From Bryoerythrophyllum caledonicum (lineage: Eukaryota; Streptophyta; Bryopsida; Pottiales; Pottiaceae), in assembly GCA_963971425.1 (NCBI GenBank), contig OZ020516.1:34460199-34524198 (forward strand): a DNA stretch of 64,000 nucleotides. Reading direction: 5' to 3'. The notes beneath the pieces were generated by a model. It saw only the letters and a list, made by a program, of their open reading frames with translations, was not told the origin of the DNA and made no database searches. Below, in pieces: positions 1-64,000 of the stretch. Numbering within the stretch: the first letter of the stretch is position 1; each line of letters begins with the position of its first letter. A program made the position numbers and the translations under genes.

Positions 1-1126
1 ATTCCATACTAATAGTGACTATGGTTTTGTAATGATATACAGGTTTTTTTAGTGTTGCGTTATGGCACCACCAAATATTGCGTCAGAAGATGAGCTCTGA
101 GCCGTTGGAGCTATATACTATAGTAGAGCATGCACGTAGTTTAGGTGGCAAGTACGTTAGTATAATGCAGTTTAAGATGTGTCTTTCGTTCGGTGGGTGG
201 TATATATTTATATATTGGGTGGTCCATATGATATGTTTGATTTTAGAATCCCTCAGCAATAGTGTGGAATTGCTTGATTATGTATGTTTTTGCATTATAA
301 AATACAGTGAGGTACTTTACATTGTCTTAGGAAATTGCTTATATATTTTTGTATCTCTTACACATTGTATTTGTAGTGCAACACTCTAAAATCCTATAAT
401 AACTCAAAACACATTTATAATCGCTTTGGATACATGATTATAATTTTGTAGCAAGATTTGCAAACTAGATAAGAAATCATATATTTTCTAAAAAAAGGTA
501 GCGAATGTAAAAAATATATTACTTATATGAACATGAAGATGCCAATGTTTGACACGACAAACACCAAAAATTTGTGACAAAAAACATACTAAACTCTTGC
601 CAAATTTTGATTTTTTAAAAAGTTATGAGCAAATAACTTGCGGCTTTCTACCCGCAACCAGTGCACTTGGCTAAGTGCATAATTGCTTAATCGCGTGTTA
701 CGGGTTTTGGCTTCTAATGAGCGTCTTCAAATTGAAGAACAAACTTGATTTATAGTGACGGATAAAATGGTTTCAATCCTCTACTAGAATATTTCAAACA
801 CACCTTATGTGTCAAGTTGTAATGAAATTACAAGTCAACCTCTAACAAAACTTGTTCAAATCCTATTTGTCAACAAAGTATGGAAAAGTTGTCACGTGAT
901 AAGGTTTGTGCATGGAATAAAAGTTGTGCATGCAAGACAAGTGCATTCGAAACGTTATTGACCCTATATTTTTGACAACTTCATCACCAACAATAAATAC
1001 TCCTTATGACATTCTGAAGACTTGCATACCAAATTAGTTGCTTTGTTTTTACTAATACACACTCTTTGTTGTTTCTTCTCACTAGTATACACTTGTTATT
1101 GTTTATCCTCTTTGTTGTTCATTAGC
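1..1126. other. AT-rich intergenic stretch, no gene seen
   Basis: No convincing coding region or RNA gene. The sequence is AT-rich, and the short open frames here have no recognisable domain. It leads into the remains of a Tc1-like transposase and may hold the decayed left end of that element, but I could not find matching terminal repeats. Confidence 0.5.
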
Positions 1127-2053
1127 ATGAGAAAAACTCCAATTGATAAGGAGAATGTGCTCATTCACTGGCTATCAGATGGACTTAGCGTGCGCAGGGC
1201 TGCCCAACAAGGTGACGTTAGTGTTGCAACGACGAGTTGGATAACAAAGAAGAAGTTGCCACAGTGCGTTGCTTGTCATGCTGATCACCCCGCACTTCTA
1301 TCACACATTGTCAAACAAAATATTTTTGGGAATATCACATGTGGCAATTTTGATAGGATTGTTGATGTTGTAGCAGCTTAGCTCAAGATGCCAATATTGT
1401 AGTTAGTGCGTATGGACTTTGCCAATATCCACAAGGATTCGACGGTGACGGATTGGAGGAGGGTAGTATGGTCGAAGGAGACGAAGATCAATCGTCTTGG
1501 TTCATGTCGACGGTCTTGGTGTTCAAAATGGCAAGAAGAGGGACTATCAAATTGCACTACTCAAGCCACAATAAAACATAGTGGTGGTTTGTTCATGACA
1601 TGAGGTTGCATAATTTCTCAAGGGGTAGGCCACCTCACTAAGATTGTAGGAAAGATAGAGGCAGACTTGTACTTTAAGGTTCTACGTAGCAAACTCATGC
1701 TCTCCCTTGATTGATACAATTTGGGTGTTGAGCATGTCATATTCCAGCAATACAATGACCTGAAACACACGTCCCAAAAGGCAACTTAGGCATGCTTAGA
1801 AGTACTTGACTTGCAAGTAATGAAATGTCCAACACAATCTCCAGACCTGAACACAATAGAACATTCGTCGGACCATCTCAAATGTCGTTTAAATGCATAC
1901 TTGAATCATTTGAGTGGGATGTTGGAATTGTGGGATAGGGTGGACAAGGAGCGGATCAACATCATTATAGAAGTGATCCTCACTCTTATAAATAGCATGC
2001 CGCATAGCATGCAGGCTATTTTGAAGGCCAAGGGTGGCCCAACTAAACATTGA
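1127..2053 (+). mobile_element. Degenerate Tc1-like (DD34E) transposase remnant
   Basis: Scattered frames on the plus strand spell out a Tc1/mariner transposase in order: an N-terminal helix-turn-helix region near 1127-1250 (DGLSVRRAAQQGDVS), the first catalytic block near 1450-1500 (DWRRVVWSKETKIN), the second near 1738-1780 (VIFQQYND) and the C-terminal block 1811-2053 (SPDLNTIEH, then NSMPHSMQAILKAKGG). The family normally reads SDETKIN and QQDND; here both aspartates are replaced, by Lys and Tyr, while the third-block Glu in TIEH survives. Several frame changes and stops separate the blocks, so this is an inactive fossil. No terminal inverted repeats were recognised. Confidence 0.8.
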
Positions 2054-2924
2054 TTGTTAGGGCCAAAATTGTTTCAATGTTTTGTCTCTACTGAAAGCCA
2101 CTTCTCTTATTTTCTTTGGATTCAATTGTTGCAAATCTAAGAATCTTGTACCATGTCTTCCAAAACATGCAACAATCCTTCATTCCAAATTTTAGCTTTG
2201 TTGATCCACTATTACAAGAAAAAGAGTGACACCACTTGAAACATTGAAACGATTTTGTCCATCCGTCTAAAATAAATTTATGTGCTTGCTCTGAGTACAA
2301 TTTTGCTCTTCTATCTTTTAAAGACTCAAAGTATTTATCTCACAAATCAATATTTTTAAGTTAAATACTTTAAGTCTTCCAATCAAAGTTTATAAAACTT
2401 CAAGGCATGTTACCTTATAAACCAAAATCAAGATCTTGCAATTATAGGTTAAAATGGCTCTTCTATTTTTAATTCTTTCTTCATATTTCCATATTTTCTT
2501 TTTGCACTACATAAATAGTTCTGAAGTGTACTTGGCAAGAATTGTCAAGGGACATCAAGGACTAAGGTAAGGAATAGAGGTGGAAACTGTACAAATGGAG
2601 TGTCATAAGTCAAATTGATTTACACTCTCTTTCTTTTCTATTGACTCTTCTAATCACCTCACTATCCCACTGTGGTTGCAAGTTTGGGATGATTGATTAA
2701 GACTTGGATGCACATTCATCTTGCTATTCCGGTTTGGTTGCATGCAAGGTTATCAAATACATGTACTCGGACAATTGAATTTGGATGTACTCCTTGTATA
2801 TATGTATTGAGATGTACTCCAATTGTATATCAGTATTGGATGTACTCGTTGTATATATGTATTGTGACTTCCTCAGGAAAGAAGTGAAAGACGGTACTAT
2901 GGCAGAGTCATCAATTTGCTACCA
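2054..2924. other. Intergenic, with a small tandem repeat
   Basis: No gene is recognised. The stretch 2786-2866 holds about three diverged copies of a 28-29 bp unit built around GATGTACTCC followed by TGTATAT and ATGTATTG. The rest is AT-rich and unremarkable. Confidence 0.5.
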
Positions 2925-2927
2925 TTA

Positions 2928-3366
2928 GAGCACCTCCACCGCGGGCTCCCATCTCGGCAGACCTGTCAGGTTTGGTGGGCTTGGAGGAAGGTGCTCCCCC
3001 ACCACGCTGGTCGGGGCCGCCAAACCGGTCAGGCGGGATGGAGGGAGTTGGGAGCAAGTCTGGAAAAAGAGAGAATATGGCGGGGGACTGAAAATTTCAC
3101 CGGGGCTAGGCCACCAATTTGGTTCTAGCACGTGGTGGAGCAACAATGGCTGTCGGAGTGGCTGCCGCTGACAGTCCATTCACTGACGCGTTTTTGCATG
3201 GACCCACATCAGGGCTTTTATTATGAGAGCCAGGTTTCCAGGCCGGATAACCTTGCTCCCGGTTGGCGCTGCGCTAGGCACCCTGCACCCCGACCGCGGG
3301 GCAGGGTTCAGGGCCAAAACCCAGGGCAGTCTCCACCGGGCTGGCGCGTCCCTGGTGGAGGTGCTC
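2928..3366. mobile_element. Tourist-like MITE (PIF/Harbinger type) with TTA target duplication
   Basis: The ends form an inverted repeat, GAGCACCTCCACC at 2928 and its reverse complement ending at 3366. They are flanked on both sides by TTA (2925-2927 and 3367-3369), the 3-bp target-site duplication expected of PIF/Harbinger elements. The 439-bp interior is much GC-richer than its surroundings and encodes no transposase; the open frames on both strands inside it are by-products of the GC content. Confidence 0.8.
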
Positions 3367-3369
3367 TTA

Positions 3370-3689
3370 CCAAGAGCTGGAGGCGCCAATGGGTTCCATT
3401 TCCTGCTATGGATAGCTTCAAGTCCCAAAAGTCAGAAACTACCCTTCTGCCGATTGAAACATCTGCCTCACGTACAGTCAGGTACACTTCATTTACGAAT
3501 TCTTGACTGCAGCAGTAATGCACAGGGAAGTTCATGAACTTGGCAAAGTTGTATCATGCTAAAAAATAGTCCGATTTTCAAACCGAAAGTTGCTGTGGAT
3601 TCCTAGTGAGGAGTACTTTATTTACACAAGAAATATGTACATGAAAACTTCAAAATAATGAAGCATTGTACAATGAATGTGCAAACTGC
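3370..3689. other. Intergenic, nothing recognised
   Basis: No coding, RNA or repeat signal that I can support. It separates the MITE from the Tc1-like transposase and may include that element's 3' end. Confidence 0.4.
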
Positions 3690-4703
3690 CTACCATCGAG
3701 TGCTACCCCCCCTTACTGAAATCACGGCTTGCATTCGTTTAGGCATGGTTTGAATCAGCTGTTGGAGTTGTTCAAGAGAAATGTCATTCCAAATGACTTG
3801 AATGAGTGCACTCATTTCCTCCTTGTTGCTCAGTCTCTTGTAATAACGAACTTTGTCTTTCATGGTTTTCCAAACGTTCTCAATGGGGTTCAAGTCGGGT
3901 GAATTTGCAGGCCATTGCAATTTCTACATGCCATGTGCTTGTCTCCAAAGTTCAGAAAGCTTAGCACGATGCACAAGAGCGCCATCTTCCATTAGGAGAA
4001 GTTCATGTGATGCATCGTGCATGAAATAAAAGCCACAGAGAACACTATCATAGACATGTTTCACAAAAGCAATTGTTGTTCGCTCCCCTTCTGGCAAAAA
4101 AACGAGAGGACTCTTGTCGAAGCCTGTGAATGCTCCCCACACCATAACGGATGTTCTCCCTGATTTGAATGTTGGCGTATGACATCGGTCAGTGTATCTT
4201 TCAGGACTTTTTCTCCAAACTCGAATCCGTTGAGAATCTTTACCCAATTCAAAAGAACATTCATCGGTCTAGATAATCTTTGACCAATCCTTGGCTGTCC
4301 AATGCCTGTATCTACGAGCAAAGGCTAATCTCTTTTTTCTATGAATTACACTAAGGTAGGGTTTCCTTACAACTACTCGACTTCCAAATCCAAGTCGTCG
4401 GATGTGCTTGCGGATGGTGTTTCTATGAACTCCAAAAGTCTCTGCAAGTGATACTAAATTTAATCGACGATCTCCATGAATGAGGCGTGCTAGATCCCTA
4501 ACTGTACGATCACATAGCTTTGGTGGTCGCGGTTTAGGTTTTTGAGTGGTATTCAACCCAAATTTCTTCCACTTTGTCAAAATTGTGGAAACGGTAGAAC
4601 GAGGCATTCCTAGTATTTCTGCAATTCGTCCAGATTTTATCCCACCATTTCTCATTTCTATGATTAGACCCCTCTCATGATTGCTCAATGTTCGTGTGCG
4701 CAT
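3690..4703 (-). mobile_element. Tc1-like transposase, nearly full length with two nonsense codons
   Basis: Read on the minus strand from the ATG at 4703, this is a Tc1-like transposase of about 338 codons. A helix-turn-helix N-terminus (LSNHERGLIIEMRNGGIKSG) is followed by DWSKII, TDECSFELGKD with the first catalytic Asp, MVWGAF, LLMEDGALVHRAK with the second Asp, and SPDLNPIENVW with the catalytic Glu. It ends in VISVRGGSTRW and a stop at 3690. Two in-frame TAG codons, at 4269-4271 and 3924-3926, interrupt it; the first stands where the family has Trp (IIW-TDE). All three catalytic residues remain, so this is the least decayed active site among the four Tc1-like copies here. Terminal repeats were not recognised. 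Confidence 0.85.
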
Positions 4704-5741
4704 GATAATCTATAGATTGCAATTAAGTCTATGAGGATTGAAGAAAAAATTGAAAATTTATTGTAACATTAGACCAAAGGAGATATGGATATAAAACTCA
4801 CCAAGTATAGATTTGAAGATGATGTGGAATCGAGAAGAAACGATTGAAGTGGAGTTCAACTGTGAAGAAGCTGAGCTCAGAAGAAGCTGAAACAGCTCAT
4901 CTTGACTCATCCATGATCTGAAATGGAGATGAATTGATTTGAAGATGAAGGCTACATGAGGTCAAATGAACTCAACATGCACTCAAAGTGGTTGGAGCTT
5001 CATATGGCTAGATCATGGCTAGAACAGATCAATGAAGAAGAAGTCCAGACAGATTATCCCATAAGCATCGGTGCTCTGCAATCGGACAGTTATAAGTACC
5101 CCCTCCTGAAGATGTTGGGCACAATTGAACAGAATCAGTGAGCATTCAACTTCTGGGTGCAGCCCAACGATGTCGGAAAATGCAGGGCGAGGGAGCAGTG
5201 CAGAATTTCACTCACACGGAAAGTTGATTCTAAGTGCATGGGGAGCAAACATGTATTGAGGATCTGTGCCTGATATACCCCTCAATCGGGAGAACAAAGG
5301 CGATAAGTATGAGGTGGCGGCGAGGCCATGTGAAGGAGTTATGAGTTTTGATTTTTTCAGCCCAAAATGGTAATGCATTTGACGGCGGAGAATAAAGCCT
5401 TTGGAGTAGGTCTAGCAGTGGGACCAGGTCGCAAATTTTGGAAGTCAAAAGCCATCTCTACCAATGCTGGCAAATGGTGAAAATTCTGGAAACTGTGAGG
5501 AGCAGGGAAGGCTGAGGGCCAGAATTCGTAAATGAACTGTACCTGACTGTACACTCAGGATGGGAAAGTCACAGCAATTTTTATCTTCATAATGACTACT
5601 ACGGCAAAGAAATCTCAAACGAGCATCAACTTTCTCTCTTCATTGATGCTTTATCATAAATCTTATCATTCACTCTCACCAGCTACTAGACATGGAAGAA
5701 CTTGGTTTAGAATCCTAATTGAAAATGTGGAGGGAGGAGAT
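4704..5741. other. Intergenic, nothing recognised
   Basis: No gene is supported. Just upstream of the Tc1-like transposase start there are GAAGA- and GCTGA-rich short repeats (4800-5050) of low complexity. Open frames here show no family resemblance. Confidence 0.4.
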
Positions 5742-5774
5742 ACAGCGACTTCAAGAAATGAGTCTATGAGGGTA
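5742..5774 (+). repeat. Orphan right-end terminal repeat of the neighbouring Tc1-like family
   Basis: This short stretch contains AATGAGTCTATGAGGG followed by TA. The same motif forms the right end of the Tc1-like element at 5930-7150. An oppositely oriented, diverged copy lies at 7306-7338. It is therefore an end fragment of another family member or of a MITE derived from it. Confidence 0.6.
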
Positions 5775-5929
5775 TTTGATTTAGAAAAGTAACAATGTAG
5801 AGAGTATGAAGAATCAAAGCAATAAATTTTGAACATGAAAGTTTGAGAGCATGAAGTAATTGACAACCTCAAGAAAATTGAAAAAAATTTGCCACTAGAT
5901 AAAAAAAATACATAGTGCCAAAGTTAACT

Positions 5930-7150
5930 ATGTACATAGACTCATTTATTGAGGCGTTATACACATAGTGATCAAAATCTTGTCCACTTTCCACGAGCAG
6001 CCAAAACAGTTGCAATTCGATCTGGCATGCTAGCATACAATCTCTCACATTGCTCTGTAGTGATCGTCTTATAACTCTCCTCCGCACGCTCCCATAATTG
6101 CAAAAGACTTACAGGAGGAGTTAGATAGGAATTCAAACAATGTTTGAGGATTGCCCAAACATGTTTTATGGGATTTAGGTCTGCGGATTGAGCTGGCCAC
6201 TCTAGAACAAAGAATGGTTGCTCTAAGAACCATTTTTGAACAATCTTTGCATTATGTATAGGAGCATTATCATGCTGGAAAATGACGTTATCGAGGTTCA
6301 AGTATCCTAATCTCTCTAAACTCAAGTACAAATCTCCATGCAAGATTGAAATATAGTCCTTCGCATTTAAACGCCCATCCACCTTTTGCAAATCAATTAG
6401 ATCTCTTGCTGTCATACAACTCCATAGCATCAAAGACCCTCCACCATGCTTCACTATTTGCTTCTCCGCACGATCAGGCAAGCTTTTTTTGTCATTAACC
6501 CAACATCAAGTCCTCCCATCTGAATTGAAACAATTTATCTTCGTTTCATCACTGAATACAACTCTCTTCCAATCCTCTACTGTCCACTCTTTATGAATTC
6601 CTGCAAATTGTAGCCTCTCTCGTACATTTTTCTGTAACAAACAATGCTTAGGAATCTTCTCACAAGCACTCAATCTAGCAGGTCTCAAAGCAGACCACAA
6701 AGTGTTATCACAAAAGCCCACTTCTCTACCCTCTCTCAACACTTTTGCTGCCTGTTCTGTAGTTTCTAACCCTCCAATTATGACCAAGCGCTTTGCATGT
6801 CGTCTCTCTGAAGTGCTAATAATCTTTAGAGCACCTCATTTTGGCAATTCTAAGTTACTACAATGTTTCTTTCACTCTATTCACCGTGCTTTGTGAGAAA
6901 CCCAAAGACTTTGCAACCACTCTTATATTCTAACCTTTCATCAAAAGAGCAACAATATCTCTCACTTTGTCTCCTGAAATTGGCTTCATCACACCAATCT
7001 TAATTCCTATTCTCCACAATATATTCTACAAAAAGGAAGAGAAGAGCAATCACAAAAAATTTCATCAAAAAATACAAGTTTCTATCTATTCTACACTCAT
7101 CTGAAGTTGCTCCAGAAGCCACCTCAAAAAATGAGTCTATGAGGGTACAT
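5930..7150 (-). mobile_element. Tc1-like element with terminal inverted repeats, inactive transposase
   Basis: The ends are inverted copies of CATAGACTCATTTATTGAGG (left, from about 5935) and of the matching right end (CCTCAAAAAATGAGTC, 7112-7127, continuing to 7144), each next to TA. The transposase reads on the minus strand from about 6990 to 5972. Recognisable blocks are VVFSDETKINCFNSDGRTW with the first Asp, VIFQHDNAPIHNAK with the second Asp, and SADLNPIKHVW, where the expected Glu (IEHVW) is Lys. The C-terminus is ATVLAARGKWTRF. The N-terminal third is broken by stops and frame changes. Loss of the third catalytic residue makes the copy inactive. Confidence 0.8.
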
Positions 7151-7613
7151 GCACATTTGCGATCATAACTCACGATGTAGATATTATTTAGGCAAAGCGC
7201 CATGTGGTATGTGTTAAGAGCACATTAGGCAACAGTAGAATTATTTTTAAGGCTTCGACAACCTTAAGGTTTATGAGCTGACCCTCATTAATGCTCCCTG
7301 ATAGGGGCATTGACTCATTTGTTGAGGTCGCTGTAGCTCTACTAAACACATCCACTAAGCCCCATCTCACTTAGTGATATCACTTGGAAAATATCACATG
7401 TCGATTCCTTCACGTTGTAACTCTGTCTCATATGATGACATTCTATTTGAGAGAGTATACATATATAAAATGAAAATTTCATTGAATGATAACCAATACA
7501 AACAGATTCTACACAGGAATCTCGCCGCACTGAGTATATTCCCCTGCTTTGGTCTCCGACTACATTAGAGGCGCAAGGGTTTAAACACCTAATCTACAAA
7601 ATTAGCTAACTTT
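7151..7613. other. Intergenic between the Tc1-like element and the HSP90 3' end
   Basis: No gene. It contains a left-end-type terminal repeat of the Tc1-like family near 7306-7338 (TTGACTCATTTGTTGAGG). The part next to 7613 is presumably the 3' untranslated region of the HSP90 gene. Confidence 0.5.
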
Positions 7614-10600
7614 CTATGATTGCCAAAGGTCGTTTTCGGTGATAACCTCGGAGGCCTCTACAACCTCCGAAGGCTCCACAACCTCGGAAGAAGCTTCGGA
7701 TGAATATGAGGAACCATCCTCGCCTTCCGCCTCACCCTCCTCTGGAACACCATTTCGTCCAGCCAAGGCCATGCCCATCATCTCATACACACGTGATCCA
7801 AATTCAGCTGGGTTCTCAGGCTGCACAAAATCCAAGATAAATGAATCAGAACCTCCATAAATTGGCAGTAATCCTCTACAAACAGAATGAGATCCAAGCT
7901 GGATATCCGGAAGACAAAACCAGAAACTACACTTTTGACCCTAATCAGTGTGGGCCAAATTACTTAAGCTATCCACCTTGTTTGAAATCCTCTCCATTAA
8001 TATGGGCCACTTCAGTTGAAGAATCCAAATCATTTGAGCAATCACACATATTGAAATTTAAGATACACATCCTTGTTACTCATGGATCACTGATTTAAGA
8101 TACACATCCTTGTTACTCACGTTAATTAACATTAAAATTAGATTTGATGTGGGCTCACCTACTTGAGCACTACATTGTTTGATAAACCACACCAGGTAGA
8201 ATTGAAATTCTAGTTGACAGGTTAAAACACACTGCAAATCGGGGTCACAAGTGAACAGGTAGAGCAGAGGCATTTACCGTGTAACCGCTGGAGAGAAGAG
8301 CAGTCTCAAAGAGGAGACTAACCATTGCTTGTGCACGTGGATTCCTGGGGGTGTCCTTGCATGCAAACTGCGGAAAAAGATAAAAGAATCAGTACAAGTC
8401 GTCGATAATTAGTGACATTATCCAGCGTTACATCATGAGGTTCAGAGCGTGAAAAAGGTTTAAAGTGGCAGTACGACAACATAATCATCCAAGAAAAGAA
8501 AGACGTACGTTCAAGTCCTGGATAATAGGATGGTTGGGGTTAATCTCGAGAATGCGACGTCCCCTCATGAACTCCATTTGCGTGGTGTCACCCAAAGTTT
8601 GTGCCTTCATGATTCTGAAACGCAGGACGACGAAAAGAAAGTTGTCCAAGTAACGTCAGATGCAATTAATGACTTACTACTGCAGTTCGAGAATCAAACA
8701 CGCTGTGATACGTGCATTCTCGAGTTAAGCGACATCTATCAATCAGGAAGAACATATTAATAATATTGTACTCTACATGGAAGTACAGTTTGAATCACAT
8801 GATGATATTGTTAGGAAGGGATATTTAAGACAATGTAACAGTGCAGATTATAGACATTCGGGATGAAACTTTCTTTGAGCGGTCGGAGTATTGATCTCCA
8901 AAACATTCTGAAACATTCAAAAAACAAGCATGCATACCTCTCCATGTTAGCAGACCATCCAAATTTTCCAGAGACAAGGACACAAGGTGAAGAGCTGATA
9001 CGCCTGGACACTGCGACCTTGGCAACCTTGTCACCAAGATTCTGCTTCATCCAGTCGCACAATAATCTGAATTCCTTCTCGATCTCCTTCTCTTTCTCCT
9101 CATCGACATCTCCTGAGCTCCACAAAAGTTACAATTCAGCACATACTCTAGCAAGATATATGGCCCAGATGTTAAGTGGAGTCACATAATATAGGAAATT
9201 AATACGAAGTGCAGAACGATCCCTCAAGGCAGTCTCTTACCAAGTTCAAGATCCTCTTTGCTGATGTCAACAAACTTCTTGTCTTTGTAGGATTGCAAGT
9301 TGGTAATAGCGACTTCGTCGATGGGTTCCACCAAGAAAAGAACCTGGACAAGTCGGAACAGATCCGTAAATACAAAAGTGCAGAATGTTCCAATGTTGAC
9401 GGAATTCCAACACTACTTTCACGAACTTATATGTTAGATTCTTAGATAAACAACTACAAGACCATGTTCTCCAAAGACTCACATCAATGTCTCTCTTGAC
9501 AAGCTCTTCCAGGAAAGGAGCACTCTTGGCGCTCTTGATGGTATCAGCAGCCAAATAGTAGATCGCCTTCTGATCTTCCTTCATGTTGTCCACATATTGA
9601 TCAAGGCTGATGAATTCCTCCTCATTCTTGCTAGAGTTAAATCTGAGAAGTGGGGCTAATCTCTTGTGGTTAGCGGTGTCCTCGATACACCCTAGCTTCA
9701 TGTTCTTTCCGTAACTAGTCCAGAACTGCTTGTAATCCTGAATAACCAGAGAACAGTAGATGTCGTCAGTACAACCGAACTGAGAGAGGCATCTTCCAAG
9801 GATTTAGGTAAGCTAATGACAATACAAAACGAGAAATAAAATCACCCTGACATTTACCATTTATAGAACACTCTCAATCCCAAATGCATTGAGTCACACT
9901 TTCCAAAATCTTACCTCTTGTTTTTCGCGCTTGGAGATCTCTTCAATCATGTCAAAGGTCTTCCTCACCAATCGCTTCTTCATGATACGAACCTGCATAT
10001 TGTTAAGACATACATGACCGTTAGCAGAATCAAGTGAAAGACTTGCTTTCAAAGGCTCCTGCCCCAACTAGACTGTTTTCGAGGAAGGAATTTTGATTGA
10101 ATCATAAGCAAGCTCTGAATTGGAAAATACAGGAGATGGCGGACTTACAATGCGGCTCTCCTGAAGAATTTCGCGTGACACATTCAATGGCAGATCGTTG
10201 GAGTCAACTACACCCTTCACGAATCCCAAGTATCGTGGGAACTGCAAGACCATTGCAAAATGTCAGCACCAAGCCGTTACATTGTTCCACGGAAGGAAAA
10301 TACTCGAGCATCGACTTCCTTAATTACGAAGGAATGCAGAGCGCGCAAACAGCAATACATCTAACCAAGGAGCATACATTGAACTGGACAACGTACATCA
10401 ATATTTTGCGATGGTCAATGAGACCAGTAAAGAGAACCATCACATAGTTTTGGTAGCTTACCAGTTCCCCATCAAACTCATCCGAGATGAAAACTCTCTT
10501 AACGTACAGCCGGATGTTCTTGGTCTTTCCGCTGAGCATATCTTCCGAGTTGAAAGGAGCCATCCCCGGGATAAACAGGAGACTCTTAAACTCGATCTCT

Positions 10601-13424
10601 CCCTGCCATGATTTGCGAATTCTCAATTTAGAAAAATGCAGAGATATTCACAAGATTAAATAATCCTTAAATCTTTCACAACAAGATCATTTGTCAACCA
10701 ATGGAAAGCATGCAGAACCGAACTTGGAAACGTCTTGGTCAACTCGCATACCTCGGTAGAGAAGTGTGTGTAAGCCTGAGGGTCAATGAATTCCTTGAAC
10801 GTGCTCTTATAAAAAGTGCTGTAATCCTCCTTCGCCACTTCCTTGGCATTCCGCAACTGCACGGGACATGTAGACAACACCATGAACGTAAAAAACCAAC
10901 AACAATAATATCTAAAACAACTTTGAACACAACAGATCGGCATTGCTAAGGAGGAAAAGCTAGAGTTAATGTGGGAAAAAATCCAGACAACTCACCCAGA
11001 TGGGCTTTGTTTCATTAACAAGTTCCCAGTCGAAATACTTCTCAGTGATAGACTTCATTTTCTTCTCCTTGGGAGTATCATCAGCACCTTCCTCTGTCTC
11101 CTCAGCTTCCTCCTCTACCTGCCCAACGAATTACAAATGTCAGAAACATGATAAAAATACTGAAACACTCACCATGCGCTTCACATAACCAAATGTTCAC
11201 TAAACCACGCATGCCTGCTAGAAGTAGAATCTATGTAGCAGCTGCAGGTAACAGACTTACCTCCTTCTCACGAGTTTTCTCCTGCCAGGTGTAAATAGGG
11301 AAGGAGATGAATTGGGAGTAATTCTTGACAAGGCTCTCAATTCTGATGGCATCGGCATACTCGAATTTTTCATCCTCCTGTAAACGTAACAAACTCCGTG
11401 AGTAGCAATAAACAGTGAACACTTCTGTCTGTAAGTTCTGGACAGGTAAGAATTCCATACACTCAAACTCAGTATGCCAGTAATTATCTTCGCAAACAAG
11501 GATCTATTAAAAAAAATAAAAAAGTGCAAGTAAACTAGCTTCATAAAATCACCTTCAGGTGAAGAGTAATAACAGTTCCCCGAGGCACCATATTCTCGGC
11601 ATCAGTCTCCTCACGGATGGTATAGGAACTGGTATCGGCTTCTCCTTCCCATACGTACTGCTTATCAGACTTGGCGCTCTTGGTTGATACAGTCACCTGG
11701 AAAAATTACAGAAACGAGACAAGAGTGTCAGTAATCAAGGACAACAACTGAAAAGAACAGCATCACACCTCTTGGTAACGGATCGTAAGCGCTAATATTC
11801 ACTGTAATTGGCTGAATTCCAGACTGCAACAGAAAGCATTGATAATAGGATGGCAATCATGGAATAGGGTAGCAGTATGATGGATTACCCTGTTTGCCAC
11901 AAGAAATGCGGAGTAAAATCCCACTCCAAACTGCCCAATGAGGTTGTTGTCAGCAGACTTGTTGTCCTTGCTTTCCTGCACAGACACGGAAAGAACGTAT
12001 ACGTGAGATTTAACTTGCTAGTGCTTAAATCATACATTCGTATTCGTGAGAAGTTCTAAGACCCAGAGCCTATGGTGCACAACAGACCATCGTACTACCA
12101 CTCTAAGACATCAGTTCATCAATCACGACAACATGTGTTAATATTTCCAAACAGATGAATGACTCACCTTCAACGCTTTCATGAACTTCGCAGTTCCACT
12201 CTGGGCGATGGTTCCCAGACTTTCAACCAACTCTTCACGGGTCATACCAATACCAGTATCCCTGAAAGAAAACGCAATGAGACAATCAACTTTTGCTAAC
12301 ACTTAGTCCACAAAACAGTATCGTTTGATGCTCTAACCACTAGGTTTGCCACATATTCCTTTCGAAACCAATCACATTCCAGGAGATTTCAAACTCCATC
12401 GAAATACAGTAGCTTTCAATCGTGTGGTTGCTCACATGAGAGTAATGGTGCCAGCATCCTTGTCAGACTTAATGCGAATCTCCAAATTAGAATTAGGCTC
12501 CATCAATTTTGGGTCAGTCACGCTCAGAAACCGCAGCTTGTCCAAAGCGTCGCTCGCATTACTGAAATGGCAATCAAGTCCGAACCATAAAGGTTAGAAC
12601 TGCAGTTTTACAAGGAAATTTTATTTAAACATCTATGTCAGCTATAAAATTCCAAAAAGCCCAATGTCTGTTTAAACAAATATCAAAAACCAAGAATAGC
12701 CGATAATTCATTTCAAATAATGCCGACGCATTACCTGACAAGCTCCCTCAGAAAGACTTCTTTGTGGCTGTAAAGGCTGTTCACGATGAGGTCCAACAGA
12801 CGGGTGACCTGCAGGAAACGTCCAAATCAGTAAAGCGAAAAGGAAATACCAAGAATGAAATTCTCCAAACTCTTGAATGCAACACGAGCTATTTCTTGTA
12901 CACATAGACGGAATCAAACCATTCCAGTGACATCACAATTGACTCATAAGAGAATTCCTAAGGCGCAGGTTTGAAAATACCTGCGCCTTCCCTCAAACAG
13001 TGAAAATACACATCCAAACAGCACGAGAAGGTTACCTCAGCTTGATACTCGTACTTCTCCACCGGGGCTGCTTCCTTCTCGGCAACACCCGCTTCGCACC
13101 GAATCCCAGTGCGGCCAGCAGCGCCATTCACGACCTTGGGCACAAAAAACACGTTAAACCCACTCGCCCTTCCAGAAATGGACGCGGCCGATCTCAGCGC
13201 AACTCTCTGACTGGGCAGAAACGCCGTCCTCCTCTGACTCGGAGAAGCACTCGCAGGCGCACCAGAACTCTGCACAAAAAAATCACCACACGTCACAAAA
13301 ACCTCCACCCCACGAAAAAATTCAGAGGCGCCATCGTATCGATAAAATGGCTCACCTTATTGGCTGCGGCAGGGGCTACGGCGGCGAGTCCCTGAACAGA
13401 GGCGAACGCAGCAGCAGGCGCCAT
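7614..13424 (-). CDS. HSP90.5: Chloroplast-targeted heat shock protein 90 (HSP90.5/CR88 type)
   Basis: Plastid-stroma HSP90 chaperone: an ATP-driven clamp that folds imported proteins and, from work on the Arabidopsis orthologue CR88, supports chloroplast biogenesis. About 19 exons run from the ATG at 13424 to the TAG at 7614. Exons 1-2 encode an Ala/Ser/Arg-rich transit peptide starting [13 protein letters not shown]. The GHKL ATPase begins near 12810 with [20 protein letters not shown], then [30 protein letters not shown] and [19 protein letters not shown]. The middle domain includes [47 protein letters not shown] and [13 protein letters not shown]. The dimerisation domain includes [20 protein letters not shown]. 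The tail ends [20 protein letters not shown], matching the acidic, DPWQ-like end of plastid HSP90s rather than MEEVD (cytosol) or KDEL (ER). Introns have GT-AG borders, and no frame break was seen. It is divergent from the 5-FCL gene, with about 1.5 kb between the starts. Confidence 0.95.
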
Positions 13425-14891
13425 GACCCTCAACCCTAAAACAAACAACTCTCAACCCTGTTCAAGAGCTCCAAACCCTAGACCAAACTTCCCTGTTTGG
13501 TAAGCAAATCTCACGCCACAAAAGCGAGGAGACAACTACACAAATGCAATCCTGGAGCGAAGGATTTGGGAAGAAGTAGAATCCAACTGCCTCAGTTCTA
13601 CAGAACTATCTGGAACTGGCTTTTGGATAAACCCCGGGCTGCTAAAACCCCAGCGCGGGCCGGGCTTGGGACCCCGGTCGCCGCTTCCCGCACCCGTCCT
13701 CCGACGTGGAGCCCCCTTCGCCGGTCGTCGAAAACAGAGATGGATCTCTCACCGTTGGATGCGGATGGGCGTTCTCGTCCACACATCGTCCTGTACGGGG
13801 ACGGAGAATATCACTATCACAACTAAAGCGTGCGTATGCTAAACCGTCACCACACTGAAAACCGATACTATCTACCACCTTTGAAGAGACGGTCCTGTGT
13901 GCAGTGACGGTATCTCAGTGCCCTGAGGTAATTCCAAACGTGATCATCTAAATACTCTTGCACATAACAAGTATGATTAAACATGAAAAATCTAGCTTCG
14001 TCCCTCCAAATTACTAGATTTCGACGCAATTAAAACTAATTAGGATTTCCAAGTGGGAGCTTGATGCGAGGACTGTGCTTAAGCTTTCGATTTTTTATGA
14101 TTTTCTAAAGTGGATGGCGTGGAGATGTTGCTTATGCTTGCCGCGGCCTCTTCTCTTTAGACAAAGGCTTCTAGGATTTATTTGAGATGTTGGAGGATGT
14201 GGATGTGGCGGAGGATTTGATATTTTATCTGAGAGTGAGCATTGGATATTTTACGGAGTTAGTGAGCCTGAGGTTTTTGATGACAGTGATCTATCGACGT
14301 CTTGTTTGTTTGGTTATTTGTTTCTGACTGTGATTGAATATTGGTGTTTTTGGTGCTGGTTCCTAATTTGTAAGAGAGTCTTTTTGATTGCTGAACATCT
14401 CCTATGTATGTGTCTGGACGCGAAATACATTGTCACCATCGTGACTATGCCGTATGCCATGAAGCGAAGGCGCTACAAACAGAGAAAGATGCATGAGTAG
14501 CATTGTCTGACATTGCACTCTCGGCTTCTTCGAGTCCGTTTCACACAATTGAAGATCGGAAAGAGTTCGGTCCAACAATCGCGACGTCACTTACAATTTC
14601 GTAGAACGTACAGATTCCCCTCAAAGTCTAGTCACAGCATTTTTCTGGTTGAAGTGGCTGACTCCTTAATAAACATACTTTGCAATGATCTAATGGCTTC
14701 ATCTTCACGATAGTTATGTGCATATAAGAATATGCTCCCGCACCATATTCGGTGAATCACCCTGTGATATGTTAGAATCAAGGGCTGACACTATCCGATG
14801 GCACCATCCTCTTATTATGGGACATAACGAACTTTTTCGTATTTGGATTCCGACGTAGGCGAGAGGGACAGAAGTGAGAGAGTGAGAGCGA
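13425..14891. promoter_or_regulatory. Shared intergenic region between divergent HSP90 and 5-FCL genes
   Basis: The region holds the promoters and 5' untranslated parts of two genes transcribed away from each other. Next to HSP90, 13620-13740 is a GC-rich island, which would suit a leader or core promoter. I looked for heat-shock elements in the strict alternating GAA/TTC arrangement and found none I would defend. No separate gene is seen in 13830-14890. Confidence 0.45.
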
Positions 14892-16703
14892 ATGCTGCAG
14901 CTGCTGGGACGGAGGCTGTTGGCCACCATGGCCACTCTCAACAACCCTGCAGGAACCGCGGTGGAGGCCGTGCGGCAGCAGAAGAAAGCGCTCCGGACCG
15001 TCGTTCGCAAGGAGCTTCGCAACTTCTCACCCGAGGCGAAGCGGGAAGAAGGTCAGAAAGGGCATGGACTCATCACTCCGATCAGCAATTTCCCCTCAGT
15101 TTTTCTTTCTCCGTCTTTGCTAGAGTCGGCGATGCGCTTCTCTGTTGGGTTAAGAGTTTGACGAGATGGGTTAGTGAAGAAATGTTGTTGCAATGGATCA
15201 TGGTTCCCTCTTTTTGAGTTCGACTTCCCGATTGTCTTGCTTAGATTGCTTACACTTTCACGCATCTCTAGTTGAAGTAGCGAAACCCTAATTTAATGAA
15301 ACATGTTTTTATTGCAACTATGGTGGAAACCCTAATCTGGAGATTGAGGTGGGAAATGGCAGATGAAGCCATCCAGAAGCATATATTGTCTGCGGAATGG
15401 TATCAGAACAGCAAGAGAATTTGTGCCTATGTAAGTTGTGCAAGCCTTCGAGAAGTGGACACTTCCCATATCATGGCGGATCTTTTGGAAAAGCAGCGGC
15501 GAACTGCAGGTTTGTAACGTTCTAGTTTTGGTTTCTGCTACACACATCTATTTCTCCCTTGTCATTAGGCTCTTCCAGTTTGGGTCAAGAAGTTTAAAGC
15601 TGATTTCGGAATCATTTCTTAGTGGAAGGCCGCCCTAGCACTTGTTATGAAGCTTATCTTGTTGACTAGTGATGGATATGATCGTATTTTGGTGTGACAG
15701 GAATGAAGGTATATGTGCCACGAATTGAGGACAAGGAGAGCCACATGCGGATGCTGCACATCACGAACACCGATGATGATTTGATCGCCAACCATATGAA
15801 CATTCTGGAGCCTACCCCTTTGGATTCCTTGGGAAATCCTCGGGATGAAGGTAATCTCACTATGTCTCACTGCATTGAAATTGTGAACTTGGATCCGAGT
15901 GAGTTATTTTGATGCACTTCTAGGCCGGATGATTACGATAATTGGACCATCTTTGTGAAATGCCTCCGATTTCTCTCAATATTTTGATTGTGATTGCATT
16001 TCTAATTTGAGTTTGGGTGTCGACATGCTACAGTGATGCAAGCAACGGAGCCCCTGGACCTGCTGTTGCTCCCAGGCACTCTCTTTTCTTTACTATAATG
16101 CTTGAGAGGGGTTGCCTGCTTACTAGTAAAATCAATTTGAGTTGTTTTCATTGAATTGATGAGAGGTCGGATTAAACTTCGTTCTCATGATGGAGAAACT
16201 TCGGGCTTGGGTTGGGCAGGATTGGCGTTTGACCGAAAGGGAGGTCGTCTTGGACGTGGTGGAGGGTAATTTATGCATCCAATTTATGTACATCTCGAAA
16301 TTAAATCAAATTGGTTTCGTTTCATGCTAGCTCAAATTTGAGTCTGAGCATCATGTTTCCTACATGCAGGTACTATGACCTCTTTCTTGAGAATTATCTG
16401 CTCCTTGCCAAGGACAAAGGATGGAAGTCCCCCTTGCTAGGTAAGTTCAGTTGCTACATTGGGCTTTACTGTTGCACTTGTTCGATACATCACTTGGTTT
16501 TGGATAATTATGTAAAATTTGTGTTCCGGTCAGAATTCTCATTTGACGGTGTTGCAATTGCAGTTGCATTGTCGTACAGTCCTCAGATACGAGACGATCC
16601 TGTGCCAGTGGATGCGACCGACGTGAACATAGATGCTTTGGTTAGTAGCAACGAGGTACTCACATTTAGTTCTCAAGCGGAGGGGAAGATTAGCTCATCA
16701 TAG
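14892..16703 (+). CDS. 5FCL: 5-formyltetrahydrofolate cyclo-ligase, probably mitochondrial
   Basis: Catalyses ATP-dependent conversion of 5-formyl-THF to 5,10-methenyl-THF, the only known route that recycles this folate; the plant enzyme is mitochondrial. Seven exons: 14892-15051, 15363-15509, 15701-15850, 16034-16075, 16220-16265, 16370-16440 and 16564-16703. The N-terminus (MLQLLGRRLLATMATL) is basic and hydrophobic, as in a mitochondrial presequence. Family motifs in order are KKALRTVVRKELR, ICAYVSCASLREVDTSHI, MKVYVPRIEDKESHMRML, PLDLLLLPGLAFDRKGGRLG with RGGGYYD (the nucleotide/folate site) and VALSYSPQIRDDPVPVDATD near the end. The joined protein of about 250 residues is normal for the family. 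Intron 4 (16076-16219) appears to start with GC, not GT. No defect seen. Confidence 0.92.
16076..16219 (+). other. Probable GC-AG intron in the 5-FCL gene
   Basis: Conserved protein sequence LLLPG|LAFDRKGG requires the exon to end at ...CCAG (16075) and resume at GATTGGCG (16220). The intron then begins GCACTC and ends GGGCAG. GC-AG introns are a known minor class spliced by the major spliceosome. No GT donor nearby restores the conserved LPGLAFD join. Confidence 0.7.
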
Positions 16704-17854
16704 CCCACAGCGTGGCCTTCTGTCCTAGCAATAACGGAAAACCGTGGGAAAGTTTCTCTTCTCGCAAGGGAAGAAACTTAATCCCTTGCATCCCGCTTTG
16801 ATGACTAGTATTGAGGAATCCATATCTGTAGTGATGATTTGTGTCGGCATCACCCTATAATGGAAAAGCATGAAACTCCATATCAACGTTTACATGAGAA
16901 GTTCTTTTCCGATCTCATGTAAGGTTGCTAGATTTGGAATCAAGAGGGCTATGAGGAAAAGACCAATAAATGTGAGGTAGAGTGTGCACTACAGTTTTAA
17001 AATCTGCAAAAATATTGGAGACCTGTTTGAAGGAAGGTGGTAATTGACAATCGCATCAACGGAAACCCAGCATCACTTTCCCAATCATATCACACCAACC
17101 GCAACAGCGTAGGGCTGTATTCCCTTTATTCCGTGAAAGAAGCTTGACCTTAACTGGTGCATCCTCAAAGTCCGTTCATAAAGTTGTCTAGAAGTAGGAA
17201 GGTTTGTGTAGCAACGGTTGGTAGTGAAGATCATGTTATATCCTTTGTTTTCTCAAGCCTACTCTCTTTCATCTCATAGAGGGGGAATGTATGTTCAAGT
17301 GATCTATGGTTCAACAATTTTTATTTCTTTGCAAGCATCATACATACAACTTGATAGAAGCATTTTTGAATTTTTACCAAAAAATTGGAGTTCAATAATC
17401 ACTCAGAAAATTTCTGTTTCGACGAGCACATCATGTCCGCAATGGAAGAAACTGAGAACACATAAGACTCATCATTCGCAGCAAGGGAGCTGTACTCAAA
17501 AAACATCACAAAACCCTGCCGTTCCGAAAAGTGAAGCACACCGTGCAAGTGTTATGACAATGGCAAAGAGTACAATGGACCACAAATGGCAATCGGCACA
17601 TTCACGTCTTCCCAGACTCAATCTCTTCAACCGTTGAGTCTGGAAGTGAATCTTCAACCGAGATCAGGTCCACCTGAATGCCTGAAAAATAATAGGCTCT
17701 GCAGACCCGGTAGTTTCGCTGTGTGCGCGTTAAAGAAACACACACCAGCATTAAACCATGGTCCACGAACAATCAATCCACTATTCTACAATCAAGGACT
17801 CCACACATGACCTTGTGGTCTTCAAATACTAGTCACTAGTGGGCGTGAGAAGAA
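16704..17854. other. Intergenic between convergent 5-FCL and methylesterase genes
   Basis: Holds the 3' untranslated regions of the two converging genes. Open frames near 17218-17810 have no recognisable domain and look like chance frames. No repeat or RNA gene was recognised. Confidence 0.5.
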
Positions 17855-19268
17855 TTACAGGGCGGCGATGCAGGTGAGAAGCTTGAAGAGCTCCACGGGC
17901 GCCGAGAAGAATACTCCGTGGTCCCCGAGCGGCATGCAGAACACCTTCTTAGGCGGGTTGGCGGCCACCATGGCGTCCTGATCTGCGGGCGAAACGGCCT
18001 TGTCCTGCCCTGTGCGGATGTAGTACCTGTCAACGGTACCGAACTTGGCCGGAGTCAAGGGCAGCACCACCGTTCCCATCACGAAAGGCGTGTCCGTGAC
18101 CACCACATTCGCCAGGTTGATGTACTGTACAGATCGATCGCATGCAAATCACAAGATCAGAAGCTCACCGAATTTTGAAAACCATCTCAGAAAGAAACTA
18201 AAAAATTGTTGACATGCACCAGTGTGGAAGGTTGGAAATTTTACCTTTATCGGCGTCTCGGTCAAGTAAAACTTGTCAAGATCGTTAGCAGTTATAGACG
18301 ATGGAGAGGCCGGACCTTTTCGGAAGTTTAATTGCAAGAAGTTTTGGGATATCAAGTTGGGTAAGGTCTGCAAGTTCCAACAATCGTCTCAGTATTGAAT
18401 GCAGCCTTAGTAACATGGTAGTTAGTTAGACAGGTTGCTTTTTCGTATTTCAACTGGAAGCAACACCGGTTTATCAAGTTGGGGAACATCTGCAAGTTCG
18501 ATAACCGTCTTCAGAATTAGACAATAATGCAGTTGATGAATTAGACAATAATGCAGTTGATGCTGATCTGAAAATGAATTTCATCAAGGGTCACTCACGC
18601 CGGGAGGGAAACCACCGAACATGCTTTGGCCGTACGAGGGCGTGACAGCTGAAACGTAGATGGCTTTCAAGACTTTGGTGGAGTAGAGTTCTGATGCGTA
18701 GGCGATAGAACCGCCTCCGAGGCTGTGTCCTACGAGAATCACCTGTCATTAGGCCACTAGCGTCAGTAACCGTGATGAAATATTGTGCGCTTCGAAATAT
18801 ATTGCACACATCAGCTCATGTCCTCACTTTTCCGGGGGCCGCTTCGATTGCATCAGTGAGAGGCTTCGTGTACTCTGCAACGGTGGTGACATCGTCGGCA
18901 ACGACTTTATTGATACCATGAGAAGTCAGGTCCACTGCAGTGGCTCTGAACCCTGAGCGCTCCAGCAGAGTGACGATCTCAAACCAGAACCACGCTCCAC
19001 CGCCTACACCATGCACGAATATGAAGTGCTTGGGCGCGGAGGACTGCACACAACAACTCAGAGAACTTAACTCCATCCTACAAAAGAACGACTGAGAAGT
19101 CTAGTAGAGCATGGTTAAAACTCGACCACTTACGTCCTGCTTCTTACAGATATCGTTACTGCAATTTGGACCATCTTCTGATCTATCTGCCCAGGCCACT
19201 GCAACCTGAGAGCACAACAGCATCACAAGAATCGCAACACTCCGGGTATATACTCCTGTTGACGTCAT
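17855..19268 (-). CDS. Methylesterase-family alpha/beta hydrolase with signal peptide
   Basis: Plant MES/hydroxynitrile-lyase-like hydrolase; relatives demethylate methyl salicylate, methyl jasmonate or methyl-IAA, but the substrate here cannot be told from sequence. Five exons: 19268-19134, 19043-18828, 18742-18599, 18367-18245 and 18124-17855. The protein opens with a probable secretory signal (SVAILVMLLCSQVAVAWA) and a Cys-containing segment, unlike the mostly cytosolic Arabidopsis MES proteins. It continues with HFIFVHGVGGGAWFWFEIV (oxyanion region), FRATAVDLTSHGI and VILVGHSLGGGS with the nucleophile Ser in G-H-S-L-G. Near the end come DRYYIRTGQDKAVSPADQ and GDHGVFFSAPVELFKLL, carrying the likely catalytic His. 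Length, about 295 residues, fits the family plus leader. A degenerate copy of exon 4 lies in intron 3. Confidence 0.88.
18420..18520 (-). pseudogene. Degenerate duplicate of methylesterase exon 4 in the preceding intron
   Basis: On the minus strand from 18489 the frame reads MFPNLINRCCFQLKYEKA. It aligns with the start of true exon 4 at 18367 (TLPNLISQNFLQLNFRKG). The similarity extends upstream through the acceptor (GAACTTGCAG in both) and into the intron, so a block was duplicated in tandem. The copy lacks the second half of the exon and shows no clear donor, so it is more likely a relic than an alternative exon. Confidence 0.65.
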
Positions 19269-20234
19269 TTTCAATAACGTCTTTCAGGAGGCACCTGCCA
19301 CATTCCACACAAAGTCACGGTCACATTCGATGGAGGTAACGTTCACCAAGACAAATGAGTCATCATAAATAGATCACAAATATATATCTTGTTGAAGTTC
19401 CACGAAGCCAGTCGAGTACATTCATCGAGGAGAAGTCAGTCTGGCAGGATTCAGAAGGGTTTGAATAACAAAACAGTTCCACAAGAGTTAGGACCTCACA
19501 ACTCCAAATCACGGACTGGGAACTGCCACAAGGTCTGTGTTTCCGACACACACCGACCCAAGTTCAGCGAAATAAGACTCACTGCCACCGGCACTACCGG
19601 TACTAATCTCCCTTCCACGTCCAGAATGAGGAAACAGTAGATCCGCCTCTAGAAACAACTAACTCCTGGACGTTCGCATCTTCACCAAGATGAGGCACTA
19701 GAAACCAGATCACCTGAGACTTGACACTAGCATGACACACATGTCAACGGAAGACTGTCTCACCTTGCGGGATGGAGGATACTCGTCGTGGCCGTGTTAC
19801 TGCAGCACTCACCTTGAATGATGGATCGAGGTCTTTAATAGAGAACGCTGCAGTGGTGATTACGGTGTTACTGCAACAGTGAAGTACTATTACCTGAGTT
19901 GTGGGGGGAATCATAACTCTCGTGGACTGACCAATCACCAAAGTCAACTTTAAGTGCGTGATCCCCTAGTATTTCTCGACCTACCAGTAGAAGACCTGAT
20001 CTTTTCCCAAATTCTAGAACTTGTGAGCACTCCGAGTCGCAGATTCAGGGAGCGTGCGTGCTACAGCGGCCCCCACTCGTTGGATCCGGCAATGCATCAC
20101 GTGGAGCAGCTCACACCCTTCGATCCCCGAGCTGACCCCGGTTATGACGGCGGCGTCACCCGAGGTTGGCAACCCTCGGTGCTATGGGCCCTCGCAAGAG
20201 GGGTCCGCCTGTGCCCCTCTCGTTCCCCACCTAT
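19269..20234. other. Upstream region of the methylesterase gene, no other gene
   Basis: Expected to contain the methylesterase promoter, but no element can be pointed to with confidence. Open frames in this stretch carry no recognisable domain. Confidence 0.45.
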
Positions 20235-20894
20235 GAGCATCTCCACTCCTGGCGTGGAATTTTCCACGCTAGGGCGGAAAAACTTCCCCACGCCAGGAGT
20301 GGTTTAGCCTTTGGCGTTTGCCGATTTGACAGGGTATCCCCACACTCGGACTTACCGCATGGGGCCACAAGGTGGTGGGGCCAAACCCGGCTCCTATTTT
20401 GTTTTTGGATGGGGCCCTATTTACAGCAAAGGAGGGTCTTTCACATCAAACAATGGCCGTAGGCCTCAAATTTGTCAAAATAAAATCCAAAAAAAGCCTC
20501 TGGACCCCCCAAAATAAGAGGGCCAAAAAAACAACCCCATGCAATTAAGATGGGGCCCACCTCGGGTAAGTCCTGGTGTGGGGATATCCTATCCGCATCG
20601 GCGTTTGCTTGCCTGCACCGCAAGCGGAGAATTTTTCTTTCCGAAAAGACCCTTCCACCTTTCACCTCCCGCCACCAATGACAGGGCGCCACGTATCACA
20701 AGGGTATGGATGTGTCGCCAACATTAAAAAATGGCGCACTCCCCCATCCAAGGAGATTTCTATGTGCCCTACACCAAAACTTCTAAAATTAAATAAAATT
20801 TCCCCATCTTGATGTCTCGGGTGCAACTTTCTATCCTTGCAAAACTCCAAATTCGTTGAATGTTTTGGTTCTCTGTCTCCACGTGGAGATGCTC
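20235..20894. mobile_element. Tourist-like MITE, second copy type
   Basis: The ends are an inverted repeat, GAGCATCTCCAC at 20235 and GTGGAGATGCTC ending at 20894. The motif differs by one base from the MITE at 2928-3366 (GAGCACCTCCAC). Flanking triplets are TAT and TAA, close to the TWA target expected of PIF/Harbinger. The 660-bp interior is GC-rich with short inverted repeats and contains no transposase. Confidence 0.65.
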
Positions 20895-20989
20895 TAAGCA
20901 AACGCATGTGCAACCAAGCCGAGCCCAACGTCAAACGGTGGGCCCCAAGTGACGTGAAATTTTGTTTTCTGACATTTTAAAGTTACACA

Positions 20990-22110
20990 TTGGAACACTA
21001 GGGAACGACCGTGTCCACTTGGGAACTCACTTGGGAACACACTTAGGAAGATTGAGAACACATGAGAACAATATGGGAACGGATTGGGAACGGATAAGCT
21101 ACAAATAATCCGTAGGAGCCGGATTTGGTACCTAACAACACCATATGATGCTCATGTGTGTAATATGCTCTCTGCCGAGTCACCGCCCCTCCCTATCGTG
21201 GGACGTCCCAGCAGCCCCGATATCCGTTTTTTGACCCCGATACCCGCCTATTGGCCCAGTTATTAATTGCGCGGACGACAGCTCCTCCAGTTGAAGTGTT
21301 TCTTTTTAACATTTGTAGACCTCACATTAATTTTTGTTAGATTGATAAATAGATTAGCGAAACAATTAATTGTGGCGTACTAGCCTTGAAATCATCAAAG
21401 CATTTTAGAGGGATATCTACTTCATTAAGAAAAAAATACCAAAATCATTTTTTAGAAATGAAACGATAGGATCTTCTTCCAAACTTGTATGAGATGATGT
21501 GAGAAAAACTTTGTGAATTTTGATCGTACGGATTGAAAGTTAATTGCATTCAAAGTAAGAAGTATCAGGGCCTAAAGTTGTTGGAGTAGAAGTTGGAGTT
21601 CTGGAGTGGAAGTGGGGCGGCTGGAGGAGCAAACGTCCCCACAATTATTAATCGGGCGAGTAGGCGGGTATTGGGGATTGATAGGCATGTATCACGGCTG
21701 CTAGGAAGTCACGATCAAAAAGGGCCGCGACCAAGCAGAAAGCTCATGCACATGTGTGCGGATGAGCCTGCGTTGGGGCCTCAACGATTGGTGGTGGGTC
21801 CTACAAAAAATTGGATACATTTCAAAAAGTATAAATCAGTTTCTAATGTAAACGCGTGGAGAATTCTTTGGAAATGGGAGGAACGCTAGAGAACACGGTG
21901 GTGAACACGCATGGGAACTCATTGGGAACGCAATGGGAACGTTGTGGAAATAATATGGTTATAAGTGTAAATCAGAAGAGGGTAACCAAATGGTTTGGTT
22001 AGGATTGGTTTGGTATCAAATTTTACCATAAAACTGGTGTAGGCATGAGGAGCCCAACCCGGACTTTTAAGGAACGTATCTGAGAGATGAAGCCCCATAT
22101 GGTTGTCATG
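20990..22110. repeat. Repeat cluster: diverged inverted repeat flanked by GGGAAC-rich tracts
   Basis: The core is an inverted repeat with arms near 21130-21270 and 21640-21780. For example, CCCGATACCCGCCTA on the left matches the complement of TAGGCGGGTATTGGGG on the right, and AGCAGCC...GATA is also shared. Outside it, 20996-21092 and 21885-21950 carry same-strand runs of GGGAAC repeats at intervals of about 10-15 bases. A further related segment with CCATATG begins near 22095. No transposase is encoded. It looks like a non-autonomous foldback-type element inserted in a diverged repeat. Confidence 0.5.
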
Positions 22111-22700
22111 TGCGTCTACTCAAAGATGGAAAGCGAGAGCGGGTACAGGCAGACCTTCTCTTTCAAGGGGCCGTAGTGCCAAGGGTTAGCAACTACTATT
22201 TGGGATTCAGTGGAGTTCCTTTGCAATTCACTTGCAACACTGCAGCTCTGGCAAAGCAACACCTCAAGACCAATTCATGTTCCATAAACTTTGAAAAAAT
22301 TTGGGTGGAAACTATGGTATCCTACGAGTTGGTCAGTTTCCTACATAATTTATTTGCTATTGTGAACGTCCAATTTTTTTGGATAATCCAAGAGATTTTT
22401 CTAGGTGATATCCATGTAATGCCTAGGTATTACCCATGTAACACCTATGTGATTACCTAGGTGTCATCCATTGTGTCCGAATCACTGTGATTTTAAAATA
22501 TATATAATTTGGCAGAAAGGTGCCGAAACTAACAAATGTATTTGGTAGAACAAACCCAAACTGTTTTTTAGGCTAAGTGGGATCCGTTTCACATTGTATG
22601 TCTAAAAGAACCATGCAAACAACTAAAGAATTAAGAATGATGCTCAACTAGCAGCTTTTTCAAAATTCATTTCAAAGGTGCCAAATTGATACATAATATA
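22111..22700. other. Intergenic with a CCTAGGT palindrome cluster
   Basis: No gene. Between 22390 and 22470 the sequence repeats short units around CCTAGGT, ATCCATGTAAT and GTGTCCGAA. A related cluster lies near 58880-59000, so this is a dispersed repeat. Confidence 0.45.
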
Positions 22701-24250
22701 AAAGCTCGAAATCCACCAAGTCTATGTATAAACTACTTTGTAGAATATGTGGTACTTGTCACGGGTTGTAAATCCTAAAATCCACACTCTCAAAACACCC
22801 AAGATTCACTTTTATTCCAAGTTCATTTTCTCGGGATGGTCTAGCATCAAATGTTAAGTAGTTATGTTCTAATTATGCATTAAAAGATGTCTTCTTATTA
22901 AATTACTTAAGGTTTTATACTTATTTTAGGCATTTAAGTCTTTGTATATATCACTCTTAGCATCATACTCTTAAAACTTAATTCCCAAGGATCCAAGTGC
23001 CTAGAAAGAGCCTTGCTCTTTAATAGTTGTGCATGTGCTTGGTTAGACTCCTTGACCTAGCCATCTTTGGCCAATGGATTCTATCCATTATACTCACTTC
23101 TTGATCCTTAATTAATCTTCTTAGAAATCACAAGCTTATCTCGTACAATAAGCTCCATTTATCACGTACATCCAACGTTTCATGTACTCATGTCCTCATC
23201 ACAAATATTAGTCTCAAACAACACACAAGTTAAACCAAGTCATAATTAATTATATTTATGATTATGACTTAAGTTTATTTGGTCAATTAATCTTTAACAT
23301 TTTAATATAAGTAGTATCCTACATTCTTACATTTAAATACCTTAAGTTATATCACAAAGACTTAAGGTTTCTCATTTATAGTTAAGTTCTTACTCATTGT
23401 GGACTTAAGTTATTCCATTACACATGCATAAGATAACACTCTTATGACTAAATCCTTAAGTTTCCACACTAAGACTTAAGTTTCTCTTCATTACTTATGC
23501 ACTTCTCTCCTTAATGCATTAAATCACATCATCACACCTTGACTCATAAGGTTACATCAATTTCACACATACTTATAACTAATCCTTTAACACACACAAG
23601 GTCGCTCTGACCTTGTTAGGATCTTTCCCTAACTTCCTCAATGAAGATCAAATATGTGATGCATTTATGCATAGGACTATTATCCACAACTAAGACCGAA
23701 TGCATACAATTACATTTACAAAACACAAATTTTAATTTTATCAATGATGATCTAATATTATTGCAATTATACATACTACTCAAGTCACACACAAGACTTT
23801 AACACATGCAAATTCAATAATAAATATATATTGAAATATAATTACTCTTACAACATTAAGAGTCATCAACTAGTTTTTTCTCCTAAAGCTAGGGCTCACT
23901 CCAATCTTCCTTGTGGCAATGGCAATGGCAACAAGTAGTTATTTATGCTACCTATTTTCTAAAAAGTGCACCTCTTGGCAAGAGGTTTTCTCCATTTCTT
24001 AACTAATAGGCTTTTTCTAGTTCAATTTTTCACACCTCTTCATGAAAAGGTGTATCCCTACCAAAGGGTGTCAATTAAACACTTTTCTCATTATTCTTTC
24101 ACTTTTAGATATGAATAGGTATTTTCTAATTAATTAGCTACTTAATATAAACATTACCACTAATCATCTAATTTTTAATATATCTACAACCCTTTTTACA
24201 CCATAATATTTTTAAACTATTTTTAACATTTTGGCTCTACACAGGTCAAG
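22700..24250. repeat. AT-rich block with recurring CTTAAG motifs
   Basis: No open frame of note in 1.5 kb. The palindrome CTTAAG recurs at least seven times between about 22905 and 23490, in contexts such as GACTTAAGTTT and ACCTTAAGTTA and at irregular spacing, together with many ACTCAT and CACATG words. This suggests an old, diverged tandem array or a compositionally biased insertion. No terminal repeats were found. Confidence 0.4.
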
Positions 24251-25575
24251 TTGGAATTTTATACCTCGTTGCTCAATGGTAGGAACTGAGAGTGAGTAAG
24301 AGAAAGAAGGCATGCCATGCATCATTAATATCTCTATATGTAATAAAAAAACAATTTGTCATGTGTCTATCCAGAAGATCTGCCAGTTCGGTGCCAGAGA
24401 GTTTTCATCTCACTCTTCCAAGGTGACATCCTTTAGAACAAAACCTTTTGGAGGAATCATTTTGTCTTTTGAACATTGTGCCTTATAAATCAAATGTGCC
24501 CTTTGGAGGAGTCTTTTAAATGCGCCCTTTCATTAAAATTTGTATAGCCGTTTCATTAAAATTAAATTAAGTGATACCAGGATTAAATTTTTGGTCAGAA
24601 AATTAATTATTTTGATCACACTATGGGTATATGGCCCCGGATATATAGAGTAAATCATGTGTATTTAAAGTGATTGATGGGTATTTATAGTAAATGATGG
24701 GCATATAATCTTTCCTTGCTATTTCAAAAATTGGTTTTTTTATCCCACACCAAGATTTTATTAGAAGAAGGAAAGAAGGTGCAAAATAAGAAAGAGTAGT
24801 AGCTTAACTACCACTGCTTTGCTTTACTGATGTGCCTTTGCTTATGTGGATTTGGGCACTCTCGTTGACGTCAACATTCAGTTGTTCTTGAAGAATTTTA
24901 AAAATACTTCCTACACATGCACTAAATTTTTTATTCGAAAGCAACGTTACATCTGGTAAAGATGATGTTTTGTGTGAAATATTATTGCATTGAATAATTT
25001 GCAAAAGAAGATGAGCTTCAACAAAATGAGGCACATTGTATACACAAAATGAGGCAAAAAAAAAGTGACAAGCTTTCTTTTTTTAGTTTAATTCTCTAAT
25101 GACTCTCCAATCCTTCGATTCTTCCTTAGCCTGTCGGTCACAACGGGGGTTCCACTCGTATGGTATCTAACTAAATATGGGATTTTGGCTAATCGTGGAC
25201 TTTTTGCAACAAATTCTAAACCTTGATTTATTGGTAGCCCACCAATGGATCTCCTCATTCACAACTTTCCAATAGCCATAACTCACTTAACTTCTATCTA
25301 GCTTGAACAAATGAGGTGTTTAGAGTCATCTATGTTTCTCATAGATGTCTAAAACACTTCATCTGATCAACTTGGATACAATTTGAGTGAGTAAATGACT
25401 TCAAAAGGTTGTTGACAGGTACCAGGATAGCTCTTGACAAACTGCCAACAATATTTGTGGACTATTTTGGTCCATAATTGATAAAATATCATATTAAGAC
25501 ATGCATGACCCAAAACTTTACCGTCTATTGAAGACATTTGAGGGAGGCTATCAATGAGGAGCTCGAGTAAGGTGG
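24251..25575. other. Intergenic, nothing recognised
   Basis: AT-rich DNA without a supported gene, RNA or repeat. Short open frames have no family resemblance. Confidence 0.4.
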
Positions 25576-25736
25576 AACAACTACACCGTTCCGTGAATAT
25601 AGTGTAGACTAGACTATTTGAAATTTCCTACACTATTTGAGAATTTACATGCAATTGTTGACTGACACACACTTGCTTGAGAACAAATACCCAATCAGAA
25701 CTTGGCATGCACATGCTTTGATGGAAATTAGTAATG
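25576..25736. repeat. Dispersed repeat, copy 1
   Basis: About 160 bases, from CTACACCGTTCCGTGAATAT to GATGGAAATTAGT, recur nearly unchanged in the same orientation at 38575-38729. Differences are few (for example TAGTGTAG against TATTGTAG). The segment encodes nothing recognisable. Confidence 0.8.
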
Positions 25737-28036
25737 CCGGACCCAAATTATCACTGTAGCTTCCATACTTGCAAAATGTAGGGAAGAAAATGTAGGGCCA
25801 CTTCCATGCATCACACCCGTCAACTATTATAATCAACCCAAGGGTTTAGGTGCTTCCAAGTAGTACCCCAACTACCTTTACTAAGAGAATATGACAGGTC
25901 CCACCTTGAAGTTCCCCATGCGTCATTGCTCTTATTAGTATGTGGGGAGGAATGGAGAAGTTGACGGGCTTGAAAACTGCTCCATCATCCCCGAGATAAT
26001 TAGCTACACCCATGACCCGACCTTCCTTTTTCGGGTAGGGTGAGAAACTAGCTACATGGAAGTGACCGGACCCCGTCAGAGATGATGGGTCGGGCATTAC
26101 ATGGACCCATCATCTCTGACGGGGTCGTCCACACCCTACAAAAAAATTCAGTGGCACCCTTCAAACATTCTGGTGCACGCCAAGAAGGGGCTCCTATTTA
26201 GAGCACGCGGACCTGCCCTGGTTCATTCCAAAATAGCAGGCGTGTGTCAGTATATGCAGGTCAATTGTCTATATGCGCAGAAAAGCGTGTGTTTTCGGTA
26301 GCATGTGCTTAGGTCGTGGAAGTGTTTTGTCTCGATGCACCCAAGCACACATTCTGGGCCGGTAGCTGGAAAGCTGCTGGGGCACCCTCCGGATTCGCCC
26401 TCCCGCATACAAAATTTAAAGGTTTATTTTCAGGGTATCTGCTGGCGTTGCTCTAACACGGGATACATGTGTTATCGACCATGCTATTGTAGGAGAACCT
26501 TCAGAAAGGTTGTGACCACAAGTGGCAAACTTAGCCAAGCTGGCTCTAAAGTTGTCATCAACATAAATTATTCAAACAAAATAAGAAAAAATTGTTGTCT
26601 CTTCATACGTATTCTCAGCAAATTCTGTCTACTTCCAGGTAGTGTACAGTCTGTAAAGAGTACAAAAAGTTTCGTATACTTTACACATTCAATGCTCATT
26701 AAGTTTTCTGAATTCCTCTCCTTGGGTAGTGGATGTACAGTTTGTGCTCTGTTGACTCAGTTTCCTAAGTTTAGCTATATCTTAAATTTGGCTTTATAAA
26801 TTTGAAAAATCTGGCGGTGTCTAGTTGAAATAGGCAGACACAGCCTATTGCACTGGTCAGTTCTCAGAGATGTCGGTGATGAGGAATCATAAACTTATCA
26901 GAAAATAATCAAATATATATAAATAAAATTATCATAATAATATAAAGAAATATATGAAATAAATAAGTATATATACAAACACTTATTTAATTTAAAATTC
27001 TATTGTGAGCAAATTTTGTGTATTGGGAGAGACAATAGAGTTTTCCTGAAAGTCGTGTTTTTTCAAGGTGGCTAGTATGTGTCAAGCAAAAAGAGATGGT
27101 GCAGTTGGATGTGCGGACTGTGTGTCTCTTACCAAACACTAACTCAATATGAGACCTATAAGTGGAAATTTTTGCAGGGTTAGAAATATCACCTTGCATA
27201 TTTCTTGGACCATAGGTTGGCATTCCTTGAATAGTACTATAGTATCCACAAGCTCTACCTAGACTCCAAAGCCTAGGCCCCTCATGCACATGTGCATGAT
27301 TTGTACAACCCCATATAGCCTCCTCCATTCACTATTGCAGTCTAAATTCAACCGGACATCCCTTGGTCACTCAACGTTTTTTGTTCCTTAATTTCAACAC
27401 TCCACATTCAGGGCAATTAATATAATCTAGGATACAATATCTAATTTGAGGTTGCCATGCCTAGTACCTTTAGGAAAACTCTAGTGTGAGAAAGTTGTGT
27501 GTGTGTGCACCAAAATCTGTTGAGCAAGTCTCAGTTTTTGATCGTGTGAAGCACACAATTGGCTTACGAAGCAGTTTTGCAAGTGCATTCCATGTTGAAC
27601 CCTCCTGTAACCGCCAAGTTAAGCAATGTGCATATATGGAGGAAAGAAAGAATTCAACCATTTTATTTTTCAGTGAAAGCCGATAGAATTACAATTTCAA
27701 TCCAAGCGATTGCATATCTCTCTAATAAAATGTGGTTAAGTTATGCATTTTCAAAGCATGTTGTTATGTTTAGCCAATGGCTACTAGTAGGTACTTCCTA
27801 CTTTTTTTAAAATGTGAAATTGAGGGCAATTTGGGCAGAATTATTAATTTTGGAGCAGTTTTTTTAAAAATTACTAAATGAAGTAAGTAGCCTTTGATTG
27901 TCATCTCTTTTGGAACAATTTTTTTGTACTATTGGGCCTTCTTCTCTTCTTGTGCTTTGGTTATAATGTGCGTTTAATATTTTTAAATTTAGAATGATGA
28001 CATGGTGAAAGTCTACTAAGGTCGTATATTTATAGT
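25737..28036. other. Intergenic with a short perfect palindrome
   Basis: No gene supported. At 26068-26127 there is a hairpin with stems of about 23 bases (GACCCCGTCAGAGATGATGG and its complement) around a loop of about 13 bases. The open frame at 26305-26799 has no known domain. The region 26880-27000 is extremely AT-rich. Confidence 0.45.
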
Positions 28037-28134
28037 GTCACAAATGGTTTAAGAAAGAGTCACAAATGGTTTAAGAAAGAGTCACAAATGGTTTAAGAAA
28101 GAGTCACAAATGGTTTAAGAAAGAGTCACAAACC
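28037..28134. repeat. 22-bp tandem repeat, four full copies plus a partial
   Basis: Units beginning GTCACAAATGGTTTAAGAAA start at 28037, 28059, 28081 and 28103, with a truncated fifth at 28125. The full copies are identical, which implies recent expansion. The array is not in a coding frame of any recognised gene. Confidence 0.95.
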
Positions 28135-28691
28135 TTCTATTGATGCATCGTACAAATGGAATTCTATTGATAGAATGTGATAGTTGCCTTGATTTAAAGT
28201 ACGAGAATTTAAAAAATATTGAGTTCTGACTTACGGTTTAGCCAATATAGGTATTTCTTTCATTAGTATATACTTGTCACAAGTATATGACATTTACCAA
28301 ATATACTTATTTTGAGAGTTCTAGGAAGTAAAATACTTCAAAACTTTTGGGACACATTCACACCACAATTTCTTTCATTAGTATATACAATGTGTTCATA
28401 TATTATAATTGAAAATTCTAGATTGAAAACTTATTTTCACTTTTATTGCTAAAAACATGATGTTTTTTGAGGGCTACTAAAATAGGGATCAATGTTGATT
28501 TTTGCTTTGATTCCTTATACAATCAAATACATCATACATAGATTCATCTTGAAACATATTTTTTTTCTTAAAAAGAACTTTTTCCATTAATTAGGGTGAA
28601 ATCAAGATTTTTTGGACCAAAAAAGTATACTTTCAAATATATTGTTTTTGCACAAAAGTGAGTAACCCTAGCTAACTTCTACCCCACATCT
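28135..28691. other. Intergenic, AT-rich, nothing recognised
   Basis: No coding or repeat feature supported between the 22-bp array and the left end of the Tc1-like element. Confidence 0.4.
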
Positions 28692-31491
28692 AAACCTTGT
28701 ACAATAGGGTGACATTCAAATTGGCCGTTTAGTAGTTCCAGGGATAGTGTCCTACACTGCTGCCAACTTTGACACCCTCCCCAAAGCTGAGAAATTGTTA
28801 TTTTACCATGAAAATTTGGGGACAACATCATCTTTATGTTGAAAACATGCATACCAAATTTCAAGTTGAGGAGACGTATACAAAAAAACTTATGCAAGAT
28901 CTACCAACATGGGATAGCTGTGAGAAAAGTGTCACAACTGCCAACTTTGACACCCTCCCAAGAATTGAGGAATTTTTTTTTGCCCATGAAATTTTTGGAG
29001 CAAAAACATTTTTATGTTGTTTGCATGTGTGGAAAATTTCAAGTCCAAAAGACCCATACAAAAAATAATATTCCAAATCTACCAACATGTGTAGTTTTGA
29101 GAAACAAAGGGGAAAACCATTTTACTACTTCCAACTTTGACGCCCTCCTTAGGATTGAATTTTTGTTGATACATAATGAAATTTTTGGCACAAGATCATC
29201 TCTACGCTGGTAACATGTGAGATAAATTTCAAAGCCAAAAGATGTACACAAAAAAGTTATTCCATATCTACCAACGTGTATGTCCTCCATTAGCGTCAAT
29301 CACTGCTAGTAACCTAGAGGGCATAGAATGACATAGTTGAAGGAGCTTTGTACCATTGACTAACTTCCACTCTCTTTCAAGAACTACCTTCAACACATCT
29401 ATGCTTCTAGGGCATTGTTTGCCATGTTGCACAACATCTTTTAACATCCTCCAAACGTTCTCGATTGGATTGAGATCGAGAGAGTTTGCAGGCCAATTGA
29501 GCTTTTCGAGAAGGTGGCTTTGTCTCCATTCTTCACATATTTTGCTCCTATGGACGGGTGCCCCATCTTCCATAAGCACTCCTTGTGGAATTTGACCCAT
29601 GAAATGAACCAATTTGGCATCGTAAACCACTTCTATAAAATCCTTAGCAGAACGCTGACCTTTAGGCATAAAGACAAGTTCTGACTTTTGTCCTCCGGCA
29701 AATGCGCCCCAAATCATTAAAGAAGTCCTTCCACTTTTAAAAGTAGGAGCTAGACAACTTGATGAATAACGCTCGTATGCACTTCTCCAAACATGAATTT
29801 GCCGAGAATTTTTTCCAATTTCAAAAGTAGATTCATGTGTCCAAACAACACGCTCCCACTCTTTTGCACTCCATCCACGGTACTTCTGAGCAAAAGCTAA
29901 TCGTTGAGACATGTGACGAGGTGTCAAAAAAGGTTTTTTGACTGCAATTCGACTAAAAATGTCATTTTTATGTAAGACCCTTTGAATAGTACGTCTACAC
30001 ACTTGAGTAGGACATGCATTGGTAATCTTTGAGAGTGAAGAGCAACGATGAATTTTTGAGTAATGCACAATACTACGAACATCTCTAGTACTAAGCTTTT
30101 TAGCGTGACTTCCACCGCAAGGTTTGCACTTGTAGGTTCCATCTTCTCTAAATGTTTTTACTAACCTTGTAACTGTTCTAATAGGAACTCCAATAGTAGC
30201 TGTAATTTGAACTCCTGTAAATCCTCCCTCACTCAAACCTATGATGCGAGCATGAATTTCATCTGAAATTGCCATCATAAACTTATAGAGTGCGTGATGC
30301 TAGCTACAGCAGTAGAGTAGGGGTTAGAGCAGAGCAAAGGGGAGAGAAGGGGGCCAAGGGACTAGAGCAAAGCAAAGGGGGTTGCAAGATTGACACGTGA
30401 CAATTGGCAGAGGAAGGAGAACAGGGCTGGAGCAGAGCAAGGGGGAGAGAAGGGAGCCAAGGCGCTGGAGCAGAGAGGAGAGAGAAGGGTCGCCAAAACA
30501 CAAGCCCATATGCATACATGAAAAGTCGTTTTGCTTTTAATCACTCATCATGTATGCCCAATGTGAATCAACACTCATGCATTCCACAATACAACACTCT
30601 CTGTTTTGATAATTGTCTCAACATTCAGTCTATCACAAATCACACACACCATTCCCTTTACATAGTGTTCAATAGATATTTAGAAGAAACAATTTGTCAT
30701 GTGTCTAATGCACACTTTATGGCCAAGTGGATTCCTCTGCATGGAACACCTCTTCACTTCTTCATTTAGATGTTATTGATCTTTTTTAAAAGCATTTATG
30801 TTTGGTGGCTTACTGACATGATTGAGTTCAATGAAAAAGCATGAGGTGTCAAAGATATTTTGGCATTTTCAATATGACCTTCAAATTGTTTATCATAGTT
30901 ACACATGTTGATGGATATGGAATAACTTTTTTTATGTATGTCTTTTGGCTTTGAAATTTATCCCACATGTTACCAGCGTAGAGATGATCTTGTGCCAAAA
31001 ATTTCATTATGTATCAACAAAAACTCAATCCTAAGGAGGGCGTCAAAGTTGGAAGTAGTAAAATGGTTTTCCCCTTTGTTTTTCAAAACTACACATGTTG
31101 GTAGATTTGGAATATTATTTTTTGTATGGGTCTTTTGGACTTGAAATTTTCCACACATGAAAACAACATAAAAGTGTTTTTGCTCCAAAAATTTCATGGG
31201 CAAAAAAAATTTCCTCAATTCTTGGGAGGGTGTCAAAGTTGGCAGTTGTGACACTTTTCTCACAGCTATCCCATGTTGGTAGATCTTGCATAAGTTTTTT
31301 TGTATAAGTCTCCTCGACTTGAAATTTGGTATGCATGTTTTCAACATAAAGATGATGCTGTCCCCAAATTTTCATGGTAAAATAACAATTTCTCAGCTTT
31401 GGGGAGGGTGTCAAAGTTGGCAGCAGTGTAGGACACTATCCCTGGAACTACTAAACGGCCAATTTGAATGTCACCCTATTGTACAAGGTTT
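28692..31491 (-). mobile_element. Tc1-like element with about 590-bp composite terminal inverted repeats
   Basis: The left arm 28692-29279 and right arm 30900-31491 are near-perfect reverse complements, far longer than typical Tc1 ends and recalling IR/DR-type Tc1 elements. The outermost sequence is AAACCTTGTACAATAGGGTG at both ends. Each arm consists of about three diverged units roughly 190 bases long, each with CCAACTTTGACACCCTCC, a CCATGAAA..TTTGG block and a CTACCAAC(A/G)TG block. The interior carries one transposase gene. Upstream of its start, 30320-30500 holds a direct repeat of a GGAGCAGAGCAA / GGGAGAGAAGG motif. The arms differ at few positions, which suggests fairly recent insertion or gene conversion between them. 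Confidence 0.9.
29268..30278 (-). CDS. Full-length Tc1-like (DD34E) transposase with substituted first catalytic residue
   Basis: An uninterrupted 336-codon reading frame that would bind the element's terminal repeats and cut and paste the DNA. N-terminal helix-turn-helix domains (residues about 1-110) include GFTGVQITATIGVPIRTVTR and a second homeodomain-like part around VCRRTIQRVLH. The catalytic core has VVWTHESTFEIG, where the usual Asp of the TDE/SDE motif is His, then MIWGAFAGG, GVLMEDGAPVHRSK with the second Asp, and LDLNPIENVW with Glu. Exactly 34 residues lie between the last Asp and the Glu, giving the DD34E signature. The C-terminus is AVIDANGGHTRW and runs slightly into the left terminal repeat. 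Loss of the first Asp predicts no catalysis despite the open frame; DNA binding could remain. Confidence 0.88.
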   Translation of the reverse strand: MMAISDEIHARIIGLSEGGFTGVQITATIGVPIRTVTRLVKTFREDGTYKCKPCGGSHAKKLSTRDVRSIVHYSKIHRCSSLSKITNACPTQVCRRTIQRVLHKNDIFSRIAVKKPFLTPRHMSQRLAFAQKYRGWSAKEWERVVWTHESTFEIGKNSRQIHVWRSAYERYSSSCLAPTFKSGRTSLMIWGAFAGGQKSELVFMPKGQRSAKDFIEVVYDAKLVHFMGQIPQGVLMEDGAPVHRSKICEEWRQSHLLEKLNWPANSLDLNPIENVWRMLKDVVQHGKQCPRSIDVLKVVLEREWKLVNGTKLLQLCHSMPSRLLAVIDANGGHTRW

Positions 31492-31958
31492 TGACAATAT
31501 ATGTGGCATTTTGTATTTATATTGGGTGTAGTAGTTGATATAGTATTTTTATATTGTATTTGATACATGATGTTGGGTATTTGTAGGGTAGGTGGCATAA
31601 TATTTATATATTGTATACAATACATGGTATTGAATACAATATAGTAGAAGGTATAGTTGTTGTATATTGTATACAATATATAGTATTGAATACTTGTATG
31701 GTAGATATTATGGTATTTATAGAACGTATGTATATATATATATATATATATAAGTGGTTATGTATTTAATACTAATATAGTAATCAATACTATTTTTGTA
31801 TATAGTATATGTATACCTATATATCATATTGTATGTAATACTAGAAATGTAGAAGTAGACATAAAATATCAAGTACCAATGGAATGTAAAATGTATTCTA
31901 TATGGTAAATATGTGCTATTGTTGGGTCTTTGATCTTCACATGTTTGGCGGCATGTCT
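31492..31958. repeat. AT-rich low-complexity tract with a TA microsatellite
   Basis: Diverged short repeats built on TGTATACAATA, GTATTGAATAC and similar words fill 31500-31700. A TA dinucleotide run of about 11 units lies at 31730-31752. No gene. Confidence 0.6.
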
Positions 31959-32342
31959 TCAATTCTTAGAACTCTCCCCTCCATGGTTTGCATTGCAAAG
32001 GATTGTGGCTTGCATTGACTTCTCCACATCATCCATTTGGTCCACCAACTCCTTGTATAGTGTATCGGCGTATGCCTTGCTTGCCTCCAACAATTTCTTG
32101 TTATTTTCCTCTAAAGCCTCGTTCAAGGCCTTTGTGGTGATGGCAATGGGTGCATCTTGTATCTTGAATGTTGCCATGGTATTTGCCGTGACGGGCCGCA
32201 AAATTAATGTTATTAAACCCGAAGGACTTGATTTGCTCTTTTGGGGGAGGCGCCGAGCCCTCCATGCTCCTCCTATGTAGAGCAAAGTCAACGTGGTTGC
32301 CTGCAATGTTGAAGTTCTTTCTAGCAAATTGCCTATACACAA
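31959..32342 (-). other. Open reading frame of 127 codons, unrecognised, possible retroelement fragment
   Basis: The minus-strand frame has a Lys/Glu-rich helical C-terminal half (KALNEALEENNKKLLEASKA, then a segment with ELVDQMDDVEKSMQ) that would suit a short coiled coil. No domain is recognised. It sits beside LINE remnants and may be part of a structural ORF of a retroelement, but nothing proves this. It could also be a chance frame. Confidence 0.3.
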
Positions 32343-32639
32343 TGGGGTTTAGCACTCCACATTAGCATTACCATTGTGTATACCATTAATATCCTTATGA
32401 AACCATATGGTAATAATATTATCTACACCAATGATTTTGTTGATGGCGTCAGTAGTGTCATTCACATTCATAACGAGAGGCAAAGAAGAAAGGGTGAGAG
32501 AGATGTCATCCTTCTTTGCCTTGACCTCGGGAGTACTTATGCGTGCACCGGTGAAGGTCTTATTTGTTTTGATAATCTCATGGTGGATGGCGTCCTGCTC
32601 AACACAATAGTCATCCGGACCAAACTATCCTAACATCTA

Positions 32640-33330
32640 TGGTCAAAATGCTCCAAAACTGAATACAAATCACCACACTTCATAAAGTTTGAGCTCATGC
32701 TAACATAGACGGCAACAAACAAGTCGACAAATTAACAAAAGAAGGTCGAGAGAAAGCCTACCGAGATGCCAAACACCATACAAACACCCTTAAGCCACCC
32801 CATACTACTTTCATAGATATGAATGGCCCTCTATCGACAAAACCTCTAACAAAGGCCCCATAAGATTCTTGGATAAATACCTCCAAATATACAACCTCAC
32901 AAATAATTTGGAAATACGTACGGAAAAATTTCCTAATATTCATAAATGGACCAGTAATACAAACATTAACAACAAACTCTCCACCAACTTTTGGAAAAAC
33001 TCCATAATCACGGACTTACAAAATACATGCCTAGTTAAATTCCGCACCGGACAATATATGGAAAACGCCTGTAAACAACTCTTCTTTCGCATAGAAAGAT
33101 TTTCCTCCATAACATGCTCAATATGTAACACTACGGACCCGGACACATGGCTATGCATTCTACTCAAATGCCGTAACCCTCATATACAAGCTCTAATTGT
33201 CAAACGCCACAACAAAGCGGTGTGGGCAATTTGTAAATTAATTGTTTCATCAAACAAATCTCGTTGCTTCATCCTCATGAATGCCGGAACCTTTTATGAC
33301 AACCCGCAAGAAAATACGGTTCCCCCATGA
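32640..33330 (+). mobile_element. 3' fragment of a non-LTR retrotransposon (LINE) with RNase H-like remnant
   Basis: Near 32690-32760 a frame reads like the end of a LINE RNase H domain (GNKQVDKLTKEGREKAYRDA). From 32869 a 154-codon frame resembles the extreme C-terminal region of such proteins: FRTGQYMENACKQLFF, then TCSICNTTDPDTWLCILLKC, a C-x2-C...C zinc-knuckle-like motif, then ALIVKRHNKAVWAICKLI and an end near ENTVPP. Reverse transcriptase and endonuclease are absent, so this is a 5'-truncated copy, the usual result of incomplete target-primed reverse transcription. The clade assignment (I-like) is a guess. Confidence 0.6.
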
Positions 33331-33541
33331 TTTATTTGTGCATTCACTGGTGGACATTTTGGGTCATATCAGTCCACTCGCAAAATTTATCAATTTTGTG
33401 AAGTTGTATTTGTAGTGGTTTAAGTTTACCAATTCTCGCGGCAAGGTTGTTGGAGTAGATGTCTGAGTTTATGGTGACTTATGGTGACTTGTGATGTACC
33501 AAAAGTATAGCCATTTTTGCCTCTTATCAATGTGTCACTTC

Positions 33542-34130
33542 TTACTTGCACGGAAATGTTAGTTGAGTTAGCAACTTGTTGTATGCCTTGCAAACTTTTC
33601 CAATAACATTTTGGTTTTCTAGTGTGAGAATGAAGGGCCGAATACCTATTAACAACATAAGACCATCGGTCTCAAGGTGAAGTAAATGTAGCTTAAACAT
33701 ACCTTTCCATACTCCTTTCTGCCCATCTTTCTTGACACTATGGAAGTGGATGTAGATAGGATCCATCACATCATTTCCTAAGTTACTCAATGTTCATGGT
33801 CTTTAATCTTTGAGTTATTATATTGTTGACTTCATCATGCAACAAAGGAGACAAGGGGGGTTTAAAATAGATAGCCATGTGAAAATCTAGGGCCGAACTT
33901 GTGGGACCAGTGACTTTGGTGGCGAGGGGGAGCTATGTGATGTTGTAGTGTTGCTCATGAGTTTCATGTCTTGCAGTGGGATAGTAGAGTTGTGGGATCC
34001 TTGGAAATGCCATCTTTGTTGCCTTGAATTCCTTGGCCTTGTTCTCTTGGAATCCTCTAGTCATCATATCCTCCATCTTCTCATCATAGAGAAGCTCCTC
34101 TAGCCCTTCCTCAATCGCAAGGCACTCCAT
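33542..34130 (-). mobile_element. Possible LINE ORF1-like remnant
   Basis: Two minus-strand frames, 34130-33933 and 33790-33542, may be parts of one protein. The second (VMDPIYIHFHSVKK, GMFKLHLLHLETDGLMLLI, RPFILTLENQNVIGKVCKAY) looks like a small RNA-binding-fold domain as found in some LINE ORF1 proteins. They lie next to the LINE 3' fragment but on the opposite strand, so they are not from the same insertion. The family call is tentative. Confidence 0.35.
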
Positions 34131-36429
34131 AACTTAAAACCCTAGCCAAAACTTGAACGTCATGGTTACTAGATTAAGGAGAGGAGGCTTACCTTCATTG
34201 TCTTTGATACTTTTGCTCTTTTTGTTGATAATGCCTAGTTCTTCTATGTTTTTTCTTGATCCATTTTTCTCTTTTGGAATTAGCTCTTTGCTTACTACTT
34301 CTTCATCTACTTCTCTCCAAAATTTAGGTACTTTCTCCTGTTGGTCATGTTTTTAATTATTACTGCATTAGTTTTTTTTTAACACAAGGTGTCGTGATGC
34401 AAATATAGAGAGGGATGAGACGTCATATCTGTTTGGAGGGGCTTAACTAATGTGCTTGGAGATGGAGTGGCGCTCCGACGCTGCTTGGTCTCCTGCTAGG
34501 TTGTAGGTGTTTCAAACGTTTCGGCTCCTTACAACACTTGTCGTTTCCTCCGCACCCAATCTTGTCGGTATAACGCTTGTTGCAAGGGCACAACTGAGGC
34601 TTGGCAGAGGGTCAATGTGTAGCCTCTTCTCCTATCTATGTATGGCTGGTGGTTTTGAAGGTGCTACTGGTGTTTGTCTTCGTCTCTTGATGACGCTGCA
34701 GCTTCTTGACTGCACCGACGCGACCTTGTTGAAAGTATGTTGGATTGTTGGGGGCAATGCGGGGGCGATGCGGGGCCTGTTGCACATCTTGTGGTCCTTC
34801 GGGAGTTGGAGTTGGGAACAACAAATTAGGGTTTTGTCTTCTTTGCTTCTCTTTGGTTGTTGGCGTGAGAAGTTGTTTCTCTTGGTTTCTTTCTGTACTC
34901 TAGTGTTGCTGCTTTGATTGCTCTAAGCTCTGATATGGTCTTGGGCAGTTGGGGTGTCTCCGTATATTGTGATGCTCCTACCGAAGCAATCCTTGCTTGT
35001 ATTGCAGCGCCACTTTACTCTTTTGTACTTTTCCTTTGGTGATCTCAAACGCTTCGCACTGCTCTTCCCAGAGTGAACCTTCTCAACTATAGGACTTTCA
35101 AGGGCTCTTGAATTTTTTGCAAAATCCTCCTTCTCAACAAACCCCAATTTCCTACAACATGTGTGTGCACGGTTATAAAGGTGTTTTGAGAGATCTGCTT
35201 TTGTTCTTTGCTTGTTATTTTTTGGTATAATTTTATGTGTTTTTGAGTCAGTGGAATGGTAGAGTGTTGTGCGTTGTCAAGCAGAACTTGAGCTTGCATC
35301 CTTGCAACAGATTTGCACCATTGGCCAAGCAGTGTTGCAATTCCATGTTCACAGGTTCTGATTTATACGTATTTGAGGTTTTTTCTCCGTGAGTTGTTTT
35401 TTGTTTCTACGATGGATTTTTGGATAAGTTTTATAGACCCTGATGTTGTTTCTATTCTTGTTTCTCTAGTGTTGGTTTTGTGATTAGAATGTCATTTAAT
35501 GTTTGTTTGTACAAAAACCAAGAGAAAATTTGGTGGAAACAAATATGGGTTAGAAATCTTACCTTGACGGGCACGTGGTATATAGGTGTTGGCAGGGTCC
35601 ATTGGCGACGCGGCCCATAGTCGGAGAGATTGTTGCAGATCGGGAGCAAGGGGATGATGTTGTTGTGCTGTCGGATCAAGTGTGCATGGAACTACCAATG
35701 TTGTTGCGGCTAGGGCTCCTGCTCTAAATGGAGCGTTGGTTGATGGCCCTGGTTCACTGTGATGTTCGTCTTTCTCCTAAGAAACTCTAAACAACACTTC
35801 TTGATAGTGTGGATTATTTCTATTGCTACCGTAGGTGTATATGAGTGTGCGTAGAAATAGTGGTGACCTTAGTGAAGCAGTCTACTGATGTGTTTGTGTG
35901 GTGAGTGCTTCTAAATCTATGGGTAAGATTTATGTATGCAGGGGTAGCAACAACTAAGTGCAGGGTTAAGACGATGAGGCACACATATGCATGGAAAATA
36001 TGAGAGGCAATTGTGATGCTGTGAGACAAGGATGAGGTAGTGGCAAAGTTGTTGGGGTTGCTCCGGGTCAAATCTAAAGTTTTTGGAGTTGGGGCAAGTG
36101 TCGGGGTGGGCCAAGTGGTCGGGCCTCTAGCGGATGTCTGTGGATCTGTAGGTGGATGCGTCAAGCGGGACTCAGACGTTGTAAATCTGGTAATTCCTCC
36201 GTTTGGTGTGTCGTGATTTTGGGTCTGCTAGGAGGTCTTGCCACCGTGGGCTTGTGCCTTTGTTATTGTGCTCCGTATTTGGTGTGTCTGTTACTCGGAC
36301 AAGATCAATAGTGACGTAGGTGAAGATGTGTACGCAATAAGAATCTAATCGATATGGGTCCTATATCTAGATCTAGTGTGCGGTGGAGTATGCAAGCGTT
36401 GTAAAGAGTCCTTTAGCCACTAAATTGTG
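34131..36429. other. Intergenic, no supported gene
   Basis: Over 2 kb without a recognisable coding domain. The longest frame (34507-34917) has a Leu/Cys-rich composition and no motif. GT-rich stretches on the plus strand near 35400-36300 look like decayed repeat sequence. No terminal repeats were found. Confidence 0.4.
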
Positions 36430-36962
36430 CTAAGGTAGAGGCACCCAATTCCGATCACTTAAGCCAGGTCGGGACTCAAATGACATTGTATGTCAAAAAC
36501 ATTTATGTAGAAAGATGCGGAACTAGGAATGAAACTCAACAAATATTTTTTCAAATTTAATCACAAAGATTTGGAATTGATATAGAATTTAGAAACCCAA
36601 AAACCACCGGAGCCCATAATCAAACTCTAGAGTAGGTGAGATTTGGTGCCCTCCTGCACCCAATGCCAATAAGTGAGAGTGAGTAAAAGAGAGAAGACAT
36701 GCCATGGATAACCAATTCATGAAGGGTACCCAATACTGATCGGCCTTGTTCGACTTTCGAGGCAATGCCACCAATGAGAGCTCAAATGAGGTGGAGCAAT
36801 CCAAAATTGCACACATCATGACCCAATGCCGATAATGACTGGTGTTTTCAAATTTTGAGTTATTGGTTTTGGATCACTTCATGCACCATTTCAAGCATTT
36901 GCCATTTTCATGCACCATGCCATGCATATTCTACTGATCGGAATTGGGTGCCTCTACCTTAG
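36430..36962. mobile_element. MITE-like element with 30-bp terminal inverted repeats
   Basis: The left end, CTAAGGTAGAGGCACCCAAT and onward (36430-36459), is repeated as its reverse complement at 36933-36962, with one or two mismatches over 30 bases. The 533-bp interior encodes no transposase and contains further partial copies of the end sequence (ACCCAATACTGATCGG, ACCCAATGCCGATAA). A target duplication of TA is possible but not certain. Confidence 0.75.
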
Positions 36963-38281
36963 TGCCTGTGGTGCAGGCTCTACAAGAAGTGATGTAATCT
37001 AGTTCAGCGGATCTGACATACGACGAGGAGTCTAGATCTAAGTGTGGCAATTTCAGCATTGCATGAGTGTATTAACCCCTAAAAGCCCAGGCATTTTCCC
37101 TCATGAAACACTCCAAAACTGCCATCATCAAGAAGTGGCAACGAAATCTAACATTACAGTCTAATTTTAGACTTTTAACCATACAATCTTAAAATAGACA
37201 CGTATATGAACTTACAATACAAATTTGGTTGCAATCCACCGCACGGATGTGAAGATTATAGCGTTTGAAGTGCAAAGAAAAATATTTTTCCCCCCTTGCC
37301 CGGCAAGGTCAGCCTATTTTGACTAGGTATATCTTCTAGTTTTTACATTGAAATGTGATAAAATCTTTTACCAATATGACTTATATGTTGTTAGCTATTT
37401 GTGTGCAATATTTGAGGTCAATTCGGGGGGTAAAAGATGTATAAATATACACTTTAGTGAAAGGGGGTACAAAATGTTGACAATTACTACGTAAGTGATA
37501 TGAAATTGTTTGTTTCATACAAGTTGTTGCATTTGAGAATCCCAATGGTGGAAACTTTCAATTTATTTTTTCACTAATTTTAGAAAAAGAAACGTCTTAA
37601 AATAGTAAAATCCATAATTTTCATGAATATATGGAATAAATATAGCATTATGGGAAAGGGCAGTGCTTGAAATTGTCCCGCCCTCGCAGCTGGACGGGGA
37701 GGAAAAGACAAGAAAAAAAAAAAAAAAAAAAAAAAAGTTTTTTTTTTTTTTTTTCTGGCGGGCCCGCTTCTGGCGCGGGATGCTGGCAGGCCAGCTGACT
37801 GCTGATTTGCTGTTTTTTTAAAAAATTATTTTAACAATTCTTTTAAGAATTTTCAATGCTTTTTCTACTTGGACTTCGTGCATAGAAGTCTGGATTCCTT
37901 TCCTCGCACGTTCTGTCCCAAAATTCTGCCCCTTTTTTCTCCTCAAATTGCATTGGTTGACATGGCTGCCCCAATAGTCCAGAGTCCCCATTTTGACCTT
38001 TGAAGGCTAATAACTTTTGAACCAAGAGTCCAAAATCATATTTGAAAAATTCCCCATGTAGATTTCTTAAAGGACAATGTAATGTAAAATTTTCATAAGA
38101 ATCGGAGTATTTTTTCTACTCAAAGGTACATGCCCAAAATCCAAAACGTACTTCCCAAGTACACTTGGGCTCTTAGGGGTTAAGTCCCACACTGCAAGGT
38201 CCTTGCTTCAGATATATTACAACTAGATCTACACTGCAAGGTCCTTGCTGCAGATATATTATTACTAGATCTCACTTTGAC
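36963..38281. other. Intergenic with a long A-tract/T-tract pair
   Basis: No gene. At 37713-37754 a run of about 24 A is followed by one G and about 17 T, a self-complementary tract that would form a hairpin. GC-rich words CTGGCGGG and CTGGCGCGGG follow. A retrotransposition tail is possible, but no source is evident. Confidence 0.5.
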
Positions 38282-38501
38282 TACACTAAAATTGAGAATT
38301 AGTGTAACCACACTAATTAATTTGTAAATGCTATAAGTTTTGACTTTAAATGAAGGTTTTTACTATGAGCACAACTTTTGGTACTACTCAACGAGGGGAA
38401 TCATTATAAACATTGTTGGTAAAAAAATTCATCACAAGTAAAAACTTATTAACAATGTAGATCATTTACTGTGTTTAACACTAATTCTCAATTTTAGTGT
38501 A
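38282..38501. mobile_element. Stowaway-like MITE, copy A
   Basis: A 220-bp element whose 24-base ends are perfect inverted repeats (beginning TACACTAAAATTGAGAATTA). A second copy of identical length lies at 39137-39356. The ends carry TA, as expected for Tc1/mariner-related MITEs. It has no coding capacity. Confidence 0.9.
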
Positions 38502-39136
38502 CCAAGACTCACCAACAACTTACCCGATTTGCCTCCTGTGCGCCCTTCCCAACACGCCGCGTCCACTTGTATTCACTACACCGTTCCGTGAATATATTGT
38601 AGACTAGACTATTTGAAATTTCCTACACTAATTGAAAATTTACATGCAATTGTTGACTGACACGCATTTGCTTGAGAACAAATACACAATCAGAACTTGG
38701 CATGCACATGCTTTGATGGAAATTAGTGTGAGTGATCTACATCAATAATCCCTCTACACTATATTGAGTGTTTAGTGTAGTTCAGTGGAGCTCTATTAAA
38801 AAGGGGCGCACACCAAGTCCTAGCCGCTCTTGGTGACCGTAGGATGCTCTCTAGCAACTTACTTCTTGCTCACCCTCACCTACAAACACGGTGCTCTACT
38901 CTTTGAGTTCAGCCATTGATGGCCACTCTTTGTCTTTTGAAATTCAAAACCCTATAATTTTTTCACTAAATGTCGGATTTAGGATAAACTTGTATTTCCA
39001 CCCGGGTTTTATGAATGCCCTTCTACAATAAACTTTCAAAGAGGAATGTTAGAAATTGACACCATAGGAACCTAATCAAAACTTTCAAAAAGCCCATTTT
39101 AGACACTTGGACCTTTAGAGGTTAATACAAATCAAC
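38502..39136. other. Intergenic containing dispersed repeat copy 2
   Basis: Between the two 220-bp MITEs. Positions 38575-38729 are the second copy of the dispersed repeat also present at 25576-25736, in the same orientation. No gene. Confidence 0.7.
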
Positions 39137-39356
39137 TACACTAAAATTGAGAATTAGTGTAACCACACTAATTAATTTGCAAATGCTATAAGTTTTTACT
39201 TTCGCTATAGGTTTTTACTATGAGCACAATTATTGATACTATATAACGAGGGGAATCATTGTAAACATCGTTGGTAAAAACATTCATCACAAGTAAAAAC
39301 TTATTAACATTTTAGATCATTTACTGTGCTTAACACTAATTCTCAATTTTAGTGTA
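39137..39356. mobile_element. Stowaway-like MITE, copy B
   Basis: Same length and ends as copy A at 38282-38501, with a modest number of internal substitutions (for example AACATTTTAG against AACAATGTAG). The two lie in direct orientation about 640 bases apart. Confidence 0.9.
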
Positions 39357-40234
39357 ATGCACATCCTAAACATCATGCACACACAACCTCGGGTTGCATT
39401 CTCGTTGGAGGTGTCGTCACGAGGGCCCTTCCATTCGGTGGGTATTGGGCATGAGGGCTGGAAGAGCGGATATGATGCATGGGGAACAACAAGGCTATTG
39501 AGTACATGCACTCAGACAACAGAGCACATGTACACGAACGAGGAGTATGAATACATGTACTCCGTACTCAATAACCCTGGGGAAGGACAAGAACTGGATC
39601 CGAAGGTCCAGCGGGGGCAATGGAGGCCAATGGCTAACTTCCACATTCCAAGTGGGAATTATTGCCGAGGATGATTCAACAAGCTCAGCACATTTTAACA
39701 TGTTCCTCGGCCAATATCTATGAGATACTCCAATGACACCCGGAGATACTAGCAAGATACTCGGCTTGCAACAAACAACCTTTCAGCTTCTTGTCTCCGC
39801 TCAAGATGCTTGTAGAACTAACATACAAACACGTTGAGAGCACGTTGGAAGAGATCTAGAGTGAGTGCCAAAACTGAGTACAAAATAGCTTAGTCTACCT
39901 TTAGCCATTCATATTTTATAATTTACTGCAGTTCACGACAAATCAATTGACGACTCAAGTATACATGCAAGTAAATGATGTGGCTACCAAATTACAAGTC
40001 CAACAATGCAAAATAATTTGAAAAAGATATAGATCAAGTAAGTTAGCTCTGAAACTCAATTATGCTCACACTTTGATTACGCAATAAATGCTACAAATCT
40101 AAAATGCACAAGTGGATTTATGGGGCTAATTTTTTGGATGGCCATGTTCTTGGCCTTCACATTTATAATTGTGTCCCTATTCAATGCACATCATGTATGA
40201 AAATTGAGCAAAATGGTTTCATCAAAGTCTCTCT
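39357..40234. other. Intergenic, nothing certain
   Basis: An open frame at 39357-39674 has no recognisable domain. Words such as TGAGTACATGCACTC and ATACATGTACTCCG resemble the small tandem repeat near 2786-2866. No gene is supported. Confidence 0.4.
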
Positions 40235-41258
40235 CTGTTGCTGATTAAAAAGCAATTAGAAAAAGCTACTTTAGAGAAATTGAGGAGGGGTGAAAGTACT
40301 AGAAATGTTGCTAGAGGCTTACAAGTATTTCGAAGTTGGGTTGCACAATTTTGTAAGCAACATTTGAGTGAGTTGAGTGATGTGAATCGTAGTTTTGGTA
40401 GTAGGCACTAGGTGTACAGTGCAGCTGATCACAGGGCTTGTGTGAGAGAAATCACTGTAGGTGGCTTAGAAACTACACACAAAGTTGGAAATTACTTAAG
40501 AGAAGAGCTTCATATTGGTATGAGTGATAGAGTGTTATGAAAAACATGTTTGGAATGTAAAGTGAACCAAAAGAAACCAAAGCTCACACTTCTTTAGATT
40601 AAGGGACAATTAGAATTTGCTAGACGTCATTGCCATTGGACTGATTATGATTGGAATTGTGTAGTATTCTCTGATGAAACAATAATCAACCAATTTTGCT
40701 CTGGTGGTCACGGTTGTTGTTGGTTTCGTGATGGGCAGAGTAGAAGTGCTAGAATGGTGCAACAAATTGTCAAGTTTGGAGGTGGGGGAGTGGTGATGTG
40801 GGGTTGCATGACTCCGAGTGGCCCTGGTATGATGTGTAGGATTGAGGGAAGAATAGATCGGTACATGTATAGAGAAATTTTAGAGCGAGAATTGATTCAT
40901 ATACTACATGCATACAATTTAGATCCTGCCAATTTGATTTTTCAACAGGATAATGACCCCGAAACGTACATCCAAGAATGTACACCGTTGGCTAAATACG
41001 CAAGAACTCACTCTTTTGAAGCAGCCGGGGCAATCTTCAAACTTGAATCCAATCAAACACTCGCGCGCAACTTTAAAACGTCCACTAAACCAATATGAGA
41101 GACCTCCCAAAAGAATGTTAGAATTGTGGGAGCGTGTTGATGATTGTTGGGCTTCAGTTACTCCCAATGAGTGTAAGAACTTGTATAGAAGCATGCCTAA
41201 GCGCATTGCAGCTGTTATAGCTGCTAAGAATTGGTGGACAAATTGGAACTATGACTGA
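40235..41258 (+). mobile_element. Degenerate Tc1-like transposase
   Basis: Plus-strand frames give a Tc1-like transposase: ESTRNVARGLQVFRSWVAQF (N-terminal helix-turn-helix), a linker including REITVGGLETTHKVGNYLRE, then CVVFSDETIINQF with the first Asp, HILHAYNLDPANLIFQQDND with the second Asp, and QSSNLNPIKHSRATLKR, where the expected Glu is Lys. The end is SMPKRIAAVIAAKNWWTNW. Several stops and a frame change near the second Asp break it. It is closer to the copy at 5930-7150 (shared GGLETT and IKH) than to the one at 29268-30278. Inactive. Confidence 0.82.
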
Positions 41259-41365
41259 TTGCAATGGTAAGCCTATGCAATTTATGGTTTCATTTTTAAT
41301 GCATCCAATTTCCTTACATTGATTGTTGAATTTCAAGATGTTGTGTTCGTTTGGACATGGATTTA

Positions 41366-41914
41366 GGGCCGCTTCACACCTAACGTCCAAGTCGAGAGTC
41401 CGTCGGTTTCCACTAATGAGATTGCTAGAATGGCCAGAGTCCGGCCTCCTGGCCTTCACACCAAAGGCCAAAGTCCAAAGGCCGTCGTCTTCCAATCTGC
41501 CTACATGGCAATACTTTTCAAGAGTTTTGGCGCCAAGGCGATGGACTCTCGAGCAAAACTTGGGTCGCGGTTTTTAGTCGACCCAAACTTCCTTCGAGAG
41601 TCTGTCCATTTTTTTCAATAAAATAATCAAAATCTGACAAGATCTGGACCGCTAGATGAAAGAGGGCAAATTTTTTGGCTGATATTTTTTACTCATTTTC
41701 ATTGGCAAAAATTTTTTTGGCTGATTTTTTTGGCATAATGATGTGGGGTTTGGACTTTGAACTTGGGCTTTGGGGGCTTCACACTGGAGCCGCCTAAAGG
41801 TTTCAACATATATCTTTTAATGTTTTTGTTTATCCAAAAGTTTTGATTCTTGCCATAGTTTGGGCAGAAATTTTGACGAACGGACTCTCAACTCAGCCTG
41901 GTGTGAAGCAGTCC
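41366..41914. mobile_element. MITE-like element, GGG...TTCACAC family, copy 1
   Basis: The left end GGGCCGCTTCACACC (41366) pairs with the right end GGTGTGAAGCAGTCC (ending 41914). The inverted similarity continues inward to GAGAGTCCG. It is preceded by TTA and followed by TTC, an imperfect 3-bp target duplication. A related element with a perfect TTA duplication lies at 43381-43732. No transposase inside. Confidence 0.65.
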
Positions 41915-43380
41915 TTCGTGGTGGAACGAACAGACTCTTTATTCACTCCAGCCCCCTTCAAGGACTGGAGTTCTTCTTCTCCTTGTTCGTACTCAGTTTT
42001 GGCAGTCACCCCACATTAGGGGCTAACCTTAACCCTTTAGCGCCCAGGAAGCCTGAAATGGGACTCCGGAGGTGCTCAAACTCAATTTGCATGAAATCCA
42101 TGAGGAACTAGGCTTTGAAAGACGAGGTTCAGATTTGCGCACTTGTTACACAAACACTCTCCAACAATCAGATCATGATTTGGATTTATAGAACTCTTGG
42201 AAAAGCTAGGAATACAACACAAAATACACCAAATACACTCAAATACAGTGACTACAGTGAATACTATGCCACATACTATGTTGTATTTTACACACATGCA
42301 CATTGATTTTGGTCTTATTTTTTGATTGAACTTGGTCTTTAAGACATTCTTCATTGTTTTGTGGTTGTTGATCTCTCTCCTCACATACGAACCATCCATT
42401 TTGATTCGTATAAGGTTGGAACATTTTTGTATACAACCAAGTAGAAAAAAGAAAAAAAATCACCAATAATTGGGTATAAATATTTTCTTCACATATAATA
42501 TGTCAATGCGAAGCTATCAACCTAGTGCACATGTGAATTGCTCTAATTCATAGTAAAAAAAATTCTTGCAAGACTCTATTGGTAGTTAAAGTAGTACACC
42601 CTCCAAATTCCACAGTTTTCACTACCAATATACGGAACTTTAAACACTATAATCTATTCCATCAACGGTTGAATGTTGTGCAAAATTTCCCCAAAGTTGA
42701 GATCATGGGTTAAGTTCAATTTTGTAAGGTTAGATATTAATATTAGTCATTGTATTTCCATCAATTCCGGTTCAAAGAAAAAAATCACCAGAATTCTTGG
42801 TTTTTCCAGAAACATCCCTGGGCGCTAAAGGGTTAACCTTTGGTCGATGCACATGATGTAGAATTTGGTTTAGAACTTTGTTTAGAATTTGGTTCAGAAT
42901 TTGGTTCATCCCGAACTTAAGGTTGGATGACCTATAACCACCAACTTAAGCTTGCTGAACTATTTATAGCGTTTGTATACGTGGTAAGACATTTTTTGGG
43001 AATTCAAAATAGGATTTCATGAATATTGCAATTGTTGTGACCATTTATTTCTTCATATTGAAATTGCTACAAATTTTCAAAGTGGATAGTAAGCCATGAC
43101 CCATTCCTCGACATACACAACTCTCTATTTCCACACTAAGTTGTACTAAAAACCACTTCTGCATTGACTAAAAACCGGCATCTTTGAACCAATCATGAAC
43201 TGACACCCAATCATATATGACTTCCTAAAACTTCGGAAATGGGGTGGATTTGTGGTGGTTTTGGTACACTTTTGCTTATCCGTTGTGGGGTTCGTGGTGG
43301 TTATGGGTCATCCAACCTTACCTGAAACCTGCTTTCTGGGTGCCTATGCAGGGAGCACTTGACAAATTCAGTCACGCTTA
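41915..43380. other. Intergenic, nothing recognised
   Basis: AT-rich sequence with short direct repeats (AGAATTTGGTT, 42850-42905). The phrase GCGCC..AGGG near 42820 also occurs near 42040. No coding region or RNA supported. Confidence 0.4.
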
Positions 43381-43732
43381 GGGGCGTTTCACACTAAGCC
43401 CAAGGGCCGAACTCCATTGAAGACCAAACTATGCCGAGGGGCCGAGTTTTGGAGTTGTAAAAAATTATTAAAATTATTTTAATGAGAAAATGTTCGGCCC
43501 CTCGGCAAGAGTTTGGGTTTCTATTCTTGTTGGACCCAAACTCTCCTCGAGGGGCCGAACTATTGGCGCCAAAATTCTCAAAAAGTGTTGCCATGTAAGC
43601 ATTTTGGTGCCCTTCGGCCCTTGGCCCTTGGCCCCTAGTGTGAAGGCCCACGGGCCGATTTTCAACTCTAGGCCAATCAAATTGCTAGAATTGCTCGGCC
43701 CCTCGAGCTCGGCCCCTAGTGTGAAACCCCCC
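43381..43732. mobile_element. MITE, GGG...TTCACAC family, copy 2, with TTA target duplication
   Basis: The 352-bp element begins GGGGCGTTTCACACTA and ends with the complement (TAGTGTGAAACCCCCC). It is flanked on both sides by TTA (43378-43380 and 43733-43735). Inside, GGCCGA and GGGGCCGA words recur on both strands. The 3-bp TTA duplication suggests PIF/Harbinger mobilisation. Confidence 0.82.
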
Positions 43733-44423
43733 TTATAGTGCGCTGCATGATATTTTTATCAGGAGCTATAAACCTCCAGCAACCAGCTATGGCTTCTCAT
43801 CTCTCTTGCTTCGGGCGCATTAGTTGTGGATCATCGGGAGAGGATTTTGATGAGAGGATTTTGAGGAGAGAGAAGATGTGCGATCTGTGAATTGCTTGCT
43901 CCTGTCTTCTTCTTGGAGCGGTGAATTGCGTGAGCTCTTGCTGTGAGTAAAGTATAGGGTGAGGCCCCCGTGGGAGGGCCTCACCCGGCGTAACGCCCTG
44001 AAACTTTTGAAAAGGTGAAACACAGTTTTCGGCACCTGCCCGGGCAAAATGCCGTGGCGGGCGAAATGTGGAAAGCCCGGTGTATGGGGCGTTACGGATT
44101 ATAAGGCCCGCCAAAATGAATGGGCAAAAGTCTTCGACGGGCGTTACGCTTCTCACAGTTTGCATTTTCGAAAGCAGTTTTCTGGCATTGGATCACCCGG
44201 AGATCATTCTAGTGAGAGCTGCTGATGATTTGATTGGTTGGATCGGTTGTCGGGAGAGGATTTTGTTGAGAGCGACGATGCGCAATCTGTGAATTGCTTT
44301 GTTCTGTGAATTGCGTGAGTTTCTCGTGGTGATGCGGTGTTGATGGATTTGCTTCTTGGTTAGGTCTTGTTAGTTTGATCTGGAGCCAGACGCGCGATCC
44401 GGAGCTGCAATTCGCCTGCCGCG
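43733..44423 (+). promoter_or_regulatory. Upstream region of the rvt-like gene with a diverged internal duplication and hairpins
   Basis: Two diverged copies of a segment lie at about 43825-43935 and 44235-44320; both contain CGGGAGAGGATTTTG, ATCTGTGAATTGCTT and GTGAATTGCGTGAG. Between them is a GC-rich insert of about 200 bases with a strong hairpin (GTGAGGCCCCCGTGGGAGGG and onward, 43960-43987) and words AACGCCC and GGGCGTTACG in inverted orientation. Similar GC-rich words occur near 52257-52370. The region presumably holds the promoter and leader of the gene starting at 44424. Confidence 0.5.
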
Positions 44424-47057
44424 ATGTCGTCCTCGTTTTCACAAACGCTGAATTCGATTACGGCCACGAAGCTGCGGGAGATTTCGAAGAAGCTGGCCAA
44501 GTTTACAACGCACAGGGAGAGTGTTCTGTCGTCGGTCGGTGCGGCCGGGAGCGCGAGGGAGAGAGTTCGATTGCTCGTAGATGGCATCGAGGCTTGGCTC
44601 AGCGTCGGGGTTACGTCGAGTGACTTGAATGCGCGAGACGATCTCTCGAATGCGAAGACGTTTCTTGCGCAGGCGAAGCGCGATCCCTGCATTGGCGAGG
44701 CGACGTTTCGGGAGTGGGAGGCGGATTTCGCGACCTATCTGGACTCGGAGATGGCCAAGTATGAGTACGCAGAGCTTTTCGGACGGCTGCTGAGCGAGTG
44801 GACTGCGAGCCCGAGCACCATGACGGAGGTAGAGGAGACGTTTGAGAGAGTTGGAAGGAAGGAGATGCATGAGCAGCGCGCCATGTTCGAGTCGCTTGTG
44901 TTTAGTGTGAACGAGACCGACGCGGCAGCCATCGTCGCCTACCTTGACGATCTTTTTTCGTCGAAGACTGCGAAGGGAATGCTGGAATCTATGCGAAAAG
45001 GTATGAAGGAGTTTGGTGAGATGCTGCGGCGCACCAAGCTCACTGTGCATGATCTTGAATTGGCGATCTCCTCTCTCTTGGTCGCGGACCTTTTGTCGAA
45101 CGAGAAGCAGCACACCTTGAAGGAGTTCACGCAGAACCCTACAGTGCTTGCCGAGGTCACTGATGTGTTGAACATGCATCTGGCGTCAATCACGTCGTGG
45201 TCTTGGAGTCCGGACGGCAGCGCCATTTCCGTGGAGATGCGGCGGCAGCTCAACGGCAAGTACAGGGTGTATATGGACGAGGAGATTCTGCAGGCCGTCT
45301 TCCTGCACTGGATCGGGCTTAAATGGGCGGCGGAGTTCAAGTCCCAGTTCAAGAGCTTCTGCGAGCCGAGATCTAGAGCGTGGAAGAAGCCTGGGACGCC
45401 GCTCTCCAAGGACGAGAATGAGAGGCGGGAGTATTTCCTGGGAGAGGATCCTCGAGCTACGACGGCAGACATATCAGAACGATTACTGCAGACGATTGAT
45501 TGGCGGAGACAAGCGGATCACGAGCGGTTGTTCTTCATGAGCAAGCTGCCGGATAGCCTTGAGACCGGGGGAGCTGCGTATGACGCTGAAGAGACGACGA
45601 AACCTGGCGAGGCGACTGCGGTGGCGATCATGCAATCGCTGCTGCACATTTTGACCACGGAGTGCCTCTTCAACACCACTCTGTACAACGAGTTCACCGT
45701 TGTGCGCTCCGACTTCGCCTGGTTCGGTCCGAGCTTGCCTCACACCTCCATTATTACTGCTCTGCGCTTCTTTGGCGTTCCTGAGGATTGGCTCACCTTC
45801 TTCCAGAAATTCCTCTCGGCGCCGCTCAAGTTTGTGTCCGACGGGCCATCGGCTGTGACTAAAATTCGGAAACGGGGAATTCCGATGAGCCACAGCCTGG
45901 GGGATTGCTTTGGAGAGGTTCTGCTTTTCTGCATGGATTATGCTGTGAACCAGAGAGCAGACGGGCTGCTTCTGTACCGTATACATGACGATTTCTGGTT
46001 CTGGAACAGAGATGCCATGGTGTGCGTGAAAGCTTGGCAAGCAATGAGCACCTTCACTCGTCTTGTCGGGTTGGATTTCAACCACGAGAAGACGGGGTCT
46101 ATGTCTGTAGGGCGACCGCTGCATCCAGATCTTCCTAAAGGGAGCATCAAGTGGGGTTTCCTGAAGTTCGAAGAGCCTGGCCAGTTCGTGATCGATCAAG
46201 CGGAGGTCAATGTCCACATTGAGGAGCTGAAGCTGCAACTGAAAGCCTGTGAGCATTCTGTGTTTGCTTGGGTTCAAGCGTACAACAAGTACCTCGCCTC
46301 CTTCTTCGTCAACAACTTCGGCTCCCCTCCTGCGCAGTGCTTCGGTCAGAGGCATGTGGACATGGTCATCGACACGCTCCAGCGCATCCACCTCGCCCTC
46401 TTCCCGGAACATGGAGGGTCGGTCATTCAACACCTTGCGCATGTGATCCAGGAACGTTTCGGCGTCAGCGATATTCCTCCCGGATGGTTCCTGTGGCCCA
46501 TGGCCATGGGTGGATTGGAGGTGAAATCTCCTCTGATCCCGCAGTTTGCCATCCGCGAGCACCTTTGTGTTGATCCTGCCCAGAAGATTAAGGAGGCAGT
46601 TGAGAACGAGAAGGACACCTACGCTAGGTTGCAGGAGGAGTGGGAGAGCGGCATCACCACACATCCCAGCACTTCCAATCAGAAACTCCTCCTGGAGCCC
46701 TTCCTTTCGTATGAGCAGTATGCGCTGCACCGGGAGCAGCGTATCGAGCTATGGCAGTGTGTCTATGGCGAGCTCTTAAAAGTGCCACACGAATCTGACG
46801 GTTTTGATACAGCGCTGAGCATAGATGTACCATCGTACCTTGTGAAGGCGCTGCAAAACCTGCCTTCGGACCCAGCGGGCGTCGAAGGAATCCCCAGGAA
46901 CTGGTATGATATGACTATTTATTGGCGGTGGGTTGTTGCGTGCTATGGCAAAGGCATGATCAAGAAGTGGGGCGGCTTGGAGGTGGTAAGACCTGAAAGC
47001 TTGCCTCTCGGCATGACACAGGTTTGGAAGAGCAGGAAGATGAGGTGGGAGCAGTAA
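44424..47057 (+). CDS. rvt: Intact rvt-like reverse-transcriptase-related cellular gene
   Basis: An uninterrupted, intronless 877-codon gene. It matches the rvt class, single-copy RT-related cellular genes known from fungi, some animals, plants, protists and bacteria; the Neurospora protein polymerises NTPs in vitro. Residues 1-400 are helical and charged with no known enzyme motif. The polymerase core follows: SDFAWFGPSLPH (motif A, D430), RKRGIPMSHSLGD (motif B, 482-494), LLLYRIHDDFWFW (motif C, D522 and D523) and GLDFNHEKTGS (motif D, about 549-559). Residues 600-877 form a long C-terminal extension rich in Trp and charged residues. No endonuclease, integrase, gag, RNase H or terminal repeats flank it. 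GC-rich third positions contrast with the AT-rich flanks, and with the lack of introns suggest transfer or retrocopying, possibly from a fungus. The start is the first ATG of the frame. Its host role is unknown. Confidence 0.85.
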   Translation: MSSSFSQTLNSITATKLREISKKLAKFTTHRESVLSSVGAAGSARERVRLLVDGIEAWLSVGVTSSDLNARDDLSNAKTFLAQAKRDPCIGEATFREWEADFATYLDSEMAKYEYAELFGRLLSEWTASPSTMTEVEETFERVGRKEMHEQRAMFESLVFSVNETDAAAIVAYLDDLFSSKTAKGMLESMRKGMKEFGEMLRRTKLTVHDLELAISSLLVADLLSNEKQHTLKEFTQNPTVLAEVTDVLNMHLASITSWSWSPDGSAISVEMRRQLNGKYRVYMDEEILQAVFLHWIGLKWAAEFKSQFKSFCEPRSRAWKKPGTPLSKDENERREYFLGEDPRATTADISERLLQTIDWRRQADHERLFFMSKLPDSLETGGAAYDAEETTKPGEATAVAIMQSLLHILTTECLFNTTLYNEFTVVRSDFAWFGPSLPHTSIITALRFFGVPEDWLTFFQKFLSAPLKFVSDGPSAVTKIRKRGIPMSHSLGDCFGEVLLFCMDYAVNQRADGLLLYRIHDDFWFWNRDAMVCVKAWQAMSTFTRLVGLDFNHEKTGSMSVGRPLHPDLPKGSIKWGFLKFEEPGQFVIDQAEVNVHIEELKLQLKACEHSVFAWVQAYNKYLASFFVNNFGSPPAQCFGQRHVDMVIDTLQRIHLALFPEHGGSVIQHLAHVIQERFGVSDIPPGWFLWPMAMGGLEVKSPLIPQFAIREHLCVDPAQKIKEAVENEKDTYARLQEEWESGITTHPSTSNQKLLLEPFLSYEQYALHREQRIELWQCVYGELLKVPHESDGFDTALSIDVPSYLVKALQNLPSDPAGVEGIPRNWYDMTIYWRWVVACYGKGMIKKWGGLEVVRPESLPLGMTQVWKSRKMRWEQ

Positions 47058-47348
47058 CCCCGAGCAGATCCTTACGCAGATGTAAGGGTACTGAGGAAGC
47101 TTAGGATAGTAGCTTGCAGATGATGCGAATCGAACTGCGAAATCGGAAGAAACCGGGTGCTGTATAGAAATTGTGTACAATAAGAGGCCGTTCATGCTGC
47201 AGAGTTAACTTACTTCTCAAACCTTGGTTGAAAGCGATTCTGTTGACTGCCAATTTCGTAATGATAAGAGTGGAGGCCCTCAACCAACGTTGTGTGGCAA
47301 TCAGCCTGTTCTTAAATCACTTGATGAGTTGGTGATGAGACTTGTTAC
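47058..47348. other. Presumed 3' region of the rvt-like gene
   Basis: Short non-coding stretch after the TAA at 47055-47057. No terminal repeat or mobile element boundary is seen before the TIR element that begins at 47349. Confidence 0.4.
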
Positions 47349-48050
47349 TACACTATTGATGTTCATTAGTGTTCGCAACACTATTTACGAACTTAAACTC
47401 TAAATGTCAATTACCCTACTAATGTAACAGCATTAAATGTCAATTTAAACACTAATTGTCAATTTCTGTAACTTTTGCCCTTATTACATTTTAACATATT
47501 GACATTTAGTGTTGCTTTATGTAACAATTTCATATGCCACATTTTATTGCAAGTCACCCAAATCTCGCCACATGTCAAAAGCAAACCTTCCATGTTGGGC
47601 TGGTTTTTTGAAGGTTGGATTTTCAAATAATGATTTCCGGGGCAATTTTTGTCCAATTTGAGAGTTTATGGTGCATGTCTAAACTGATTTGAAAAGACGC
47701 TTCCAATGGCACCTTACCCATCTTCAAATTTGTCTTAAATAGAAAGTTATAGCGAATATTTTGGGGCAGATTTCTTGAGTTTTGGTTGAAAGTTTGAGGA
47801 GGCATATCTTTATCAATTTCGCACCAATTCTATCAAGTGAGGTGACCAGCTTATGTGTTTTTTCAAGGAAATTCCATCGGTATATGGTGCATCTTCTAAT
47901 TTGTCGTGATGCAAAAGTTATGAGCCATTTTGTTAGGCTGATTTTTTGACATTAAACACTAAATGTAAACAAATTGGCATTTAGTGAAAGTCAGGTCATA
48001 GGGGTAGTTACACTATTGGTGCCATAACACTAATGAACATCATTAGTGTA
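47349..48050. mobile_element. MITE-like element with TACACTA ends, 702 bp
   Basis: The ends are imperfect inverted repeats: TACACTATTGATGTTCATTA at 47349 and the complement of TACACTAATGATGTTCATTA ending at 48050. A second inverted block lies just inside (GGGGTAGTTACACTATTGG near 48000). The interior has the short word AAATGTCAATT several times and no transposase. It shares the TACACTA tip with the 220-bp MITEs at 38.3 and 39.1 kb, so it may be mobilised by the same transposase family. Confidence 0.75.
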
Positions 48051-48177
48051 GTGGTACGCATTGTTTCCGTTGGGTCTATCATTAGCTCCCCGATCTAATT
48101 TGATGCATTTTTTCATGGGGACAATGTATAGGAAGACGCCCGCCCGAGAGGGCCTCCCGATTTGGGAGATACCCACC

Positions 48178-48275
48178 TACTGCCCGATCTCATGCCCCTG
48201 CTGCCCGATCGCTTGCCCCTGCTACCTGATTGCCTGCCCCTGTTGCCGGATTGCCTGCCCCTAATGCCCGATTGG
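48178..48275. repeat. 21-bp tandem repeat
   Basis: About four to five units, each containing TGCCCGAT or TGCCTGATT and ending TTGCCCC or CTGCCCC. The units are diverged. In one frame it reads as a Pro/Cys-rich repeat, but no gene is evident. Confidence 0.8.
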
Positions 48276-48654
48276 CTACCTCACAAACATTTAACTTGAG
48301 CAAGTGGCTGAAAACTGAGCGAGTGTGAGACCGAGCGAGTATGAGACCAAATTCAGTGTTTTTATTATAGTTTTCTTGAACCACTGTATGAGGGAAATGC
48401 GGAGTTTGAATTTTAGTTTTGGTAACTGTAGAGACAAGTAGAACACAGAGAAATTAAAATTAGTAGCACAAATAGAAATGTTTAACCAACTTTGACACAT
48501 GGAAATGTTGGTAGCCTGCACACCAAAATCTAGTAGCACAAATTGGGAGCGCAGTTGTCCATCGTTGCTGCTATCTAGTTAAAAACCTGGCTATATTTTG
48601 GAAGTTGTTTAGAGATAAATAAATTCAAGTTTGCAGTGCTACTTTGTGCAGAGT

Positions 48655-49070
48655 CTCATGATGCAGATTCTATTGAACACTGTATTATACCACGATTAAC
48701 GCTTGTTAGCCCCAACTTTTCCGTCACCTCCGACACGCTCGTTGCAGGCGGCAGGCCTTGCTTGTTCTCGAACACCATCACCTTCACCCGCTCAAGCTCC
48801 GCCTCGCCTAGCAGCCTCTATAGCCCGTCGCACGCCTCTGCGAGCCCGTCACCGTCGTTGCTGTCCACCACGAGATCAGCCTCTGCGCGGTGCTCTTGGA
48901 GTACTTCCACAACGGCCGGATCCTGTCCTGGACGCCACGATCGCACACCGTGAATATCACATCGCGGTACTGGATGGACTCCACGTTGAGCTCGATTGTG
49001 CGCCTCATCTCCCCCAGCTTCAATTTGTACAACAACAACGTCTTCCCTACTAAGTGGCACAAGAACAATT
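48655..49070 (-). pseudogene. ARF-type small GTPase pseudogene
   Basis: The minus strand reads as a diverged ADP-ribosylation factor with no introns: [15 protein letters not shown] (end of the P-loop), [16 protein letters not shown] (family: GFNVETVEYKNISFTV), QDRIRPLWK (family: QDKIRPLWR), then after a frame change VVDSNDGDG (family: VVDSNDRER). It continues with [20 protein letters not shown] (family: LVFANKQD) and TEKLGLTSVNRGI. The N-terminal myristoylation segment and most of the P-loop are missing, and QDR lies in RGVQDR instead of VGGQDK. The uninterrupted exon structure and 5' truncation fit a decayed retrocopy, though no poly-A tail was recognised. Confidence 0.82.
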
Positions 49071-49549
49071 GGGTTACTCAGACGATCGTCATTTTCTTAA
49101 ACACACTGGTTCAAAGAGTTCCACCCAGCGACAACTATCGTTCTAGCTTCCCAAACAATATTAACTCCGCACAAATCTGAGTCAATCGATATCCGAATAT
49201 CAGGATGATTTTAGACAAGTGTCACCAAAGTAACTGTTTGATTCTTTGTGCGCTTCTGGTAAGCACATTGGAGTTTTTACTGTGAATATGTGCATAATTT
49301 TTATTGATTTGTTTTTTGTATTAGAATTTGATTAGAATAATTACTTGGATTAGATGCATTGGATTGTATTAGCTTGAATTGGACTTATGAGTACTACTGT
49401 TTATAGGCGTTGAAGGTGGTTCGATTATTGGCATTGTAAGTGAAGGGTGTCGTGCTGCCCTTGTTCTTGACGGTGATATTAAAGGTAATTGTCGACATTT
49501 TTTGTCTATTAGTTTTTTTTTGTGTTTAGTCCAATGTTGTGGCTATTTT

Positions 49550-51660
49550 CATATTGTTTGACTTTACTTTGTCACATGTTTTGATTTTAGAGGAGGATGA
49601 CGACGAAGATCAGGATGAGGGTGAGGTGCCTGATGAAATTACTGAACGTGTGGACCATGGAGATCATTATGATGACGACGAGTGCCAGGGTTTTTTTGTG
49701 CCGAAATGTGAAGATTTTCCAGAGGATCCTGATTCAGGGGTTCCTCCCGCAATTGGAGATTCTAGGCCGTCAAGGTTTCGTAAGCTTGATGATGCAGAAG
49801 TTCGTCATGTCCTAGGTGGTAGAGAACGGTGAAGTGCGTACAGCGAAAAATGGGCATCTAGAGTTTTCGATGAGTGGCGGAAGGAGATGGGCCATGGCAT
49901 TGAGTTCTCAATTGGGGAACTTTCGGAGCAAGAAGATGTTAGTGGATTTGTTAATATGCTACATGATTTCACTCTTCAAGTAACCAAGCAAGATGGTGGC
50001 TTATATCCCCCAACATTGTAAGTTATTGTGAACTATTTTTCTCTGAGTTTATTGGCTATCTTTGAACTTATCTAATATGGTACTTTGTACTCCTACTTTT
50101 TCACTTGTTTCTTTGCAGTATTCAGAACATGCTCCGGGGATTAGGCTGAGTCATTAGGCATCAGCAGGAGAAGAGGATTTTGAAGACCTCCATTTCTGAA
50201 GTGTCTTTTGACATTTTCAAGGATATTCGATACATGAAGGTGTTTGTTGCAGGAATAGAGGCGGTGAAACGATCATTCAAGGCAGGCTTGGGTGTCAGAG
50301 TGAAGACAAGCCATCTGCTTACTTTACAGGAAGAGGTAGTGGTTCTTCAGTGTGCTACAGCGGATATATCGACACCCGGAGGATGTAATAACACGGTTCA
50401 TTGGTACCTTTGTAAGAACTTCTTCATTAGAGGTCAAGAGGAGATTCGTGCAACCAATGTGGCCCAGTTTGAATTATTGATTGAAGGAGACTTTGTGTGG
50501 AGACTTTGAGGTAATTATCAGTCGTCCCTTTGAGTGTATTTGTTATTGCTTTCTCTTTATTTAATTAGAATGTGATAGTCTTTCGATGGATTGTGGCAGG
50601 TACAAGTCCATTTTGTCGAAGACTTTCAAATACAGTGTTTCCAATTGTGCCTCACATTCGTTGAGACGTCTTGTGGACTGTTCAGATTCTAATGTTATTC
50701 AGGCCTGGAAAAATTTGATGGAGCATCAGCCCCCCCTTCAGATTCTAAATGAGAAGTTCAAGAATTTGCCTATCTTTCTGTTGCCTAAGTTGAAGTGGAA
50801 GGTAAGCGACCCTATTTGGTACCAACCACTTGCTATGGGCAAAAATCCCCTTGGAAACATGGTAAGAAATTTGATCGAGGCTTCTGGCATTGACATCAAA
50901 GGCCGGAAATTCAAACAAAACTCCTCGGCGTATGGGAATTTCTCGAATGGAGGCCGCAAACATTCCTCGTGAGAAAGGTATGGCGATTATTGGCCACAGG
51001 GATGTTAAGAGTTATCAGTAGTATAACGCCTCGAGTGAGAAGGCTGCTATGGCTGCTTGTCAGAAGATCATTTGCGGAGTGTCTGATACTGGACGGCATC
51101 TGAAGTTCAACAAAGTTTTAGCTGAGGAAGAGCTCAAGGCAAAATCAAAAGTAGTATGTTCAATTTTATTTGATTTCTGTTTGGTTTGATTTGATTTGTA
51201 CTGATTTACTCACTTTGTTTTTGTAGGAAGCTGATTGCAATGCTGCGATGAAGAGTTTGAATAAAGACAAGTGTTTTGCCCCAATTCAGTGCAACAAGAC
51301 GAATCTGCCTGTTTCGAACAAGTTTGGTGTTAAAGAGACTGACTCTGTAAGTTATATTTGTCTTGCATTGTGCATTGGTACATTGTGTATTGTGCACTGC
51401 TGAATGTTCGTGTCTTTGAAACGTTGTCTTTGGAGTGTTTTTGGTGTTTTGTGATTAAGTTATGAATCATAATTCAGGTGGAGATCCTTATTGGATTTGT
51501 GTCTGGATGTAATGTCTTCAACTTTTCTGCTAGTGTCGACGCTGTGGTGATGTCCGCTATATTCGATCGTTTGTAGGTAAATTTCAAGTTTTCTTGTTCA
51601 ATTTTTTTTGTTTGTCTTTGTACTTTATCTTATCTAATTGCTGAGAATTTGTTTGCAGGG
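49550..51660 (+). mobile_element. Degenerate Crypton-type tyrosine recombinase gene (QRICH1/DUF3504-like)
   Basis: A multi-exon plus-strand gene whose product resembles the tyrosine-recombinase-derived domain of Crypton elements and of animal QRICH1/ZMYM-type proteins. In order: an acidic N-terminus (EEDDDEDQDEGEVPDEITE, from about 49590), a core-binding part (KWASRVFDEWRKEMG, QVTKQDGGLYPPTL), a second exon (50124-50510) with KTSHLLTLQEEVVVLQ, CNNTVHWYLCKNFFIRGQEE, and a third with WYQPLAMGKNPLGNMVRNL. The catalytic end IIGHRDVKSYQ-YNASSEKA follows near 50980-51040. Splice-like borders (for example GTAAGTTATT after 50016) separate the pieces. Several in-frame stops make it non-functional as it stands. 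Terminal direct repeats, if any, were not recognised. It could be a Crypton or a decayed domesticated derivative. Confidence 0.75.
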
Positions 51661-51686
51661 AGTTAAAAAGATTTGGAAAGCGCAAG

Positions 51687-51790
51687 TGGAGTAGTGAAGG
51701 AAGTGGAGGAGTGAGGGAAGTGGAGCAGTGAAGGAAGTGGAGCAGTGAAGGAAGTGGAGCAGTGAAAGAAGTGGAGCAGTGAAGCAAGTG
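51687..51790. repeat. 18-bp tandem repeat at the 3' end of the Crypton-like gene
   Basis: About six units of an 18-base motif containing GTGGAGCAGTGAAGGAA, with small differences. The reverse strand gives a repeating Ser/Leu/His/Cys-rich frame, but this is a repeat artefact and not a supported protein. Confidence 0.9.
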
Positions 51791-52676
51791 GATCACAGTG
51801 TATGCATAGAACAATAGATTGTGTATATTAGTTAGCATTAGTTAGTATTTGTGATACTGAGATTACTTGTGACAAACTACAATGACATTGTCGTGAGTTT
51901 CCCTACATGAATGTTGTAAAAAAGTAATATGCATTTTTCATTGTCATTGAACTTTGTTTTGAACTTTGTTCTTGTCGTCAATTTACTTTTATTCTCAAAG
52001 TTATGGTATTCAAAGAACTGCATTTTGGAAAGCTGTCTGAATGGAATGTGAATTATTGTGAGATTTTGAATCAAAGTTAACTTCATTCAGTTTTGAATAC
52101 AAAGTGAATTTTTGTGAGTTTTTTGTGTCAGATTTTGAATTAAAACGTAGCTTAGAGAAGGAGTTGAAAAATTTGCAACGGAACGGTAGTACGGTTAGAC
52201 CAAAATTCTGTATTCGAAAAATTTGGATCTGCCCAGGTATTCTAGTGTGAGGTATTTTTCTGGTGAGGGAATTTTGATGGGAGATTCCGTGAGGCCCGCT
52301 TGCGGGAAGGTTCTGCCGCGTGAGAGTCTCTAAAATGAACGGGCTCGAAAAGTGATCGGGCGTTCCGTTTGATGCAAAAAGAATGATTAGCTCTGGGGAA
52401 GACAGAAAGCATTCGAGAAACTTGGAAAACAAACAGAGCAGCAGAAATGCATACAGCTTGAGGCCAATAAACCAAAAATTCCTGATGGAAAGAACTGACA
52501 GAAGGTGCTTCTTACTTCTGTATTGACAGATATGGCAAACGAGCTTCCTGCCAACGGTAGTTGGCTCAAGGTCGACCTTCATGATACACCTCGAGTCCTT
52601 GGGTGTTGCGCTGAAGGTATGCGCTGAACCCAAGCTCCTTGAATTGCAAGAGTGCAAATTATCAACTTCTTGCATC
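51791..52676. other. Intergenic between the Crypton-like and S-acyltransferase genes
   Basis: The right part must contain the 3' untranslated region of the S-acyltransferase gene. At 52257-52370 there is a GC-rich patch with words GTGAGGCCCGC and GGGCGTTCCG that recalls the insert upstream of the rvt-like gene (43960-44150). No coding gene. Confidence 0.45.
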
Positions 52677-55600
52677 TCAAGCAACTGGCTCAGGATTAAA
52701 TGCTCCCTCTGCAAGCCTCGTACTACTAATGGTCTTCTTACCCATGGTTAAGCTCTGCTTGAGCCTCTTAGTTGGTGCCAGGGGGATACCTTTCGATGCA
52801 TCAGAGGTGCGCCCATTCTTCGATTTGGGAACTTCCAGGGAATCGAGGAGCGGGGAGGCCAATGGTGAAGGGAAGGTGCCAGCGCTCATATCCGGAGAAA
52901 CAGAGAGCCTGTCTCCCAGCTCGGGCCTGTCCTTTATGATATGCTTGAGGATGTTGGCTTCTGCTCTGGATCCTGAGCTGGATTCTGTACAGCCAGATTA
53001 ACCAACGGTTAGCAACAGTTTGGTGGTTAATTTACCTTCTGTTCTTCTTCTGGTACAATCATCTAGGAAAACTGAAAACGATTGCTTCGTCATTGGAAAC
53101 TCGGTCCTCGAAAAGTATTAGCTCATATGTTGTTTTGATCAATGATACAGGGGAGGAATTCCCACCTCCACTCTCTACTCTGGAGTTTCTGGAACCTCGA
53201 GAACCCGAGCTTCTTGAACCTGAGCTTGTTCGAGGTTTGACAAGATTCCCATCTTCCCAGACCGCAACTTTCTCATTCGGGTTCACGACAGAAGCGTCAA
53301 GGTTGCTTTTGATGAGCGTCTGCACCAGCCCTTTCAAGTTCAGTTGCCCAGTGATGTTTTCATCGCCACTTTCACCTGCAGATGCCTCATAGCCATCGGT
53401 GCTATACGACCTTCGCAGCAGAATATTCGCTGTCGGACATACTTCCGGTTCTGCAGCAGCAGGCGTTGTCGATGGTGGTATCGTTTGGACCTCAGGAGAT
53501 TCTTGGAAGGTCATTTCAGGGGAGGCTAACTGGCTTCCGGGATACGAAGACCTTATTTCGCCAGAGAATCGGCTGGGACTGCACTTGAAGCCATTCCGTG
53601 CCTCCATTGGTAGAGGCAGAACCATGGATTTGGGGCTCCCGTTCACTATTCCCGGTCTACTAGTGGTGATGGCTTTCCCACGTCGCTCTTTCATCAACAG
53701 CCACCTCTCCTTGCCTGTGAGGTACGCCAGATCATGATGCTTTCTGCGGTGGTATCTGTTTCCAGCTACTGTGATCTCGCCGCTCACATTGCGAGAGCTC
53801 TCGAGGCTGCTGTCAGCCTCCGTCTCCGTGACTTGGGAGGAGCCCTTGGAGATGGGCCGGATGATGTTGGTGGACGCTTCCCTCGCTAGAGCCGCAACCT
53901 TGGCAGCCTCCTCGGCGTTCAGACGCGCCAGCTTCCAGGGGTTGATCCCCACCGAAACCTTCTTGTGAGGCTGCGCCTTCACAGTAGCCTTTTTCGTGAG
54001 CTTTGCAGGAGAGTGGGATTCCAAGTCCCCGCTGAGGGCCAATACTTTCTACAAAGAAGAGAACACCAAGTGAGTAAACCGACCTTGACTTTCCGTAATC
54101 AAAGGCTGGAAATGACGTCTTCTTACCTGCTGATGCTCAACGAACATGCGCGGTGGTGTACAGAAAACGCCTCTGTGCAGTCCCAGAGCCCCGGCGGAGC
54201 TGTATCCACTCACTCCTGTTGCATTCGAGCTGGCTGGTGACGAGGTCAAGCTGTTGAAACCATCGCCTTCCGCTATGTCGTGTTCTAAGTTGCCCCGTTC
54301 TCTTACTGCCAAAATGTAATCGTATGTTGTAATTCCCTGCTCAAAAGTATCCCAAGTGGCACGAGAGAGTTGTGAGGTTTACTGAATTAGGTTAGCAAAC
54401 AGAACACACTAATGTTGCTGGACTATTGGCAGCTGAACAGTTTTAACATTCTGACAGTGTGATGTCGAATCTGCAGTACAGCAAAAGCCATGAAAGTTGC
54501 TTTGACACACACCTTGTGGATGAGAATGAGGTGGAAAAAGAACAGCTGACACAGAGGGATAGTTCCTAACATGGCCAGCAGCGACAGCAACACCTGAACA
54601 CCCGCTGATACAATTAGTTGACCGAAGTTTAATGGCATACAGGTCTGTCACATCTCCTGTTCTCCCAGTCATTTATGATGCAATTAATGACCTGCATCGT
54701 ATCGAATACATACCACGACGATGATGTACGGCACTCGGGAGAAGCTACTGCCAAGCCTGTGCACGATCTCCTTCTCAAAAATCGACTTTTGCGAGAAGCA
54801 GCGGACGAGGACTCCAATTCCAGTGCTCCACACGATAACCAGCTGCCATGTCAAAGCATGTGCAAGTAAGTTCCTACATCTATACCATTGCATACAGGTC
54901 ATATCAAGTCATCTTCTTCTAACAGGCTGTTGAATTTTTCACTGGGGATGAAACTCTTGAAATTCTGTTACTGTACGTACCAGCAAGAGACACGCCACCA
55001 TCAAGCTTACGAAGCTCCGGTAATTCCTCTTTCCAACGCAGTTGTTGAGCCACTGTGATCAGGGCACCCATAATGATGAGACGCAATATCACAAGAATAC
55101 CTAGTGGGGCCAAAAGGACATTGGATGTATATTACCCGGCAATGGTGGTCAAATTCATGTACACACTTGTCACAAGCTCTGCAGTGCTTGCTGTTCTTCG
55201 ATATCTATCACGGCACACAAGATGTGAGTTCAAAAGGCGTGTGTTGTGTGATTCCACAACAAATAAGTTCGCCTTACTCTACTTTGAGGTCCATTTAGAC
55301 ACTGAGGACCATTGAGAACTGATTCAAAAGAGGGGCTACGGTATTGAAACTTGGGATGGCTTCTCTTTGAGTACTACAGAAATGAGTTGACTACCTCAGC
55401 CTCGCAGATGCTGCAGTACAGCAACGGCTCTCCCTTGTTCCGCTTCGCTGAGCCGTCCTTCTTGCAGCAAGGTAACGGGAGACACAACCAAGATTCATCT
55501 TTCTCATGATCCTGGTTGAAATTCGAAGTTACGGAGAACTGCTCCTTCGCCTTCAGCTTGGCCTTGGCCGCTCGCTTGGAATCGTGCACTCCGGGGTCAG

Positions 55601-55981
55601 CCGGGTCACAGCCGGCGCATCTCACGTACAGAAGAAACACAGCCAGCACCTGCATCACCAAGAGAAAAAGATTAGGTATTCCTTAAGCCCCCAATGCGTG
55701 CATTTATTCCATGTCTCACTCACCACTGGAGAGAACGTTGCGTAGATGTGGAACTTGAGCACGCTGCTGCCGACGAACGGGATGAAGAAGACGTAGAACG
55801 AGAACGAGAGCCCCGAAAACACAGCCACCGCCACCGTCTGCGAGGAGGAACCCACTCAGTAAGTCGTCTCTAATTCCCATAGCTCGCCTGCCATTCTCTG
55901 TACTAAGACAAGACAAGGCTTGGCGTTCATGAGATGGACCTGGAGAGGGTGATACGGCAGCTCCCATCCGTGGTTTCGCAT
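52677..55981 (-). CDS. DHHC-type protein S-acyltransferase (plant PAT)
   Basis: Membrane enzyme that transfers palmitate to cysteines of target proteins through its own DHHC cysteine. The start at 55981 gives MRNHGWELPYHPLQ, nearly the hallmark MRKHGW opening of a plant PAT subgroup. Exons: 55981-55940, 55837-55724, 55649-55395, 55204-55136 with KHCRACDKCVHEFDHHCR (DHHC active site), 55052-54981 (WLNNCVGKRNYRSFVSLMVA), 54842-54714, 54593-54513, 54336-54127, 54048 to about 53130 and about 53000-52677. Membrane helices lie in exon 2, at the start of exon 3, after NYRSF, and around VLLSLLAMLGTIPLCQLFF. ITTYDYI stands at the TTxE position, with Asp for Glu. The long cytosolic tail contains VGINPWKLARLNAEEAAKVA and Ser-rich stretches. 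The last splice is uncertain: a GT at about 53146 joined to the acceptor near 53000 keeps the frame. Probably functional; the substrate is unknown. Confidence 0.9.
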
Positions 55982-58900
55982 TGTGCACACACTGTATGAC
56001 TACCAGCGGTACGGGTGTGGTACCATCACGCGGTGAATAGAATCATCTCACAACCCCTCTCGTCTTCCCCAAAAGATAGACAACAACAACCAGCACCCTG
56101 TCCATGCCAAAACATCCTCCACAGAACCTACCACCAAGCTTGGAGGCTATGGCGGTGTTGGAGAACAGGAAACCGATCCTTGCCTTGGCTCCGCATCCAG
56201 AAACAATGCCAACCCAGTCTGACACAGACAAAGTACGAACTCAGCTGATCAAGAGAGCCAACTCATGTTGAGCTCGCATGAAAGAGTTTACCAACTCAAG
56301 GGGTGCTTTCTCAAGAAGAAGATGAGGGGAGAGATGGAGCTGGAGAGATGAGCACCCAGGGATATTACTACCCAGACATCATTTGTGCCGCATTGAACGC
56401 ATGTCAGGATGGGCCATCATGTGTGCATTACCATCGCCCTGCCTCTTAATGTGTATCACTTGCATGATACAAGTGGGTTGTTTCAGCTCAACTTCCTAGA
56501 GTTTCAGAGCTCAGGCCGGAAGGAGAAAGGGAGGGAAGAAGAGATGGGATGTCGAGTATGAGAAGTACGGCAGCCATAGGGTCTCGCCCATCAGGTACTT
56601 TTGCGCTGGGACTCCATCATCCTGCATAGATTCTGGTGCCCGTTTCCAAAATTTAAAACCTGCAACCAGGGCAAAGTTTCACTCTCACACAGTCTCACTG
56701 CACATGCATTCATAAATTCGTAGATTTTCACTGTGGCGCTGGCAAAGTGGCATCCAAAAAACTGACTGATTGTAGCTAATGGTAATGTCCTCAGCAGGTA
56801 CGGTCTCAATTCAACTCTGTGTGGGCCATATCATTCCTTGGAGTGGAAAATCATCCTTCTATCAAGGTGGGCCATTTCAACTACACTAAACTACATGTCC
56901 TAGTATGCCATAAATCACTATGCAGATATGAAAATCCACATTATGTACCATGGTGACGAGGCTCTCCTTGTTGAGCATGACAACCCACATTAGATAGAAA
57001 ATGAAGTGTAGTGCTTGCATGGCAGTAAAGTTTGGGCTTTTTCACACCAGCTGCAATGTTTAGGGACCATAAGGCAGGACATACTTACAGCATATAGCGT
57101 CCTTGTGTCTGCCTTGTACAAATGTGATTTAGCTCCACAACAAAGGGTGATGGTTTTGTTCCAGGAGGCAATAGTTTGATGGACAAGGGGAGAGGTGATG
57201 ATGATGGGCCATGCAGAGAGTGTTGATAGTTGTTGAGGCCAGGTGGAGCAATCTCCGCAGGCGCATCCACCAGCAAGAGTGTGACATCTAAACTAGCATT
57301 GTCTCATCAAGTAATCATATATGGGTTTTCTTCCATCTTGGTGACATCTTAGAGCTTGTTCGATTGTTGGTAAACCACAGCATGACGATTGATCATGTTA
57401 TCTAAAAGAGCCCTTCATTTCAGTACAGAATGGTAGCTCAGAAGCATGTATCTTATGTTTTATAACCTAAGAAGATAAGTCATAGAGCTGGAATACATTA
57501 TTGCCTTCAAATGAAGAGCAACTGTAATTAATATAAATTGCCATATAAAAAGTAGAATTAATGTAATTAATATGTAATTAATATTTATGTAAATAATATA
57601 AATGATCTTGTATTATGTGTTTGAATACACAATACAACCAAAAATAGAATTGTCAAATATCAAGAAAGTCACATGGCTCCATACAACCAAAAAAAAGCTT
57701 TGATATGATACTAGTTAGATCCTTGTTGTCCTTGACTGAGCAAGGGTAGTCTCCAAAGGCCTTGTCCTAGAGTGATACCATGTCAAGGCGCAAGACCCTA
57801 TTGCAGTGCAATATTCTATCTTGGTACAATACCATGTTCCAACAAAATACCATATTCTAGTGCATTACTCTATTCTCCACACGTTACCTTGTCCCAACTC
57901 AATATATACCATTACTCTATTATCCGCACGATATCTTGTCCCAACTCAATACCATGTCTCGGGGCTATACTTTGTTCCGAGGAGATTCCATCCAACTAAT
58001 TTCTTCCAACTAATTTCTTCCAACTAATTTCATCCAATGGATTTCGGCACAAAACTGTCCGGGATTGCCAGACATACACTATTCACTTACATTTAAGATA
58101 CTAACTTATTAACCATAAAGATCCCTTCGAAGTTACAAACTAATACAAGATGAGTTATAAACACTATAAACACGTGGTGAAGCAATCATGTACTTAGCCA
58201 AGTGCATTGGGTGTGGTAAAACAAGGCAAGGTTTTGTTGGAGTTAAGAGTTGCTCGTAGTTATTGCGGCATTGTAAATAGTTATTGTGGTAGATTTAGAA
58301 GGGAAAGTAAATGGGGAGTTAAGGAAGAGATGTACAAGGAACTTGAGAGGTACATGTACGGCGCAAGGTCAAAGAGGTAGGACCAACCTACATGTCTCGC
58401 ATGGGAAAAGCAAGGACAAGTGGGGAGCCATGAGTTGGCATAAAGGGACTTTGCAAGTTGCTTGAGAAGCCACTTACAAGATGTATGAGAGGCCACTAAG
58501 TGGTAGTATAAGTAAAGGCCTTTAAAAAAAGGCAACATCTTACTCCAAGCATTGTTTGTATTCTAGGATGCTATCTTGTGAGCGGCGAGCGGTGAGCACT
58601 GAATTTTTGCATTTTTTTTGGTACTGTTTTTTGAAGAATTTGGAAAGGGTCGCCTATGGCCGTGGGTTCTATTAAGACTGTGTTGACATATGAAAAAAAA
58701 ATTGAAATTTACGACGACAATGTACTTGGACATATGGAAGTAGGAGTAGTTTAGGATTGATTGCAACAATTCAGTGCTCATTGGAAGGGACGCTTATGGG
58801 TGAGGATTTAGATTTCAGGGTACTGCGACAAGTCAATAGACTATGAAATACAGCAGAAAAAATTGAAGTTATATGGTTTAGGGTGGCAGGCAGTATCCAT

Positions 58901-59331
58901 GTGATACCTAGTTCATACCCTTATAATACCTGGGTGATATCCATGTAATACCTAGGTGGAAAAAATTAGATACCATGGAGATACCCGTTGGGTCCGAACC
59001 ACTCTAACTTGAAACAATCTAATTCTTAGCGAACGGTTGTTTAAATAAGAGCAATGCCTAAGATACAAAGCCTATAAACTTAGAGGACATGTAACCAAGT
59101 TACAAAGGTTTTTTATAATGAATCAAATTATAAATCGTAGATAGAACGATATCTTTTCATAACGAAGCATGCCATACGATGTTTTACGTAAGACATACGT
59201 GAAAGGAAAGGGATTTTGACAGGAATGAAGATGATTCACAATGGGACAATATTGAAGACAACCAGCTGGTAGTGTGATGGTAAACAAAGCAACAAACCAA
59301 TGCAGAGGAATCAAGATCCCTCCGCGAAAAG
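55982..59331. other. Long intergenic region, no supported gene
   Basis: The first kilobase must include the S-acyltransferase promoter. No family is recognised in any frame. Noted inside: an AT-rich run with TAATTAATAT repeats at 57520-57600; a degenerate tandem region 57770-58035 (CTTGTCCCAACTCAATA, then three copies of TTCCAACTAATT); and a CCTAGGT cluster at 58880-59000 that resembles one near 22390-22470, both followed by a TGTCCGAA or GGTCCGAA word. Confidence 0.45.
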
Positions 59332-62300
59332 TCAGCTGGAGTCAGTATCGTCAGAAAAACTATCACTACGCTCCGAGCTACTAACGTTATCCTCCCCATC
59401 TATGAACGGACATGTAGTAACTCTACGTGAGACTACCATTTGAAGACGTTGAGGGGAATGTTGAAATGCCATGGCGTCTGTAATCTGGGCATCCCAGGGA
59501 TTCAAATGGAATCGTCGTGTGGGGCTCTTCACCTCCAACAACAATGAAGACAACACTCCAACATGAGTCCTATTCAATGATGCCATCAACGACGAAGGCC
59601 AACTGCACAAATTAAAGTCTCGTTAAGAATTTAAGCTTGAGACAAGCTAGAACTATAAACCGCATTCCAAAACTGGAACCGAATCAGGGTAGGACTTACT
59701 CACAACGTCTCTTGGGGACGGTCTTCACCTCTGGCTCGTTGTCATCAACCTCCAAGGGGCGCTTGCGAGAGCCCTCTGCCACCACCGGTGGCGGTGCTGA
59801 CTCGACCTCAACAATGTTAGGGACCAAAGGAAGAAGGACTTCTTCCACCAACTCTCGGTCCTCCTCCAGTGCCAAAATGTGCCGCTTTAACGCCTTGCAG
59901 GCCTTAATAGACGCCCCTTCATTAAAAAAAAATCATACAATGTTAGCATTAGAAAGCGAAAGTAAAACAAAAGAATTTTGTAATGGAATGAACTAACCAG
60001 TAGATGCTGTGAGATCTAGGACAATGTCCTCCTCTTGTGTGCACAGATCAATCAGAGCCTCCATGAGGTTTGTAGACTTTTCTCGCGCACCACGCCATGG
60101 TACGTCGCTATCCGCCCTCATAGTGAGCGTCTCTTGAGTAATAAGATTGGTCATGTGACCATCTGAAGACAGGTGAATCCCGTCTCTTTGTAGCTCCATC
60201 GTATCAAAGAATGAGAATGGAACCGCGGGATCCAGTTTCCTGACAAAGCACTTCACAAGGAAGCACTTGTGAGTGCGCTCAGGGTGGCCATCGCGGAAAA
60301 GTGGTAGCCCGTTGATGGCAAACACTTTGTCTCCTCGACAAATCCCGCCCAATCGGCCCAGGCTGAAAGTTCATTGGAGATGAACTTCGAATCCGGGTAG
60401 AACACGATAAGCGACGCCCCGTCACAAAGCAACGCCCCAACCATCTCAAAGGCCCGGTAAATCCAATGGGATTCTTTCTTCCCTCCGTCTGATAACCGGG
60501 TTGGAAGCTTGTTCCAATTCGGTACGTCGATGCCGCCATTAATGTCGGGAACCGGTAAATCCTCTGGTACGTCGAACAGTACCATATCTGCCAAACCTAG
60601 AGCGCAATCCAGAGCCTCATGTCGCCGATGCCGTGAGCCCGAGTGCTCCTTCAAAAACTTGCGAAGCTCCTTCCAAGCCTCTGGTTCGTCATCCTCCACA
60701 ACGACGCAGTCAAATAGAGACATAATGGAGAGGGCACTCTCACACATCACCTTCATAGCAGCAGAAGACTGAGGAAGATCAAATGACGGAATCGAATACA
60801 CCGTCTGAGAGGGCTTCACATCGAAGGTAGAAGAACGGCTGCTAGCTGAGGGTAAAATGCCCATCGTCAAAGTCACCGCAGGAGGGACTGCAAATCCTCC
60901 AAATCCCCCCAATTGACTAAATAGCTTCTGGGGCCCTTCCTTCGCCACCAACGCCGCGAACTCCTTGTACTTCTCCTTCGCCTCTTTCTTCTCCTTCTTC
61001 GAACTCTCCTTCTCCAGCCTAGCAGCCTCCCTCTCTTGTTCCTTGATTACTACCTTAGCCGCTTTCTCAGCAACCTTGGCTTTGGCCTTCTCGGATTGCT
61101 CCTCAGACGCTCCAAATGGAGCCGCCAACAAGGGAAGGACGTTGTCAACCACAGGAGGAACCGCAACGGACTCGCAGGCCACTCGAAGCTGGACCTCGTC
61201 TCCAGGTGTGGGATCCACCTCACGCATCTCCAAGTACAAGGGACATTGGAGGAGGTGGTGCACGAAAAACCGACGCCGCTGAGTATCTGTGAAGATACAG
61301 TCTGGAGCCGAAGTATCTATCCACTTTGTGAAGCGGATGGGTAGGTCTCCGGCTAACAAGGATCCATGGGCCACGAGCACCCTCCAAAAATACCGCATCA
61401 CTGCTCGCTTCAGAGCCTTCTCGCAACCGTCCTGCGCCATAAACTCCTCGCCCTTCGTGTAAGAGCCCCCCTTCCCAATGTAAGTAGAGAACACCTTAGT
61501 CCACATCGTCATGCTCTTTGCCTCAATCCATTTTCCAATGGCGAGAACGGGATTTGGTAGCCCTTCAATCTTAAGGACAATGTTGTCCTCAAGGAGAATC
61601 TCCGCGTAGAGCTTCTCAGACTCTTCCTCAAGCTATAAAACAAAATCCACATAGTTAGGAATTCATCATAGTACAATCATATAAAAAATCTGTGAATGTC
61701 AAGAAAGAGTGCACCTTACCCCAACCCAAAACACTGCCTTGTCAATCCAGCCACGAAGAACCTTATCTGACGCTGGCGAGGCAGGGAAGTTATACTCCAT
61801 CCTGCTGCTCTTGCTCATGTTCTACCACCTGCACCAGCGCGACTTGAATTTTGCAGCTACCCTAGCAGTGGCAATGAGTTGGAGTTTCTCGGGAGTCATC
61901 TCGGGCCGCACCTGGTAGACATCAAAGTGGCGATTCACCTAAATCACAATATCAACCATTAGAATGGAATTTACAATGTCATGAGTTAGGAAATCAATAT
62001 GGATGTTGTATAAATAAAGAAAATTTATCCTACCTCTTTGAAGAAATCCTCCCCGTTAGCCGGGTTGGCAATTGCCAACATCCGAGTGAGCATGGTCTGG
62101 CACGTCGTCTTCTTCTTTTGCACAGCTTCAGTGCAACGGCTCACCAACTCTACGGCACTTCCACGCCGATTTTCACTAACACCCGTGACCAAGGTGTCCT
62201 TGAACTTTTGAATCTGCTCCTCTTGAACAACAATCAGGTCCCGCTGTAGCCAACATAAGGACGTGGAAAGTTATAAAATTTAATGAAGGAATATTAAAAA

Positions 62301-63263
62301 TAGATATAAGCCAAGTGCTAGCTGGTCTCACACAATCATCACGTACCTCAAACATGAGCTTTACAAATGCTTCCAAGGTCATGTGATACCACTTTCGTTG
62401 TCCCTTCCTTGACCACTCAAGGACACTGACTTCGTAGTCTTCATCGCTGATGAGCCCCTTCAACTGCTCAAACTCTAAGAGACCGAAATGCTAAACACGC
62501 TCGACGTCGTGTGTCATGTGTTGCACGACGTGGTCAGCTTCTTTTTGCCTACGACAAAAGAATGTTACATTTTAGAAAATTTAAGTCCAATAGTATAAGA
62601 AACTGAAACAAACGAAGTTACGAGTATCTTAGTTCATGCATATCTGTTCAAGTCGGTCATCACGTTGAGCAAGATGTGACGGTTCTCGATAGTCGGCTCG
62701 ATAACCACGGCTCGTACTGGCACGTGAAAGGCAACATCGGATGGGTGCAGTTGGGAAATCGCCTCGGTCCAAGCCATGTGGCGATGATTACCATCCCACA
62801 CAAAGAAGAACTTCTCCGAATACGCCGAGAACTCCGAACGAGTCTTCAACAACTCCTCGAACTTCCGGTCCTCTTCTACCCAAAGCTCGGACCACGTTGA
62901 CCTGTCTGTTGGTTGCACCTGCTTCTTCACAAGGGAGAAACTCTTCACTGAAACGTAAAAACATGTAGAACCAGGCCGATATCCGTTGACGAACTCCCCC
63001 TTCAATTTCTCAACATCGCTCCGAAGAGGTAATCTAACCTCAGTCATGGGCACCATCCTACAGAGCGGAATGAGGAGATCACCTGCGATAGAGCAAATAC
63101 TGCTCTGTAGGATGTCGTAAGAGGTTCCACGGATGGACCTCTGCAAAGACTGAAGTGTTCGAGCAAGCCCATGCTCATCAACAAGTTCGTCCACGCTAGC
63201 GTCGTCCTCCACAATCTCAAGGTCCTCACCCGAAGAATTCGCCCTAGGTTCCAAAGCCTCAAC
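59332..63263 (-). pseudogene. ParB-like domain fused to a beta-class DNA methyltransferase-like domain, interrupted
   Basis: A multi-exon minus-strand gene. The first visible exon (63263 to about 62664; earlier exons may lie outside) has an acidic start, then FFVWDGNHRHMAW (62765-62803), which fits the ParB-type nuclease/partition motif D-G-x-H-R. Middle exons (62548-62350, about 62243-62036, 61938-61720, 61633 onward) are helical. A Lys/Glu-rich coiled coil follows (61110-60960, KEKKEAKEKYKEFAALVAK). The methyltransferase-like part has ADMVLFDVPED where motif IV (DPPY) is expected, GALLCDGASLIVFYPDSKF, KCFLVKCFVRKL and VLDLTASTGASIKACKALKR (motif I, split by an intron at 59997). IV before I is the beta-class order. 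A basic KRR and an acidic Ser/Asp tail end it (59604-59332). At least three interruptions suggest a decaying copy; an assembly or annotation artefact is possible. The DPPY-to-DVPE change suggests altered or lost catalysis. Confidence 0.65.
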
Positions 63264-63530
63264 CTGCAACCGTCATTCATTATAAACTAAAGTAAGATAC
63301 TCAGACCTATTAAACAATAAAATGAAATAAACAAAATACTAAAACTAGAAATCCATGGGCCCCAGTCCATCCCACAGCTCACCTCACAAACACAAGCCAC
63401 CCAAACCCCACCCCACGACCTCTCATGCACTCACTGACCACTCCCACATATTGCACATCCCGACACACACGCTCTAAGTGTGATGACTTAACTGAACGTC
63501 CTAACCAACAAACCAGGTGGAAAAATCAAC
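63264..63530. other. Region upstream of the ParB-methyltransferase exons
   Basis: Probably an intron or the promoter of the fusion gene. A CA-rich stretch at 63360-63480 contains the first copy of a direct repeat (CCACCCCACGACCTCTCATG, from about 63410). Confidence 0.45.
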
Positions 63531-63693
63531 GCGCGACCAAGCGCTCGCAAGCTGGGGAAGGATTCTAAAGATTTTTTGAAAATCAGTGACCCCTGAAAAT
63601 GGCTTTCGGATCTGAAAGCCATTTTCAGGGGTCACTGATTTTCGTAAAAAATCTTAAATCCCCTCCCTGCAAGCGAGTTCTTTGGTGCGCGCG
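63531..63693. repeat. Long palindrome with arms of about 78 bases
   Basis: The inner arms (63570-63610 and 63617-63660) are almost perfect complements around GGATCT. For example, AAAATCAGTGACCCCTGAAA pairs with its complement. The outer arms, GCGCGACCAAGCGCTCGCAA and its counterpart ending GGTGCGCGCGC, are diverged but clearly paired. A foldback MITE is the likely explanation; no target duplication was clear. Confidence 0.9.
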
Positions 63694-64000
63694 CTCTTAC
63701 TAGTTCAAATCACTTAGTTTCAAGCAAGCGCTACTGTACGAATTCCACGCATGCATGCCCCTGCTCGACCCCAAGCACTACAGTTCATGCAGTCTCATAC
63801 GAGCACTCAGCCCACCTCACGTACATAGTCCCCCCGAACCCCACCCCACGACCTCACATGCACTCACATTCAGACTCACATACCCAGGCTCACACTCATT
63901 CTTCCTCGTCATCAGCCCCCATCCCACGACTACTCACACCTCACCAACTCACAAGTGCACAAGAATATACTCTCCACGACCTCTCATGCACTCACAGTTC
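63694..64000. repeat. CA-rich region with direct repeats
   Basis: Words close to CCACCCCACGACCTC(T/A)CATG followed by CACTCAC occur at about 63410, 63842 and 63974, in the same orientation and on both sides of the palindrome. ACTCACA and CATACC-like words recur between them. No gene. Confidence 0.7.

Follow-up and report, generated by a model that had tools for sequence, protein, structure and literature searches.

A single open reading frame of 877 codons in the moss Bryoerythrophyllum caledonicum raises the question of what kind of polymerase a land plant encodes there, from where the gene was obtained and what it may do for its host. A preliminary description of the DNA, made from the letters alone, had proposed an intact, intronless gene of the rvt class of reverse transcriptase (RT)-related genes, perhaps of fungal origin, and had regarded it as a strong candidate for an undescribed system. 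These proposals fare differently when the gene is compared with its relatives.

The reading frame and its surroundings

The window, by which we mean the whole 64,000-nucleotide stretch that was analysed, comprises bases 34,460,199–34,524,198 of a contig of 38,440,945 bases, and the genome totals 437,360,962 bases. Within it the frame occupies 44424–47057 on the + strand, running from ATG to stop as 877 codons plus the stop codon; the list of open reading frames gives zero internal stops and an intron is not needed for the full-length frame, in agreement with the preliminary description. The nearest upstream in-frame stop lies 45 bases 5′ of the ATG, and the start of the protein, MSSSFSQTLNSIT, lines up with the starts of its relatives in the 12 alignment rows inspected. 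A second copy was sought in the window and 100 kb of flanking DNA (164 kb in all) and none was found at E≤0.01, so that the many dispersed copies considered in the preliminary description are not seen in the 164 kb checked.

The third codon positions of the gene have a GC content of 0.697 against 0.437 for the flanks, as might be expected if fungal DNA had been misassembled into the moss genome or contaminated it. However, the gene is embedded in a contig of 38.4 Mb, and a Dof zinc-finger gene is present in the left flank (L050:7376-8311, E 7.1e-33) about 66 kb away; Dof genes are not known outside plants. Contamination is therefore very improbable. Moreover, the nearest named relatives among the matches listed are not fungal but moss proteins, whose contigs are 29 and 17 Mb long, and the attribution of the gene to the plant lineage stands.

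An antisense open frame of 421 codons is found within the gene. A frame as long appeared in 90 of 500 synonymous-codon shuffles, so codon usage explains its length, no separate gene is required and this candidate was rejected.

Several other features of the window were recorded. A 54-nt imperfect direct repeat (43852–43905 and 44254–44307, 83% alike and 402 bases apart) lies upstream of the gene, in what is presumed to be its promoter or 5′ leader. About 290 bp after the stop codon begins a 706-bp stretch (47347–48052) with 27-nt terminal inverted repeats that are 96% complementary; by its sequence it looks like a non-autonomous DNA transposon, and a search of the window for its ends, with up to 3 mismatches, returned only its own two ends. 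Tc1/mariner-type transposase frames are present on the − strand at 29268–30278 (HTH_Tnp_Tc3_2, HTH_23 and DDE_3) and at 5972–6481 (DDE_3). Two long frames, 60253–61512 and 62634–63269 (−), have no Pfam match; the former has 12 relatives, every one on unnamed contigs, and perhaps represents a moss-specific family. In the left flank, a low-complexity repeat (L049:2077-4033) keeps all three frames of one strand open and by eye is proline-/serine-rich. Rfam gave no match at the gathering score within the window.

Class and conserved parts of the polymerase

Relatives were sought among 5.8 billion proteins, of which the 8000 candidates sharing most words were scored; 208 of these are homologues at E≤1e-3, and the identities given here come from the best 120 of the 208. 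Among these matches, the closest named proteins are from the mosses Ceratodon purpureus (KC19_1G316800, 75%, and M758_9G065900, 67%) and Physcomitrium patens (61%). Next among the matches listed are fungi of the Discinaceae, Tuberaceae and Morchellaceae at 57–46% identity, namely Maublancomyces gigas (57%), Tuber magnatum and Morchella sextelata (47%) and Choiromyces venosus (46%), followed by Ascobolus immersus, Aspergillus, Penicillium and others at about 40%. A Philodina roseola protein (UniRef G3KGX1), named reverse transcriptase-like in UniRef and which we take to be the rotifer RVT, is 39% identical over 100% of the query, with the same motifs and with both ends aligned. The moss gene differs from this eukaryotic rvt in its plant host, its Pezizales-type sequence and a glycine at residue 493 that it shares with others of the moss clade.

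Profile comparisons lead to the same class. The PADLOC profile RT_UG37 matches residues 11–716 of the moss protein (profile positions 8–668 of 778, E 2.7e-78, 262 bits) as well as all 24 of the family members scanned. Other RT models are weaker: Pfam RVT_1 reaches E 0.014, under its curated cut-off, and a group II intron RT model weakly matches 18 of the 24 family members (best E 6.6e-9), the moss window protein not being among them. For the latter protein there was no match in NCBIfam and nothing better than E 0.2 in PHROGs. Because of the full-length RVT homology, the RT_UG37 match to all 24 members and the weakness of other RT models, the gene is, on sequence grounds, an rvt, as the preliminary description had held. 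Since the profile match is nearly full-length, UG37 may in turn be the bacterial arm of rvt; this comparison with bacteria was made via the profile alone.

The rvt genes are non-mobile cellular genes related to those of reverse transcriptases, and the class was reportedly described by Gladyshev and Arkhipova in 2011 (PNAS). UniRef and NCBI already contain the Ceratodon and Physcomitrium copies, named there as hypothetical or as RT-domain proteins. The moss gene thus adds to a known class and is not an undescribed system, and here the preliminary description went too far. According to excerpts of one paper (PMC5718144), RVT is the sole RT group present in bacteria and eukaryotes alike, and its genes have a very long branch and a big loop 2a.

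RT-type palm motifs, a subthreshold RVT_1 score and the weak group II intron matches among the relatives could also be read as the remains of a retroelement, live or recently dead, such as a LINE, a group II intron or an LTR element. Against this, the Pfam scan detected no partner domain above its cut-off, with endonuclease, maturase, RNase H and gag all absent; a search of 42500–49000 for long terminal repeats gave none, the gene is single in 164 kb, and its full-length matches are to RVTs and RT_UG37, with none in NCBIfam. A mobile element was accordingly rejected, there being neither partner domain nor terminal repeat and the best matches being RVT and RT_UG37, and we give it almost no chance. 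The preliminary description had likewise seen no retroelement partners or repeats, and the LINE or group II intron RT that it had named as a competing best match gave way to RT_UG37.

When solved structures were searched with the family profile, one sequence fell below E 0.1. This is a bacterial RNA-dependent DNA polymerase represented by six PDB entries including 9ioa, which we take to be DRT9, and it matches with E 6.4e-6 over profile positions 488–575 (88 positions), or 1.4e-5 with a second profile. Motifs B to D are shared. The two nevertheless differ in length (499 versus 877 residues), the likeness lies within those roughly 88 positions, and a search with the single sequence gives E 1.4. 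The PADLOC Drt9 profile matches 19 of the 24 family members (best 8.6e-12), the moss window protein again not being among them.

Residue conservation was counted in an alignment of 56 rows. A conserved N-terminal segment (residues 1–59, 44424–44600, +) begins in register with its relatives and contains the nearly invariant L9, T13, K16 and L51. Residues 1–84 are without proline, and their helical periodicity is mixed and not decisive; in other RVTs an N-terminal coiled coil gives rise to multimers. The stretch before motif A (residues 300–425, 45321–45698, +) is 113–173 residues long in the 56 rows, with a median of 123. From these lengths and excerpts of PMC5718144 it is a candidate for the RVT insertion loop 2a region.

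The four polymerase motifs that had been recognised earlier, with all their catalytic aspartates, are borne out by the alignment, all on the + strand: motif A, SDFAWFG (45708–45728), with D430 at 45711–45713; motif B, RKRGIPMSHSLGD (45867–45905), with R482, G485, P487 and G493; motif C, YRIHDDFWFW (45975–46004), with Y518, R519 and the catalytic D522 and D523 at 45987–45992; and motif D, FNHEKTGS (46077–46100), with N553, K556 and G558. The aspartate of motif A and the DD pair of motif C that mark an RT palm are hence present (D430, D522 and D523). D430 is Asp in 54 of the 56 rows and Glu in 2, D522 is found in 56/56 and D523 in 55/56, while G485, P487, R519, N553, K556 and G558 are each 56/56. 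Ser stands at residue 493 of motif B (45900–45902) in at least 95% of the 47 non-moss rows, but the moss protein has Gly; in the moss clade as a whole, Gly occurs at this position in 6 of 9 rows.

The C-terminal region (46620–47054, +) extends from Y733 (46620–46622) through Y833 (46920–46922) to a conserved end, RWEQ, and is a candidate protein-priming region. Y833 and Y623 are Tyr in 56/56 rows and Y733 in 53/56. Y733 and Y833 belong to 8 tyrosines of the window protein that are Tyr in at least 48 of the 56 rows; with 8 similarly conserved, the choice of Y733 or Y833 as the priming residue is a guess.

Bacterial and viral relatives were also sought. A scan of proteins on genome contigs for a bacterial rvt outgroup gave 54 pattern matches, of which 0 were confirmed, and a degenerate motif-C pattern returned 29 stretches, none of which proved to be a relative when compared by profile (best E 0.023). 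With RT_UG37 at E≤1e-3, matches came from 83 of the 292 genomes in the phylum to which a Nostoc locus belongs, reaching at most 51.6 bits against the 262 of the moss protein and confined to parts of the RT core (profile positions 297–590); 3 of 14 control genomes matched as well. At the stricter E≤1e-25, none of 395 genomes from the phylum of a Flavihumibacter locus gave a match, a result that does not demonstrate absence, since no control genome matched at that threshold either. Among viral contigs, 0 of 34 pattern matches were confirmed as rvt, and plasmids and phages gave no match at E≤1e-3.

Origin and constraint

A quick tree was built from the window protein and 115 of the 120 best proteins (those of at least 840 aa); it flagged one doubtful join and three long rows, and later work used none of these. 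The larger of two careful trees contains 44 rows (43 of 177 rvt proteins plus the window), was inferred under a mixture model and was rooted on basidiomycete and rotifer rows, and the second contains the window and 21 named rows picked by the analyst. In the 44-row tree, the Tuberaceae, Morchellaceae, Discinaceae, unnamed rows and mosses form a clade of 24 with support 100/98. Inside it, support is 95/91 for the 20 rows without the Tuber group, 97/92 for the 18 that remain once the Morchella pair is set aside, 81/76 for the 16 that comprise the Maublancomyces group and mosses, and 98/97 for the mosses with one unnamed row. It is 100/100 for the nine moss-clade rows, of which the window and the named mosses make up four. 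The named-row tree joins Maublancomyces and moss at 95/93. The moss rvts thus nest among Tuberaceae, Morchellaceae and Discinaceae.

Approximately unbiased (AU) tests were performed with groups set once the quick tree had revealed the pattern. A grouping of the 15 Pezizales-side rows (4 named) to the exclusion of the moss was rejected at p 0.026, and at p 0.0043 when the neighbouring unnamed row was excluded along with the moss; for 28 Ascomycota-side rows grouped without the moss, rejection was at p 0.00073. With the named rows, Pezizales minus moss was rejected at p 0.038, and at p 0.0041 with Ascobolus added. Two of the five values (0.026 and 0.038) are modest. Together the trees suggest that mosses probably obtained rvt in the distant past from a fungal relative of the truffles and morels (Pezizales).

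It might instead be that rvt is an ancient, vertically inherited plant gene lost in most plants, its fungal look arising from sparse sampling and tree error. The distribution of rvt is patchy, according to excerpts of PMC3520738, and the two modest AU values leave some room for such a history. Ascobolus, too, is off its taxonomic place: although of the order Pezizales, it branches apart from the Pezizales-plus-moss clade in each of the two careful trees, and with other Ascomycota at 88/80 in the 44-row tree, so the Pezizales are not one clade in the rvt tree even with the mosses aside and the gene does not cleanly follow the species tree. However, the Ascomycota-side rows without moss were rejected (p 0.00073), as were the Pezizales plus Ascobolus without moss (p 0.0041). 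No end branch exceeds the long-branch limit in either careful tree, the long ones in the named-row tree being those of Ascobolus (1.16), Phlegmacium (1.14) and Coleophoma (1.11), and Ceratodon and Physcomitrium are the sole plants named among the matches listed (best 120 of 208). We consider vertical descent quite unlikely. Acquisition from fungi, put forward in the preliminary description, therefore finds support in the phylogeny (AU p 0.038 to 0.0007). The grounds given there, GC-rich codons and missing introns, are weak; the fungal and environmental relatives are also single proteins of similar length, so the missing introns do not point to a recent fungal source.

As Ceratodon (Dicranidae) and Physcomitrium (Funariidae) are both within the moss clade, the simplest reading of the tree is a single transfer predating their split, in which a Pezizales fungus would have passed rvt to an ancestor of Dicranidae and Funariidae mosses. 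A later duplication would have given rise to the two Ceratodon proteins, the window gene being of the KC19_1G316800 type. No published report of a fungal origin of moss rvt was found in a literature search that stopped short of the core rvt papers, and in a study of horizontal transfer in Physcomitrellopsis (PMC11228847) the word ‘transcriptase’ is absent from the main text.

Another gene seems to have taken a comparable route. According to excerpts of PMC12454661, mosses received FunNAS about 275 My ago, the donor being a Pezizomycete. FunNAS resembles the present case in its Pezizomycete-class donor and in overlapping moss recipient lineages (PMC12454661, excerpts), but its enzyme is unrelated to rvt. 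That the two genes were transferred in the same episode is speculation.

Once acquired, the gene appears to have been maintained. To assess constraint, we took the 90 columns with at least 95% conservation among 47 non-moss rows; the window protein departs in 4 of these, while the other rows of the moss clade, 8 in number, depart in 2 to 5. When eight non-moss rows were left out in turn, with 90 to 93 columns, seven showed 0, 0, 0, 1, 1, 2 and 2 departures and the rotifer 7 of 93, so that the window departs in more columns than 7 of the 8. In simulations of random substitution, 28 of 300 copies remained stop-free at 2% per base, 2/300 at 5% and 0/300 at 10%. The few changes in conserved columns, the rarity of stop-free copies at 5% substitution and the 75–61% identity among mosses argue for purifying selection on rvt across the moss lineage. 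The 4/90 departures, together with an end branch of 0.21 in the 44-row tree, about twice those of the two nearest rows (0.10 and 0.13), would be compatible with mild relaxation or some acceleration in the window copy.

A possible activity and its meaning

Protein priming by a bacterial RVT was reportedly described in a 2018 paper. Work on one bacterial RVT is also said to have found an N-terminal coiled coil, C-terminal tyrosines and a preference for dNTPs, where the preliminary description has rvt genes preferring NTPs. In Neurospora, according to excerpts of PMC3520738, RVT has terminal transferase activity and responds to the inhibition of protein synthesis.

By analogy, a mechanism may be proposed for the moss protein, most of which we infer: a stress-responsive addition of nucleotides without the usual primer-template. 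The N-terminal segment would hold RVT in oligomers, and the long loop before motif A would hinder the use of an ordinary primer-template. The palm (D430, D522 and D523) could then add short runs of nucleotides onto a tyrosine on the protein's own C-terminal side, for which Y833 and Y733 are putative candidates, or onto an existing 3′ end. Such addition, untemplated or protein-primed, would occur when protein synthesis is impaired. A moss rvt that is derived from Pezizales and has a stress-linked, nucleotide-adding mechanism of this kind is, taken jointly, the reading that we favour with reasonable confidence.

A different role is suggested by bacterial defence-associated RTs, some of which make repeat or homopolymer nucleic acid on infection, and the moss enzyme could be a defence polymerase of that sort. 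Its best profile, RT_UG37, is filed under DRT, its sole solved relative below E 0.1 is the bacterial polymerase described above (E 6.4e-6), and Drt9 matches 19/24 members with E down to 8.6e-12, the moss protein excepted. Among the papers listed by our literature search, however, none was on a defence role for UG37, and the response of Neurospora RVT, as excerpted in PMC3520738, is to protein-synthesis inhibition; we regard this role as unlikely. Equally doubtful is a broader proposal, in which a Pezizales-derived, protein-primed polymerase of the UG37/RVT class, brought in by a single ancient transfer and since duplicated in certain mosses, would still be active in stress or defence, making untemplated nucleic acid as a plant counterpart of the bacterial defence-associated RTs.

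Under the favoured reading of stress-linked nucleotide addition, our first guess at the benefit to the moss is the tagging or modification of a pool of RNA or protein when translation is under stress, and defence is the second. A constrained moss copy with a relative in the tractable Physcomitrium patens turns the purpose of RVT into a question that can be tested by knockout. If the transfer is true, rvt would be a further Pezizomycete gene kept by mosses, after FunNAS, and it could then be asked whether the two arrived in a shared episode.
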